Positions 1 to 64,000 of a stretch of DNA of 64,000 nt are shown here, one piece after another. A model generated the notes under the pieces. The model made no database searches. It was not told the origin of the DNA and worked only from the letters and a program-made list of their open reading frames with translations. Source of the stretch: Prochlorococcus sp. AG-347-K16 (GTDB lineage Bacteria; Cyanobacteriota; Cyanobacteriia; PCC-6307; Cyanobiaceae); NCBI GenBank assembly GCA_003281405.1, contig QCCD01000001.1, positions 1 to 64,000 on the forward strand, in the 5' to 3' direction. Made by a program: the position numbers and the translations under genes. The first letter of the stretch is position 1, and each line of letters begins with the position of its first letter.

Positions 1-374
1 ATCTCTAACATTGCATTAAAAGATTTACCATCTCTAATTTCTCTCCACGCCCAACCCATACAAAACCTATCTGCACCCTCATTTTTTGCTATTTGAGCTC
101 TTGCTAAAACCTCTTCAACTTGAAATTGTGGATGACTTTTGATTTCGCTAGCACTATAAATTGATTGGCTACAGTACGAACAATTTTCCTCACATCCACC
201 AGTTTTTACGCTGAACAATGAGGCTAATTGAATATCGTATTTGTTAAATTTCCTGTGAACGGTTTGTGATTCCCACATTAAATCAATAAGAGGCATATTA
301 AGTATTTCCAATATCTCCTCTTTATTCCAATCGAACCTAATTTCTTTAAATAACTGATTATTCGAATTAGCCAT
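1..374 (-). CDS. bioB: Biotin synthase, N-terminal part (runs off window start)
   Basis: Minus-strand translation from ATG at 374: [71 protein letters not shown]..., with the radical-SAM CxxxCxxC motif typical of BioB. Confidence 0.93.
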
Positions 375-379
375 TTTTA

Positions 380-1183
380 TTAGGAAATATATTGAGAATC
401 TTTAAAAGATTCATTTGGTAATGATTCTATACCGCCGAAACGTCTATTTCTTGATTGGTAATCAATTATTGCTTTAAGAAATTCATGCTCATTGAAATCT
501 GGCCAAAGTACGTCAGATATATAAATTTCTGAATATGCTAATTGCCATAATAAAAAATTACTTATCCTTTTTTCCCCACTAGTTCTTATTAGTAATTCTG
601 GATCCTTAATCCCTCTAGTTAATAACTCTGAATTAAATAATTCTTCATTAATTTCACTTGGTTTTATTTCCCCAGAAGAAGATTTTAATGCTAGTTCTTT
701 TGCAACTTTTAATATTTCTTGTCTACCTCCGTAATTAACACAAACATTGAATAAAAATTTATTGTTGTTTTTAGTAAGTGATTCTGAACTAGATATTATT
801 TCTTTTAAATTTTTTGGGAAAGGCGTTAAATCTCCAATGAATTTTATTTTTGTTGATTCTTCATGAATCTCTTTAATCTCGTTTTTTAAAACTTCGCTAA
901 AAAGATTTATAAGAAAATCAACTTCTTTTCTTGGTCTTGTCCAATTCTCAGTTGAAAAAGCATAAACCGTAATTACTTTACAACCTAAATTTTTTGCAGC
1001 TTTGAGAATTTTTTTTAATACACTAACTCCCTGTTTATGTCCAAATGATCTAGGTAAACCTTTTCTAGTCGCCCATCTCCCATTGCCGTCCATAATTATT
1101 GCTACATGCTTGGGCAATTTTTGCTTATCTATTTTCATTAATAAGTCCGTAATTTTATTGTCTATTACTTTTTCTAAACTCAT
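380..1183 (-). CDS. uppS: Isoprenyl transferase (undecaprenyl diphosphate synthase family)
   Basis: [13 protein letters not shown] motif and C-terminal [22 protein letters not shown]. Confidence 0.95.
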
Positions 1184-1186
1184 TAG

Positions 1187-2095
1187 TTAATCCTTTTTGT
1201 TAATAAAAATTTCTGATTTCTCTGACTCTTTTTTATTAATATCACTGATGATATTATCACTCAAGTCTGACTTTTGGGATGACACATTTTTACTTAAATA
1301 TGCTTTATTTGCTCCCATTGAGTTTTGATTTCCAATCAATTTTGCAAGAAGTTCTTGTAACCTGCTGCTGGTAATTGGCCTTTCGAGTTTTCCTTGGTTT
1401 GCTAATGATAATGTACCTGTTTCTTCAGAAACAACAATACAAATACATCTGTCAAATCTTTCTGTAATTCCTAGTGCTGCTAAATGTCTTGTGCCGTATC
1501 TACTTATTCCTTGTCTTGAGAGAGGAAGTATTACGCCAGCAGAAATTATTTTATTTCCTTTCACAAGAACTGCTCCATCATGTAAAGGGGTATCTGTAGC
1601 AAAAAGATTTATTAAAAGGTCAGTTGATAATTGTGCCTCAATATTGGTACCTGAATATAAAAAGTCTTCAGGTCTTAAATCACTTCCCAAATCTACAACG
1701 ATTAAAGCACCCCGTCTATTTTGTGAAAGTTTACCGGCAGTATCAACTAACTGAGTAATGGTAGTTGTATTTGCCCTAAATTCCTTTGGTGGATTTCCAA
1801 GTAATACAGCTAGCCTCCCAGTGCCTAGTAATTCCATTAATCTTCTTAATTCTCCTTGCCAAAGGATTGCTAATGAGAGAGAGCAAGCGAGGACTACAGC
1901 ATCAATTAATTTTGATGTAAGTGGTAAGTATGCATATCTTTGAATAAACCATGCGGATGATACTAAAAACAAATATCCTCTTAGAAGCCATAATGTCCGT
2001 TGTTCTTTTACCCTAGAGAATAATAATAGTCCGAAACCAACAGCAAATAAGACATCTAATAAAAGCTTTAAATTTATAATCCCCCAGAAATTCAC
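1187..2095 (-). CDS. cdaA: Diadenylate cyclase (CdaA/DisA_N domain) with N-terminal TM helices
   Basis: DAC domain: TPLHDGAVLV (DGA motif), YGTRHLAALGI, VVSEETGTLSLA. Confidence 0.88.
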   Translation of the reverse strand: MNFWGIINLKLLLDVLFAVGFGLLLFSRVKEQRTLWLLRGYLFLVSSAWFIQRYAYLPLTSKLIDAVVLACSLSLAILWQGELRRLMELLGTGRLAVLLGNPPKEFRANTTTITQLVDTAGKLSQNRRGALIVVDLGSDLRPEDFLYSGTNIEAQLSTDLLINLFATDTPLHDGAVLVKGNKIISAGVILPLSRQGISRYGTRHLAALGITERFDRCICIVVSEETGTLSLANQGKLERPITSSRLQELLAKLIGNQNSMGANKAYLSKNVSSQKSDLSDNIISDINKKESEKSEIFINKKD

Positions 2096-2123
2096 ACTAA
2101 AAACAAAATTAATTTAAATGTAC

Positions 2124-3497
2124 CTAATTTTGTTTGATAAAGCGATCAGGTAATACGTCATATTTTAAAAGATCCAATGGGCTTTCTCTTTTTTGAATAA
2201 TTTCTGCCTCTCCATCTTTAACTAACAGAGCAGCTGGTCTTGGAATTCTGTTGTAGTTAGAACTCATTGAATTATTATATGCACCAGTACCAAAAACACA
2301 TATAAGATCTCCCGTTTTACATTCTGCTAGTTCAATTTCTTTAAACAATATATCTCCCGATTCGCAGTGCTTACCAGCAATAGTATATTTATTTTTGGAA
2401 TTTATATTAAATGGATTACTTACTAAACATGCAGAATAATTTGATTGATAGGTAATTGGCCTTGGATTATCACTCATACCACCATCAACAGATAAATATG
2501 TTCGGATACCGGGAATTTCTTTAAAAGCCCCAATTTTGTAAATGGTTATACCTGCTGTAGATACAATCGATCTACCAGGTTCGCACATTAATGTGGGAAA
2601 ATCTAAGTTGTTTTTTTTACAAGCTTCAACAACAGATGAAGAAATTGTTTTTACCCATTCATCAATTGAAGGGGGATCATCACTTTCTGTATATCTGATA
2701 CCCAAACCTCCGCCAACATTAAGTTCCTCAATATTATGACCAAATTTTTTGGCGTCTAAGATAACCTTTACCATTATTTCTCCCAGATCCTTATGAGGGT
2801 CTAGTTCAAAAATCTGTGAACCAATATGAGCATGTAAACCTTTTAATTTTAGGTGATTTGTATTGCTGATTCTATTAAATATAATATTTAAGTGTTCTAT
2901 TCCTAAACCAAATTTGCTATCAAATGATCCAGTTCTAATATATTCATGTGTATGGCATTCTATCCCAGGAGTAAAGCGAATCATTATTTCTAAATCATGA
3001 TTAAATGAATTTGAGATCTTATCTAATCTTTCTAAGTCGTAATCATTATCTACAATAACCTTAATGTTATTTGTAACTGCGAATTCTAATTCTTTGTCTG
3101 ATTTGTTGTTACCATGAAAAACAATTTTTTCATTTGGAACCCCACCTTTAATAGCAGTTAGTAGTTCTCCTTCTGAAACAGCATCAAGTCCTAAACCCTC
3201 CGAGGAAACAAGACTACTCATAAAAATGGAACTATTTGCCTTAGAAGCATATATGGGCAAGGATTTTCCTGGGTAATATTTTTCTAAAGCTTTTTTGTAC
3301 GCTTTACAAGAATTTCTTAAAGTGATTTCATCCAAAATATAAAGAGGAGAATCATATTTTTTAACTAGTTCTTCAATAGAACATCCACCAACTGACAATT
3401 TCCCATTTGCTTCAATGGATGTGGTAATAGGCATAATATTTCTGTTAGGACTTTCCAAGTCAATTTTTTGTTTTAAAAAAGATTGTTTTTCTTCCAT
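2124..3497 (-). CDS. lysA: Diaminopimelate decarboxylase
   Basis: PLP-binding YASKANSS, HIGSQI, GGGLGI, CEPGRSIV, CESGDIL motifs. Confidence 0.95.
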   Translation of the reverse strand: MEEKQSFLKQKIDLESPNRNIMPITTSIEANGKLSVGGCSIEELVKKYDSPLYILDEITLRNSCKAYKKALEKYYPGKSLPIYASKANSSIFMSSLVSSEGLGLDAVSEGELLTAIKGGVPNEKIVFHGNNKSDKELEFAVTNNIKVIVDNDYDLERLDKISNSFNHDLEIMIRFTPGIECHTHEYIRTGSFDSKFGLGIEHLNIIFNRISNTNHLKLKGLHAHIGSQIFELDPHKDLGEIMVKVILDAKKFGHNIEELNVGGGLGIRYTESDDPPSIDEWVKTISSSVVEACKKNNLDFPTLMCEPGRSIVSTAGITIYKIGAFKEIPGIRTYLSVDGGMSDNPRPITYQSNYSACLVSNPFNINSKNKYTIAGKHCESGDILFKEIELAECKTGDLICVFGTGAYNNSMSSNYNRIPRPAALLVKDGEAEIIQKRESPLDLLKYDVLPDRFIKQN

Positions 3498-3584
3498 GGG
3501 AGGACTTTAGATAAAGTTTTGCCAAAACTGTCATATTTTATAATGACTTTAGATTTGAACTTTCTAGATATAAATACATAATAA

Positions 3585-4025
3585 ATGATATCTATTAAAC
3601 GAATAAATAAGAAAGATATTGATTTATGTTATGAATTAGATTCAAATACCATTTCGCTATGGAGTAAAGAACAATGGGCTAACGAATTCAAAAAAGATGG
3701 TACAAAAATCTTTGGGTTATTAATTAAAAATTTAATCATTGGAATATGTGTTTTTCAAGTTGTTCTTGATGAAGCTCAAATAAATTATTTTGTTGTAAAT
3801 AAGAATTTTAGAAAAAAGGGATTTGGTTCTTATCTTATGAGCTATTTAATAAAAAAATGTGAAAAACTAAATTTAAAGAAATTACTTTTAGAGGTTTCTC
3901 AGAGCAATGTTACTGCTGAAAGATTTTATAGTCGCTTTGATTTTTCTACTGTGGGAATAAGAAAAAATTATTATAAAGATGGTTCAGATGCTCTTTTAAA
4001 AGAAAAAAAATTAACAACAAAATAA
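3585..4025 (+). CDS. rimI: Ribosomal protein alanine N-acetyltransferase-like GNAT
   Basis: GNAT fold, VVNKNFRKKGFGSYLMSYLI; RimI-like length. Confidence 0.8.
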   Translation: MISIKRINKKDIDLCYELDSNTISLWSKEQWANEFKKDGTKIFGLLIKNLIIGICVFQVVLDEAQINYFVVNKNFRKKGFGSYLMSYLIKKCEKLNLKKLLLEVSQSNVTAERFYSRFDFSTVGIRKNYYKDGSDALLKEKKLTTK

Positions 4026-4204
4026 TGTAAAAATTTAAATGTTCGGATAACCAGAATCCTTGAAATTACTATAATTTCTTGCTATATCCCTAAAAAAGTT
4101 AAATTTAATTTGATAAATTATAATTTTGGGTATTCACAAAAGCTCATTCTGAACACAAAATTAACATATTACTGGTAGGTTATTAATAGGAATTTAATCT
4201 TCTA

Positions 4205-6730
4205 ATGTTTGAAAGATTTACAGAAAAGGCTATAAAAGTCATTATGCTTGCTCAAGAGGAAGCTCGAAGACTTGGGCATAATTTTGTTGGAACTGAACAA
4301 ATTCTTTTGGGGTTAATTGGAGAAGGAACTGGAGTCGCAGCGAAAGTACTTAAATCACTTGGAGTCAATTTAAAAGATTCAAGGATAGAGGTGGAAAAAA
4401 TAATTGGTAGAGGTTCAGGGTTTGTAGCTGTAGAAATACCTTTTACTCCCAGAGCTAAAAGAGTTTTAGAGCTATCCTTAGAAGAGGCTCGTCAACTTGG
4501 CCACAACTATATTGGTACAGAACATTTATTGTTAGGTTTAATAAGAGAAGGTGAAGGTGTAGCTGCAAGAGTTCTTGAAAATCTTAATATCGACCTTACA
4601 AAAGTTAGAACTCAAGTTATAAGGATGCTTGGTGAAACCGCTGAAGTTGGCACAGGTTCCAGTTCAACTAAAGGAAACTTAAAAACCGCTACTCTTGATG
4701 AATTCGGAACAAATTTAACAAAATTAGCAAGTGAGTCAAAATTAGATCCAGTCGTTGGTCGCCATTCAGAAATAGATCGCGTAGTTCAAATACTAGGTAG
4801 GAGGACAAAAAATAATCCTGTTCTTATTGGCGAGCCAGGTGTAGGTAAAACAGCTATTGCAGAAGGTTTAGCTCAAAGAATACAAACCGGCGATATTCCA
4901 GACATACTAGAAGATAAAAGAGTTTTGACTCTTGATATAGGTCTTTTGGTCGCAGGAACAAAATATAGAGGTGAATTTGAAGAAAGGTTAAAAAAAATAA
5001 TGGAAGAAATTAAATCAGCTGGTAACGTCATTCTTGTCATAGATGAAGTGCATACTTTAATTGGTGCTGGAGCTGCTGAAGGAGCTATAGATGCAGCAAA
5101 TATACTTAAGCCAGCATTAGCTAGAGGGGAACTTCAGTGTATTGGAGCAACCACTCTAGATGAATATAGAAAACATATTGAAAGAGACGCTGCTTTAGAA
5201 AGAAGATTCCAACCTGTAATGGTAGGTGAGCCATCTATAGAAGATACTATCGAAATTTTAAAAGGTCTTAGAGAGCGTTACGAACAACATCATCGTCTAA
5301 AAATTACTGATGATGCACTAGAGGCCGCCGCTCATTTAGGGGATCGTTACATATCTGACAGATTTTTACCTGATAAAGCTATTGACCTCATTGACGAAGC
5401 TGGAAGTAGAGTTCGTTTAATAAACTCTAAACTTCCTCCTGAAGCAAAACAATTAGATAAAGAACTAAGACAAGTCCAAAAACAGAAGGAAGAATCTGTA
5501 AGAGACCAAAATTTTGATCAAGCTGGCCAATTACGCGAAAAAGAGATGGAATTGTCTGCAAAAATTAAAGAGGTTTTAGACAATAAAAAAGAATCCACAG
5601 CTGGAGATCAATCTGATGCTGATAATTCTGTAAAAAGTGATTCAAAACTTTTACAAAGTCCCCTTGTTAGTGAAGAGGATGTAGCTCATATTGTGGCTTC
5701 ATGGACTGGTGTTCCTGTTCAAAAATTAACGGAAACTGAATCAGTCAAACTTCTTAATATGGAGGAAACACTTCATCAAAGGCTAATTGGACAAGATGAA
5801 GCTGTAAAGGCTGTCTCAAGAGCTATAAGAAGAGCAAGAGTTGGATTAAAAAATCCTAATAGACCCATAGCAAGTTTTATCTTTTCTGGACCTACCGGTG
5901 TTGGTAAAACCGAATTGACTAAATCATTAGCTTCATATTTCTTTGGTAGTGAAGAAGCAATGATTAGATTAGACATGTCAGAATTTATGGAAAGACATAC
6001 AGTCAGTAAACTTATAGGCTCGCCTCCTGGTTATGTTGGTTTTAATGAAGGTGGTCAACTTACTGAAGCAGTTAGAAGACGTCCTTACACCGTCGTTTTA
6101 TTTGATGAAGTTGAAAAGGCGCACCCAGATGTTTTCAACTTGTTATTGCAACTTCTTGAGGACGGTAGATTAACTGACTCCAAAGGTAGAACTGTAGATT
6201 TTAAAAATACATTATTAATAATGACCTCTAATATCGGTTCAAAAGTAATCGAGAAAGGTGGTGGCGGACTAGGATTCGAATTCTCAGGTGATTCAGTTGA
6301 GGATAGCCAATATAACAGAATTAAATCTCTAGTTAATGAAGAACTCAAGCAGTACTTTAGGCCTGAATTTTTAAATAGACTTGATGAAATAATTGTATTC
6401 AGACAATTAACTAAAAATGAAGTTAAAGAAATTGCTGAAATAATGTTGCAAGAAGTTTTTGTCCGACTACAAGATAAAGGTATTAAATTAAATGTCACCG
6501 ATGCTTTCAAAGAAAGACTTGTTGAAGAAGGTTACAATCCTTCATACGGAGCAAGACCTTTGAGAAGGGCAGTTATGCGTCTACTAGAAGATAGTTTGGC
6601 TGAAGAAGTTCTTTCTGGGAGAATAAAAGATGGAGATAATGCTTTAGTTGATATAGATGATAATAAAAAAGTTACAATAAAAATTTCTTCTGAAGAATCT
6701 TCTCAAGAGTTAGCAGGTGCTAACTTCTAA
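4205..6730 (+). CDS. clpC: ATP-dependent Clp protease ATPase subunit ClpC
   Basis: Clp_N repeats, two AAA+ modules ([16 protein letters not shown]), UVR motif, 841 aa. Confidence 0.98.
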
Positions 6731-6745
6731 CAATTCAAAGTAAAT

Positions 6746-7837
6746 ATGCAGTCTATCTCTCCAGAAACTATATACAGGGGAAATTCTGCTTGGGAAAAAT
6801 CTTTACCTCAAATTACTAAATTAACTAAAAGTCCATTAATTCTAGGTAGAGGGATTCAAACGAATAATTTGAGAAAAAATATTTTTAATGATTTAAAAAA
6901 TCAAAAACTTAATGTAAATTCTGCCAATTTGCAATTTGATTGTTGTTACGAAGATATTTCAAGAGTTAAGAATATTATTTCAAATAATAATAATGATTGT
7001 GTTATCGCAGCTGGAGGTGGCAAAGTTCTAGACTCTGGAAAATATATAGCCGAGTCTCTTAATATCCCTTGTATTACAGTTCCCCTTAGCGCCTCTACAT
7101 GTGCTGGTTGGACAGCCTTATCGAATATTTATACAAAGGATGGTCAATTTATAAAAGATGTTGCATTAGGAGCTTGTCCGAAAATACTAGTTTTTGATCA
7201 TAAATTTATTAAAACAGCTCCATCAAGAACACTCGCAAGTGGAATAGCAGATGCCTTGGCAAAATGGTACGAATCCTCAATAACAAGTTCAAAAATAAAT
7301 GATGGTCTTGTTCAACAAGCAATTCAGATATCAAGAGTTTTAAGAGATCAACTATTAATAGATGGAGGAAAAGCATTTAAGGGGCAATTTGAAAATAATC
7401 CTTCTTGGCAAAATACAGTAGAAGCATGTGGACTTACAGCAGGATTAGTTGGAGGTATTGGCGGAGAAAAATGTAGGACTGCAGCAGCACATGCTATTCA
7501 TAATGCAATTACTCAGATAATCATTCCTAATAAATTCTTACATGGTGAGATTGTTGGGGTTGGATTATTATTGCAATTAAGACTAGAAGAAATGAAAAAT
7601 AATAATAAATTAGCTGATCAATCAATTAAACAATTATTTGTACTTATGAAAGAATTGAATTTGCCAACTACTATCGGACAACTTGGAATAAATGTTTTTG
7701 AAAATAATAATTTAGAGAAAATTGCTGATTTTACTTGTCGAGATAAATCTGAGATTCACTTTTTGCCTTTTGAAATTAATAAACAGGACGTAATAGAGGT
7801 TATTGCAAATTTTGAACAACAAAAAATTAAAACATAA
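6746..7837 (+). CDS. Iron-containing alcohol dehydrogenase family (glycerol dehydrogenase-like)
   Basis: AAGGGKVLDSGKYIA, PLSASTCAGWTALSNIY, HGEIVGVGLL. Confidence 0.75.
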   Translation: MQSISPETIYRGNSAWEKSLPQITKLTKSPLILGRGIQTNNLRKNIFNDLKNQKLNVNSANLQFDCCYEDISRVKNIISNNNNDCVIAAGGGKVLDSGKYIAESLNIPCITVPLSASTCAGWTALSNIYTKDGQFIKDVALGACPKILVFDHKFIKTAPSRTLASGIADALAKWYESSITSSKINDGLVQQAIQISRVLRDQLLIDGGKAFKGQFENNPSWQNTVEACGLTAGLVGGIGGEKCRTAAAHAIHNAITQIIIPNKFLHGEIVGVGLLLQLRLEEMKNNNKLADQSIKQLFVLMKELNLPTTIGQLGINVFENNNLEKIADFTCRDKSEIHFLPFEINKQDVIEVIANFEQQKIKT

Positions 7838-7845
7838 ATATTTTT

Positions 7846-8745
7846 TTGACTAAAAACAATTTTGAACAATTAAGTGATTTAAATGCAGAATTCTTCGAAA
7901 TTGCCAAATTGTCACTATTAGACCCTTTAGGTCTTTATTTGGCAAATGATGTTAAGTGGATAAAACTCAACCAAAACTGGAACTCCTTAAAATTCCCAGT
8001 AGTTTTGGGAGGAAAAGGTCAACCTATACTTCTCCTACATGGCTTTGATAGTAGTTTTTTAGAATTCAGAAGAATATATAAATCACTAAAAAGAAATTTT
8101 CAAGTTATCGTTCCTGATCTGCTGGGCTTTGGTTTTAGTCCGAGGTGCGCAACAAATGAATACAATTCCTCGAAAATAATTTCGCATTTAATTGATCTCC
8201 TTAGGACCTTAAAAATAACAAAGAATCTAAAAATTGTAGGTGCCTCTATGGGAGGCTCAACAGCTTTAAAACTCGCATATGAGATTCCTGATTCTATTGA
8301 TAAAATTATCCTTTTGTCCCCCGCAGGATTGTTTGGAGAACGTAAGAGTATCCCTTTTCCTCTTAACCAAATTGGCGCTTCATTTCTTGGATTGCCTCAG
8401 GTCAGAAAAAGTCTTTGTAGGCAAGCATTTGCTTTTCCAGATGAGTGCGTTGGCAAGATGGAAGAGCAAATTGCTTCAATTCATTTAGGTTGTAAAGGAT
8501 GGAGGAATTCACTTGCATCATTTGCAAAAAGTGGTGGGTTTGCAGGAACTCAAAAATATATCCAAAATATCCCAATTAAAACATTATGTGGAGAAAATGA
8601 TCGGATTCTTGGAAAAAAAGAGCTTAAAAGAATAGGAAATATTGAAAAATTAAATTTTGTAGGGTTACAAAATTGTGGTCATCTTCCGCATATAGATCTT
8701 CCATCATTATCTAGTAAAATTATCCAAGATTATTTTTTAGAATAA
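7846..8745 (+). CDS. Alpha/beta hydrolase
   Basis: ILLLHGFDSS, GASMGGSTAL nucleophile elbow, CGHLPHIDLP; TTG start. Confidence 0.85.
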   Translation: MTKNNFEQLSDLNAEFFEIAKLSLLDPLGLYLANDVKWIKLNQNWNSLKFPVVLGGKGQPILLLHGFDSSFLEFRRIYKSLKRNFQVIVPDLLGFGFSPRCATNEYNSSKIISHLIDLLRTLKITKNLKIVGASMGGSTALKLAYEIPDSIDKIILLSPAGLFGERKSIPFPLNQIGASFLGLPQVRKSLCRQAFAFPDECVGKMEEQIASIHLGCKGWRNSLASFAKSGGFAGTQKYIQNIPIKTLCGENDRILGKKELKRIGNIEKLNFVGLQNCGHLPHIDLPSLSSKIIQDYFLE

Positions 8746-8757
8746 AATATTTCTTTT

Positions 8758-9615
8758 TTAATTTAGATACTTGAGAATTATAAAAATATAATATAAAACA
8801 GATGGAGTAAAGATGTAACTGTCAATTCTGTCAAGAATTCCTCCATGTCCTGGTAAAAAATTTCCAGAATCTTTTATTTTTGCATCTCTCTTCATCATAG
8901 ATTCAATTAAATCTCCAACTAATGCCATAAGAGAAATTGAAACACCATAAATAATTCCAACAATTAATGGATTTTCCCAATTCATTAATAATGCAAAAAA
9001 TATTGCTAGTAAAATTGAACAGGATATTCCTCCAATTAAACCTTCTATAGTTTTGCTCGGAGATATTGGAGATAGGGATGTTTTGCCAAATGACTTCCCA
9101 ATGAAATAAGAACCAATATCACTAGCTACAATTAAAAAGCAAGAAGTTAAAGTTAAATTAAGACCAGTAGTATTTGATAAGTTCTCAAACGACATAAAAC
9201 CCTGATTTGAACTTATTATCACTGAATCTAATCCCCTCAACTTAATCCAATAACTAGGTAAAAAACCTAAATAGAATAATCCAAAAATAGATGCTGCAAT
9301 ATCTGAAATTGTTCCAGGTTTTGGTTGCAAAAGTAACCAAGTGCATATCCCAACTGAACAGATTGGTAAAATTGAATTTGAAATTTCTCCTTCAAGCAAA
9401 CCAATAGTCTCAAGATAAGAAGAAACTATAATAATAAAGGATGAAAATAATGTGGTTTTTGTAGCTGGTCTTATTCCTTTAAATTCTGCCATTCTAAAAA
9501 ATTCTAATAATGCTAAATATGTGAGAAACGCAGTTGCCAATGTAAAAAACCATCCCCCCAACAAAACAACAATTAAACCAAAAATTCCAATAAGTAATCC
9601 GCTTTTTAATCTCAT
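8758..9615 (-). CDS. cdsA: Phosphatidate cytidylyltransferase
   Basis: CDS signature SPSKTIEGLIGG...GDLIESMMKRDAKIKDSGNFLPGHGGILDRIDS. Confidence 0.95.
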   Translation of the reverse strand: MRLKSGLLIGIFGLIVVLLGGWFFTLATAFLTYLALLEFFRMAEFKGIRPATKTTLFSSFIIIVSSYLETIGLLEGEISNSILPICSVGICTWLLLQPKPGTISDIAASIFGLFYLGFLPSYWIKLRGLDSVIISSNQGFMSFENLSNTTGLNLTLTSCFLIVASDIGSYFIGKSFGKTSLSPISPSKTIEGLIGGISCSILLAIFFALLMNWENPLIVGIIYGVSISLMALVGDLIESMMKRDAKIKDSGNFLPGHGGILDRIDSYIFTPSVLYYIFIILKYLN

Positions 9616-9624
9616 GTGTATTTG

Positions 9625-11022
9625 CTATGTTTCTAAAACCTTTATATTAAAATTTACCAGATCTTTGTTGCATAAACTTTGATTATTTATCCAATTAAAT
9701 CTGTCCAAGTCAACTTTTTCTCCAGGAACTAGTAGAGGTATCCCTGGAGGATAAGGGCAAATAATATCTCCAGATATTTTATTTAATGATTGTGAGAAAG
9801 GAATACTTCGAGTCTTACTTCTCCAAGCAATTCCAATTTCTATTTCTGGCGCTTGAACTAATTTAAAGGGCGATTTGAGTACTTCTAAACTTTTTGATTT
9901 TTTGGAATTTAATAGTAACTTTTTCCATAACTTTTCAAATAAATTAAGAAAATCTTCTTGATTTCCAAATCCTAAGCAAAAAGTGAGAGTCATCATTTCT
10001 GGCAATTCAGCGATAAGGCCATTTCTATAAAAAAATTTATCAGCAGTAAAACCATCAATTCCAGCCTTAGAGGTATTGACCACAATTTTTAAGGGGTCTT
10101 GAGTTTCTATGAGAGGAATATTTTTTTGAATTAATTTTTTGTAAATACTTTTTGCCTTTAAAATTCTTTTTTGATATTTTGATAAACTTTTTTTATTAAG
10201 CCAGTCCCTAATAGACTCTTCACAAGAAGAAAGTAATAAGGAACTTGGACTAGTAGTTTGCAACAAATTAATACTTTTGATCAAATTACCTTCATTTATT
10301 AGATTACCTTTATACCAAAGTACCGCCGTTTGAGTTAATCCATTGAGCGACTTATGCAATGAATTAACCACTAAATCAGCGTTTGATGATAAGGCCGGTT
10401 TTGGCAAATTAAGGTTTTCACAAAAAAGGAAATATGAACCATGGGCTTCATCAACTAAAACAGGTAAATTTTTTTGATGACAACAATCTATTAAAGGTTC
10501 TAAATCTCCGGCATATCCGTGATAAGTCGGATTTACAAGAATCACCCCTGAAATTTTATTCTCATCAAAATTTAATTTTTTAAATACATTTTCTAACCAA
10601 ATGTTTGTAATTGGTTTGTAATGACCGGTTTTGGAGGAGAATTCTAGGTCAAAAAATATTGGATTTATATTTTGCATCGCACAGATTTTTATAACACTTA
10701 TGTGAACATTTCTAGGCATCAGTATATTTTCGCCAGGATTTGCCATTGCAATTACTGCTGATTGTATTAATCCGGAAGCTCCATTAACTCCGAAAAAACA
10801 TCCTTTAGCCCCAAATTTGTCAGAGAATTCTCTTTGAGATTTAGCAATTAATCCGCCTTGGGATAGTGGAGATCCTATTTCTGGCAGTTCGGGCAAGTCC
10901 CAATACCCTGGAGGATTTTTTAATAACTTAACTAATTTTTTTGGTAAAGCTGCCCCTCTGTTATGAGCGGGAAAGAATAAAGACTTTAAAAACTTTTTAG
11001 ATAGAAAAGATGAAATTCTCAT
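9625..11022 (-). CDS. Orn/Lys/Arg decarboxylase family, fold-type I PLP enzyme
   Basis: VDEAHGSYF and NSLHKSLNGLTQTAVL PLP-lysine motif; C-terminal PYPPGIPLLVPGE. Confidence 0.88.
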   Translation of the reverse strand: MRISSFLSKKFLKSLFFPAHNRGAALPKKLVKLLKNPPGYWDLPELPEIGSPLSQGGLIAKSQREFSDKFGAKGCFFGVNGASGLIQSAVIAMANPGENILMPRNVHISVIKICAMQNINPIFFDLEFSSKTGHYKPITNIWLENVFKKLNFDENKISGVILVNPTYHGYAGDLEPLIDCCHQKNLPVLVDEAHGSYFLFCENLNLPKPALSSNADLVVNSLHKSLNGLTQTAVLWYKGNLINEGNLIKSINLLQTTSPSSLLLSSCEESIRDWLNKKSLSKYQKRILKAKSIYKKLIQKNIPLIETQDPLKIVVNTSKAGIDGFTADKFFYRNGLIAELPEMMTLTFCLGFGNQEDFLNLFEKLWKKLLLNSKKSKSLEVLKSPFKLVQAPEIEIGIAWRSKTRSIPFSQSLNKISGDIICPYPPGIPLLVPGEKVDLDRFNWINNQSLCNKDLVNFNIKVLET

Positions 11023-11086
11023 AAAGTATAATCTACATATATAGAATGGTTTAAATGGTAATCTTTTTTGATATTTTTTAACTTTA

Positions 11087-12742
11087 ATGAAAAAATCTTA
11101 TTCGAAATATTCAGCAAAAAATGATTTATTTTGGTTGATTTTGAGACCATGGATTTTTATACCAAGAGTTTTATATATCCTTTTAACTTTTATTTTTCTT
11201 TTTTTGAGAATACTTTTTCAAGGTAACAGTAAAAATAAAAATGTACAAAAAAATCTCTCGAAATATCTTTTTGATGTAATAACAGATTTAGGCCCTTGTT
11301 TTATCAAATTAGGTCAAGCACTCTCAACTAGACCAGATCTTGTTAGACAAGATTGGCTTACAGAACTTACAAACTTACAAGATAATCTCCCCGCATTTGA
11401 TCACAAAATTGCTTTAAAAATCATTGAAGAGGAACTTGGATCACCTGCTAATGAATTATTTGAAGAGTTTCCAGATAGCCCTATTGCTTCTGCAAGTTTA
11501 GGGCAAGTTTATAAAGCCAAAATAGATAATTCTTATTTAGCAGTGAAAGTGCAGCGGCCAAATTTATATTTTCTCATAAGAAGGGATGTTGTTATTTTAA
11601 GGTTTTTAGGAACTTTTTTATCCCCACTCTTACCATTAAATATAGGTGTTGGAATTGGTGAAATAATAGATGAGTTTGGTAAGGCACTTTTTGATGAGAT
11701 TGACTATAAAAAAGAGGCCGAAAATGCTTTGAAGTTTGCAAATTTGTTCAAAGAAAACCCAAATATTTTTATTCCTAAATTAGTAAAACAGTTTTCATCT
11801 AAAAGGATTATCACAACCTCTTGGATTGATGGAGTTAAGTTAAAAGATCGAGCTTTACTAGAGGAAAATAATTTAATACCTTCTTCTTTTATAAAAACTT
11901 GTGTCATCAGTGGACTGCAGCAATTATTTGAATTTGGATATTTTCATGCAGACCCACATCCAGGAAATATGTTTGCTCTCAAAGGAGGAAATGCAGATTG
12001 TGGAAATTTAGCTTATGTTGATTTCGGAATGATGGATAATATTACAAATTCAGATAGACTTACTCTTATAAAGGCTATTGTTCACATAATAAATGAAGAA
12101 TATTATCTTCTTGCAGAAGATTTCCAGAAATTAGGTTTTTTAACCAAAGAACAAGATCTTCAAAAACTGGTTGAACCATTAAAAGAAGTTCTTGGAGGAT
12201 CTCTAGGTGCTGAAGTTGGTAACTTTAATCTTAAAAATGTTACTGATAAATTTTCACAACTAATGTATTCTTATCCTTTCAGAGTTCCCAGTAGGTTTGC
12301 CTTAATAATAAGAGCAGTGGTTAGTCAAGAAGGTTTAGCACTAAGACTGGACCCTGAATTTAAAATTCTAAAAATTGCTTATCCATATATTGCGAAAAAA
12401 TTACTTACCGATAATTCTGAAGAGATTTTAGAAATCCTTTTAGAAGTCGTTTTTGATAAAAAAGGTCAAATTCAAATAGAAAAAGTTGAGAGTTTGTTAA
12501 ATATTTTATTTAAAGATTCAGAGAATATTAATTCAGATCTAATACCAGTTGCTAACGCAGGATTGAAATTAATTATCAGTAAAAAAGGATCTGAAGTTAG
12601 GAAGAATCTTCTTTTAAGTCTTATAAAAGATGAAAAATTAGAATTTACTGATGTAAAAAAACTCTTATCTTTAATTAGAGATACTTTTAGCCCTCTGAAT
12701 ATTGCGAAAAGTGCAGTTCAAAATATTATTTCTACAGTTTAG
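11087..12742 (+). CDS. ABC1/UbiB-type atypical kinase
   Basis: LGPCFIKLGQALSTRPDL, ASASLGQVYKA, HADPHPGNMF, YVDFGMM. Confidence 0.92.
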   Translation: MKKSYSKYSAKNDLFWLILRPWIFIPRVLYILLTFIFLFLRILFQGNSKNKNVQKNLSKYLFDVITDLGPCFIKLGQALSTRPDLVRQDWLTELTNLQDNLPAFDHKIALKIIEEELGSPANELFEEFPDSPIASASLGQVYKAKIDNSYLAVKVQRPNLYFLIRRDVVILRFLGTFLSPLLPLNIGVGIGEIIDEFGKALFDEIDYKKEAENALKFANLFKENPNIFIPKLVKQFSSKRIITTSWIDGVKLKDRALLEENNLIPSSFIKTCVISGLQQLFEFGYFHADPHPGNMFALKGGNADCGNLAYVDFGMMDNITNSDRLTLIKAIVHIINEEYYLLAEDFQKLGFLTKEQDLQKLVEPLKEVLGGSLGAEVGNFNLKNVTDKFSQLMYSYPFRVPSRFALIIRAVVSQEGLALRLDPEFKILKIAYPYIAKKLLTDNSEEILEILLEVVFDKKGQIQIEKVESLLNILFKDSENINSDLIPVANAGLKLIISKKGSEVRKNLLLSLIKDEKLEFTDVKKLLSLIRDTFSPLNIAKSAVQNIISTV

Positions 12743-12851
12743 TTTTTATATTTATATCTAATTAACTTACTTATGATTTAAATTAGACTAAAGTTGTATG
12801 TGATGTTTTAAAAATGAGAAGTAAAAGGATTATTTATTTTTGGAAGATTAA

Positions 12852-13346
12852 ATGAATATTTTGAAAGATCTCTTTTTATTCAACAAAAAATTTGAAAAAA
12901 ATAAAGACTCTGCTATTGGATTGTATGACCAATATATAGAAATTGCAAAGTTAGTAAAAGAAGCAAGAATACAAAAAAACATCACAATTAAAGAATTGTC
13001 TTACATTTCAAAGATTCCTGAACGAATAATAAACTCTATTGAAAATAATAATAAAAATATTAGGCCAGAGTACCCTTTTTTAAGATCCATATTAATTAAA
13101 TTAGAGGAATGCTTAGCATTAAAAAAAAATACATTATTAAAGTTAGCAGTTAAAGAAAGAAAAATTTCAAAGAAAGAGGGAAAGGATTTTCTGTTCAGGA
13201 AATTCGATCTTATTAATACATGGCAAGGAAGTCTTTTGTATTTTTTTATATTAGTTCTAACTATATTTATATTAAAGAGATATTTTATTTTAAATGTAAA
13301 TGTTATAGAGATTCAAAATATTGAATATCAAATGATTGATAAATAA
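12852..13346 (+). CDS. Helix-turn-helix protein with C-terminal TM segment (RodZ-like architecture)
   Basis: KEARIQKNITIKELSYISKIPERIINSIENNN HTH; TM near the C-terminus. Confidence 0.55.
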   Translation: MNILKDLFLFNKKFEKNKDSAIGLYDQYIEIAKLVKEARIQKNITIKELSYISKIPERIINSIENNNKNIRPEYPFLRSILIKLEECLALKKNTLLKLAVKERKISKKEGKDFLFRKFDLINTWQGSLLYFFILVLTIFILKRYFILNVNVIEIQNIEYQMIDK

Positions 13347-13359
13347 TTTTTGATAAATT

Positions 13360-14880
13360 CTATTTTAGAGTTCTCCCAAAATTATTTCCTAGCTCACTAA
13401 ACTTCCTTATATTATCTTCTATTTCTTCTAAAGGACGATTTAACTTCCATTTCCAGTTATTTTTTGTGGTGCCAGGTTTGTTTAATCTACTTAAATCGTC
13501 TAGAGATAATAGATCTTGTAATGGCGCGATAAAGAGATTAGCATTTGTTTCCATGCCAATTTCTATTAAATCCCAGGAAGGATTTTCTGAAAATTTATAG
13601 TCGTTTTTTATCCTTTTTTTTGATTCATAATCTAAATATTTCCACCATGAAACAGAAGTAGAGTTGTCGTGAGTGCCTGTATAAACAACCCAATTTTCTC
13701 CTTCAATATTCTTAGGTAAATAAGGATTATCTTGATTGCCATCAAAGGCAAATTGTAATATTTTCATTCCAGGCAGTTTGAAATTTTCCCTTAATTTCTC
13801 TACATCTGGGGTTATTACTCCCAGATCCTCCGCAATAATTGGTAGATAGTTACCCCCTTGATCCTTTTTTACTTTATTTAATAGTGTTTTACCTGGAGAA
13901 TTTATCCATTTTCCAATAATTGCCGTTTTAGCACTACCATTAACTCTCCAGTAACCCGCTAAACCTCTGAAATGATCAAATCTCAATATGTCCACAAGTT
14001 CAAATTGTCTTTGAAATCTTTTTCTCCACCAATTGAAATTAGTCCTTTTATGCTTTGACCAAAAGTAAGTTGGGGTACCCCATAATTGTCCTGTTGATGA
14101 AAAATAATCAGGTGGAACACCACTTTGAAAGATTAAATCTCCATTTTTAAAAATTGAAAATAATGATTTATTACTCCATACATCTGCGCTATCTCTGGAG
14201 ACATAAAAAGGCAAATCTCCTATTAGCTTAATATTTCTTGATTTTGCAAAGTTTTTAATGCCGCTCCATTGCTCATCAAGATGCCACTGTATTAATTTTT
14301 TAATAAGTATCTCTTCACTCTTTTTCTTAATCCACGATTTTAAGAACTTGTTATTTTTTATTTTAAATTCTTGAGGCCATTCCCACCAAGGCAACATATT
14401 AAATTCCTCTCTGACAACAACAAATGTTGCATAATCTTCAACCCAAGAATGCTTATTGACCCATTTGTTGAAATTAATTTTTCTCTCTTCAGATTGTGAA
14501 CTCCAACCTTGTAAAAGGAGGAGACCTAATTTCTTTGTTAAGTCATCCGCAATATCAAAATCAAAATGATCTTTATTCTGATTTGTTGGACCTAAAATTT
14601 CTTTATTTGAAATAAAGATAAAACCTTTTTCGATTAAATCATCTATGTCCAAAAACCATGGGTTCAGAGCAAAACTAGACGGGGAACTATATGGAGAACC
14701 TGTAGAGTCAGTAGGAGTAAGAGGTAAAAATTGCCAGTATTCAATTCCATGCTTATGAAGTTTTTTTATCCACTCTTTAGCTCCTCTCCCAAAAGTTCCA
14801 CATACTCTTCCACCCGGAATACATGTTGGATGCATAAGTACGCCTAATGATTTTCTTGAAATAATTGATTCAATAGGCAT
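13360..14880 (-). CDS. malQ: 4-alpha-glucanotransferase (amylomaltase, GH77)
   Basis: SLGVLMHPTCIPG, DLPFYVSRDSADVW, ILRFDHFRGL, IAEDLG, YTGTHDNST. Confidence 0.96.
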   Translation of the reverse strand: MPIESIISRKSLGVLMHPTCIPGGRVCGTFGRGAKEWIKKLHKHGIEYWQFLPLTPTDSTGSPYSSPSSFALNPWFLDIDDLIEKGFIFISNKEILGPTNQNKDHFDFDIADDLTKKLGLLLLQGWSSQSEERKINFNKWVNKHSWVEDYATFVVVREEFNMLPWWEWPQEFKIKNNKFLKSWIKKKSEEILIKKLIQWHLDEQWSGIKNFAKSRNIKLIGDLPFYVSRDSADVWSNKSLFSIFKNGDLIFQSGVPPDYFSSTGQLWGTPTYFWSKHKRTNFNWWRKRFQRQFELVDILRFDHFRGLAGYWRVNGSAKTAIIGKWINSPGKTLLNKVKKDQGGNYLPIIAEDLGVITPDVEKLRENFKLPGMKILQFAFDGNQDNPYLPKNIEGENWVVYTGTHDNSTSVSWWKYLDYESKKRIKNDYKFSENPSWDLIEIGMETNANLFIAPLQDLLSLDDLSRLNKPGTTKNNWKWKLNRPLEEIEDNIRKFSELGNNFGRTLK

Positions 14881-15126
14881 GTTTTCGATATATTTTGATT
14901 CTTTAAACTTAACGAGTTTTTAATTCTCTAAATTTAACCTTATACAAATTTTTTTTAATTGACAAATATCATTCCTAGTTTTTAAGCCTGGATAAAAATG
15001 AATTTTAATTTTTAATCAACAATTTTTTGCTTAATTGATGTGGCATTTGAAAAAATCTAGTCATTATCTTTTGCGAAATTCACATAAACGACTACGATAA
15101 GAATATAGTTTTCTGGTGCAAATTTC

Positions 15127-16122
15127 GTGACAAGTTTTATCACGGCAATGCAGAGTAAAGAATCGAACTTTAATCTAACTAATAGTAGATTAAGGTTAGT
15201 AAGTGGGACAACAAACCCAAAATTAGCTGAAGAAATTGCATCATACTTAGGGATTGAAAATGTACCTTTAATTTCCAAAAGATTTGCTGATGGAGAACTT
15301 TATGTCCAGATTCAGCAATCTATTAGAGGTTGTGATGTGTTCCTGATACAACCTACATGTGCTCCTGTAAACGATAGTTTGATGGAACTTATGATAATGG
15401 TTGACGCATGCAAGAGAGCGTCTGCAAGACAAATAACGGCTGTAATCCCCTATTTTGGATATGCAAGGGCAGATAGAAAGACCTCAGGAAGAGAGTCTAT
15501 AACTGCAAAACTTACTGCCAATTTGCTTGAAAAATCAGGAGTTGATAGGGTTCTTGCTATGGATTTACATTCAGCTCAAATTCAAGGGTATTTTGACATT
15601 CCATGCGATCATATTTACGGTTCACCTGTGTTAATTGATTATCTAGAAACGTTAGATTTAGAAGAAATAGTTGTCGTTTCACCTGATGTAGGTGGAGTGG
15701 CTAGAGCAAGAGCTTTTGCAAAATTAATGAAAGATGCTCCGTTGGCTATTATTGATAAAAGGAGATCTGCTCATAATATCGCTGAAAGTCTAACAGTTAT
15801 TGGTGAAGTTAAAGGTAAGACAGCTATTCTTATAGATGACATGATAGACACTGGAGGCACAATTTGTTCTGGAGCAAATTTATTAAAACAAGAAGGAGCT
15901 AATAGAATATTTGCATGTGCATCACACGCGGTGTTTTCTCCTCCTTCTTATGAAAGATTAAGTGCTAAGAATCTATTTGAACAAGTTATTGTGACTAATA
16001 GCATACCTGTTTTACATAAAGATAACTTTTCGCAATTAAAAGTCCTTTCTGTCGCAAATATGCTGGGGGAAGCCATTTGGAGAATTCACGAAGAAAGTTC
16101 CGTTAGCTCTATGTTTAGATAA
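15127..16122 (+). CDS. prs: Ribose-phosphate pyrophosphokinase
   Basis: PYFGYARADRK, VVVSPDVGGVARARAFA, LIDDMIDTGGTI. Confidence 0.97.
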   Translation: MTSFITAMQSKESNFNLTNSRLRLVSGTTNPKLAEEIASYLGIENVPLISKRFADGELYVQIQQSIRGCDVFLIQPTCAPVNDSLMELMIMVDACKRASARQITAVIPYFGYARADRKTSGRESITAKLTANLLEKSGVDRVLAMDLHSAQIQGYFDIPCDHIYGSPVLIDYLETLDLEEIVVVSPDVGGVARARAFAKLMKDAPLAIIDKRRSAHNIAESLTVIGEVKGKTAILIDDMIDTGGTICSGANLLKQEGANRIFACASHAVFSPPSYERLSAKNLFEQVIVTNSIPVLHKDNFSQLKVLSVANMLGEAIWRIHEESSVSSMFR

Positions 16123-16128
16123 AAGAAA

Positions 16129-16560
16129 TTATTTCCCCCCCAATCCTTGTAATTTTTTGAGTCTCTCAGTTTCAATCTTGAATTGTTTTTCAATCTTTTC
16201 AGGAACATTTTCTGGACACACTTGAAGAGCTGATTCAACTAATTGCAGGGATGCAATAAATTGTAATTTTTTCATATCAACTGTTTGTTCTTTCTTCCTT
16301 TCTATTATTTTTCCTCCATGTTTTTGTGAAACTACAGATGCGAAAGTTGCTGAAGCAACGTTTAATGTTTTTGGGAAATCTAAATCAAATCCCTTTCTTG
16401 TCGCATTACACAGAAATGAAACCCCCATCCCATGATATAAATCTAAATCATTTTTATTTGCAGGCGAATTTTTAACATTTGCATTTAAGTTGTTAATACT
16501 AAACAAAAAAGATGATGAAATTAAGGAGATCGCAAAAATTTTAGATATTTTAAAACCCAT
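16129..16560 (-). CDS. Conserved hypothetical, predicted secreted
   Basis: N-terminal signal-peptide-like segment; 143 aa ORF convergent with prs. Confidence 0.6.
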   Translation of the reverse strand: MGFKISKIFAISLISSSFLFSINNLNANVKNSPANKNDLDLYHGMGVSFLCNATRKGFDLDFPKTLNVASATFASVVSQKHGGKIIERKKEQTVDMKKLQFIASLQLVESALQVCPENVPEKIEKQFKIETERLKKLQGLGGK

Positions 16561-16632
16561 ATTTGATTCATTTTTAATTCACATATTAAAGATACCATTT
16601 TTTATTTTTTAAAATTAACCTGAAAATAGAAT

Positions 16633-17172
16633 TTATTTAATAGTTTTAATTTCGTGATGATTTTCTACTATTTTCAAGATATTTTTGTTCCATGAATATA
16701 TAACCCTAAATCTATAATTATCAGAATCTAAAAGTCTAGTATGTTCAATGATATACCAATCTTTGTAAGAAGATTCGAAAATCATTTCGTGTTCGTCGAC
16801 TTGTTTAATATTTGAGATACCTTCTTCATCACTTAAATAAAAATTTTCCCTTTTAAGTTGATGACCTTTTAAAAATGCACGCATTTCTCCTCTTTCTTTA
16901 TACTGAGGATTTTCCTCAAAGAAATTATATTTTTTTTCTGGGTACCAAGTGAACTTATAATGCGACTCCCATTCGGATTTACTCTCTAGAGCTTGAATAT
17001 TTATATTCATAGTTAAATTATAAGTTTTTTGTGCTTCATCAAGAAAATAAGTTCTATTAGATTTCCACAATCCAATATTCCTCGAAAACCACCTTTTTAA
17101 ATTACTATTTAAGTTGATTTCAGGGGGGTTTACACCAAAATGTAAATTATTCTTTTGATTAATAGCAACCAT
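16633..17172 (-). CDS. Hypothetical; weak resemblance to CpcS/CpeS lipocalin-like bilin lyases
   Basis: 179 aa ORF with ...RNIGLWKSNRTYF... and DWYIIEHTRLLDSDNYRFRVIYSW, predicted beta-rich; family call is tentative. Confidence 0.45.
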   Translation of the reverse strand: MVAINQKNNLHFGVNPPEINLNSNLKRWFSRNIGLWKSNRTYFLDEAQKTYNLTMNINIQALESKSEWESHYKFTWYPEKKYNFFEENPQYKERGEMRAFLKGHQLKRENFYLSDEEGISNIKQVDEHEMIFESSYKDWYIIEHTRLLDSDNYRFRVIYSWNKNILKIVENHHEIKTIK

Positions 17173-17278
17173 ATATAAATAAGTCCTATTTATTTAATAG
17201 CTTATCTGTAAAATAAAAAAAAATATCTTAAGGTGTTTATAAGGATTAACAGCTTTTCAACACTTCAGAGGAAATCTT

Positions 17279-18397
17279 TTGAATGATAAAAAAGAGTTAA
17301 AATTAATACTTGTGGCAGCTAGAAATCAACTTTCTAGTAATGATATTAAGTCCCTAATAGCTTATTTGGAGTCAGATGATTGTGAATTTGAGATTTCTCT
17401 TCAGATTTCTGAGACCACAGAGCAACCAGAATTACTTGAATTACATAGATTAGTAGCTATTCCTGCTCTTATAAAAGTTTCTCCAGCTCCAAAACAAATA
17501 TTTGCTGGAAGTAATATTTTTTCTCAGTTGCAAAAGTGGTTGCCAAGATGGACACAGGAAGGTTTAACAAAAAATCTTGGAATTAATTTGCAACCATCTA
17601 AAATTGATTCTATAAGGACTCAAAAAGAGTTTTTATTGGAAGACGAACTTCTCGTTTTAAGACAAGAAAATGAGACCCTAACAAAAAGAATAGAGTCTCA
17701 GGAGAGATTGTTAAGAATGGTTGCGCATGAATTAAGGACACCTTTAACGGCTGCTACTTTGGCTGTTCAAAGTCAAAAACTTGGACAAATAGACATTTCA
17801 AAATTGCAAGAGGTAATTAAAAGACGTCTAGAAGAGATTGAACTCTTATCTCAGGATCTATTAGAGGTTGGGACAACCAAATGGGAAGCGTTATTTAATC
17901 CTCAGAAAATTGATTTAGGTAATATTAGTGCTGAAGTAATACTCGAATTAGAAAAGTTCTGGAGATTAAGGAATATTGAAATTGATACTGATATTCCATC
18001 TGATCTGCCAAGTGTATTTGCAGATCAAAGAAGAATGAGACAAGTATTTTTAAATTTAATTGAAAATGCTATTAAATTTTCTAGAGACTCTGGATCTATA
18101 AAAATCACTATGATTCACAAGACAAATCAATGGGTAGAAATAACAGTTTGTGACAAAGGTGCAGGGATTCCCTCGAGCGAACAAAAAAGAATTTTTCTTG
18201 ATAGGGTAAGACTTCCGCAGACTTCTGAAGGAACTTCAGGATTTGGCATAGGGTTATCAGTATGTAGAAGAATAGTACAAGTCCATGGAGGAAGAATATG
18301 GGTCGTATCTGAAATTGGTGTAGGTTCCTGCTTCCATTTCACAGTACCTGTGTGGCAAGGACAAAACAAAGAGCAACAATACTTGACGAAAGGCTAG
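17279..18397 (+). CDS. sasA: Circadian input/output histidine kinase SasA
   Basis: N-terminal KaiB/thioredoxin-like domain followed by HisKA ([13 protein letters not shown]) and HATPase ([24 protein letters not shown]). Confidence 0.92.
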
Positions 18398-18438
18398 CTT
18401 TACTCTTAGTTTTTAATAAGCTGTTATGCTAATTTCCT

Positions 18439-18511
18439 GGCCCCATCGTCTAGAGGCCTAGGACACCTCCCTTTCACGGAGGCGACAGGGGTTCGAATCC
18501 CCTTGGGGCTA
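18439..18511 (+). tRNA. trnE: tRNA-Glu (anticodon UUC)
   Basis: Cloverleaf by eye: ggccccatcgtctagaggcctaggacacctccctttcacggaggcgacaggggttcgaatccccttggggcta; anticodon arm cctccctTTCacggagg, T-arm aggggttcgaatcccct. Confidence 0.95.
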
Positions 18512-18527
18512 TTATCTAAAATTTAAA

Positions 18528-19064
18528 CTAATTTATTGATAATTTTGCTTGCCTATCTACGGCAATCAAATTTTCTGAAAGATCTTTTTTTAGTCTTTTC
18601 TCTATCATTCCTATTGGCATCCATTGACAACCTTGAACAGTTAGATCGTAAATTAATGAATTTTTTGAGGTATCTTTAATATTTTGAATTTTCCAACTAC
18701 CTTCAAATTTTCTGAAATCTCCTTTAATTAAACTGAACTTTAAAAGGCCTAGCTCCTTATCTTCGAATAAATCGATGGTTACTTCAGCTGAAAATTTCAT
18801 ACCTAGAAAATCCTGAGCTCCAACTTGTTTAAGGTGAACATTATTATTTTTTTGATATATTTTTTTGCTTGATAATAGATTTGGTATGTAAAGATTTAGT
18901 CGATCATAATCCGTTAAGACATTCCACAAAGAATCAAAACTCGCAGAGGTTGTAAGTTGAGCTGCAAGTCTCCTCGTTCCTCCAGAAAGCTTTTCCATCG
19001 TTTGCTCAATTGTCTGGTAATCATTGTTTTTTGAATGATCTTCTGATTCTTGAGAATTATTCAT
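18528..19064 (-). CDS. SRPBCC / START-like polyketide cyclase-dehydrase family protein
   Basis: TTSASFDSLWNVLTDYDRLNLYIPNL motif. Confidence 0.8.
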   Translation of the reverse strand: MNNSQESEDHSKNNDYQTIEQTMEKLSGGTRRLAAQLTTSASFDSLWNVLTDYDRLNLYIPNLLSSKKIYQKNNNVHLKQVGAQDFLGMKFSAEVTIDLFEDKELGLLKFSLIKGDFRKFEGSWKIQNIKDTSKNSLIYDLTVQGCQWMPIGMIEKRLKKDLSENLIAVDRQAKLSIN

Positions 19065-19221
19065 AAATGAATTTTTTAAACAAATAAAAAATTATTTCTG
19101 TGTAACTATACAGATAAAAACAACAAATACTGAAAAATAAAAATAATTTCTTCTATTTATTCCGATCTCAAAACGTAACCATTTTTGTGAATTCACTACA
19201 AATTAAACTACAAATTGATAA

Positions 19222-20358
<1,137 letters not shown>

Positions 20359-20468
20359 ATATTTGATATTTAGATTTCAGTTTCACCTACTAAATACTTT
20401 TTGGTTTAGACACAATATGTAGCTAATCTTAGAAAAAAAGAGGATTTTAAAAAAAGAATACTAAAAAT

Positions 20469-21992
20469 ATGCCTTCAACTTTAAGTAATCCTCTAAGATC
20501 AGGTTTACGGCAGGAAAGAGTCATATCTCCACAATGCTTAGTAATTTTTGGTGCTAGTGGAGATCTTACTCATAGAAAATTAATACCAGCCTTATTTGAG
20601 CTCTATATGCAAAGAAGAATTCCTAGCGAGTTTGGAATAGTTGGTTGTGCGAGAAGACCCTGGACCGATAATGAGTTTAGAGAAAAGATGAAAGTAAAGC
20701 TATGCAATCAAATATCAGGAAAAGAAAGGGAGTGGGAACAATTTTCTAATTATCTTTTTTATGAACCAGTTGACTTACAACAAAATGATCATGTTCTTAG
20801 GCTTTCTAAAAGATTAAATGAAATTGATAAAACTCAAGCTACTCATGGGAATAGAACATTTTATTTATCAGTATCTCCGAATTTTTATGCAAGTGGATGT
20901 AAAGCTCTAAAGGCCGCTGGGCTTTTAGATGACCCAAAGAAAAGTCGTTTAGTGATTGAAAAACCTTTTGGAAGAGATTATTCAAGTGCAAAAAAATTGA
21001 ATAAGATTGTCCAAAGTTGTGCTGAAGAAAGTCAGATATATAGGATTGATCATTATTTAGGTAAAGAGACAGTTCAAAATATTCTTGTTTTGAGGTTTGC
21101 TAACACTATTTTTGAACCAATCTGGAACAGAAACTATATATCCAGTGTTCAAATTACTTCATCTGAAACAGTGGGTATAGAAGATAGAGCAGGTTATTAT
21201 GAAAGTTCTGGTGCTCTAAGGGATATGCTTCAAAATCATATGACTCAAATGCTTGCTGTTACTGCTATGGAACCTCCTGGAAAGTTTGAACCAGAAGCAA
21301 TAAGAAATGAAAAAGCTAAGGTTCTTCAAGCTTCAAAACTTGCTGACGAAAATGCACCGTGGAATTGTTGCATAAGAGGTCAATATGTAGAGGGAGGAAA
21401 TATTTCAAATCGTCTCAAAGGATATAGGCAGGAAGATGGAGTTAATTGTAATAGCACAACAGAAACTTATATTGCTACAAAAGTTTTCGTTGATAATTGG
21501 CGTTGGCAAGGGGTTCCTTTTTATTTGAGAACAGGGAAAAGACTCCCTAAAAGACTTGGAGAAATAGTCTTAAGTTTTAAAGACGTTCCTGTTCATTTAT
21601 TTGAATCAACAATAATAAATCCTGCCCCTAATCAACTTATTCTTAGAATTCAGCCAAATGAAGGTGCTACTTTTAAATTTGAGGTAAAATCCCCTGGTTC
21701 TGGAATGAAATCGAGACCTGTTGAGATGGAGTTTTCTTATGATGAATCATTTGGAGAACCCTCAGATGAAGGCTATGTAAGACTATTAGCTGATGCAATG
21801 CTTTCTGATCCAACCTTATTTACTAGAAGTGATGAAGTAGAGGCAGCCTGGAAACTTTATACGCCATTAATAGAATTGATGGATAATTCTCCTTGGAAGT
21901 TACCTATTTATAATTATGAATCTATTACGTGGGGACCCCCTGAGTCTGATCAATTACTTTCAAAAGATAATATTTTCTGGCGTAGACCTTAG
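20469..21992 (+). CDS. zwf: Glucose-6-phosphate 1-dehydrogenase
   Basis: FGASGDLTHRKL, RIDHYLGKE, FYLRTGKRLPKR. Confidence 0.98.
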   Translation: MPSTLSNPLRSGLRQERVISPQCLVIFGASGDLTHRKLIPALFELYMQRRIPSEFGIVGCARRPWTDNEFREKMKVKLCNQISGKEREWEQFSNYLFYEPVDLQQNDHVLRLSKRLNEIDKTQATHGNRTFYLSVSPNFYASGCKALKAAGLLDDPKKSRLVIEKPFGRDYSSAKKLNKIVQSCAEESQIYRIDHYLGKETVQNILVLRFANTIFEPIWNRNYISSVQITSSETVGIEDRAGYYESSGALRDMLQNHMTQMLAVTAMEPPGKFEPEAIRNEKAKVLQASKLADENAPWNCCIRGQYVEGGNISNRLKGYRQEDGVNCNSTTETYIATKVFVDNWRWQGVPFYLRTGKRLPKRLGEIVLSFKDVPVHLFESTIINPAPNQLILRIQPNEGATFKFEVKSPGSGMKSRPVEMEFSYDESFGEPSDEGYVRLLADAMLSDPTLFTRSDEVEAAWKLYTPLIELMDNSPWKLPIYNYESITWGPPESDQLLSKDNIFWRRP

Positions 21993-21994
21993 AA

Positions 21995-23296
21995 ATGAAA
22001 CCTCAACTAACACTCCAAACTCCATTAGAGCTGCCTTATCAGGAAATTTCTAATTACCTTAATAAATTATGGATTTCAGAAGATAAAGATAATACTGGAG
22101 CAAATACTTTTACATTAATGGTCTGGCAGCCTGCTTGGCTAGAACAATGTTTGGTTCAAAAAGGATTAGTAAGTGGACCAATAACTGGATATTTAAGTCC
22201 AGAGATAATTGAAGTTGCTAAAAAATTTATATTAGATCAAGGACTTCCTCTCACTACTTCCCTTAATAGTGAAAAATTATTGAATTTGTTGAAGGAAAAT
22301 TTATCTAATAAAGACTTTGAAGACTTTAGGGGACAATTTTTTGAATCTTCAATAAGTACATTAAACCCAAGAAGATTAATAACTCTAGCGCCAACATTAA
22401 ATAAAAATTCAGATATCGAAACTTTTGTATCCGCTTACTGTCCATTAAGTGATACTCCAGCTTTGCAACCTATATGTGGGGATCTAGTTGTTATTAGGGG
22501 AGACTCAGCCTCCATATACCATAAAGGACTAAAAATAATTGATGAATTATCTATTGATGAATTGCCTTCTTGGTTGTGGTGGAATGGAAGCTTAGATGAA
22601 TCGCCCGAAATTTTCGAATATTTTACTAATCATGGTCTTAGGTTAATAATTGATACTGCTCTTGGATCTCCTAACAGATCTTTAAAAGTTTTAGATCAAT
22701 TGAATAATTCAAATAAAGCTATTAATGATTTGAATTGGGTTAGGTTAAAAAATTGGAGGGAATCATTGGCAATGATTTTTGATCCGCCTTCGAGAAGACC
22801 AATTTTAGATCACATTACTGATATTGATATTGATATTGCAGGAGATCATATCATTCAAGCTTTGTTTTTGATCTCATGGATTAGCGATAAACTTGGTTGG
22901 TCTTTTCTAAGAGTTGAAAGGGATACAGAATCAACAAAAATAAAGTTTGAAAGAATTAATGGTGAAATAATTTCTGCATCAATTAATTCCTTATCTTTGG
23001 GAAATCCAAGTATTCATTCAGGACAAGTTATTGGATTGAGGTTGATTTCTAAAATTAGTGAGGTTCAAAAAAATAACACTTGTGTAATACTTGGCTGTGA
23101 ATCAGTGGAATGTATGAGACTTGAAGCAGGTGGAATGGCTAATATGGAATTAATAGAACAAGTTGTTCCGAATTCTTTTTCTACATCAGCGTATGATGTT
23201 AGTAAATTATTGGGAAGTAGTAGAGGTAATACAAGTCCTCTTTTTGAAAATTCTATTAAAATAGCTCTTCAAATATTTAATGGTTTTAATAACTAA
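21995..23296 (+). CDS. opcA: Glucose-6-phosphate dehydrogenase assembly protein OpcA
   Basis: Immediately downstream of zwf; OpcA-like, DNTGANTFTLMVWQPAWLEQ and ILGCESVECMRLEAGGMANMELIEQVVP. Confidence 0.9.
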   Translation: MKPQLTLQTPLELPYQEISNYLNKLWISEDKDNTGANTFTLMVWQPAWLEQCLVQKGLVSGPITGYLSPEIIEVAKKFILDQGLPLTTSLNSEKLLNLLKENLSNKDFEDFRGQFFESSISTLNPRRLITLAPTLNKNSDIETFVSAYCPLSDTPALQPICGDLVVIRGDSASIYHKGLKIIDELSIDELPSWLWWNGSLDESPEIFEYFTNHGLRLIIDTALGSPNRSLKVLDQLNNSNKAINDLNWVRLKNWRESLAMIFDPPSRRPILDHITDIDIDIAGDHIIQALFLISWISDKLGWSFLRVERDTESTKIKFERINGEIISASINSLSLGNPSIHSGQVIGLRLISKISEVQKNNTCVILGCESVECMRLEAGGMANMELIEQVVPNSFSTSAYDVSKLLGSSRGNTSPLFENSIKIALQIFNGFNN

Positions 23297-23299
23297 TAA

Positions 23300-24691
23300 A
23301 TGCCTTGTGTAATATCTTCTCCTTCAACTGATAGTGGGAAAACTACATTATCTCTTTTGATTTCTTGTTGGGCTTTCTCAAAAGGTATAAAGATACAAAC
23401 TTTCAAGGTTGGCCCAGATTATCTAGATCAACAACAACTTAGTTCAATTGGGCAACCTATTTGTAGGAATTTAGATATTTTTTTAAGTGGTGAGGAATGG
23501 GTTCAAGAAAGTTTTTTTAAACATTCATTGAAATATGAATTTTCATTAATTGAAGGAGCGATGGGTCTATTTGATGGATTAGGTTCGACAACCTATTCAA
23601 GCACAGCAAATATCTCTAAACTTCTTAATGCTCCAGTAATTTTTATTGTTAATGCTAGAGGTCAAGTAGCTTCCCTTTTGGCGACTGTTCGAGGTTTTAG
23701 AGATTTCGATAGTGAATTGTCCATATCCGGAATTATATTTAACAACGTTAATTCAGATAGACATAAAAAATTAATCGAAGAGGTTTTTAAAAATGAAGCT
23801 ATCGAAATTCTTGGTTTTTTACCATCTGATTCAAAAATAACTTTAAACAAAGCTGATTTAGGTTTGATATCTCCATTGGATAATGGTACAGAAATTGATG
23901 TTGAATATTTTGCAAATTTCGCCGAAAGAAATCTTGATGTATTTTCTCTTATTAAATTTCTGAAATCTCCTCAAAAGAAAATATTGAATTCTGTATGTTT
24001 TGAAGATTTTAAAATAGATAAGTGTAAACCTATCGCAATTGCGGAAGATAAAATCTTTCATTTTCAATACCCTGAAACTAGGGAGTTTTTGAGTGAAATA
24101 GGAATCCCATTGATTTCCTGGAGTGTTTTTGATGATGAAGAGATACCTAATGAGGCTTGTTCTTTAATTATTCCTGGGGGATTCCCTGAAAAATATGCTG
24201 ATCATATAAGTAATTCTAAAAAAAGCTTAAATTCGTTAAAGAAATTCCGCAAAAATGGATTTATATATGCAGAGTGTGGAGGAATGATGATTTTAGGGGA
24301 CTTTATAAAAGATGAAAATGGTGATAATCATAGAATGACTGGTATCCTGCCTTTTAGATCTAAAAAAAGTAAACTTACGGTAGGTTATAGATACATTGAG
24401 GGATTAAAAGATACTGCGATCATCAAACAAAAGCAATTAATTAGAGGACATGAATTTCATTATTGGGAAATTGAAAATAATTTATCTGAACTTGATTTGT
24501 TAAAAGCTGAACATCAGAAGAAACTATCTTCCCCATGGAAAATTAGATCTTGGGAAACTAAATACAAAAATGAAGGCTATTTTGATGAAAAATTACATGC
24601 AAGTTGGATACACTTACATTTGCCAAGTTCTCCAGAAGTAGCAAAAAACTTTATAGATGCCACTCAAACTATTTTTTCAAAGGATTCTTAA
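23300..24691 (+). CDS. cobB: Cobyrinic acid a,c-diamide synthase
   Basis: SSPSTDSGKTTLSL, KVGPDYLD, LIEGAMGLFDG, IIPGGFPE, YAECGGMM. Confidence 0.95.
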   Translation: MPCVISSPSTDSGKTTLSLLISCWAFSKGIKIQTFKVGPDYLDQQQLSSIGQPICRNLDIFLSGEEWVQESFFKHSLKYEFSLIEGAMGLFDGLGSTTYSSTANISKLLNAPVIFIVNARGQVASLLATVRGFRDFDSELSISGIIFNNVNSDRHKKLIEEVFKNEAIEILGFLPSDSKITLNKADLGLISPLDNGTEIDVEYFANFAERNLDVFSLIKFLKSPQKKILNSVCFEDFKIDKCKPIAIAEDKIFHFQYPETREFLSEIGIPLISWSVFDDEEIPNEACSLIIPGGFPEKYADHISNSKKSLNSLKKFRKNGFIYAECGGMMILGDFIKDENGDNHRMTGILPFRSKKSKLTVGYRYIEGLKDTAIIKQKQLIRGHEFHYWEIENNLSELDLLKAEHQKKLSSPWKIRSWETKYKNEGYFDEKLHASWIHLHLPSSPEVAKNFIDATQTIFSKDS

Positions 24692-25167
24692 TTTATTATC
24701 AAATCAAATATTTTTAGAGGAGAACCTAAAAAGAACATTCCAGGCAGAGTAATTAATGGTCCTAAAAAACTACCCACTATGACCTCAATTTTTGTATGGC
24801 CTAGGGTTTCTTTTAAAAATAATTCAGATTTAGGGTCTAGTTTTTTTGATAGTTTGTTGATTTCTGCAGCTTGTATTCCAGCTGATTTTCTAACACCACT
24901 AGCGTCATACATAACTATTAGTGCTACAGCAACTGATAATGCGAATATTGAGCTATCAAATCCCAATTCATAACCTATACCAGATGCAGCACCAGTTATT
25001 AAGGCCGAATGGCTTGAAGGCATACCACCAGTCTCGAAAATAATTCCAAACCTGATCTCTCCAGTTGAAAAGAAATTGAATAGAATTTTAAAAAATTGAG
25101 CTAGTAAACAGGATAATAAACTCCAGAAAAGAACTGAATTATTAAAAAAGGTAAAAAACTCAGACAT
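24688..25167 (-). CDS. Divergent PAP2 family protein (DUF212)
   Basis: TGGMPSSHSALITGAASGIG, YDASGVRKSAG. Confidence 0.9.
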   Translation of the reverse strand: MSEFFTFFNNSVLFWSLLSCLLAQFFKILFNFFSTGEIRFGIIFETGGMPSSHSALITGAASGIGYELGFDSSIFALSVAVALIVMYDASGVRKSAGIQAAEINKLSKKLDPKSELFLKETLGHTKIEVIVGSFLGPLITLPGMFFLGSPLKIFDLIIN

Positions 25168-25180
25168 GAACTAAAACTAT

Positions 25181-26083
25181 TTATCTGTCTCTGTTTGTAA
25201 TAAAGTCGGCTAATGATATTAAATGCTTTGCATCTGTCCCCCAAGGTTCAAGTGCTTTTTTTGCTTTTTCAACTAAATCGTATGCTCTTTTCTTTGACTC
25301 CTCCATACCAAGTAATTTAGGGTAAGTAATCTTGTCGGCTAAAAGATCTTTACCAGCAGTTTTACCAAGCTTTTCACTACTTGAAGTTAAATCAAGAATA
25401 TCATCTATTATTTGGAAGGCCAACCCAATCCCCTCTGCATATGTCGTTAGAGCTTGTAAAAGTTTTTCGTTTGCGCCTGCGATCATCGCGCCTGTTCTTA
25501 CACAAGCCTTTAATAAAGCCCCAGTCTTATGAAGATGAATATATTCGAGAGTATCAAGGTCGACTTCTTTGCCTTCGCATTCTAAATCAACAACTTGTCC
25601 CCCAACTAGGCCTGGTGCACCTGCGACTAAGGATAATTCGCCAATTACATTTAATAATCTATTTGGATCTACTCCAGGGCTTCTTAAAGAGACCATTTCA
25701 AAGGCCCTAGTTAACAAAGCATCTCCTGCGAGAATAGCTATTGCATCTCCATATACTTTATGATTCGTTGGCCTACCTCTTCTCAGGTCATCATTATCCA
25801 TCGCCGGAAGATCATCATGAATCAAGGACATTGTATGGATCATTTCTATCGCTACTGCAGTAGGAACAGCAAGAGAGGGTTTTCCTCCAGCCAGTGCGCA
25901 AGATGCTAAACATAAAATTGGACGTATCCTTTTCCCTCCAGCCAAAAGGGAATATCTCATTGATTCTCTTAATATTTCTGGATTCTCAGGGCCCAAGGAA
26001 AAATCAAGTGCTTCTTCTACAACCTTTTTTGTGTGTTTAAGATATTTTTCAAAATCAGAAATGCTATTTATAACTTCAGTCAT
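25181..26083 (-). CDS. crtE: Polyprenyl (geranylgeranyl) diphosphate synthase
   Basis: [15 protein letters not shown] and IIDDILD Asp-rich motifs, GGKRIRP. Confidence 0.95.
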
Positions 26084-26119
26084 TTTATCCTTTTAGTAAA
26101 AAATTTTTCATCTTGGAGT

Positions 26120-27016
26120 TTATGGCAAAAGATCATTAAGATTTGATGATAAACCAAATTGTTTTTGCCAGCTAAAAATAGTATTCACAAGTAACATTGT
26201 TACGGTCATTGGTCCAACGCCTCCTGGTACAGGTGTGTATGCAAATACTTTAGAAATGACATCTTCTAATAATACATCGCCGCATAATCTGGTTTGATTT
26301 TTATTGGAACTTTTTAATCTATGTATTCCAACATCAATAATTACAGCTCCTTCTTTCACAAAACTAGAATCTATAAGATTGGGTTTCCCTGCAGCCGCAA
26401 TTAGTATGTCAGCTTCTCTACAGACTTTATTCAAATTTAATGTTTTTGAATGAGTCATTGTTACCGTTCCGTTTAGATTCAACAACATAAGCGATAGGGG
26501 TTTCCCAACAAGCAAACTTCTTCCTACAACAACAATTTTCTTGCCTTCAATTTTAATATTTTGGGATCTTAATAAATTAATAATTCCTGCTGGTGTACAT
26601 GATCTCATCGCAGGCTCATTTTTCACTAATTTCCCGATGTTTATCTCATTTAATCCATCTACATCTTTGCTTGGATTTATATGGCTAATTAGTTTTTGCT
26701 CATCAAACTTCTTTGGGATGGGAAGTTGTAGCAACATTCCATCAATATTCTTGTCTAAGTTTAGTTTGTTTATTAATTGTTCAACTTCTTTTTGCTCTAC
26801 ATTATCTTTTAGATGAAAGATGAAGCTTTTTATTCCTACCCTTGAACATGCTTTTTCCTTATTATTAACGTAAACACCACTTGCTGGGTCTTCACCTATT
26901 CTTATAACAGCTAAACCAGGAGCTCTTTTTGTAATTTCTTTATTACTAGAAATATATTCATTTAATCTCTTCTCAATTTCAAGAGATAATTTCTTACCGT
27001 CTAATTTTAATGACAT
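26120..27016 (-). CDS. folD: Methylenetetrahydrofolate dehydrogenase/cyclohydrolase
   Basis: [33 protein letters not shown]. Confidence 0.97.
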
Positions 27017-27090
27017 TTATGAAAAGATCTCCTTTTTACATCTAGGATGCCTATAATTTTAAATTATTCAAATAGATTTAATTATATTCT

Positions 27091-28563
27091 GTGCAAAACA
27101 TTACATCTACCTTAAAAAAATTGTTTTATCTGTGGAAGAGGAGTCAAGTTCCAGTTAGACAACCAACTAAAATCTCAAAAATTGATAATCTAATAATTTT
27201 TTTAATATGCATTTTAATTTCAATAATTTCTTCTTATAAATTACTTCTTATTTCCCCTTTAAATATCTCGGATATTTTTTCCTGGATTTTGACCTTTACC
27301 GAAGCATTTGTTAGTTCCTGGATTTTGATATTAGTATCAAAAAAAGAAAATCCTACAATTTCCTCAAGACAAATTATCTTAATCGTAACTCTTCTTTTGG
27401 CAGTGCAGGCTTCGAAATTAGCCTTGGGTGCAAACATAAGTCCATTATCTTTGATTATTCCACCAGCGTTAATAATATCTCAAGGAATGGGAAGCATAAC
27501 GGCTTTAGTTTGGGTATCAATAGCTAGCATTAGTTGGCCTGAACCAGAAGTTGCTGTCAACAATAATTTATTTTTTATTTTATTAGTTTGCGCTTCAGTA
27601 GTATCTCTACTTGGAGGGAGAATAAGAAGTAGAGCTCAGTTACTACAATTATCAATTTTTGTTCCTATTGGCGCTTTGTTTAGTCAATGGATATTTATAG
27701 GTAAGGATAAAATTTCTTTTATTGAAAGAAAAGAATTTGTTTTTGCTAACGACAATATATTTTCAGATTCTCTTTTGTTAGCAATAGTAATGCTTTTTAC
27801 CATTTTATTTATACCTATTTTTGAATCGATTTTTGGATTGTTAACTAAAGCAAGATTACTCGAATTGGCTGATAAAGAGAAACCTCTCATTAGAAGATTA
27901 TCTCTTGAAGCCCCCGGTACTTTTGAACACACCTTACTTATATGTGGTTTAGCAGAGGAAGCAACAAGAATGATTGGTGGTGATATTGATCTAATTAAAA
28001 CTGGTGCACTATATCATGATATTGGCAAATTGCATGCACCTAGTTGGTTTATTGAAAATCAAGATGGTTCAAAGAATCCTCATGATGAAATAGATGATCC
28101 TATTAAAAGTGCAGAAGTATTACAGGCACATGTTGATGAAGGATTGAGGTATGCAAGGAAAAATAGATTGCCTAAACTGATTGCTAATTTTATTCCAGAA
28201 CATCAAGGGACTCTAAAAATGGGATATTTTCTTCAAAAAGCTAAAGAAAAAAATCTAGATATTAATGAAAATTATTTTAGATACAAAGGCCCTATCCCAC
28301 AGTCTAAAGAAACGGCTATTTTAATGCTTGCAGATGGATGTGAAGCAGCATTAAGAGCTATGAATATTAATGCATCTGATAAAGAAGCTTTGGAAACAAT
28401 ATCTAAAATTATCTACTCACGTCAAATAGATGGCCAATTAGATGATAGTAATTTGTCAAAGGGGGAAATTTTTTTAATAAAAAAGTCGTTCTTGAATGTG
28501 TGGAAAAGAATTAGACATAGAAGAATTCAATATCCAACTAACAAGAATAATACTTTTTCTTAA
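27091..28563 (+). CDS. Membrane HD-domain phosphohydrolase, PgpH/7TM-HD type
   Basis: Multiple TM helices then FEHTLLICGLAEEATRMIGGD...YHDIGKLHAPSWFIENQ...EHQGT HD domain; starts GTG. Confidence 0.87.
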   Translation: MQNITSTLKKLFYLWKRSQVPVRQPTKISKIDNLIIFLICILISIISSYKLLLISPLNISDIFSWILTFTEAFVSSWILILVSKKENPTISSRQIILIVTLLLAVQASKLALGANISPLSLIIPPALIISQGMGSITALVWVSIASISWPEPEVAVNNNLFFILLVCASVVSLLGGRIRSRAQLLQLSIFVPIGALFSQWIFIGKDKISFIERKEFVFANDNIFSDSLLLAIVMLFTILFIPIFESIFGLLTKARLLELADKEKPLIRRLSLEAPGTFEHTLLICGLAEEATRMIGGDIDLIKTGALYHDIGKLHAPSWFIENQDGSKNPHDEIDDPIKSAEVLQAHVDEGLRYARKNRLPKLIANFIPEHQGTLKMGYFLQKAKEKNLDINENYFRYKGPIPQSKETAILMLADGCEAALRAMNINASDKEALETISKIIYSRQIDGQLDDSNLSKGEIFLIKKSFLNVWKRIRHRRIQYPTNKNNTFS

Positions 28564-28564
28564 T

Positions 28565-28957
28565 TTAAAGCCTAATACTTCTACGATGTTTTGGATTGCA
28601 CCAATATAGAAGAGCTAACGTACTTAATAATGTTGTTAAAAGAGTAAATCCACCAATTCCAAAAATGTCTTGAAGAGTTATGAGTCTTATAACTGAATAA
28701 GGACCCGTACCAGAAATTACCATTGATAGTGAAACTAGAGTTAAAGTTACTCCCCATTTTCTCTCTGCTAAAAGAGCCGCTGAAGAAACTATTCCAACAA
28801 TCGCAGCAGGCCATCCAAGACTTATCGCAAGAGTTATATTTGCAACTTTTAGTGGAGGGCCATAACTTATTATTAATGCGATTATTGGAAGTGCAATTAT
28901 GTTGCCGATTAAGCCAACCCACGAAAGTACCCAATATCCAAGTAACCTTTCTCTCAT
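28565..28957 (-). CDS. Small membrane protein, conserved hypothetical
   Basis: 130 aa with 4 predicted TM helices; convergent with the HD gene. Confidence 0.65.
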   Translation of the reverse strand: MRERLLGYWVLSWVGLIGNIIALPIIALIISYGPPLKVANITLAISLGWPAAIVGIVSSAALLAERKWGVTLTLVSLSMVISGTGPYSVIRLITLQDIFGIGGFTLLTTLLSTLALLYWCNPKHRRSIRL

Positions 28958-29038
28958 TATTTACTGCTTAAACTATTAATTAAATCTACAGTATTAAGAT
29001 ACTCTTTTTAATGCTACTTAATAATCCTAAGAAATAAT

Positions 29039-30679
29039 TTAATTTGCAGGATTAGGTATAAATGTATTATCAGAATTTTCTAAATTATCAAATTGTGGAT
29101 GAATTGAATTTTTTTTCTCGGAAAATACAAGTCTATTTAAAGCATTAACGTAAGCATTAGCTGCAGCAACTACAACATCTGTATCAGCAGAATGACCAGA
29201 ATATATTTTATTATCCCTTCTTATTCTTATTGTTACTTCGCCCAAAGCATCAATTCCTTCTGTTACGGACTTAACAGAAAATTCAATTAATTCATTAGGG
29301 ACTTTAGCTAATTTATTTAAAGCCTCGCATACTGCATCAACGGGCCCAGTCCCTATTGATACAGCAGTATCCTCTGTATTGTCTTCTGTGTTTAAAAGCG
29401 AAATGGTAGCAGTAGGTTTAGATGCATTACCGCAACTTACTTGTACAAGACTTAATTGAAATTTGGCTTCTGGGAGTTGAACTTGTTCACTAACAATTGC
29501 TTCTAAGTCTCTATCAGTAATTTCTCTTTTCCTGTCAGCTAAATCCTTAAAACGGGCAAAAGCATCATTTAAATCTTCTCGATTCAAATCATATCCCATC
29601 TCTTCTAATCTTGCTCTAACTGCACTTCTTCCACTAAGTTTCCCCAAAGATATTTTGTTGTCATTCAAACCAACAGTTTTTGCATCGATAATTTCATAAG
29701 TTAGTCTATTTTTTAAAACTCCATCTTGATGAATGCCTGACTCATGTGCAAAAGCGTTAGCTCCCACAATTGCTTTATTAGGTTGTACAGTCATTCCAGT
29801 TAGGTTGGAAACAAGTCTAGAGGTTTTTGTTATTTCTTCTGTTCTTATAGCCGTAAGCGGAGTTGGTGAATCTGTATTTCTTTTGAAAAAACTATTAAAA
29901 AAACTTTTCCTAACATGGAGAGCCATGACTAATTCTTCTAGAGAAGCATTCCCAGCTCTTTCGCCAATTCCATTAATAGTACATTCTAGTTGCCTTGCTC
30001 CGTTTTTTACTGCCTCAAGAAAATTGGCTACTGCTAAACCCAAATCATTGTGACCATGAACCGATATTACTGCCTCATCAATATTTGGAACATTTCTATT
30101 TATATCGGCAATTAGTTTGCCAAATTCACTAGGAGTTGTAAATCCAACAGTATCGGGGATATTTATTGTTGTAGCTCCTGCAGAAATTGCTAGTTGAATC
30201 ACTTCGTATAAAAAATCAGGATCACTCCTTGAGGCATCTTCACAAGAAAACTCAATATCATCTACCAATGATTTTGCATAATTAACCATTTCTGGAACTA
30301 TTTGAAGAACATCTTTTCTAGATTTTTTAAGTTTATGTTTAAGATGAATATCACTTGTTGCAATAAAAGTATGTATTCTTTTTTTTGGAGCTGGACTTAC
30401 TGCTTCGTGACATGCTTTTATATCACCTTTAGACGCTCTAGCTAAACCGCATATTGTAGGTCCATTTTCTTTCCCTACGGCATTGGCAATTTTATTAACA
30501 GCTTTAAAATCTCCTGGACTTGCAAAAGGGAATCCAGCCTCAATAACATCGACCCCTAATCTTGCTAATTGATGGGCTATAGCAAGTTTTTCTTCAAGAT
30601 TTAAACTTGCACCAGGAGATTGCTCTCCATCTCGAAGAGTTGTATCAAATATCAAAATTCTTCCAGGATCTTTTGACAT
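29039..30679 (-). CDS. leuA: 2-isopropylmalate synthase
   Basis: [42 protein letters not shown]-terminal regulatory domain. Confidence 0.98.
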
Positions 30680-30907
30680 AAGATGGAATAGACTAATCTC
30701 ATATTAAGCTAATTAAAAAAAATTGACTAGATTAACTTCAAAAAGAAATTTTGCTGCAAATTTATAACTTAAACAAAATTGGTTAAAATTCTGAAGAAAA
30801 AAATGAAATACTTAAATTATTAAAGTATTCTTTTAGGATCAAAGCTTCCTTTTTTAAAAGGTTAATTTTGATTTTTTATAGAATTTCAGACATAAATTAT
30901 AAAAAAT

Positions 30908-32491
30908 ATGAATGGGCGATACCCCCAAAAAAATGTTTTAGGTCAGTTAGCGATAGTTTTACATGCTCATCTACCTTATGTGAGAAAAAATGAAAAAAAT
31001 TCCTTAGAAGAAGATTGGTTATTTCAGGCGATTCTGGAATGTTATATACCACTTCTTCAATCAATAGAATCTTCCAAAAATGAAAATCCTGAAAATACAA
31101 AACTTACTATTAGTTTGTCTCCAACATTATTATCACTTTTAAATAATAAACAAATTCAAGAAACTTTCCCAAGCTGGATTAAAACAAGGAATGATTTCCT
31201 AAACGAACTGCCAATAGAAGAAAAAAATGCCTCTGCATTTTTAATGAAAAATCTTAATGATAAATACCTCTATTGGCAAAATTGTTCTGGAAATTTAATT
31301 GAGAAGTTTAGGGTATTAAATAACTCTGGAAATTTGGATATTCTTACTTGTGCCGCTACTCATGGGTATTTACCAATTCTAAGGGAGAATCCTGAAACTA
31401 TTAAAGGACAAATTAATACAGCCATTAGGAGCCATGAAAATATTTTCGAAACAAAGCCTTTAGGTATTTGGTTACCTGAATGCGCATATTACGAGGGTTT
31501 AGATGAAATACTATTTAATTCCGGAATTAGATATACAATCTTAGATGGCCATGGGATTCTAAATTCCACACCAAGACCTAGGTATGGTGTATATGCACCA
31601 ATATGCTCCAAAAAAGGAGTGGCATTTTTTGGGAGAGATAGCGAGTCAACCTTGCCCGTTTGGTCCGCTAAGGATGGATTCCCGGGCGACAAAGTTTATA
31701 GGGAATTTCATAAAGATTTGGGGTGGGAATTACCGCTCTCAAAGCTCAAAAAGAAGGGTATTTCAACTAAAAGACCTTTGGGTTTAAAGTTTCATAAGAT
31801 TACAAATGAAAACATTTCTTTAGGGGAAAAAGAGTTTTATCTTGAAAATGAAGCCAAAAATAAGGCAGCAGAACATGCTGATGCCTATCTTATCGCGCGA
31901 TCCAAACAGCTAGAAAAATTAACTTTATCCTCTTCTTTTAAGCCTTTATTGGTAGCTCCATTTGATGCAGAGTTATTTGGTCATTGGTGGTATGAGGGAC
32001 CTTTTTTTATTGAAAATATACTAAAAAACTCCAGTAAATATTCAATTAAGCTTACAAATTTAAAAGAATTCTTACTTCAAAAGCCAAATCTTCAGATTTG
32101 TGATCCATCGCCATCAAGCTGGGGGCAAGGTGGTTACCATAATTACTGGATTAATGATGCAAATGCATGGATCGTTCCAGAAATCACAAAGGCAGGCTCA
32201 ACATTTGTAGATTTGTGCTTGGAAAATTTTAATAATGATTTATCTCCAAGAATCTTCAAGCAAGCTGCAAGAGAACTACTTCTTTCTGAGTCTTCTGATT
32301 GGAGTTTTATTCTAAGAGCTGGAACCACAACTGAGCTCGCAAAAGAGAGAATAGAAAGACACTTATTCAGGTTCTGGAAATTAGTTGAAATGATTAAAAA
32401 TCATTCTAATATTAATTTAAAATTCCTTGAAGATATTGAGGAAGAGGACAATATCTTCCCAAATATTAATATTGATGATTGGCGAAAATAA
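30908..32491 (+). CDS. Glycoside hydrolase family 57 (1,4-alpha-glucan branching enzyme-like, COG1543)
   Basis: VLHAHLPYVR, GIWLPECAYYEGLDEIL, APFDAELFGHWWYEG. Confidence 0.9.
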   Translation: MNGRYPQKNVLGQLAIVLHAHLPYVRKNEKNSLEEDWLFQAILECYIPLLQSIESSKNENPENTKLTISLSPTLLSLLNNKQIQETFPSWIKTRNDFLNELPIEEKNASAFLMKNLNDKYLYWQNCSGNLIEKFRVLNNSGNLDILTCAATHGYLPILRENPETIKGQINTAIRSHENIFETKPLGIWLPECAYYEGLDEILFNSGIRYTILDGHGILNSTPRPRYGVYAPICSKKGVAFFGRDSESTLPVWSAKDGFPGDKVYREFHKDLGWELPLSKLKKKGISTKRPLGLKFHKITNENISLGEKEFYLENEAKNKAAEHADAYLIARSKQLEKLTLSSSFKPLLVAPFDAELFGHWWYEGPFFIENILKNSSKYSIKLTNLKEFLLQKPNLQICDPSPSSWGQGGYHNYWINDANAWIVPEITKAGSTFVDLCLENFNNDLSPRIFKQAARELLLSESSDWSFILRAGTTTELAKERIERHLFRFWKLVEMIKNHSNINLKFLEDIEEEDNIFPNINIDDWRK

Positions 32492-32496
32492 AAATA

Positions 32497-33708
32497 TTAA
32501 TTTAACTTGAGCATGCCTAGTTTTACTTTTAGAGGTGAATTTATAAACATCTTACTCATCACGTAAATTAGTTTTGGTAGTGGAAGTGTATTTGTCAGAA
32601 AACCTACCCATTCATTGGTTGATAATCTAAAGAAATTTGAGAAAAAGCTTCTTAATCTACTTTCGTCAAAACTCATCAATCTTCTTAGACCATATTGGTA
32701 AAGTTTATGCCTTTGTGTTAACTCATAAGGCCATAGAATTTCCCAACCTTTTGAAGCTAAATCTAGTGAACTTAGATGAGGTTCTTTTAAAAAGATTGCT
32801 AATTTTTGTGCAAGGAGTGGAGCCCTTCTTAATAAAGATCCAACCATGTATCCTGATGCAGGATGAACCATACTTGCAGCCCCTCCGAAACCAAGTACAA
32901 ATTGTTTTTTAAATGGGAGGGGTAAATTCATAGGGAAAAGGCAATTCTCTTCATGAAAAATTTCACTTACCTCAATACCCTTACTATTAAGTCTTTTATA
33001 AAGTCTTTTTTTAAGATTTTCTTGGGATAATGCAGGATAACTAGCTAATGAAGTTTCTTCTACGAAAAAAGTGTCGTTGCCAAGATCCATTGCATAAAGA
33101 AAGGAAGGAGATGATAACTTTTCATCATTGTTTAAATGATTTGGACGAAAATCCATTAGAACAAATTGTTCTTTATTAACAGGTGGTGATGTAAATTTAC
33201 CTACAATTCCGTAAGCAGCTTGTTGAGCGATTTCATTTTGAATTGGTCTTTTTACAAAATTACTTTTATGACCACTTGCGTCGATAACTAATCTCGCCTT
33301 TATTTTGAATCCTGAAGAACAAATTACCTCAGATAGTTTGTTCTTTTCATTAATGTCTTTTGCTGTTTCATTCAGCCATTCAATCCCTTTACATTTTTTT
33401 AAAAGCTCATTTTGAAAGGCTTCTTGATTTATTAAACCATAATCGTAGTTGTGTTTTGTCGGGGCATCCCCTTTTTTATTTTCCCCATCTCCAAAAAAAC
33501 TAACTGTTTTACACCATCGGTGAGATAACAAGGACTCCAATCCTAATTCTTCTAATTCAGATGCCCAGATACCATATGTATTCTCCCATTTTTCATTTGG
33601 AGATTTTGTTGATATTCCCTTAATATTTAGATCCTGCTTGGCTAATTCTGAAGCTAAACATAATGCTGCAGGACCTGAACCTAAAATTAAAATATCAAGT
33701 ATTTCCAT
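32497..33708 (-). CDS. crtL: Lycopene cyclase (CrtL family, probably beta-type)
   Basis: FAD-binding LGSGPAALCLASELA, LVIDASGHKS, FGGAASMVHPASGYMVG. Confidence 0.9.
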   Translation of the reverse strand: MEILDILILGSGPAALCLASELAKQDLNIKGISTKSPNEKWENTYGIWASELEELGLESLLSHRWCKTVSFFGDGENKKGDAPTKHNYDYGLINQEAFQNELLKKCKGIEWLNETAKDINEKNKLSEVICSSGFKIKARLVIDASGHKSNFVKRPIQNEIAQQAAYGIVGKFTSPPVNKEQFVLMDFRPNHLNNDEKLSSPSFLYAMDLGNDTFFVEETSLASYPALSQENLKKRLYKRLNSKGIEVSEIFHEENCLFPMNLPLPFKKQFVLGFGGAASMVHPASGYMVGSLLRRAPLLAQKLAIFLKEPHLSSLDLASKGWEILWPYELTQRHKLYQYGLRRLMSFDESRLRSFFSNFFRLSTNEWVGFLTNTLPLPKLIYVMSKMFINSPLKVKLGMLKLN

Positions 33709-33732
33709 ATTATTTAGATCACCATAAGCCTT

Positions 33733-36330
33733 TTAATTTTGTTCAACTGAGCCAGGTTGGTCTTTTTCCTCTATTTGTTCACGAGGTACCAATACCACTT
33801 CAGATAAATGATCACCGTCATCTAATCTTTGTAATTTTACTCCTGTAGCTGCTCTAGATTGCTGAGAGATTTTATCTGCATTTGTTCTTACTATTACACC
33901 TTTTTCGGTCACAAGTAGTAATTCTTCTCCCTCTCCAAGGACCTTCAAACAAACTAGCTGATCATCTTTAATTCTAAATTTTATTGCTCTCAAACCCATG
34001 CCTGCTCTTTTTTGTAATCTAAACTGAGTTACAGGTACTCTCTTTCCTAGTCCAAATGCACTGGCTATTAATACCCATGGACCATCTGAAGAGTTTTCCT
34101 CAACATTATCATCAAGAACTTCTGTGAGATCTTCAATTTTAGCTAACTGATCAACCAGATTAGATGTTAAAACATCCATAGAAACTAGATTGTCTCCTTT
34201 TCTCAAATTCATTGATTTAACCCCTCTTGCTGTTCTACCAAGTGGTCTTAATTCATTGATATCTAGTCTGAAATGAATCGCCATTCCTGTTTTAGATCCA
34301 ATTAAAACACTATCACCTTCTTTTGATAATCTGACCCAGGTTAGGGCATCTCCATCCTCAAGATTAATTGCTATTAGTCCATTTGAGCGAATTTTTGAGA
34401 AAGCAGAAAGTGCAGTTCTTTTTATAAAGCCAGCTTTGGTTAGCATTAATAAATAACGATCGTCAACAAAAGAATCCACAGCAACTAGTGAAGTTATTTT
34501 TTCTTCTCTTGGAATTGGGAGAAGTTGAACTGATGGAGTCCCTTTTGCTGTTCTGCTACTCATGGGAACCCTATATGCTGGGAGAGCATAAGCTACTCCT
34601 CTATCACTGAAAAGCAAAAGAGTATCATGATCGTTACAGCTTATAAATAATTTCACGTCATCATCTTCTTTAGTTTTTGTGCCAGCTTTACCCCTTGAAC
34701 CACGACTGGTAGATTCAAAATCACTAACAGGCATTCTTTTTAAATAACCTGCATCAGTTAATAGAACTACGGATCTGTCATTAGCTATGAGATCAATATC
34801 ATCTAATCCGCCGCCTAAATCTAGTATTTCTGTTTTCCTAGGAGAAGAGAATCTTTCATCGATTTTATTAAGTTCTTCAAGAATAATTTCAAAAATTTGT
34901 TCTTTACTATTCAATATTTGTTGATATAGATTTATTTTTCGGGTTAATTCATTATGTTCCCCTTTGATTTTATCTGCTTCAAGTGCTGTTAATCTTCTTA
35001 ATTGCATTTGTAGAATTGCATCTGCCTGTATGGAAGATAATTTATGATCGTTTTGTAATTTTTCTCGAGCTGATATTGAATCTTTCGCCGATCTTATTAG
35101 ATTTATAATTTCATCCATAGCATCTAAGGCTAATAAAAGACCCTTTACAATATGATCTCTTTCTTCTGCTTTTTTTAATAAAAATGCTGTTCTTCGTCTT
35201 ATTGTCTCAACCCTAAAATCTAGAAAGACGTCTAGCATTTTCCTGAGTGAAAGTGTCGTGGGCTCTCCTTTCACTAAAGCAAGTATATTGGCACTAAAGT
35301 TATTTTGAAGAGGCGTTAACTTAAATAAATTATTTAAAACTACTTGTGGGTAAGCATCTCTTTTTAGTTCAATAACAATCCTCATTCCATCTCGATCACT
35401 TTCATCTCTAATATCAGAAATACCTTCTAATTTTTTTTCATTAACCAAGTCAGCAATTCTTTCGATCAATGCCGCTTTATTGGTTTGAAATGGAAGCTCT
35501 GTAATTATTACTGCATCTTTCTCTGCTCTACCAATGGATTTAATTTGCTCAATATTTGCTACCCCTCTCATAGTTATTGACCCCCTTCCTGTTTTGAAAG
35601 TTTCTCTAATACCATCTCTGCCTAAGATCTGACCACCTGTAGGAAAATCAGGACCCTTAATTATTTCAAAAAGTTCTCTATCTTCAATTGAAGGGTTTTT
35701 GATTATTGATTTAAGACCATTAATTAATTCCCCTAAGTTATGAGGTGGAATATTAGTTGCCATTCCTACTGCTATTCCAGATGAACCATTTAGAAGTAGT
35801 TGAGGGATCCTAGCGGGTAAAACTGTTGGCTCTTGCTGAGAACCGTCAAAATTATCGGCGAAATCTACAGTTTCAGATTCAATATCCTCTAATAAACTTT
35901 CATCCGTAAGAGACTGTAAACGAGATTCTGTATATCTCATTGCTGCTGGAGGGTCATTATCAACAGAACCAAAGTTTCCATGGCCATCTATGAGTGGCAT
36001 CCTCATAGAGAAATTCTGGGCCATCCTAACCAAAGCATCATAAACAGCAGTATCGCCATGAGGATGGTATTTACCAAGTACTTCTCCTACAACTCTTGCG
36101 CATTTTCTGTATGGCCTACCGCTAGTCAAACCAAGTTCATACATTGCATAAAGAATTCTTCTGTGAACAGGTTTTAATCCATCCCTTGCATCTGGAAGAG
36201 CACGACCAACTATAACGCTCATTGCATACTCAAGGTATGAACGAGACATCTCATTTCTTAGGTCAGTCTGAATAATTCGATCGTTATCTTCGCTTAATCC
36301 TGAGTTGTCGGAATCTAAAATATCAGACAT
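33733..36330 (-). CDS. gyrA: DNA gyrase subunit A
   Basis: [31 protein letters not shown], active-site RYTESRL, C-terminal beta-pinwheel repeats. Confidence 0.98.
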
Positions 36331-36509
36331 ACATAAATCCTTTCTTTAATAATAATCGCTGATCGTAATAATGAATAAAAAAAAAGATTTTTTTAATTGC
36401 CAAATACTCACATTTACACATAAATCAAAATAAAACCTGTTGTTTTTGAATAAACCTTGGCTTATTACCCCTTTAGTTGTTAATTTAATCAGAATAAAAG
36501 AAAACTTCC

Positions 36510-37673
36510 GTGAATGTTGAACTTGGTTTAAATAAAAAAGTCAGACGGGCTTATGGCATCGATGAAATAGCTTTAGTCCCTGGTAAAAGAACACTTGATT
36601 ACGATTTGACTGATCCTTCTTGGTCAATAGGTGATTTCAAAAGAGAAGTCCCGATCGTCGCTAGTGCTATGGATAGCGTTGTAGATGTCAATACGGCTGT
36701 AGAGCTCACAAAATTAGGTTCCCTAGGGGTTATTAATATGGAGGGCATACAAACACGATATGAAAACCCTGATGAAATATTGAACCGAATAGCATCAGTA
36801 GGGAAGCATGATTTTGTTCCATTAATGCAGAAAATATACAGTGAACCAGTCAAGGAGGGATTAATTGTACAAAGAATAAATGAGGTAAAAGAAAGAGGAG
36901 GTATAGCAGCTTTTAGTGGGACTCCTCAAGCTGCCATTAAGTTTAAAGAAACACTTAATAATTCCAAAATAGATTTATTTTTTCTTCAAGGAACGGTTGT
37001 TTCCACTGAACATCTTGGTATGGAAGGTAAGGAAACCTTAAATATTAAATATCTCTGTCAATCTATGAATGTCCCAGTTGTAGCCGGTAATTGTGTTACT
37101 TACGAAGTTGCAAAACTTCTCATGGATGCTGGAGTTGCAGGATTGATGGTTGGGATAGGACCTGGAGCTGCATGTACATCAAGAGGAGTATTGGGAATTG
37201 GAATCCCTCAAGCAACCGCAATTGCTGATTGTAGTGCGGCAAGAAATGATTACTTTAAAGAAAGAGGTCGTTATATTCCTATTATTGGTGATGGAGGAAT
37301 TGTTACTGGCGGAGATATCTGTAAATGTTTGGCATGTGGAGCAGATGCTGTAATGATTGGATCTCCAATAGCTAAATCCTCAAACGCTCCAGGTAAAGGA
37401 TTTCACTGGGGTATGGCTACTCCAAGTCCAATATTGCCAAGGGGCACAAGAATTGAAGTTGGTTCTACAGGATCCTTAGAGAGAATAATTAAAGGCCCTG
37501 CCTTACTTGATGATGGGACACATAACTTATTAGGAGCCATTAGAACCTCAATGAGTACTCTTGGGGCCAAAAATATTAAAGAGATGCAAGAAGTTGAAAT
37601 AGTTATCGCACCATCGCTTCTTACAGAAGGTAAGGTTTATCAAAAAGCTCAGCAGCTTGGGATGGGTAAGTAG
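36510..37673 (+). CDS. guaB3: GuaB3-type IMP dehydrogenase-family protein
   Basis: IMPDH barrel, GIGPGAACTSRGVLGIG Cys loop, GDGGI; no CBS pair; 387 aa. Confidence 0.92.
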   Translation: MNVELGLNKKVRRAYGIDEIALVPGKRTLDYDLTDPSWSIGDFKREVPIVASAMDSVVDVNTAVELTKLGSLGVINMEGIQTRYENPDEILNRIASVGKHDFVPLMQKIYSEPVKEGLIVQRINEVKERGGIAAFSGTPQAAIKFKETLNNSKIDLFFLQGTVVSTEHLGMEGKETLNIKYLCQSMNVPVVAGNCVTYEVAKLLMDAGVAGLMVGIGPGAACTSRGVLGIGIPQATAIADCSAARNDYFKERGRYIPIIGDGGIVTGGDICKCLACGADAVMIGSPIAKSSNAPGKGFHWGMATPSPILPRGTRIEVGSTGSLERIIKGPALLDDGTHNLLGAIRTSMSTLGAKNIKEMQEVEIVIAPSLLTEGKVYQKAQQLGMGK

Positions 37674-37751
37674 TTAATCAAGAGCAAAATGAGAGAACTT
37701 TAGTGAATGTAGTATTAATTTGAAAAATTTTCTAATTAAGAGTTATTATTA

Positions 37752-37812
37752 AATGATGGGGGAAACCCCATACTCCTCACACACTAAATCGCCCGATTAA
37801 TCGGGCTTTTTT
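37752..37812 (+). ncRNA. yfr1: Yfr1 cyanobacterial functional RNA
   Basis: ATGGGG-GAAA-CCCCAT hairpin (37756-37771), single-stranded ACTCCTCACACAC core, GCCCGATTAATCGGGC terminator palindrome plus T-run; located between guaB3 and trxA, the known Yfr1 locus. 5' end is approximate. Confidence 0.96.
37791..37812 (+). terminator. Rho-independent terminator of Yfr1
   Basis: Perfect 16-nt palindrome GCCCGATTAATCGGGC followed by TTTTTT. Confidence 0.95.
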
Positions 37813-37903
37813 AGATATTTTGTTACTTATATTATTTAATCTGTAATGAAATCATCACTTAAAAGAATTGCCTGCTAAATTTTCAAAAAGGAATACTTAA
37901 ATT

Positions 37904-38227
37904 ATGTCATCAGCTCCAGCCGTAACTGATTCTTCATTTGACAAGGATGTACTGCAAAGTGATCTGCCAGTATTGGTTGATTTTTGGGCACCATGGTGCG
38001 GTCCATGTAGGATGGTCGCTCCAGTTGTAGAAGAAATCTCAAAAGACTTTGAAGGAAAAATTAAAGTTTTTAAATTAAACACAGATGAGAATCCAAATGT
38101 AGCCAGTCAATACGGAATTAGAAGTATTCCTACATTAATGATCTTTAAAGGAGGTCAAAAGGTTGATACCGTTGTTGGGGCAGTGCCAAAAGCAACTCTT
38201 TCGAGTACTTTAACTAAGCATTTATAA
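37904..38227 (+). CDS. trxA: Thioredoxin
   Basis: [13 protein letters not shown] active site. Confidence 0.98.
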
Positions 38228-38238
38228 ATTTAAAAGCT

Positions 38239-38856
38239 TTGCATAAAATTGGACTAATAGACTATGGAATGGGTAATATTCATTCCGTAACAAAATCTCT
38301 AGAAAGTCTTGGAGAAGAAATTATATTAATTAAAAACTTTAATGATTCCAAGCTTTGTAAGGCGATAATACTTCCTGGGGTTGGAGCCTTTGACCCAGCT
38401 ATGAATAATCTCATAAATACAGATTTAATAACTGATTTGAAAAATTGGATTAAAAGTGGGAAATCCTTTTTTGGGATATGTTTAGGTCTCCAACTCCTTT
38501 TTGAATCTAGTGATGAAGGAAAAGTTCAAGGACTGGGAATTTTAAAAGGAAAAATACAAAAAATACCCAATATTGTTAACCAAAGAATCCCACACATGGG
38601 TTGGTGCCAACTTTTACCTACAAAAAAAAATACTTTATTTGGGATTGAAGAATTAAATAATTGGGTCTATTTTGTACATTCCTATCATGCAATCCCAGAT
38701 GACTTAAATATCATTGCAGCTCAGGTTGATTATGGCTCTGAAAAATTAACTGCAATGATTGAGAATGAAAATTTATTAGCCTGTCAATTTCATCCGGAAA
38801 AATCTGGAAAAACCGGTGAAAAACTTTTGAGAAGATGGCTAAGTAATATTCAATAA
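38239..38856 (+). CDS. hisH: Imidazole glycerol phosphate synthase glutamine amidotransferase subunit
   Basis: IGLIDYGMGNIHSV, FGICLGLQLL, CQFHPEKSG; TTG start. Confidence 0.96.
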   Translation: MHKIGLIDYGMGNIHSVTKSLESLGEEIILIKNFNDSKLCKAIILPGVGAFDPAMNNLINTDLITDLKNWIKSGKSFFGICLGLQLLFESSDEGKVQGLGILKGKIQKIPNIVNQRIPHMGWCQLLPTKKNTLFGIEELNNWVYFVHSYHAIPDDLNIIAAQVDYGSEKLTAMIENENLLACQFHPEKSGKTGEKLLRRWLSNIQ

Positions 38857-38869
38857 CAGATTCTTAGGA

Positions 38870-39469
38870 ATGAAGACTAACTTGAGATTAATAGGAGGTA
38901 AAAAACTCCAAAGTCCAAATAATTCTTATACCAGACCTACAACTTTGAGAGTGAGAGAGGCCATATTTAATATATTGAACAAAAGAGTTGAAAACTGTAA
39001 CTGGTTAGATTTATTTAGTGGAACAGGTGCCATATCTTGTGAAGCCTATAATCACGGAGCAAGAAAAATAATTGCAATAGAAAAAAATAAAATCAACTCA
39101 AAAATTTGCTTAGAAAATTTACTCTCGTTAGAGAATATAGAGAATAGGAGAAATGATATCGAAGTTATTTGTAAAGACGTTTTGAAATGGACAAAACCTA
39201 ATTATGAGAGAAACTTATCATCTAAAAAAATGGATTTAAACAAATTAAAATTTGATTTTGTTTATCTAGATCCCCCATACGAAGTGGACTTCCATGAATT
39301 AGTTTTAAATCAATTGTTTAATTGTAATCTTTTAAAAAAAGATTCAACAGTTATTTGTGAACATTCTCCAAACCTAAATATTAAAAAAAGTAATTTGTGG
39401 GAAACTATAGATGTAAGAAATTATGGGCAATCAAGATTAACATTTTTAATCAATGTCCAGCATCCCTGA
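38870..39469 (+). CDS. rsmD: 16S rRNA (guanine966-N2)-methyltransferase
   Basis: [39 protein letters not shown]. Confidence 0.93.
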
Positions 39470-39565
39470 ACCTCTTCTGTATTGATTCCATGCACTTACG
39501 AATAATCCAAGAAGAGTTATTGGAACTAAACCTAAAACAATTCCACAGAGAAGAGGCTCGATCAT
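39446..39565 (-). CDS. petG: Cytochrome b6f complex subunit PetG (39 aa; not in the ORF track)
   Basis: Minus-strand translation [39 protein letters not shown], unmistakable PetG. Confidence 0.97.
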
Positions 39566-39620
39566 TTTTTTGCCTTTTTTGAATTTCTTACTCACAATTG
39601 TTACATAGGGACTATTTTTT

Positions 39621-40007
39621 GTGTCAACATCTTCATCAACTGCAGCAGAAAGAGACTTTAAGAAAGAATTCTTAAAGATTGTTTTTGTTGTATTTGGAGT
39701 TTCATTGATTTGTTTTTCAATTTTTTTCGTAAATCATCATGAAAATAACAAATATATTATTGAAACTCTTGAGCTTAATGGCTCTGCAGATGAAGGAGAT
39801 GCTCTTTTTAAGATTAATTGTGTTGGATGTCATGGGATTACAGCAAGAGGATTAGTGGGCCCAGACTTGCACTCAATAACTCAACGTTTGAATGATAAAG
39901 AAATAATAAAACAAGTTACTGGAGGCCTGACTCCTCCTATGCCAAGTTTTGAAATTGACCCTATAAATATGTCCAATTTATTAAAATATCTTCATAGCCT
40001 TGAATGA
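39621..40007 (+). CDS. cytM: Membrane-anchored class I cytochrome c (CytM-like)
   Basis: Single TM then CVGCHG heme motif, axial Met region [10 protein letters not shown]. Confidence 0.85.
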
Positions 40008-40756
40008 ATTTGGGAAAAAATTTTTCTAATTTAAAGATAATATTAGTTGAACCAAATGGCCCTTTAAATGTAGGGAGCGTTGCTAGATTATGCTCTAACT
40101 TTGAAGTTGATGAATTAAGAATTGTTTCTCCTAAATGCGACATATTTTCTTTAGAAGCAAAGAAAATGGCTCTTAAAGGTCTAAAATTTCTAAAAAATTG
40201 TAAGGTTTTTGATGATCTTCAAAAAGCAATTTTTGATTGTGATTTGGTTCTGGCATCTTGTGGAAGAATTGATGTAAGTAAAGATTCATTTTTTGAATCT
40301 TCAGAAAATGTATTTAATTGGACTTCATCTTTTGAAAAGATAAATAATTTAGCAATTATATTTGGAAGAGAAGATAGAGGTTTAACTAACAGTGAATTGC
40401 TTCTTGCAAATAAAACTTTTAATATTCCAACTTCCCAGAATAATCCTTCATTAAATCTTTCTCACGCTGTTTCAATAGTTTTGTATGAATTAAATAAGTC
40501 TTTTAAAAAGAATTTAAATAATGAATTAAAAGTTTTTAACTTAGCATCATCGAAAGAAGTACATGACACATTCGTGGAGATAGAGGAAATGCTTTTGCGA
40601 GTTGGATATCTGTTAAAACATACCTCTAAGGCAAAAGTCAGTAAATTTAAGAATTTTATTTTGAGTTCAAATACATCAAAGCACGAAATAAATGTTTTAC
40701 GAGGAATTGTCCATCAAATAAACTGGTTTTTGAATAATTCAAAAAAAAATAAATAA
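40004..40756 (+). CDS. TrmH/SpoU-family RNA methyltransferase group 1 (TrmJ-like)
   Basis: LVEPNGPLNVGSVARLCSNF, FGREDRGLTNSEL, NPSLNLSHAVSIVLYEL. Confidence 0.92.
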   Translation: MNLGKNFSNLKIILVEPNGPLNVGSVARLCSNFEVDELRIVSPKCDIFSLEAKKMALKGLKFLKNCKVFDDLQKAIFDCDLVLASCGRIDVSKDSFFESSENVFNWTSSFEKINNLAIIFGREDRGLTNSELLLANKTFNIPTSQNNPSLNLSHAVSIVLYELNKSFKKNLNNELKVFNLASSKEVHDTFVEIEEMLLRVGYLLKHTSKAKVSKFKNFILSSNTSKHEINVLRGIVHQINWFLNNSKKNK

Positions 40757-40873
40757 GTATAAAGTTGATTAGTTACTATACACTTCTTGTTTTAATTTGA
40801 TAGGGATATTTACTAAAAACATTTTCTGAAGTAACATCTATTGATTATTTGAATATTTAAGAAAACTAAACCT

Positions 40874-41965
40874 GTGCCTACAACAAAGAAAAGAAGAGTT
40901 TTTCCTTTTACAGCAGTAATTGGTCAAGAAGAAATGAAATTGGCTCTCTTGTTAAATGTTATTGATCCAAGAATAGGAGGAGTGATGATAATGGGTGATA
41001 GAGGGACTGGAAAGTCTACTACAATAAGAGCCTTAGCTGATTTATTGCCTGCAATCGATGTTGTTAAAGACGATCCATATAATAGTTCACTAGTCGATCC
41101 TGATTTGCAAAGTAAAGAAGTTTTGGAAAAAATTACTCAAGGAGAAAATTTAGAGAGTATTCAAAAACAAGTGCCTATGGTTGACTTGCCTTTAGGGGCT
41201 ACTGAAGACAGGCTTTGTGGAACCATTGATATAGAGAAGGCTTTGAGCGAAGGTGTTAAGGCATTCGAACCAGGTCTATTAGCAAAAGCTAATAGGGGTC
41301 TACTATATGTTGATGAAGTGAATTTACTTGATGATCATTTGGTTGATGTACTTTTAGATTCGGCCGCGTCCGGATGGAATACAGTTGAAAGGGAGGGGGT
41401 ATCAGTTCGACATCCTGCGAGGTTTGTACTTATTGGTTCAGGAAATCCAGAAGAAGGTGAATTAAGGCCTCAACTATTGGATAGGTTTGGAATGAGTGTT
41501 GAAGTTAAGACAGTTAGAGATGCTGAACTAAGAGTGCAAGTAGTTGATCAAAGAACTTCTTTTGATGATAATCCTGATAAGTTTTCATTGAGTGTAGAGA
41601 AACAACAGGATGAACTTCAACAAAAAGTTATTAAAGCACAAGAAATATTAAATTCTGTTCAAATGGACGATGACTTAAGATTGAATATTTCTGCAATATG
41701 CGGAGAACTAGATGTGGATGGTTTACGTGGAGATATTGTTACAAATCGATCAGCAAGGGCAATTGCAGCATTTGAGGGCAGAACTGAAGTTCAAGAAGAT
41801 GACATAGCAAGGGTTATCTCTTGTTCTTTAAGACATAGACTTAGAAAAGATCCCTTAGAACAAGTTGATTCAGGTGAAAGAGTTATTCAAGCTTTTTGTA
41901 AAGTATTTGATTTAGATGAAAAAGAAAATCTTTCAAAATTTCAATTATCTGCTGAAGCTAAATAA
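40874..41965 (+). CDS. chlI: Magnesium chelatase ATPase subunit I
   Basis: [57 protein letters not shown] start. Confidence 0.98.
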
Positions 41966-41967
41966 AA

Positions 41968-42441
41968 GTGAGAATAATTGGGATTGACCCTGGATTAGCT
42001 AGAGTTGGTTATGGAATAATTGAGATAGAAAATGAAAGAAAGAAATTATTAGATTGCGGCATTATTGAGACAGGTAAAGATAAAAAAGAAGAAGATAGAC
42101 TTTACGAGATATTCCAAGATCTTAATGAGTTAATAAATCATTGGAACCCAACTGCAGCGGCAGTAGAAAAATTTTTCTTTTACAGGTCAAGCACTACCAT
42201 AAGTGTGGTGCAGGCAAGAGGCGTGATTATGATGGTATTGGCCTCTAAAAAAATTCATGTTAGTGAGTATTCACCCGCTCAGATAAAATTAACAATTGCT
42301 GGGTCTGGAAAGGCATCTAAGAAAGATATACTTGATTCTGTTATGTATAATTTAGATCTTAACAAGCCTCCAAAACCTGATGATTCAGCAGATGCATTGG
42401 CTATAGCACTTACAAAACTAAATGAGGATGGCTTTAACTGA
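41968..42441 (+). CDS. ruvC: Crossover junction endodeoxyribonuclease RuvC
   Basis: [31 protein letters not shown]. Confidence 0.96.
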
Positions 42442-42450
42442 AAATTTAAT

Positions 42451-43008
42451 ATGACTATCTTTGAAAATAAGAAATTGGAGAGGGATACGTTTAGAAAACT
42501 AAGAGATGGGATTTCTCTTAATCAAAGAGAAAATGTAGAAAAGAATGTAAGATTATATATTGATTCATTTGTTACGGGATATAAAAAAATTGGTTATATA
42601 TGTATATATTGGCCTCTAAAAAATGAGGTTGATATAAGAAGTCTTAGGAAAAAATTTACTTTGGCTTTGCCAAGGTGTAAAGATAAAAAAGAGATGTTAT
42701 TTTATCCATGGGACGAAAAACCTCTCACCAAAGATTCTGAGGGGATACTAAGTCCAAGTAACTCTTACCCATTAAGTCATTTGCAGATAAGCATGATATT
42801 TGTACCATGTCTTTCCGTTGATAAAAATTTAACAAGATTAGGTTATGGAGGAGGTTATTTTGATAAATTAAGGAGAGATAATGATTGGAGAAATGTTCCA
42901 TGCATTGGAGTATTAACTTCTAATTGTGTAAGTACAACTCCATTAACTAAAGCTGAGTGGGATATCCCTTTATCGGGCTTTATTACAGAAAAAGAAATAT
43001 CTGTATAA
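42451..43008 (+). CDS. 5-formyltetrahydrofolate cyclo-ligase family
   Basis: GYICIYWPLKNEVD, FVPCLSVDKNLTRLGYGGGYFDKL. Confidence 0.93.
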   Translation: MTIFENKKLERDTFRKLRDGISLNQRENVEKNVRLYIDSFVTGYKKIGYICIYWPLKNEVDIRSLRKKFTLALPRCKDKKEMLFYPWDEKPLTKDSEGILSPSNSYPLSHLQISMIFVPCLSVDKNLTRLGYGGGYFDKLRRDNDWRNVPCIGVLTSNCVSTTPLTKAEWDIPLSGFITEKEISV

Positions 43009-43047
43009 TAGAAAACTCATAAAGTGATTAATTTATAGTTTTAAAAA

Positions 43048-43467
43048 ATGGAAAATCAGGAAAAATACAATAATTTATCAAAATTAGTAGAAAAGTTGAA
43101 GAAATCAGATGATCCAAAAAGAAAATATGAATACATTTTATGGTTAGGCAAAAAATTGAAAGAACCTGATAGTGAAATTCTTGTTGAGGAAAATAAAGTT
43201 AAAGGATGCGTTTCAGAAGTTTTTGTTAAGGCAACCATTAAGGCCGGTAAATTATTTTGGGAAGGATATTCTGATGCTCTCATAACAAAGGGTTTGTTGG
43301 CCTTTCTAATTAGTGGATTAAATGAGTTAACACCAAATGAAGTTGTTGAAATAGATAAGAAATTTTTAGAAGATACTGGTTTGAAAGCAAGCTTAACCCC
43401 TTCACGATCAAATGGTTTTTTAAACATTCTATTGAAAATGCAGTCTCAAGCAAATGAATTTTTGTAG
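43048..43467 (+). CDS. sufE: SufE-family cysteine desulfurase activator
   Basis: KRKYEYILWLGKKL, NKVKGCVSEVFV with conserved Cys. Confidence 0.93.
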   Translation: MENQEKYNNLSKLVEKLKKSDDPKRKYEYILWLGKKLKEPDSEILVEENKVKGCVSEVFVKATIKAGKLFWEGYSDALITKGLLAFLISGLNELTPNEVVEIDKKFLEDTGLKASLTPSRSNGFLNILLKMQSQANEFL

Positions 43468-43510
43468 ACCTAATAATATAAAATTAAACTCAAAGTTAAA
43501 AGAAATAAAA

Positions 43511-44812
43511 ATGAGTAAATGCAAAATTGGGATTGTAGGTTTTGGAACTGTAGGGTCAGGGATTTATAAAATATTAAGTTCGGAAGTTGATTCACATCCA
43601 ATTCTAAAAGAAATAAAAATTGCAAAAATAGCAGTTAAAGATCTTAATAAAAAAAGGGATATTGAAATAGATAATAATTTATTAACTGATGATCCATTTA
43701 AATTAATTAATGACCCCTCTATAGATGTAATTGTTGAAGTAATGGGTGGTGTTGATTTAGCGAAAGATATTATTCTGCAATCATTAAAATTAGGTAAATC
43801 TGTTGTTACAGCAAATAAAGCAGTCATTGCAAGATATGGAGAAGAAATATATAAAACTGCATCTAAAGAAGGAGTTTATATATTGTCAGAGGCTGCAGTT
43901 TGCGGCGGGATTCCTATAATTGAACCCTTAAAAAGATCATTAAAAAGTAACAGCATAAAAAAAATGGTTGGGATAATAAATGGAACAACAAATTTTATTC
44001 TTTCAAAGATGACAAATGAAAAAGCTGATTACAAGGAGAGCTTAAAATTGGCCCAAAGCCTTGGGTATGCAGAATCTGATCCAACTGCCGATGTTGAAGG
44101 CCATGATGCGGCTGATAAGATTTCAATTCTTAGTGAACTTGCATTTGGAGGGAAAATCAAAAGAGAGGAGATTCATGCTGAGGGCATTAGTAAAATTAAT
44201 CTAAAGGATATTGAATATGCCAATAAATTAGGGTTTGAAATAAAACTTTTAGCGCTTTCCGAAAGAGGACAAATTAATAGTAATGAATCACTTGCCTTGA
44301 ATATTTGGGTAGGACCCTCTTTGATTCCAAAATCTCATCCATTGGCAACAGTAAAGGGAGTTAACAATGCATTATTAATAGAGGCTGATCCTCTTGGAGA
44401 GATAATGTTGTATGGTCCAGGTGCTGGGAGTGGCCCAACTGCTGCATCTGTAGTTTCAGATATATTAAATCTGCATGCCGCCTCAGTAAAAAATAATAAT
44501 TCAATCGATCCATTATTATCTTTCGATTTCTGGAGAAACTGTCATATCATTAGATCTTCACAAATAAATAAAAAAAATTACCTTAGAATTATTTGTCTTG
44601 ATAGTCCTGGTGTAATAGGAAAGATTGGAGATATTTTTGGAAAAAATAATGTATCAATCGAATCGATTGTCCAATTAGATGCAAGTGAGGACAAAGCTGA
44701 AATTGTTGTTATTACTCATGAAGTGAATAATGGAGATTTTGAGAAATCGAAAGATGAAATAAATTCGCTAAATGAATTAATAATTATTGCAAGTCAATTA
44801 AGTTGTATTTAA
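43511..44812 (+). CDS. hom: Homoserine dehydrogenase (start revised from ORF-track 43454)
   Basis: MSKCKIGIVGFGTVGSGI, VTANKAVIA, GIINGTTNFILSKM, ACT domain; ATG at 43511 gives the canonical N-terminus without overlapping sufE. Confidence 0.95.
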   Translation: MSKCKIGIVGFGTVGSGIYKILSSEVDSHPILKEIKIAKIAVKDLNKKRDIEIDNNLLTDDPFKLINDPSIDVIVEVMGGVDLAKDIILQSLKLGKSVVTANKAVIARYGEEIYKTASKEGVYILSEAAVCGGIPIIEPLKRSLKSNSIKKMVGIINGTTNFILSKMTNEKADYKESLKLAQSLGYAESDPTADVEGHDAADKISILSELAFGGKIKREEIHAEGISKINLKDIEYANKLGFEIKLLALSERGQINSNESLALNIWVGPSLIPKSHPLATVKGVNNALLIEADPLGEIMLYGPGAGSGPTAASVVSDILNLHAASVKNNNSIDPLLSFDFWRNCHIIRSSQINKKNYLRIICLDSPGVIGKIGDIFGKNNVSIESIVQLDASEDKAEIVVITHEVNNGDFEKSKDEINSLNELIIIASQLSCI

Positions 44813-44861
44813 AAAAATAGTTTGCAAATTTCTTTATAGCTTGTTAAACCGAAGAAAGTAA

Positions 44862-45134
44862 GTGTTTGGTTTTAGCTCCTTAATGATTCATTCAAAACTA
44901 TTAGAAAATAAAAATGAAAAAAATAATTTAATTTGTTCTGAAAACCTTTATAAAGGTGCCTGTGTAAAAATTAAAAATAGCAATAAGACTTTTCAAGTAA
45001 TTGGTATAAACATATCTAAAGAAATTTGTTGGGTGAGAGAGTGGCCTTTTGCCTATAATTCTAAAAAAACATTCGCTTTAGAAATAAGTCAAATAACCTT
45101 ACAAATTTTTTGCTCAAATAATTTTTCAGAATAA
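44862..45134 (+). CDS. Hypothetical protein
   Basis: 90 aa ORF; start could also be the Met at 44883. Confidence 0.5.
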   Translation: MFGFSSLMIHSKLLENKNEKNNLICSENLYKGACVKIKNSNKTFQVIGINISKEICWVREWPFAYNSKKTFALEISQITLQIFCSNNFSE

Positions 45135-45151
45135 TTAAGTACTTAAGAAAT

Positions 45152-46723
45152 ATGAAAAAAAATGTTGTTTTATCAATATTTATTATTTTTATTTCTTTTT
45201 TCCAAACTTCTTGCGGCTCAAAAAGAATATCTAAAAAAATCATAGTAGCAAGTTCTGGAAAAATTGAATCTTTAGATCCAGCTAGAGCCAATACTCTTAA
45301 AGCAATTCAATTAATCAGTTCTCTTGGAGACACATTATATGAATTAAATTCTAACGGAGAATTAATACCTGAATTAGCCTCTGGGATGCCAATTATTTCA
45401 AAGGATAAACTTCAAATAATTATAAATTTAAGAAAAAATGTTTTATTTCACGATGGCACTGCATTTAATTCAAATGCAATAAAGTTTTCTTTTGATAGAT
45501 TCAAAAGAATTGGAACGATGAATTATATTTTAGGAAATAAGATTAAATCAATAGAAACGCCAAGTGAATATTCTGTCATAATAAATTTGAATAAACCATC
45601 AAGTTCTTTGAATGGTTTACTTACATCAGTAAATTTAACTCCAATATCTCCAATATTTTACAAAGAATTTTCTGATAAGTTTCTAAATGAAAAATTCGTT
45701 GGCACTGGCAAATATGTGCTGAATAGTTTTTCTAATGAAGTCCAATCAATTGATCCACATTTGAATTATTGGGGTGAAAAGCCCTTAAATAACGGTATTA
45801 ATTTTGTGGGATACTCAAATTCATCCTCTCTTTTTGGGGCTTTAAAAAGTAAACAAATTGACGTGCTTTTATCAAATTCAATTGATGATAGTCAGAGAAA
45901 AAGTTTAAATAATTTAAGCAAAAATAAACAGTTTAATGAAGGTAATAGCCCTTTCACTGAATTAAGTTTTATAAGCCTTAAAACTAGTTCTTATCCATTA
46001 AATAATCTTAATTTAAGACTCGCTTTGGCAAAAAGTCTTAATAGAAAATTAATTAGTGAGAAAGTAAGTTATGGATTAAGGAAGCCATCTAGATCAATTA
46101 TTCCTCCGATATTAAAAAAAGATAATCAAAAACTTTGGCCTAAATATGATTATTTAGAAGCGAGAAGGTTATTGCAAAAAGAAAATTACTGCAATGGAAA
46201 TATTCTTAAAATACCCCTTACTTATAGATCGAATGTACCAGCTGACAAGCTTATTGCTCTGACATGGCAAGAAGAAATTAAAAGTTCATTAAAAGATTGT
46301 ATTGATATTGAACTAAATGGGGTTGAATCTACAACAGTTTATAAGAATCTAAGTTTAGGAATTTATACGGCAGTTATTCTCGATTGGACTGGGGCTTATT
46401 CAGATCCAGAGGCTTATCTCACCCCTCTTTTAAGTTGTAATGAAATAGTTGATGGCATATGTAAAAAAGGAGAGTCAGTTTATAGCGGCAGTTTTTGGGC
46501 ATCTAATAAAGTTGAAAGTTTATTTCTTGAAAGTGAAAAAATAAGTGGAATTAAAAGATTAGAAAAACTTGTTGAAATTGAAAAAATAGCAGCAAATTCA
46601 ATCCCTTATATTCCTATTTGGATATCCTCTCAAAAAGCATGGTCTCAAAATAATATATCAAAACCTATTTTTAATGGTGCAGGAATAATTTCATTGAGTG
46701 ATCTAGAGTTAATTGATGAGTAG
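45152..46723 (+). CDS. ABC transporter substrate-binding lipoprotein (SBP family 5, peptide/nickel type)
   Basis: Lipobox-like FQTSCGSK, SLDPARANT, LRKNVLFHDGTAFNSNAIKFSFDR. Confidence 0.92.
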   Translation: MKKNVVLSIFIIFISFFQTSCGSKRISKKIIVASSGKIESLDPARANTLKAIQLISSLGDTLYELNSNGELIPELASGMPIISKDKLQIIINLRKNVLFHDGTAFNSNAIKFSFDRFKRIGTMNYILGNKIKSIETPSEYSVIINLNKPSSSLNGLLTSVNLTPISPIFYKEFSDKFLNEKFVGTGKYVLNSFSNEVQSIDPHLNYWGEKPLNNGINFVGYSNSSSLFGALKSKQIDVLLSNSIDDSQRKSLNNLSKNKQFNEGNSPFTELSFISLKTSSYPLNNLNLRLALAKSLNRKLISEKVSYGLRKPSRSIIPPILKKDNQKLWPKYDYLEARRLLQKENYCNGNILKIPLTYRSNVPADKLIALTWQEEIKSSLKDCIDIELNGVESTTVYKNLSLGIYTAVILDWTGAYSDPEAYLTPLLSCNEIVDGICKKGESVYSGSFWASNKVESLFLESEKISGIKRLEKLVEIEKIAANSIPYIPIWISSQKAWSQNNISKPIFNGAGIISLSDLELIDE

Positions 46724-47738
46724 AAATTTAAATAAATTACTAAATTATTCCTTATTAAAAATTTCATTAATACCGATAATGCTATGGATCATTTCTTCAT
46801 TAGTATTTATTTTATTGAGAGTTGCCCCCGGCGATCCCGTCGATGCCATACTTGGATCTGGTGCAGATGAGGTTTCAAGGGAATTTCTAAGAAATAAATT
46901 GGGGCTAAATGAACCTTTAATAAGTCAATATTTTTCATATATTAAAAATATATTGCACTTAGATTTTGGCCAATCTCTTAGTACCCAGGAGCCAGTCCTC
47001 AATATTATTATTAAGTCATTGCCTGCAAGTCTTGAGCTTGGATTCTTTTCAATATTAAGTGCCACACTAATAGGATTCCCATTGGGATTACTTGGCTTAA
47101 GAAATAAAGGTAAAAAGACTGATTATATTGCGAGAATACTAGGAATTGCTACATATGCGATCCCTCCTTTTTGGGGTGCAATGTTAGCGCAATTATTATT
47201 TTCTGTATTCTTTAATATTTCCCCAATTGGAGGTAGATTTCCAATATTTCAGCAACAACCACAAATTACAGGTTTTCTGGTTTTAGATAGTATTCTTTCA
47301 AATAATATTATTGCCTTGAAAGATAGTCTTTATCATCTCGCACTTCCTTCGATTACCCTTGGCTTTTTATTAAGTGGTATATTCAGCCGCTCATTAAGAG
47401 TAAATTTGGATAAGACATTAAAAAGTGATTATGTAAATGCTGCTATATGCAGAGGAATATCAAGGAAAAAAATATTTTTAAATCATGCATTGCCTAATGC
47501 TCTATTGCCAATTGTCACTATTTCTGGCTTGACTATGGCCTCATTAGCAGGAGGTGCTTTATTATTCGAGGTAACTTTTTCATGGCCAGGTATTGCTTTA
47601 AGATTACATGAAGCTATTTCTCAAAGAGACTATACCTTGGTTCAAGGAATTGTAATTTTTACCTCTATGCTCATAGTCTCTTTAAATCTCTTCGTGGATA
47701 TTTTAATCGCATATTTAGATCCACGAATAGAGTACTAA
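46713..47738 (+). CDS. ABC transporter permease (DppB/OppB type)
   Basis: RVAPGDPVDAILG, FGQSLSTQEPV, NALLPIVTISGLTMASLAGGALLFEVTFSWPG. Confidence 0.94.
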   Translation: MMSRNLNKLLNYSLLKISLIPIMLWIISSLVFILLRVAPGDPVDAILGSGADEVSREFLRNKLGLNEPLISQYFSYIKNILHLDFGQSLSTQEPVLNIIIKSLPASLELGFFSILSATLIGFPLGLLGLRNKGKKTDYIARILGIATYAIPPFWGAMLAQLLFSVFFNISPIGGRFPIFQQQPQITGFLVLDSILSNNIIALKDSLYHLALPSITLGFLLSGIFSRSLRVNLDKTLKSDYVNAAICRGISRKKIFLNHALPNALLPIVTISGLTMASLAGGALLFEVTFSWPGIALRLHEAISQRDYTLVQGIVIFTSMLIVSLNLFVDILIAYLDPRIEY

Positions 47739-49285
47739 TTTTTGGAAATTTCTTTTATTGTTTCAAGATTTAAAAGATGGAAATCAAGTCCAAAATCTCT
47801 TTGGTTTTTAATCACATTAGGGATCTTTTGGTCTTTAATATTTTTTAAAAATTCAACTATAAATTTAGTAGATAAGTCTTGTACTAATATTGGCTCTGAA
47901 CCAATAAAAGTTTCATTTATTTTGAATACGTCATTATTTTCTTCATAGCTTTTATTAATTCTTATTGGAGAGAAATGACTTGCCCCTTCAATAATTAGAA
48001 ATCTATTTGATGGATTATTTAAAGCAGAAAAAACTCTAAATTGTTCATTCATTAATGGTGTAATAAGGTCATAAGTACCACCTATTAGAAGAGTTGGTGT
48101 TTTAATGCCTGTACTATTTTCTTTTGGCCATACTAAACTGCCAAATGAATTAAAACCTATAATCGCACTGGCCTTATTAGAGTTATTTTTCTTAGGGAAT
48201 GGTATTTCGCTCAACTGACATTGAAGTAATTTAGATAAATTTGTTACAGCAAAGTCTTTTAATGCCGAATCACATTTTTCCTCAAGTTTATCAATAGGTT
48301 TATTGCCTTCATATAAAAGTGCTATAAAAGCACCAAGTGAATGCCCCATTAAAATATAAGAATCATTAGGTAAACCAAATTCTCCATTTTCATGAGCTTT
48401 TAATACAGCATCTAAATCTTTAATTCTATATAAGAAAAAGTCTGCACTTCCTGGGATTGTGTCCTTTCCTTCGAGTACTTCTATAAATGTATCCAAATTA
48501 CTTCCTCTATGATCTATGAATAATATTGGCCAACCTCTTTTAGCCAATTCGTTGCCTATCCATTTGAAATTATTAATTTCGCCTCCAAGTCCTGGCATAA
48601 AAATTATCAGTTCTTTATCTTCATTAGTTTTATTACTTTTCCATATTTCAATTTCAAAAGGTTTCACTCGGTGAGGAGTATAAATTTTTTTATCAATTTT
48701 TATTAGATCTTTAGTTGATTTTTTTTCAATATTTTTGTAGGCATTTTGGTTAGTCTTTTCAAGTTTATTTAATTTCGATAAAAGATCTTGTTGCATTGAT
48801 AATTCATTTTTCCAAGATGAAATTATTAAAATTAAATTATCAATATCAAGTGAAATTTCTTCTGATGGTAATGCCTTTATGATTTCTAAAGTTGAAACTT
48901 CTTTTTTTTGATCTAATAAATTTTCTATGGTGTTATAAATTTCTGTTCCATTATTGTCATTTGGAACTTTAATGCTTTTACTTAATTCTGTAAGAACTTT
49001 ACGCCCTATCCAACTTCTTAATATTTCTCTATTTAATCCCTCTTCCTTGAAAACTGGAAATTCTAAAAATTTTGATAATTCAAAAACTCTTATAAATCCA
49101 TTTTTTTTAAACCAATCTATTAATTCTGTTGAATCATCTTTGTATTTTTCTAATTTTGATAATTGTTCTATAGTAAGAGGGATTTCCATCTCTTCAAACT
49201 TAATATTTATCTTTTCAGCAGCCTTTAAACCATTATTAAAAAATAAACCACAAAAACTAAAAAAAATTATAAAAATGTATTTCAC
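47735..49285 (-). CDS. Secreted alpha/beta hydrolase with N-terminal DUF1400-like region
   Basis: Signal peptide MKYIFIIFFSFCGLFFNNGLKAAE; IFMPGLGGEINNF, LMGHSLGAFIALLY. Confidence 0.87.
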   Translation of the reverse strand: MKYIFIIFFSFCGLFFNNGLKAAEKINIKFEEMEIPLTIEQLSKLEKYKDDSTELIDWFKKNGFIRVFELSKFLEFPVFKEEGLNREILRSWIGRKVLTELSKSIKVPNDNNGTEIYNTIENLLDQKKEVSTLEIIKALPSEEISLDIDNLILIISSWKNELSMQQDLLSKLNKLEKTNQNAYKNIEKKSTKDLIKIDKKIYTPHRVKPFEIEIWKSNKTNEDKELIIFMPGLGGEINNFKWIGNELAKRGWPILFIDHRGSNLDTFIEVLEGKDTIPGSADFFLYRIKDLDAVLKAHENGEFGLPNDSYILMGHSLGAFIALLYEGNKPIDKLEEKCDSALKDFAVTNLSKLLQCQLSEIPFPKKNNSNKASAIIGFNSFGSLVWPKENSTGIKTPTLLIGGTYDLITPLMNEQFRVFSALNNPSNRFLIIEGASHFSPIRINKSYEENNDVFKINETFIGSEPILVQDLSTKFIVEFLKNIKDQKIPNVIKNQRDFGLDFHLLNLETIKEISKN

Positions 49286-49287
49286 TA

Positions 49288-50517
49288 GTGATTAGTCCAA
49301 ATAGTTTACAAATTTGCAAAAATTGGTGGATTCAATTTCCTTATCATTTGAGGTTAATAACCAAGATAAGATTTTTCGCTGCATTTGGAGCAGGAGGTGT
49401 TATTTATTTAACATCACTTATTTTTAATAACCTAGGATTATCGGCGACAGATATTGGCCTGGGATTTACCATTTCATCAATAATTGGAACGCTAACAAGA
49501 CTCTTTACAGGTAATTATCTTAATAAAACGGGAAAAATACAATTTCTGATAATTACTTCTTCAATACTAAGTATTGCCGCTAGCTTTTGCCTCATTTTTT
49601 CAAGAGATACTTTTTTGTACATAATTGGACAATCACTTGTTGGGGCTGCTGCGGGAATATATTGGCCTTCTGCCGAGTTTGGGGTGCCCTATTTTTGTCA
49701 TCCTATTGAAACACGTAAAGCTTATGCCCTTGTTAGAAGTTCGGAAGCTTTAGGAATATTTCTAGGGGTATTCTTAGGGGGTTATATGACGAATTTTTTG
49801 TATTCCAAATCAATATTTATAAATGATATATTTTGCATGTTAGTTATCACGTATTTAATATCTAGAAATAGTTCTTCTATAAAAAGAAACTTAGAAAATT
49901 TTCAAAAAAAATTAGTAGATCCAACTAATCAGGGACTATCGAAATGGAATAAAAATTCAACAATAATAATTTTATCTATTTTATTGATAACTACCTCTTT
50001 AGCCTTGATACAAGTAACTTTGCCCCTGGATCTTGTTAAAGGTGGAGTATATCGTAATGCATTAAGCAAAGAAATTATTAGTCTTATAATTTCTATTCAG
50101 TTAATTTTATTGTTGTTTTTACAATGGCCTGTCGGTTCTTGGATATCTAAGAAAGAAAGATTATTTGGCTTGAAATTTAGTTTAATAAATTTCACTTTCG
50201 CTTCATTTTTATTATTTATTTCTAGTTATTTAAATATTGCAGCGTTTTATTTAATTTCTTTGGCATTGATTTTAGTAAGTTTAGGGACTGCTTCATTTCT
50301 TCCAACATCAACAGATGTCGTTTTCAGAATAGCTCCTTCAAATAAAAAAGGTTTTGCACTTGCTCTATTATCACAATGTTTTGCTATGGGTTATTTTTTT
50401 GGACCATTTATTTCTGGACGCATATTAGATCTATTTGGTTATGCTTCAATAATCTGGCTTTCAATTTCTTGTTGTTGCTTTTTTGCCTTTACAATTCTAT
50501 TAAAGAGATTATTTTAA
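49288..50517 (+). CDS. MFS transporter
   Basis: ~12 TM helices, MFS-like loops; GTG start. Confidence 0.9.
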   Translation: MISPNSLQICKNWWIQFPYHLRLITKIRFFAAFGAGGVIYLTSLIFNNLGLSATDIGLGFTISSIIGTLTRLFTGNYLNKTGKIQFLIITSSILSIAASFCLIFSRDTFLYIIGQSLVGAAAGIYWPSAEFGVPYFCHPIETRKAYALVRSSEALGIFLGVFLGGYMTNFLYSKSIFINDIFCMLVITYLISRNSSSIKRNLENFQKKLVDPTNQGLSKWNKNSTIIILSILLITTSLALIQVTLPLDLVKGGVYRNALSKEIISLIISIQLILLLFLQWPVGSWISKKERLFGLKFSLINFTFASFLLFISSYLNIAAFYLISLALILVSLGTASFLPTSTDVVFRIAPSNKKGFALALLSQCFAMGYFFGPFISGRILDLFGYASIIWLSISCCCFFAFTILLKRLF

Positions 50518-50885
50518 TTAATCTTTTCTAATTCAATAATTCTTCTCTCTCTTAGAAATAAGAAAAAAGGTGCAGAGAATGCGAAGGCTATAAGAAAAGT
50601 TCCAATGTATACAACCCACATATTCTTCATGTTTAGTTTTTTTGATTCATTTACTATCCATATAAAAATAGCGCTTGCACCTACTAATAAGTCTCTAGAA
50701 ATTGACTGAGCTGCAGGGTTTGAATTTGCTAAAGAAATGAAGTTATTTATATCAAAGCTGCTTCCATATTCCCTAGCAAATTCGAAATTTGCCATCATTG
50801 GCAGGACAGCACCCAAAATTGATAGAAAAAGGTAAAGATAAGATAGTATCTGTTTATTATCTTTTAAAATGTTAAATGAATTCAC
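50514..50885 (-). CDS. DUF2834 membrane protein
   Basis: Four TM helices, FISLANSNPAAQSISRDLLVGASAIFIW pattern. Confidence 0.75.
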   Translation of the reverse strand: MNSFNILKDNKQILSYLYLFLSILGAVLPMMANFEFAREYGSSFDINNFISLANSNPAAQSISRDLLVGASAIFIWIVNESKKLNMKNMWVVYIGTFLIAFAFSAPFFLFLRERRIIELEKIN

Positions 50886-50926
50886 TTGTCAAAAATATTT
50901 CTTTTAATAATAGTATTTAAAAGCTT

Positions 50927-51796
50927 ATGGTTGTTGAAAAGAATAATAAAGTTGAAGACTATAAATTTAAAAAAGGAAATTTAAATTTTGCTGTTGTTGG
51001 TCATGTTGAGTGGATAAATTTCTTAAAGGTCGATCAATTACCAAAACCAGGCGTCATTTCTCATTCTGAAAAATCTCTTGATTATCCAGCTGGTGGTGGC
51101 TCTATTATCGCGAAAATACTTTCTGATTTAACTATAAACCAAATTCATTTTTTTACGTCATTAGGTAATGATGAATATGGAGATAAGTGTTTCAAGATTC
51201 TCTCAAATATGGGAATTAAGATGCATGTAGCTTGGCGTGATAAACCAACTAGAAGAGGATTTAGTTTAATTGACTCTCTAGGTGAAAGAGCAATAACAGT
51301 TATTGGTGAAAGGTTAGCTCCAACTCATAAAGATAAGTTGGAATGGAATATTTTAAAAAAAATGGACGGAATTTTTATTACGGCATCTGATTCAGAGATT
51401 TTTAAAATGGCTAGATCAGCTTCAATACTGTGTACGACACCAAGGGTAGGATTAAATACAATTAATAATTCAAATGTTCTTTTAGATGGATTAATAGGCA
51501 GTAATCTTGATCCCGGAGAAGTTTTTTCTTTTTCTGAATTATCGTTAAAACCCAAATATACTATTAAAACCGAGGGAGAGAAGGGAGGCATAATATTCCC
51601 AGGAGGAAGATATAAGGCTCTTAAAAATAAAAAATTAAAGGTTGATTCTTATGGATGTGGCGATTCATTTGCTGCTGGGATTCTTTATGGAATGGCATCT
51701 AAATGGGATATAGATAAAAGTTTAAATCTTGCTAAAGTAATGGGAAGAGACGCAAGTGAATTTTTCGGCCCATATGCAAATAGTGATGAAAAATAA
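50927..51796 (+). CDS. PfkB-family sugar kinase
   Basis: AGGGSIIAKILSDL, KTEGEKGGII, VDSYGCGDSFAAGILYGMA. Confidence 0.92.
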   Translation: MVVEKNNKVEDYKFKKGNLNFAVVGHVEWINFLKVDQLPKPGVISHSEKSLDYPAGGGSIIAKILSDLTINQIHFFTSLGNDEYGDKCFKILSNMGIKMHVAWRDKPTRRGFSLIDSLGERAITVIGERLAPTHKDKLEWNILKKMDGIFITASDSEIFKMARSASILCTTPRVGLNTINNSNVLLDGLIGSNLDPGEVFSFSELSLKPKYTIKTEGEKGGIIFPGGRYKALKNKKLKVDSYGCGDSFAAGILYGMASKWDIDKSLNLAKVMGRDASEFFGPYANSDEK

Positions 51797-51812
51797 TTGA
51801 ATTAAGACTTAT

Positions 51813-52004
51813 ATGAGCAATCTAGATAATAAAAATAAAAATCTACTTGTAGAAAACATTATTGTTTTCTTTTTATTTACTGTTTTTTTAGTTTTTAATT
51901 CTTTAAAAACTTTATCTAAAATTTTTACCTATGGAATCATAAAAAAAGAAATATTAACTACTAAAAGTAACTTAGGCGTAGATATAAAAATAAAAATTAA
52001 GTAA
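51813..52004 (+). CDS. Small membrane protein, hypothetical
   Basis: 63 aa, one TM; TAATG overlap with the downstream ORF. Confidence 0.5.
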   Translation: MSNLDNKNKNLLVENIIVFFLFTVFLVFNSLKTLSKIFTYGIIKKEILTTKSNLGVDIKIKIK

Positions 52005-52357
52005 TGAATATATTTTTAGTTTTTCTAATTTTAGGAGTTATTTTTTTGGTCTTCAAAAAAATTAATTCTAAAAAAACAAAGAACATAAAATTAGATAAAT
52101 TTAAAAATAAATTACAGAGCACGCAAACAAATATTGACAGGATTTTTTTAAGAGAGGAAGAAAAAACCTTTTCAAATCCTAATATAAATATTTATATTGG
52201 TGTTTATGACAACGAAGAAAATATAAATAGAAAATCCAATATACACAGAGCAAGACTTTCAAAATTTAAGAAATCCAAATTAAATGGTGAAATGATATTT
52301 CAAGATGATGAACAAAGGATTTATAAATTTAATAATGGAAAAAAAGTTTACTTATGA
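52004..52357 (+). CDS. Hypothetical protein with N-terminal TM
   Basis: 117 aa, overlaps the upstream ORF by 1 nt. Confidence 0.55.
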   Translation: MNIFLVFLILGVIFLVFKKINSKKTKNIKLDKFKNKLQSTQTNIDRIFLREEEKTFSNPNINIYIGVYDNEENINRKSNIHRARLSKFKKSKLNGEMIFQDDEQRIYKFNNGKKVYL

Positions 52358-52365
52358 TTTATGTT

Positions 52366-52884
52366 CTAACTACACTCAAGACTTTCTCTGGTTGAAACGC
52401 CTGTTGTTGGATTGATACCATCAGCAATTTCACAAAGATTTCTTTGATCTTCGCTGTCAAGAATGGCGTAAGAAAAATCTGCTCCTTCTATTTGAGCTCC
52501 TGCAAAACTGCTACCTGAAGCGATCATATTTATTAAAACAGCATTTCTAAGATCTGTTTTTTGGAAATTAACTCGATCTGAAAGAGTATCGGTCAGGTCG
52601 ATTCCATTTAAATTAGAACCTTTTAAATCAGATAGGGTTAAGGTTGTCCCATGTAAATCAACGTCACTAAAATCTGCATCTCTTGCCACTGCTCCAGCTA
52701 TAGATGACAAATGAAGATCCTCTCCATGGAAATCAAATCCTGTAATATTAGATCTTACATAACTTGGAACTTCATCTCCCTCGCCCTTAACAGCTACATT
52801 TGCCCCAGCAAAAACTGGAGAGGATAAAACTAAGAAAGAAAAAGTTATGCACAAAAGATATTTTAAAAATCTGAAAAATTTCAT
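52366..52884 (-). CDS. Secreted pentapeptide-repeat protein
   Basis: Signal peptide; ADFSDVDLHGTTLTLSDLKGSNLNGIDL...DLRNAVLINM pentapeptide pattern. Confidence 0.9.
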   Translation of the reverse strand: MKFFRFLKYLLCITFSFLVLSSPVFAGANVAVKGEGDEVPSYVRSNITGFDFHGEDLHLSSIAGAVARDADFSDVDLHGTTLTLSDLKGSNLNGIDLTDTLSDRVNFQKTDLRNAVLINMIASGSSFAGAQIEGADFSYAILDSEDQRNLCEIADGINPTTGVSTRESLECS

Positions 52885-52967
52885 ACTAGAGAATTCGAAT
52901 GTTGTTATTTTATAACAATTAGATAATTTTTAAAATTGATGTGTAAATTTGGAACTCCTTTTTAAGA

Positions 52968-53489
52968 TTATTTAACACTGTAAATTTTAAATCTAGGCTC
53001 TAGATTGGTTATACAATCAAGGAGTTTTTTGTTATCTTTGCTATTCGTAACCTTGAATTCAGATTCAACTGTGCCGCCCTCATCTCTAATGGCTTGATTT
53101 AAAACTATGGAACCGTTTTCGTCAGATACTGATCTATGAAAAGTTCCTCTAGGTATTCTTAAAATATAACCGCAAGATTCTAATCTAACTTTATAAAAAG
53201 GATAATCCCAACCAAAATTAACAAGGAAAAATGTCCTACCCCCAGAGATAGCTAATAGATTATCTTCTTGATTATGATGTATGTAAAATTGCCAATTATT
53301 AAATTCTTCTTCATTTGGAGGGCTAACCGCAGGTCCACTGTGAATAACTAGATCTCTGTAATTTGATTCATTAACACTAATATCAAAAAATCTGACATCT
53401 TTTGTATCGCGAAATTTTTCATAACTTATCAATTCAAACATTTTTGATTTGTTTGATTTGATAACTGGAATTTCTAAACTTGAGTTCAA
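52968..53489 (-). CDS. Cupin-like hypothetical protein
   Basis: WQFYIHHNQEDNLLAISGGRTFFLV...GYILRIPRGTFHRSVSDENG cupin-like motif spacing. Confidence 0.5.
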   Translation of the reverse strand: MNSSLEIPVIKSNKSKMFELISYEKFRDTKDVRFFDISVNESNYRDLVIHSGPAVSPPNEEEFNNWQFYIHHNQEDNLLAISGGRTFFLVNFGWDYPFYKVRLESCGYILRIPRGTFHRSVSDENGSIVLNQAIRDEGGTVESEFKVTNSKDNKKLLDCITNLEPRFKIYSVK

Positions 53490-53613
53490 TTTTCTTTAAA
53501 GGTTAAACAAATGAAAACAGATATATTTCTCTAAGAACGTATCAATTAACACTAAAAAAGAAACATATTTTCATTAATTTTTTTTCTATTTTTAAAGATT
53601 AAAGATTTAATTT

Positions 53614-54471
53614 TTATTTAATCTCAATAGGTTTGATTTCCCAAGATAAAGTATTTTCTAAATTATTTTTTCCCATAAAGTTCCCAGTAATTACAGAGGT
53701 TAAATTAGATTTGGAAGATGATACCAATGTTAAATATCTTTCGTCTATTAATCCTTGTCCGCTTGGATCAAAACCTCTCCAACCAGCACCTGGAATATAT
53801 AATTCAGCCCAAGCATGTAAATCTAACTCAGAGGGCAACGGATCTTCAAAATGATAACCACTTACAAACCTACTTGGGATACCAATAGACCTGCAAGCTT
53901 CAACCATAAGCATTGCTAAATCTCTGCATGAACCTATACGTTCTCTAAGTGTCCTGCTAGCCGGCCATGCTGGCCCTGTATGTCTTTTGGTATATTTAAC
54001 CCGATCTTGAATAATCTCAATTAGTTGGTAGGTAAATGATAATGCGTTATTAATGCTTCCTGCTAGAGCTTCTTGGGCAAGTTCAACGGCAGAGGGATCG
54101 TGTTGTCCATTTGGCATCCATCCCTCCAATGCCCCCTGTAAATCTCTATTAATAATGCTTCGACAAAAAGGTAATGTTAAATCTCGATTTTTAACTCCAT
54201 CAATAATGTTTGGATATTTTATAGTTTCAACTTCGCTGATTGATTCAATAATTAAATTATCTGTTGATCCATTGAATCTGATTCTGTTAATTTCTTCTCC
54301 GCTGGCAGCAAGTAATGGATAAATAATTTCTGGTTCTGGGGTTATTTTTAATTCAAAATTCTTTAGTTTTTGGAAGCCATTTGACCTTGGCTTTATACAT
54401 AATCTATGCTCGCCTAATTGAACAGGCTCTTCGTATTTGTATTCAAGTTTGTGAATGTATTTAATTCTCAT
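53614..54471 (-). CDS. Transglutaminase-like protein (Bact_transglu_N + transglutaminase core)
   Basis: Cys-His-Asp triad in RIGSCRDLAMLMVEACR, DLHAWAELYIPGAGW, GFDPSGQG. Confidence 0.95.
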   Translation of the reverse strand: MRIKYIHKLEYKYEEPVQLGEHRLCIKPRSNGFQKLKNFELKITPEPEIIYPLLAASGEEINRIRFNGSTDNLIIESISEVETIKYPNIIDGVKNRDLTLPFCRSIINRDLQGALEGWMPNGQHDPSAVELAQEALAGSINNALSFTYQLIEIIQDRVKYTKRHTGPAWPASRTLRERIGSCRDLAMLMVEACRSIGIPSRFVSGYHFEDPLPSELDLHAWAELYIPGAGWRGFDPSGQGLIDERYLTLVSSSKSNLTSVITGNFMGKNNLENTLSWEIKPIEIK

Positions 54472-54482
54472 TAATAAACTTA

Positions 54483-55424
54483 TTAATTAATAAAATATTT
54501 TTCTTGAATGAGATCATTTAATTTATTTAAATCCAATTGCAATGAATCTATTGCCTCATGTAAACCATCATTGATTATATCTTCAATTCTGATATAACTC
54601 CACTTTGCTTTAAGCAAACCTCTCATGCATTCTAATTCTGATGGATTTTCAGTAGATGGAGAGGTATCTATCGCTTTAAGTGTATTACTTATCCCATCAA
54701 GACAGTACCTCACTGATCTCGGAAAAATTGGATCAAGTAAAAGAAATCTTGCAACTGAATTAGGCTTTATAGAATTCTGCACTGCTTTCCTAAACATTTG
54801 ATAAGCTCCAGCTGAACGTAAAAGTGCAATCCATTGCAGCTCATCAAGAACTCCTCCAAGTTCATCTAAGCTAGGTAAGAGTAAATAATATTTAACATCT
54901 AAAATTCTGGATGTTTTGTCAGCTCTTTCGATTAATCTTCCAAGGATGCTAAATCTCCAGGCAAGATCTTTGCTTAGAGTTGCATCTGTAATTCCATAAA
55001 AAAGCTGACATTCCCTCCTTATTTCACTTAATTGTTCTTGCCTTGGTTTATTCCATATTGCCTCTCCTTCTTGCATATTCCAATATAAAATATTAATTTG
55101 TTCCCACATTTCTGTAGTCATAACATCTCTGATTTGTCGTGCATTTTCTCTTGCCATTTGAATGCAAGAAATTATGCTGTTTGGGTTCAAACGATCTCTT
55201 ATTAAAAAGTTAATAACATCATCAGGTTTTTTCTCTGGGAATCTTTTATCAAATGATTCTCTGTCACTTGAAGCATCAATTAACGGAAGCCAAGGTTCTG
55301 CGCTTCCTGGCGGACAATCTAATGACATTGCTTCACTTACTTCCACGAAACGAGATATGTTTTCTGCACGTTCTAAATAACGATTTATCCAATAAAGAGA
55401 TTCTGCTACACGACTTAAAAGCAT
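54483..55424 (-). CDS. Alpha-E domain protein (DUF403, COG2307)
   Basis: MLLSRVAESLYWINRYLERAENISRFVEV signature; immediately downstream of the ATP-grasp gene. Confidence 0.95.
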   Translation of the reverse strand: MLLSRVAESLYWINRYLERAENISRFVEVSEAMSLDCPPGSAEPWLPLIDASSDRESFDKRFPEKKPDDVINFLIRDRLNPNSIISCIQMARENARQIRDVMTTEMWEQINILYWNMQEGEAIWNKPRQEQLSEIRRECQLFYGITDATLSKDLAWRFSILGRLIERADKTSRILDVKYYLLLPSLDELGGVLDELQWIALLRSAGAYQMFRKAVQNSIKPNSVARFLLLDPIFPRSVRYCLDGISNTLKAIDTSPSTENPSELECMRGLLKAKWSYIRIEDIINDGLHEAIDSLQLDLNKLNDLIQEKYFIN

Positions 55425-55425
55425 A

Positions 55426-56868
55426 TTATTTACCTACAACCCATGTATCTTTGCATCCTCCACCTTGAGAAGAATTGACGACTAATGAGCCTTTTTTTAA
55501 TGCTACCCTCGTAAGCCCACCAGGGCTTACCCATGAATCTTTCCCTCTCAAGATATATGGTCTTAAATCAACATGACATGGAAAAAGTTCTCCATCACAT
55601 AACGATGGCACAGTAGATAATTCTAACGTTGGTTGTGCTATGAAATTTCTAGGATTTTTTTTAATTTTATTAGCGAATTCTTCTATCTGAGTTGTTGTTG
55701 AGTGAGGTCCAATTAACATTCCATAACCCCCAGCTTCTGCAACAGACTTAACAACAAGTTTTGATAAATTTTCTAAGACATACTCTCGATCCTTTTGGTA
55801 ATGACAAATATACGTTTCTACATTATTAATAATAATTTCTTCATCAAGATAATATTTAATCATTTTTGGAACAAATGAATAAATCATTTTGTCATCTGCT
55901 ATTCCAGTCCCAGGTGCATTTGCTAAAGCAACATGACCTGCCTTGAAAACATCTAATAATCCGCTTACACCAAGGCAGGAATCTTTTCTGAAATTAAGAG
56001 GATCTAAGAAATCATCGTCAATTCGTCTGTAAATTACATCTACTCTTTTTAATCCAGAGGTAGTTTTTAAATATACATAATCATCATTACAAACTAAGTC
56101 ATGCCCCTGAACTAGTTGGATACCCATTTCTTGAGCTAAATAACTATGTTCAAAATAAGCACTATTAAAAATTCCTGGAGTTAGTAGAACTATCTTGGGA
56201 GTGTCTGTCCAAACAGCAAGTTCTTGAAGTGTTTTTAAAAGATATGATGGATACTCATCAATTGGTTTTACTATTCTTCCTGAGAAAAGATTAGGGAAAA
56301 TATTTTTCATAACTAATCTATTTTCTAAAAAGTATGCAACCCCAGAAGGGCACCTTAAATTATCTTCTAAAACATGCCAATCTCCATTTCTGTCTCTTAT
56401 TAAATCAAGTCCTGAAATTTGACACCATTTACTTAGTGGAGGTTTAAAACCTATCATCTGAGGTCTCCAACCTTCTGAACTCTCTATTAATTCTCTTGGA
56501 ATTATTCCATCATTAATTATTTTTTGAGAATTATAAATATCATCTAGGAATAAATCAATTGCCTCAAGCCTTTGTTTTAGACCTTTTTCTAAGGTTACCC
56601 AATCATCTTTACTAATTATTCTAGGAAGTGGATCAAAAGGTAATATTCTCTCAGTACCTTTTAAACCAGTATCGTTTAATCTAAAAGTTGCACCATGTCT
56701 TAATAATAATTTTTTTGCGGCAGAGTGATTCCTGTTTAATTCTTCAAGACCCATATTATCCAAAGAGGAAAGTAGTGGAATCAATATTTCTCTAGCAGAA
56801 TTAACATTATCCTTAAAGTATTCATCAAAATTATTTTTAGGCTGATAACTTGAAAACATATAATTCAT
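55426..56868 (-). CDS. Circularly permuted ATP-grasp type 2 protein (DUF404/DUF407, COG2308)
   Basis: DGIIPRELIESSEGWRPQMIGFKPP, WHVLEDNLRCPSGVAYFLENR, VVKSVAEAGGYGMLIGP, LRPYILRG. Confidence 0.96.
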   Translation of the reverse strand: MNYMFSSYQPKNNFDEYFKDNVNSAREILIPLLSSLDNMGLEELNRNHSAAKKLLLRHGATFRLNDTGLKGTERILPFDPLPRIISKDDWVTLEKGLKQRLEAIDLFLDDIYNSQKIINDGIIPRELIESSEGWRPQMIGFKPPLSKWCQISGLDLIRDRNGDWHVLEDNLRCPSGVAYFLENRLVMKNIFPNLFSGRIVKPIDEYPSYLLKTLQELAVWTDTPKIVLLTPGIFNSAYFEHSYLAQEMGIQLVQGHDLVCNDDYVYLKTTSGLKRVDVIYRRIDDDFLDPLNFRKDSCLGVSGLLDVFKAGHVALANAPGTGIADDKMIYSFVPKMIKYYLDEEIIINNVETYICHYQKDREYVLENLSKLVVKSVAEAGGYGMLIGPHSTTTQIEEFANKIKKNPRNFIAQPTLELSTVPSLCDGELFPCHVDLRPYILRGKDSWVSPGGLTRVALKKGSLVVNSSQGGGCKDTWVVGK

Positions 56869-56997
56869 CGTTTAGTAATTTTTACTTTAGCTTCAAATCT
56901 ATATTCGTATTTATGGATACCAAAAATAATATCTCTTAACTCGATATATTTAATTATTTGGATCATTGAAGTATATTTCTTAAAAATCTAAAAAAGT

Positions 56998-57234
56998 ATG
57001 AATTCTGGTAATTGGCAATTTGTTTTTTTTAGATATTTCGCAAGCTTTCTGTTTATACTCTCTCACAGTTTGCTGGTTCTTGATCATTTACCTATTGGGG
57101 CGGCGCTCCATGGACTTGGAGAAGTTTTTATTGCGCCTTGGGCGTTTAGGGAAAGAGCATGGGATCTTGTTGTTATTGCAGTTTTATTTTTCTTCTTCGA
57201 TATCTGGGGACTTATAAACACTCCTTGGAATTAA
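56998..57234 (+). CDS. Small conserved membrane protein, unknown function
   Basis: 78 aa, 2 TM: FASFLFILSHSLLVLDHLPIGAALHGLGEVFIAPWAFRERAWD. Confidence 0.65.
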   Translation: MNSGNWQFVFFRYFASFLFILSHSLLVLDHLPIGAALHGLGEVFIAPWAFRERAWDLVVIAVLFFFFDIWGLINTPWN

Positions 57235-57265
57235 CTGGTATTATTTATATACTAATTTTGAAAAA

Positions 57266-57499
57266 GTGATATTTAATATGAAATTTAATTTTTATCAAAT
57301 TTATAAAATAATTTTTCTTTTATTTCTGACAAATATTTCTAATTTATATGCACATAATCTAATTAATGGAGGTTGCAAAGGTCATTGTGGACAGAAAGTT
57401 AAATCAATAAATAATAAAAAACAATTAAAAAATTTTGATGATCAAATAAATATTGAGAGTAAAAATTCATGTTTAAATAAATCTCTTTGTAGAGGTTGA
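57266..57499 (+). CDS. Small secreted Cys-containing protein, unknown function
   Basis: Signal-peptide-like N-terminus then GGCKGHCGQKV...SCLNKSLCRG. Confidence 0.5.
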   Translation: MIFNMKFNFYQIYKIIFLLFLTNISNLYAHNLINGGCKGHCGQKVKSINNKKQLKNFDDQINIESKNSCLNKSLCRG

Positions 57500-57523
57500 C
57501 TTACTGAATTTTTTTAAATTGTT

Positions 57524-57799
57524 TTATGCAATTGTATCTTTAATTATTAATGAATACCTAATATTTGCTTGATAATTTTTATTTGGAGGATTTATTTGAT
57601 TTTTAATTAAAAAAATAAAAGTATACACTAACGGTAGAAGTAATGATGACGCAGCAACTAAAGCAATTATCTGGTTTAACCTAATAAATGGTTTTTTTAC
57701 AAGATCCTCACCGCACAATCCACATACAAGAACCCCTTTTGAAGATTGTTTTTGAAATTGATATTTAGGATTGCAATAGGGGCAATAGTATCTAACCAT
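57524..57799 (-). CDS. Zinc-ribbon membrane protein
   Basis: YYCPYC...VCGLCGE (CxxC...CxxC) then TM. Confidence 0.65.
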   Translation of the reverse strand: MVRYYCPYCNPKYQFQKQSSKGVLVCGLCGEDLVKKPFIRLNQIIALVAASSLLLPLVYTFIFLIKNQINPPNKNYQANIRYSLIIKDTIA

Positions 57800-57872
57800 A
57801 TTTTTTATTTTATCTTTTTAATCATTATCTATAAAACTAAAAGAAAGTCACCTTATTTTTTTTAATTAAAAA

Positions 57873-57900
57873 AAAGAGGACTAATGAAAGCCCTCTTTTA
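57873..57900. terminator. Possible bidirectional terminator hairpin
   Basis: AAAAGAGG (57873-57880) pairs with CCTCTTTT (57893-57900); T-rich on both strands. Confidence 0.5.
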
Positions 57901-58371
57901 TCTCTTACTTATATTTTTTTTATGAAGTTAAAAACGTACCTAAATCATGGATCCTTGTTATTAACCTCTATTAAGCTAATACTCACCAAAATTAACTAAT
58001 TGTCTTTAACTGGGGCAAAAACTCTAGAATTAAGCTTGTTTCTTAAAGGGCACCTTAACGATGCAAAAGAAGGAAGCTTAGACATTAATAAAAAATAAAT
58101 GGAGCAGTTAATTAAATTAGTTCGGTTTATTCCGAAATTTCAGGCAGGCTATCGATCATTTTGAAAGACCCCCTAGAACTCAACAATATAAAATTAGGAA
58201 AATATTTCTCTAAAGACAATCCGTTTTTATACGCATTGCTTTTTAATCAAAAATGTCCGAGAGTAGTATTCAATTGTGTTAATTTTTTTAAGATATTTTT
58301 AGTAAGTTTTGCTTATTTCTTTTGATATTTAATTCGACTATCTTGACTTTAAATAATTGAGGAACTCTTTT

Positions 58372-58527
58372 ATGGATCATTCAAATGAAGTTAGTAAGAC
58401 TGATAAATCTAATCCTATAGACGAATATTTTCAATGTCTTTCATATTGCGATATTCACCCAAAAGGAATAGATAACGAATGTGAGGTCATTTGTATGGAA
58501 AGACATTTAAAAGCTAACTATTGGTAA
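58372..58527 (+). CDS. 51-aa twin-CX3C microprotein (not in the ORF track)
   Basis: MDHSNEVSKTDKSNPIDEYFQCLSYCDIHPKGIDNECEVICMERHLKANYW*; GAGGA Shine-Dalgarno-like motif a few nt upstream. Confidence 0.65.
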   Translation: MDHSNEVSKTDKSNPIDEYFQCLSYCDIHPKGIDNECEVICMERHLKANYW

Positions 58528-58546
58528 TTTTATAAACTTCTACTTT

Positions 58547-59620
58547 TTACTTAAATCCCTTAGAAAAAAGGTTAGTCCGAACTTTAAATTTCCATACATT
58601 TACCACGCCTTTTGCGTTAACTGCTGCAAGTGCACAATCATCAGGTCTCCAGGATATTGCCCCTACTAGATCCCCTGCGAATGCAGCCCCAACTGGGTCC
58701 CCATTACCGTCTTTTTTTAGAAAACTTGCGACAACAGAACCATCCCTAGATCCCGAGGCTACAAGCATACCTTTATTTGAAAAGGCTAGGCTCGAAATAG
58801 GTTCTGTATGGTGACATAGCTCTCCTGGCATAGTGCCCTCCGGACCATTCCCTATAAAGCTCCATACTGTGATTCTTTCACTGCCACTTGTCGCTAATAA
58901 TTTTCCGCTGTCATCAAAAGAAAGGTGACTTGGTTTTCCAGGGTATCCAGTCATTTCAGCATCCATTCCTGTTGATCTTCTCCAAAAATGAACTGAATTG
59001 TCTTGACTCCCACAGGCGACTATATCTCCATCTGGGCTTAATTCCATAGAGACCAATGATCCTTGCCACTCGAGTTTTTGATTCGTTTTATTATTAACTA
59101 TGTCAAAGAATGTCACTCTGCCGTAGCATGCAGTTGCCAGCTCATTTTTATTTGACCATGTTATTGCACTTACTGTGCTTGGATGGTCTTCTGAGATCCA
59201 TTTCTCTTCTCCAATTTCATTAAAAACGTATACTTTTTTTGAGGAAGCTATCGCTAGAAATAAACCGTCATTAGACCACTTGAGGTGTTCCACCCAGACC
59301 TTACCAAGATCAAGCGTTTTAATTACTTTACCTTCGTGGCAATTGCAAATTTGAACTTTTCCATCCTGACCTGATGTTGCAAAAATTTCACCCTCTGGAT
59401 GAATTGCCATCGCTAGTAGACCACCAGAGTGAGTATTTTCTTTTTCCCAAATAATTTTTCCAGTATCTCCTTCGAATGCAAAAAGACCTCCTACCACGTC
59501 GCCAACAATAAATTGTTTACCTTTAAGAGCCCAGCCGCATGCTATTGCGTAATCGTTAACTTCAGCTGTCCATCCCTCGTGGAACATCCCTCTTGGGCTA
59601 AATGATTCTATATCAGGCAT
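58547..59620 (-). CDS. WD40-repeat protein
   Basis: Repeated GH/WD-like units, e.g. MELSPDGDIVACGSQDNSVHFW, SSLAFSNKGMLVASGSRDGSVV. Confidence 0.9.
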   Translation of the reverse strand: MPDIESFSPRGMFHEGWTAEVNDYAIACGWALKGKQFIVGDVVGGLFAFEGDTGKIIWEKENTHSGGLLAMAIHPEGEIFATSGQDGKVQICNCHEGKVIKTLDLGKVWVEHLKWSNDGLFLAIASSKKVYVFNEIGEEKWISEDHPSTVSAITWSNKNELATACYGRVTFFDIVNNKTNQKLEWQGSLVSMELSPDGDIVACGSQDNSVHFWRRSTGMDAEMTGYPGKPSHLSFDDSGKLLATSGSERITVWSFIGNGPEGTMPGELCHHTEPISSLAFSNKGMLVASGSRDGSVVASFLKKDGNGDPVGAAFAGDLVGAISWRPDDCALAAVNAKGVVNVWKFKVRTNLFSKGFK

Positions 59621-60963
59621 TTTTCAAAACCTTCACGCATCTCTTTCTCGTCCAAATTCCTACCTATAAAAACAAGTTGGTTTCTACGAGGTTCGTTACC
59701 CCATTCTTTATCAGGTTGTGCTGTAAATAACATATGTACCCCTTGGAAAACTATTCTCTGTGGGTTTCCTGCGTAGCTAATGAAACCTTTTGTTCTAAAA
59801 ATATCCACCCCTTTTTCAGAAAGAAGTCTGCCCAACCAAGTATTAAGTTTTTCTGGATCAACATCTCCAAATCGTTCAATTGCAATTGACGTTACTTCAT
59901 CATCGTGTTCGTGCTCAGCTTGCCAGAATCTTTCAATATTAAATGGAATCTCTTTTGAATTATTTTCTTCACTTTTAATGATTTTCATATTGAATTCTTC
60001 AGCAGTGTGCTGTGTATATAAACCTATCTTTGATTCCTTTTCGATGTTTAATATGAATGATTTATTTCCTTTATCCTCCAATTTAAGATTTATATGTTCT
60101 CCAAATGGAATGATATTCTCAGGTTCTAAGCTTTTAGCATTTTCTGCATAAAGTCTTACGGAGTATTCAGCACCATCTTTGAGTTCCTTTTCACTCTCAC
60201 CTTGGTTAGCGAGAGCTACTAAGGACATTTCTGGGTCTGGTCCTTCCTCCAGGATTAATTCATATTTACCAGCATCAAGATCGTAAACTCCTGTCCATTC
60301 AAAGGGATATTCTGGTTCAAGAAATGTTGGTCTGCGTTTAAGGATCTGATCGAGATCAAATGCACTTAGATTTAGGACTGTTTCGATGGGTACTTGGGCA
60401 TTCTCGGCTCGAATGATTCGAGTCATTCTGTTCATATCTCTCAACCTCGATTCAAGAGTATCTAGAGCATCATCAGAGACTAAATCAGTTTTATTTAGGA
60501 CAAGAACATCTGCAAATGCAACTTGCTCTGAACTTTCATCACTTCTTCCTAATTGCTGATCAATATGTGCAGCATCAACTAAAGTTACAATTCCATCAAG
60601 AGTAAATTCGGAACTAATTTCTTCATCCATGAAAAAAGTCTGAGCAACTGGCCCAGGATCTGCTAACCCTGTCGTTTCTACTAAAACATAGTCAAACTTA
60701 TCTCTCCTTTTCATAAGGTTGCCAAGGACTCTTATTAGATCACCGCGAACAGTACAACAAATGCACCCATTTGACATCTCAAATACTTCTTCATCGGCAT
60801 TAATTACGAGCCCTTGATCTATACCTACTTCACCGTATTCATTCTCAATTACGGCTATTCTTTTCCCGTGCTCTTCACTTAATATCCTATTAAGCAAAGT
60901 AGTCTTCCCTGAGCCTAAGAATCCAGTGAGGATGGTTACGGGAACTTTATCTTTGATGCTCAT
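59608..60963 (-). CDS. CobW/COG0523 GTPase (putative zinc metallochaperone)
   Basis: TGFLGSGKTTLLN P-loop, NGCICCTVRGDL CxCC metal motif, VETTGLADPGPV, CobW_C. Confidence 0.95.
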   Translation of the reverse strand: MSIKDKVPVTILTGFLGSGKTTLLNRILSEEHGKRIAVIENEYGEVGIDQGLVINADEEVFEMSNGCICCTVRGDLIRVLGNLMKRRDKFDYVLVETTGLADPGPVAQTFFMDEEISSEFTLDGIVTLVDAAHIDQQLGRSDESSEQVAFADVLVLNKTDLVSDDALDTLESRLRDMNRMTRIIRAENAQVPIETVLNLSAFDLDQILKRRPTFLEPEYPFEWTGVYDLDAGKYELILEEGPDPEMSLVALANQGESEKELKDGAEYSVRLYAENAKSLEPENIIPFGEHINLKLEDKGNKSFILNIEKESKIGLYTQHTAEEFNMKIIKSEENNSKEIPFNIERFWQAEHEHDDEVTSIAIERFGDVDPEKLNTWLGRLLSEKGVDIFRTKGFISYAGNPQRIVFQGVHMLFTAQPDKEWGNEPRRNQLVFIGRNLDEKEMREGFEKCLI

Positions 60964-61040
60964 TTACAGATTTTTACTAAATAAACAATAGTTTAATAAT
61001 AGTAATAATAAGAAATGAAAACCGTTTTTATTAGAAAAAT

Positions 61041-62585
61041 TTAATCTGAAAGTTTGTACCATTCAGACTCAAGATTGGAGCCAGATTCTTTATCACAACT
61101 TCCTCCTAATGAATCAACAATTGTGCAAGTGTTGTGAACAGCTACTGAAACCGTATTCCCGTCCATCATCAATCCATCAACGAATATTTGATTAGAAGCT
61201 AAAGGAACCGAACTTTGTCTACTTAAGTTTCTTAATAACTTAGATGCTGGAATTTGTTCAGGAAATATTGCCTGAACTTTCTTTTCATCTAACATTTTCA
61301 AAGTAGAACTTATGTTCTCTGGCCTTAAGCTTGAGGAGTCTCCAAGAAAGTCAAGTAAACTAATAGTTTCAATACCAAAAGCATCACCGTAGTATTCCAT
61401 TGCTTTGTGTTTAGAGACAATTACTCTGTTTTCCTCAGGAATAGAGCTTACTTGTTCGACGATCCAACTATCTAAGCCTTCTAAGAGTGAATCGGCTTTT
61501 TCAAATTTTTCATTAATTAATTTTCTGTCCCCTCTATTAAAAACTGAAATATCTTTCTTTAAACTTTTGCTTATAACATCTCCCATTTTTATGATGTTAT
61601 GTGGATCATGCCATACATGTGGATCTAGACCTCCATGGTCATGATGGTGATGATGTCCCTCTCCTTCGTCTGGTACTTGTGCTATTGGCTCGACATCACT
61701 ATTTAAAACATCTTTAAAGAAGTGTTGAGTTGCTTCAAACTCAAAAGGCATGTGTTCAGTAAAAAATATATATTCACCATCTTCTTTGATATCCACATTA
61801 AAAACAGTGCTTTCTTTTCTTTGATCAAAGTTAAGAATAAAAGCTTTATTACTTGCGATCAAAGTACCATTATTTTTTCTGCTTATTGATTCTTTAGATC
61901 CTAATAATTCTTTAGCTAAATCTTCAGATCCTTCTATATCATTAGACTTGAGAATTACCATCTTCATTGCAGGATCTGCATATTCTCCATCGACTTTTTC
62001 AAATGACCATTTGTATGAACCCTTAGAAAGTTGGAATTTACCTGCCCATTCGAAAGCACCCTCAGCATGATCATCATGTCCTCCATGGTCTGAATGATCA
62101 TCATGACCTCCATGATCAGAATGATCATCTACCTTAGCTGAATGTTCAGCATGATCATCATGTCCACCATGGTCTGAGTGGTCATCGTGACCTTCATGAT
62201 CAGAATGATCATCTACGTCTATTGCACTAACACCTACAACAACAGTATTCTTTTTACTTTCCCAATTTCTCATACTTGGGGTCATTTCTTTGCCAAGAGT
62301 GAATACTTTGTCTGCGCTATTTAGTAATTGAGCTTGTCTTGGATTGATCTTTAAATCATGAACATCCTGTTTTCTATCTACTAGGCATGTAACTTCGTCA
62401 GATGATAATGCAATTGATTTAACTAAATCACAAACTAGTGGTTCAACTGCAACGTATGACTTTCCTTTAGCCATGACATCTTGCCCAAAACCAGAAAATA
62501 TAATCGTTCCAGCGATTACGGAATTTTTAATAATTGACTTACTTGAACCTTTTTTATTTGATAAAAGTCTTTTAAAAATTGACAT
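61041..62585 (-). CDS. znuA: Zinc ABC transporter substrate-binding protein with His-rich repeats and an inserted ~110-aa domain
   Basis: YVAVEPLVCDLVKSIALSSDEVTCLV, LDPHVWHDPHNIIKMGD, VIVSKHKAMEYYGDAFGIE; HDDHSDHGG repeats. Confidence 0.92.
   Translation of the reverse strand: MSIFKRLLSNKKGSSKSIIKNSVIAGTIIFSGFGQDVMAKGKSYVAVEPLVCDLVKSIALSSDEVTCLVDRKQDVHDLKINPRQAQLLNSADKVFTLGKEMTPSMRNWESKKNTVVVGVSAIDVDDHSDHEGHDDHSDHGGHDDHAEHSAKVDDHSDHGGHDDHSDHGGHDDHAEGAFEWAGKFQLSKGSYKWSFEKVDGEYADPAMKMVILKSNDIEGSEDLAKELLGSKESISRKNNGTLIASNKAFILNFDQRKESTVFNVDIKEDGEYIFFTEHMPFEFEATQHFFKDVLNSDVEPIAQVPDEGEGHHHHHDHGGLDPHVWHDPHNIIKMGDVISKSLKKDISVFNRGDRKLINEKFEKADSLLEGLDSWIVEQVSSIPEENRVIVSKHKAMEYYGDAFGIETISLLDFLGDSSSLRPENISSTLKMLDEKKVQAIFPEQIPASKLLRNLSRQSSVPLASNQIFVDGLMMDGNTVSVAVHNTCTIVDSLGGSCDKESGSNLESEWYKLSD
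62063..62220. repeat. In-frame duplicated His/Asp-rich coding repeat inside znuA (84-nt period)
   Basis: cagcatgatcatcatgtcc(t/a)ccatggtctga(a/g)tg(a/g)tcatc... occurs at 62063 and again at 62147; encodes DDHSDHxGHDDHSDHGGHDDHAE twice. Confidence 0.9.
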
Positions 62586-62609
62586 AAAAAGTTATTAAAT
62601 ACTTAAAAA

Positions 62610-62624
62610 TGATAATCATTTTCA
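62610..62624. promoter_or_regulatory. Putative Zur box
   Basis: TGATAATCATTTTCA, near-perfect 7-1-7 inverted repeat in the znuA-znuC divergent intergenic region; zur gene nearby. Confidence 0.7.
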
Positions 62625-62722
62625 TTTCGTCTGGCAAGAAAAGGTATCAAATGTTATGAAAATAATACGCAGCTTGTATTATTGGTAAGCTTGTAAAGTG
62701 ACTTTTTCATGAAGATTAATTA

Positions 62723-63493
62723 ATGGCTACTTTAGTCGCTGAAAATTTAACATTTGCATACACAAAAAAAAGTAAGCCAGCTTTAAATAAGGTATCGGTT
62801 GAGATTAAACCTGGAACTCTAACAGCGCTAGTAGGTCCAAATGGTGCCGGTAAATCCACTCTTTTGAGGATATTGCAAGGACAAAATACTCCAGATAAAG
62901 GCGATATAAAAATTGACGGTGAAAATTTATATAGATCTAGAGCTTTAGTGGCACTTATGCCTCAAAGAAGTTCTATGAATTGGAAGTTTCCCATCACAGT
63001 TGAAAAATTGGTATCTCTTGGTCAAATAAAGTATTCAAAATCAAGAAGTAATAACCCCTTTCAAATCAAGGCTCTTCTAGAATATCCTAATTCTTGGATT
63101 AATAAATGTTGTGAATTAGAAGCGACAATGCAAAGAGTAGGAATTGCTAATTTGGCTAATAGAAGATTAGATTCTCTTTCAGGAGGACAGCAACAAAGAG
63201 CTCTATTAGCAAAAACTCTTATGTCCCCTGCAAAAATATTTCTTCTGGATGAACCTTGTGCGGCATTGGATCCCCCCGCAAAAGAGGACTTCCTGAAAAT
63301 TGTTCGTCAACTCGCAGATGCGGGACTTTCTTTACTCGTAAGTAGCCATGATTGGGGCGAGTCTCTAAATAATTATGATCAAGTAATAGTTCTTGATAAA
63401 AGCGTTTTAGCAGTTGGTAGTCCTGATCAAATAAAAGATAAATTAGATGCGATAAACATAAGCTCTATAAAGGAAAATAATTTCTGTGATTAG
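62723..63493 (+). CDS. znuC: Zinc ABC transporter ATP-binding protein
   Basis: VGPNGAGKSTLLRIL Walker A, LSGGQQQRALLAKTL signature, LLDEPCAALD. Confidence 0.93.
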   Translation: MATLVAENLTFAYTKKSKPALNKVSVEIKPGTLTALVGPNGAGKSTLLRILQGQNTPDKGDIKIDGENLYRSRALVALMPQRSSMNWKFPITVEKLVSLGQIKYSKSRSNNPFQIKALLEYPNSWINKCCELEATMQRVGIANLANRRLDSLSGGQQQRALLAKTLMSPAKIFLLDEPCAALDPPAKEDFLKIVRQLADAGLSLLVSSHDWGESLNNYDQVIVLDKSVLAVGSPDQIKDKLDAINISSIKENNFCD

Positions 63494-63506
63494 AAAATGT
63501 TCCTTC

Positions 63507-63941
63507 TTAATTTTGAGCTTGATAACAGTTTTGGCAAAGGCCGAAATATTCGAGTGTATGAAACAAAAGCTGAAACTTTCTTGGATTTTTTTTAGGGGCA
63601 TGAATATTTTTAACAGGACAACCTTCCATTTTCGACGTCTCTCCGCATTGAACGCAGGTCAAATGATGAATATCTCTGTCTACGGGAGTATAAAGGACCT
63701 CTCCTGTTGGGAGATGTCTGGAACGAATTAATCCATGCTTTATCAAGATTTGCAGATTTCTATAAACAGTGGTCAACCCCATAGATTTGCCTTTTGTGAT
63801 CAACTGCCTATGCAATTCTTGACCGCTCAATTCATCCTCGCATTTATTAAGTTCTTCAAGAAGTTGTTCTTGTCTTTTGGTAATGTCAGACTTAGTCACC
63901 ATTGTTTCCAAAATCTTTTTTTGTCTCGTATTTTTGATCAT
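63507..63941 (-). CDS. zur: Fur-family regulator, probably Zur (true start possibly MVTKSDITKRQ)
   Basis: GLTTVYRNLQILIKHGLIRSR, HHLTCVQCGETSKMEGC, GLCQNC Cys pairs; adjacent to znu genes. Confidence 0.88.
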   Translation of the reverse strand: MIKNTRQKKILETMVTKSDITKRQEQLLEELNKCEDELSGQELHRQLITKGKSMGLTTVYRNLQILIKHGLIRSRHLPTGEVLYTPVDRDIHHLTCVQCGETSKMEGCPVKNIHAPKKNPRKFQLLFHTLEYFGLCQNCYQAQN

Positions 63942-64000
63942 ACCGAATCTTTCGAATAATGTCTTTTATTAATAACAACTGGTGGTTGGTTCCATTAATA

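Follow-up and report, generated by a model that had tools for sequence, protein, structure and literature searches.

How the GTPases of the COG0523 family and extracytoplasmic zinc-binding proteins are loaded with metal, and how they hand it over, is an open question, and a locus of Prochlorococcus sp. AG-347-K16 raises it in an unusual form. The window, that is, the whole stretch of 64,000 nucleotides that was analysed (contig QCCD01000001.1, positions 1 to 64,000), contains neighbouring genes for a ZnuA-type zinc-binding protein and a CobW-type GTPase. A preliminary description proposed that the two proteins share an embedded segment of 109 and 110 amino acids, at 59977-60303 in the CobW gene and 61725-62054 in the znuA gene, and suggested a zinc-binding or docking module. 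Are these segments one domain, and if so, what would it do in two such different proteins?

Both open reading frames and both segments are found at these positions. The GTPase gene (59608-60963, minus strand) encodes 451 amino acids with a GTPase domain at residues 8-184 (PF02492, 2e-61) and a CobW_C domain at 358-450 (PF07683, 2e-25), so that the segment does lie between the two, as had been described. These domains, the GCxCC motif (NGCICCTVRGD) and a best fold match to YjiA identify the protein as a COG0523/CobW GTPase. The znuA gene (61041-62585, minus strand) encodes a cluster A-I binding protein of 514 amino acids, with PF01297 on either side of the insert and a DPHVW motif; its segment interrupts the His-rich loop ahead of DPHVWHDP, with His-rich repeats on both sides. 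A WD40 beta-propeller gene (Pfam WD40; 58547-59620, minus strand) follows cobW on its 3' side and overlaps its end by 13 nt. Divergent from znuA is znuC (62723-63493, plus strand; Pfam ABC), the ATPase of the zinc ABC importer, followed by a gene for a FUR-family regulator (63507-63941, minus strand; Pfam FUR), presumably Zur from its place, and beyond it a permease-like gene, the presumed znuB. The same genome encodes a second, module-free ZnuA-family metal-binding protein with its own ABC genes (contig C21:5782-6678).

At the level of single sequences, the likeness between the two segments is modest. They share only 28% identity overall, and direct BLASTP gave 5e-6 as a single comparison, in which the first 35 residues are 40% identical. 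When the whole genome was searched with the CobW segment, the ZnuA segment was the sole other match, with a weak E value of 0.29, and no third copy was found. Given this weak match, it is the comparison of profiles that makes the homology decisive: 85 CobW modules aligned by hhalign with 24 picocyanobacterial ZnuA modules gave a probability of 99.1% and a score of 101.8, compared to a best score of 18.1 among 100 column-shuffled controls. Separate searches of a plasmid collection with each segment reached largely the same remote proteins, namely haloarchaeal zinc-binding proteins, solo haloarchaeal proteins and an Alicyclobacillus membrane protein; the CobW segment also matched CobW proteins of Pantoea and Paraburkholderia. 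The homology of the two segments, and thus one common module, is well supported.

Two alignments, one of 51 CobW sequences and one of 20 ZnuA sequences, served separately as input for AlphaFold modelling. The CobW model has a mean pLDDT of 87.9, with the module mostly above 90, and predicts strands at 223-229, 232-238 and 245-251, a helix at 258-272 and further strands at 277-279, 290-294, 301-307, 311-317, 327-332, 335-339 and 343-346. Overall confidence is low for the ZnuA model (mean pLDDT 59; about 61-90 within the module), which predicts strands at 178-186, 189-196 and 206-213, a helix at 217-229 and strands at 234-238, 248-252, 259-266 and 270-277. In these predicted models the strands and the helix, compared by their positions along the sequence, follow the same order. 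The preliminary description had named a missing profile-profile match or different predicted folds as grounds for abandoning a common module; the profile match is strong and the element order is the same. Its limits for the segments hold for the core positions, but the predicted fold extends beyond them by about 20 residues, as far as about residue 346 in CobW and 305 in ZnuA. The module is thus predicted to be a beta-rich domain of about 125 amino acids with eight or nine strands and one helix, corresponding to residues about 221-350 of CobW (59914-60303, minus strand) and about 178-306 of ZnuA (61668-62054, minus strand).

The family is apparently undescribed and unnamed. No Pfam-A, NCBIfam or PHROG model matched the module region significantly, no PDB sequence matched it, profile searches of the PDB returned nothing significant, and no module was found in phage records. 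Matches to the Pfam models DUF7244 and LolA were weak, fell far under the cut-off and were rejected. The Foldseek matches listed were to the carriers (YjiA and HypB for CobW; MtsA, MntC and AztC for ZnuA), with none to the module itself.

The module family is mobile and extends far beyond cyanobacteria, more widely than the preliminary description had envisaged. A scan of 85,462 genomes, which used a subset of a 14-member alignment (the full set being too diverse) and the pattern [WF]EW[GA]G[LI]YxL, left 80 loci. CobW GTPases carry the module in 58 of them (some incomplete), corresponding to more than 50 proteins in about ten phyla: Chloroflexota, Poribacteria, Verrucomicrobiota, Acidobacteriota, Actinomycetota, Myxococcota, Pseudomonadota, Planctomycetota, SAR324 and Cyanobacteriota. 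The other carriers are 17 haloarchaeal ZnuA proteins, three solo haloarchaeal lipoproteins with His-rich flanks, one membrane protein with a His-rich loop and one CDF efflux pump with the module at its C-terminus. Module-bearing ZnuA proteins occur in cyanobacteria, SAR324, Verrucomicrobiota and haloarchaea, sometimes with two modules in tandem. The search across cyanobacteria that the preliminary description had proposed found the module in 25 of 340 genomes sampled across the phylum, and among these the ZnuA form was never present without the CobW form. Nearly all carriers are metal proteins or lie amid metal genes, with neighbours that include ZnuA, ABC-3 permeases, ZIP, FUR and HupE/UreJ, and they span the cytoplasm, the periplasm and the archaeal surface. 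For example, a SAR324 locus (L115) encodes a FUR protein, a module CobW and a ZnuA that carries two modules in tandem, and a Verrucomicrobia locus (L089) combines a module CobW, a WD40 gene, a module ZnuA and an ABC ATPase gene.

Several other observations were made at these loci. Solo module lipoproteins lie directly downstream of urease accessory genes at L074:3872-4423 and L125:4872-5438, which suggests nickel in these lineages. On a Pantoea soli plasmid, a CobW-module gene (L070:6001-6327) is disrupted by stops and frameshifts, and a nickel transporter, a transcriptional repressor and zigA are found near it. Chloroflexota ZnuA/AztC-like proteins near module CobWs (L091:2431-4080 and L095:7291-8832) carry another long His-loop insert, which has no Pfam match and a very weak likeness to the module. 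An 872-amino acid ZnuA (L197) contains a run of N and was treated as an assembly artefact.

Conservation within the module was assessed in 68 non-redundant copies (CobW numbering). E222, W223, G225, H319, E323 and F324 are invariant, D243 is conserved in 99%, and no Cys-rich column was found. The invariance of the FEWxG motif is partly by construction, as the scan pattern required this N-terminal part; the conservation of D243, H319, E323 and F324 is independent of the pattern. The equivalents of D243, H319 and E323 in ZnuA are D204, H278 and E282.

Compared to CobW proteins of the same loci without the module, of which 25 of 31 have a stretch of at least four His in 12 residues, 52 of 55 module CobWs have no such stretch outside the module (Fisher 6e-13, uncorrected for relatedness). 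ZnuA orthologues within the genus have, at the same place, no module (365-397 amino acids), one (about 514) or two (613), and the number of His outside the module has medians of 20-22 with none or one and is 11-12 in the only two proteins with two. In ZnuA, long His repeats are kept beside the module, which indicates that there the module supplements rather than replaces the His loop. In three modules from gammaproteobacteria, the loop at the conserved Asp contains a His-rich insert. One genome (G337) has two ZnuA paralogues (L203 and L204): one is module-free, lies at the usual place and has long His repeats, and the other, which bears the module, lies elsewhere in the genome with its own perfect Zur box.

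Among the cyanobacteria sampled, the WD40 gene strictly accompanies the module. A search with the WD40 protein found it in exactly the same 25 module genomes out of 330 cyanobacterial genomes, an overlap that was tested without correction for relatedness. At 30 of 56 CobW loci it directly follows cobW, mostly with the same overlap of 12 nt, and no WD40 neighbour was found at the solo, haloarchaeal ZnuA, CDF and membrane-protein loci. By eye, the WD40 protein of the window has no evident signal peptide. A model of AztD, if the library contains one, is not among the NCBIfam matches listed for its gene. A single CobW-WD40 reading frame at L103 looks like a deletion or an assembly join and was not taken as a proven fusion.

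Co-regulation by Zur is supported by the interval between znuA and znuC, which contains a perfect match (62604-62624, plus strand) to the RegPrecise cyanobacterial Zur consensus taken from PMC9337993; 0.35 matches are expected in the window at up to two mismatches. In Synechococcus WH8102, Zur represses the znu cluster together with two genes of unknown function further downstream (PMC9337993), synw0972 and synw0973, which may be the cobW and WD40 orthologues. In another genome of the same family (G265), the CobW form lies away from znu and has its own near-match Zur box just upstream. Two more perfect Zur boxes were seen about 1 kb past the WD40 gene in a relative (G023, L159:10191-10261), and a second match to a shorter Zur-like pattern occurs in the genome of the window (G000, contig C30:713-727).

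Compared to known systems, the module shows several similarities and differences. First, the His-rich loop of cluster A-I proteins such as ZnuA (the D-loop in AztC) occupies the same place, and we propose for the module the same role of collecting zinc or accepting it from a chaperone; the loop is a flexible His repeat, whereas the module is folded and combines a single invariant His with Asp and Glu. Second, the His-rich stretch of COG0523 proteins (CobW, YjiA, ZigA) usually lies, in module-free relatives, between the GTPase and CobW_C domains, the module's own place, and nearly all module-bearing members are without it. Haas et al. (2009, PMC2770081) described COG0523 subfamily 5 as clustering with WD40-repeat genes and znuABC, with some members downstream of Zur sites; the window agrees with this subfamily by its WD40/znu/Zur gene context alone, and the searched part of that paper's text makes no mention of an inserted module. 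Third, AztC cannot take over zinc from the AztD propeller if its D-loop, or any one of the three His in that loop, is lost (PMC7463823). Here too a beta-propeller is paired with a zinc protein, but AztD is periplasmic, while the WD40 gene of the window is coupled to the GTPase gene and not to the binding-protein gene. Finally, the ZinT domain of AdcA and ZrgA are also extra zinc-recruiting units tied to a zinc importer, but no model of either matched the module region, and a weak ZrgA match falls on the His-rich stretch 86-179.

Collectively, the evidence favours metal handling, on account of the His-loop position, the occurrence of the carriers in different compartments and the invariant or nearly invariant Asp, His and Glu; the zinc-binding or docking function that was first suggested is an inference. 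We consider it fairly probable that the module does in folded form what the His-rich metal-loading loop does, holding metal and then handing it over. The invariant Asp, His and Glu would bind Zn(II), and in some lineages perhaps Ni(II), for a short time, with the Glu of FEW as a possible fourth ligand. In the ZnuA form, the metal would pass from the module to the ZnuA cleft for import by ZnuBC; in the CobW form, it would pass to the CxCC site of the GTPase and from there to client enzymes; the WD40 propeller would probably be one of these clients or a partner in the transfer. For a tight zinc site one would expect more than a single invariant His, and the site is putative. A broader version, on which we place somewhat less than even weight, is a metal-relay domain of bacteria and archaea that stands in, in folded form, for His-rich loops and that cells graft into importers, exporters, chaperone GTPases and secreted lipoproteins; the GTPase form would then have a dedicated partner for transfer in the cytosolic WD40 propeller.

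Alternatively, the module may be a docking domain, itself metal-free, whose conserved face is bound by a partner in metal transfer (for CobW, for instance, the WD40 propeller), much as the AztC D-loop enters the AztD propeller. The identical genome sets of module and WD40 gene, their adjacency at 30 of 56 CobW loci and the correspondence of the ZnuA insertion site to a loop essential for transfer from AztD all speak for this. However, the carriers reside in the cytoplasm, the periplasm and the archaeal surface with unrelated partners, the solo, haloarchaeal ZnuA, CDF and membrane-protein forms stand without a WD40 neighbour, and docking alone leaves the replacement of His stretches unexplained, so that we regard it as unlikely. 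Still less probable is a structural spacer or stabiliser that was inserted where loops tolerate it and plays no direct role in metal traffic: the ZnuA and CobW loops do tolerate length variation, and some ZnuA orthologues are without the module altogether, but near-invariant D, H, E and F across bacteria and archaea, the existence of solo proteins and the nearly uniform metal-related nature of the carriers argue against it.

In a tree of the modules, which rests on few columns and has uncertain deep forks, ZnuA and solo modules form one group (96/81) apart from the CobW modules, among which the membrane-protein and CDF modules are placed; the separate groups indicate that the pair in the window is an ancient split and not a recent copy within the genome. 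Chance likeness, or recent copying of a segment into the neighbouring gene, might have been suggested by the low identity and the weak genome match, but it is refuted by the profile scores, the shared far relatives and the grouping of ZnuA modules with those of other phyla, and can be dismissed.

His-rich metal-handling loops lack order and are difficult to study; with a folded equivalent, which offers about four candidate ligands, the transfer step would become directly testable. The WD40 gene, already known beside COG0523 genes, is now linked to one defined feature of the GTPase, and the module flags uncharacterised haloarchaeal lipoproteins and a membrane protein as candidates for metal handling. 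For marine picocyanobacteria, it provides a candidate metal-transfer module common to the extracytoplasmic part of a zinc importer and a cytosolic chaperone.
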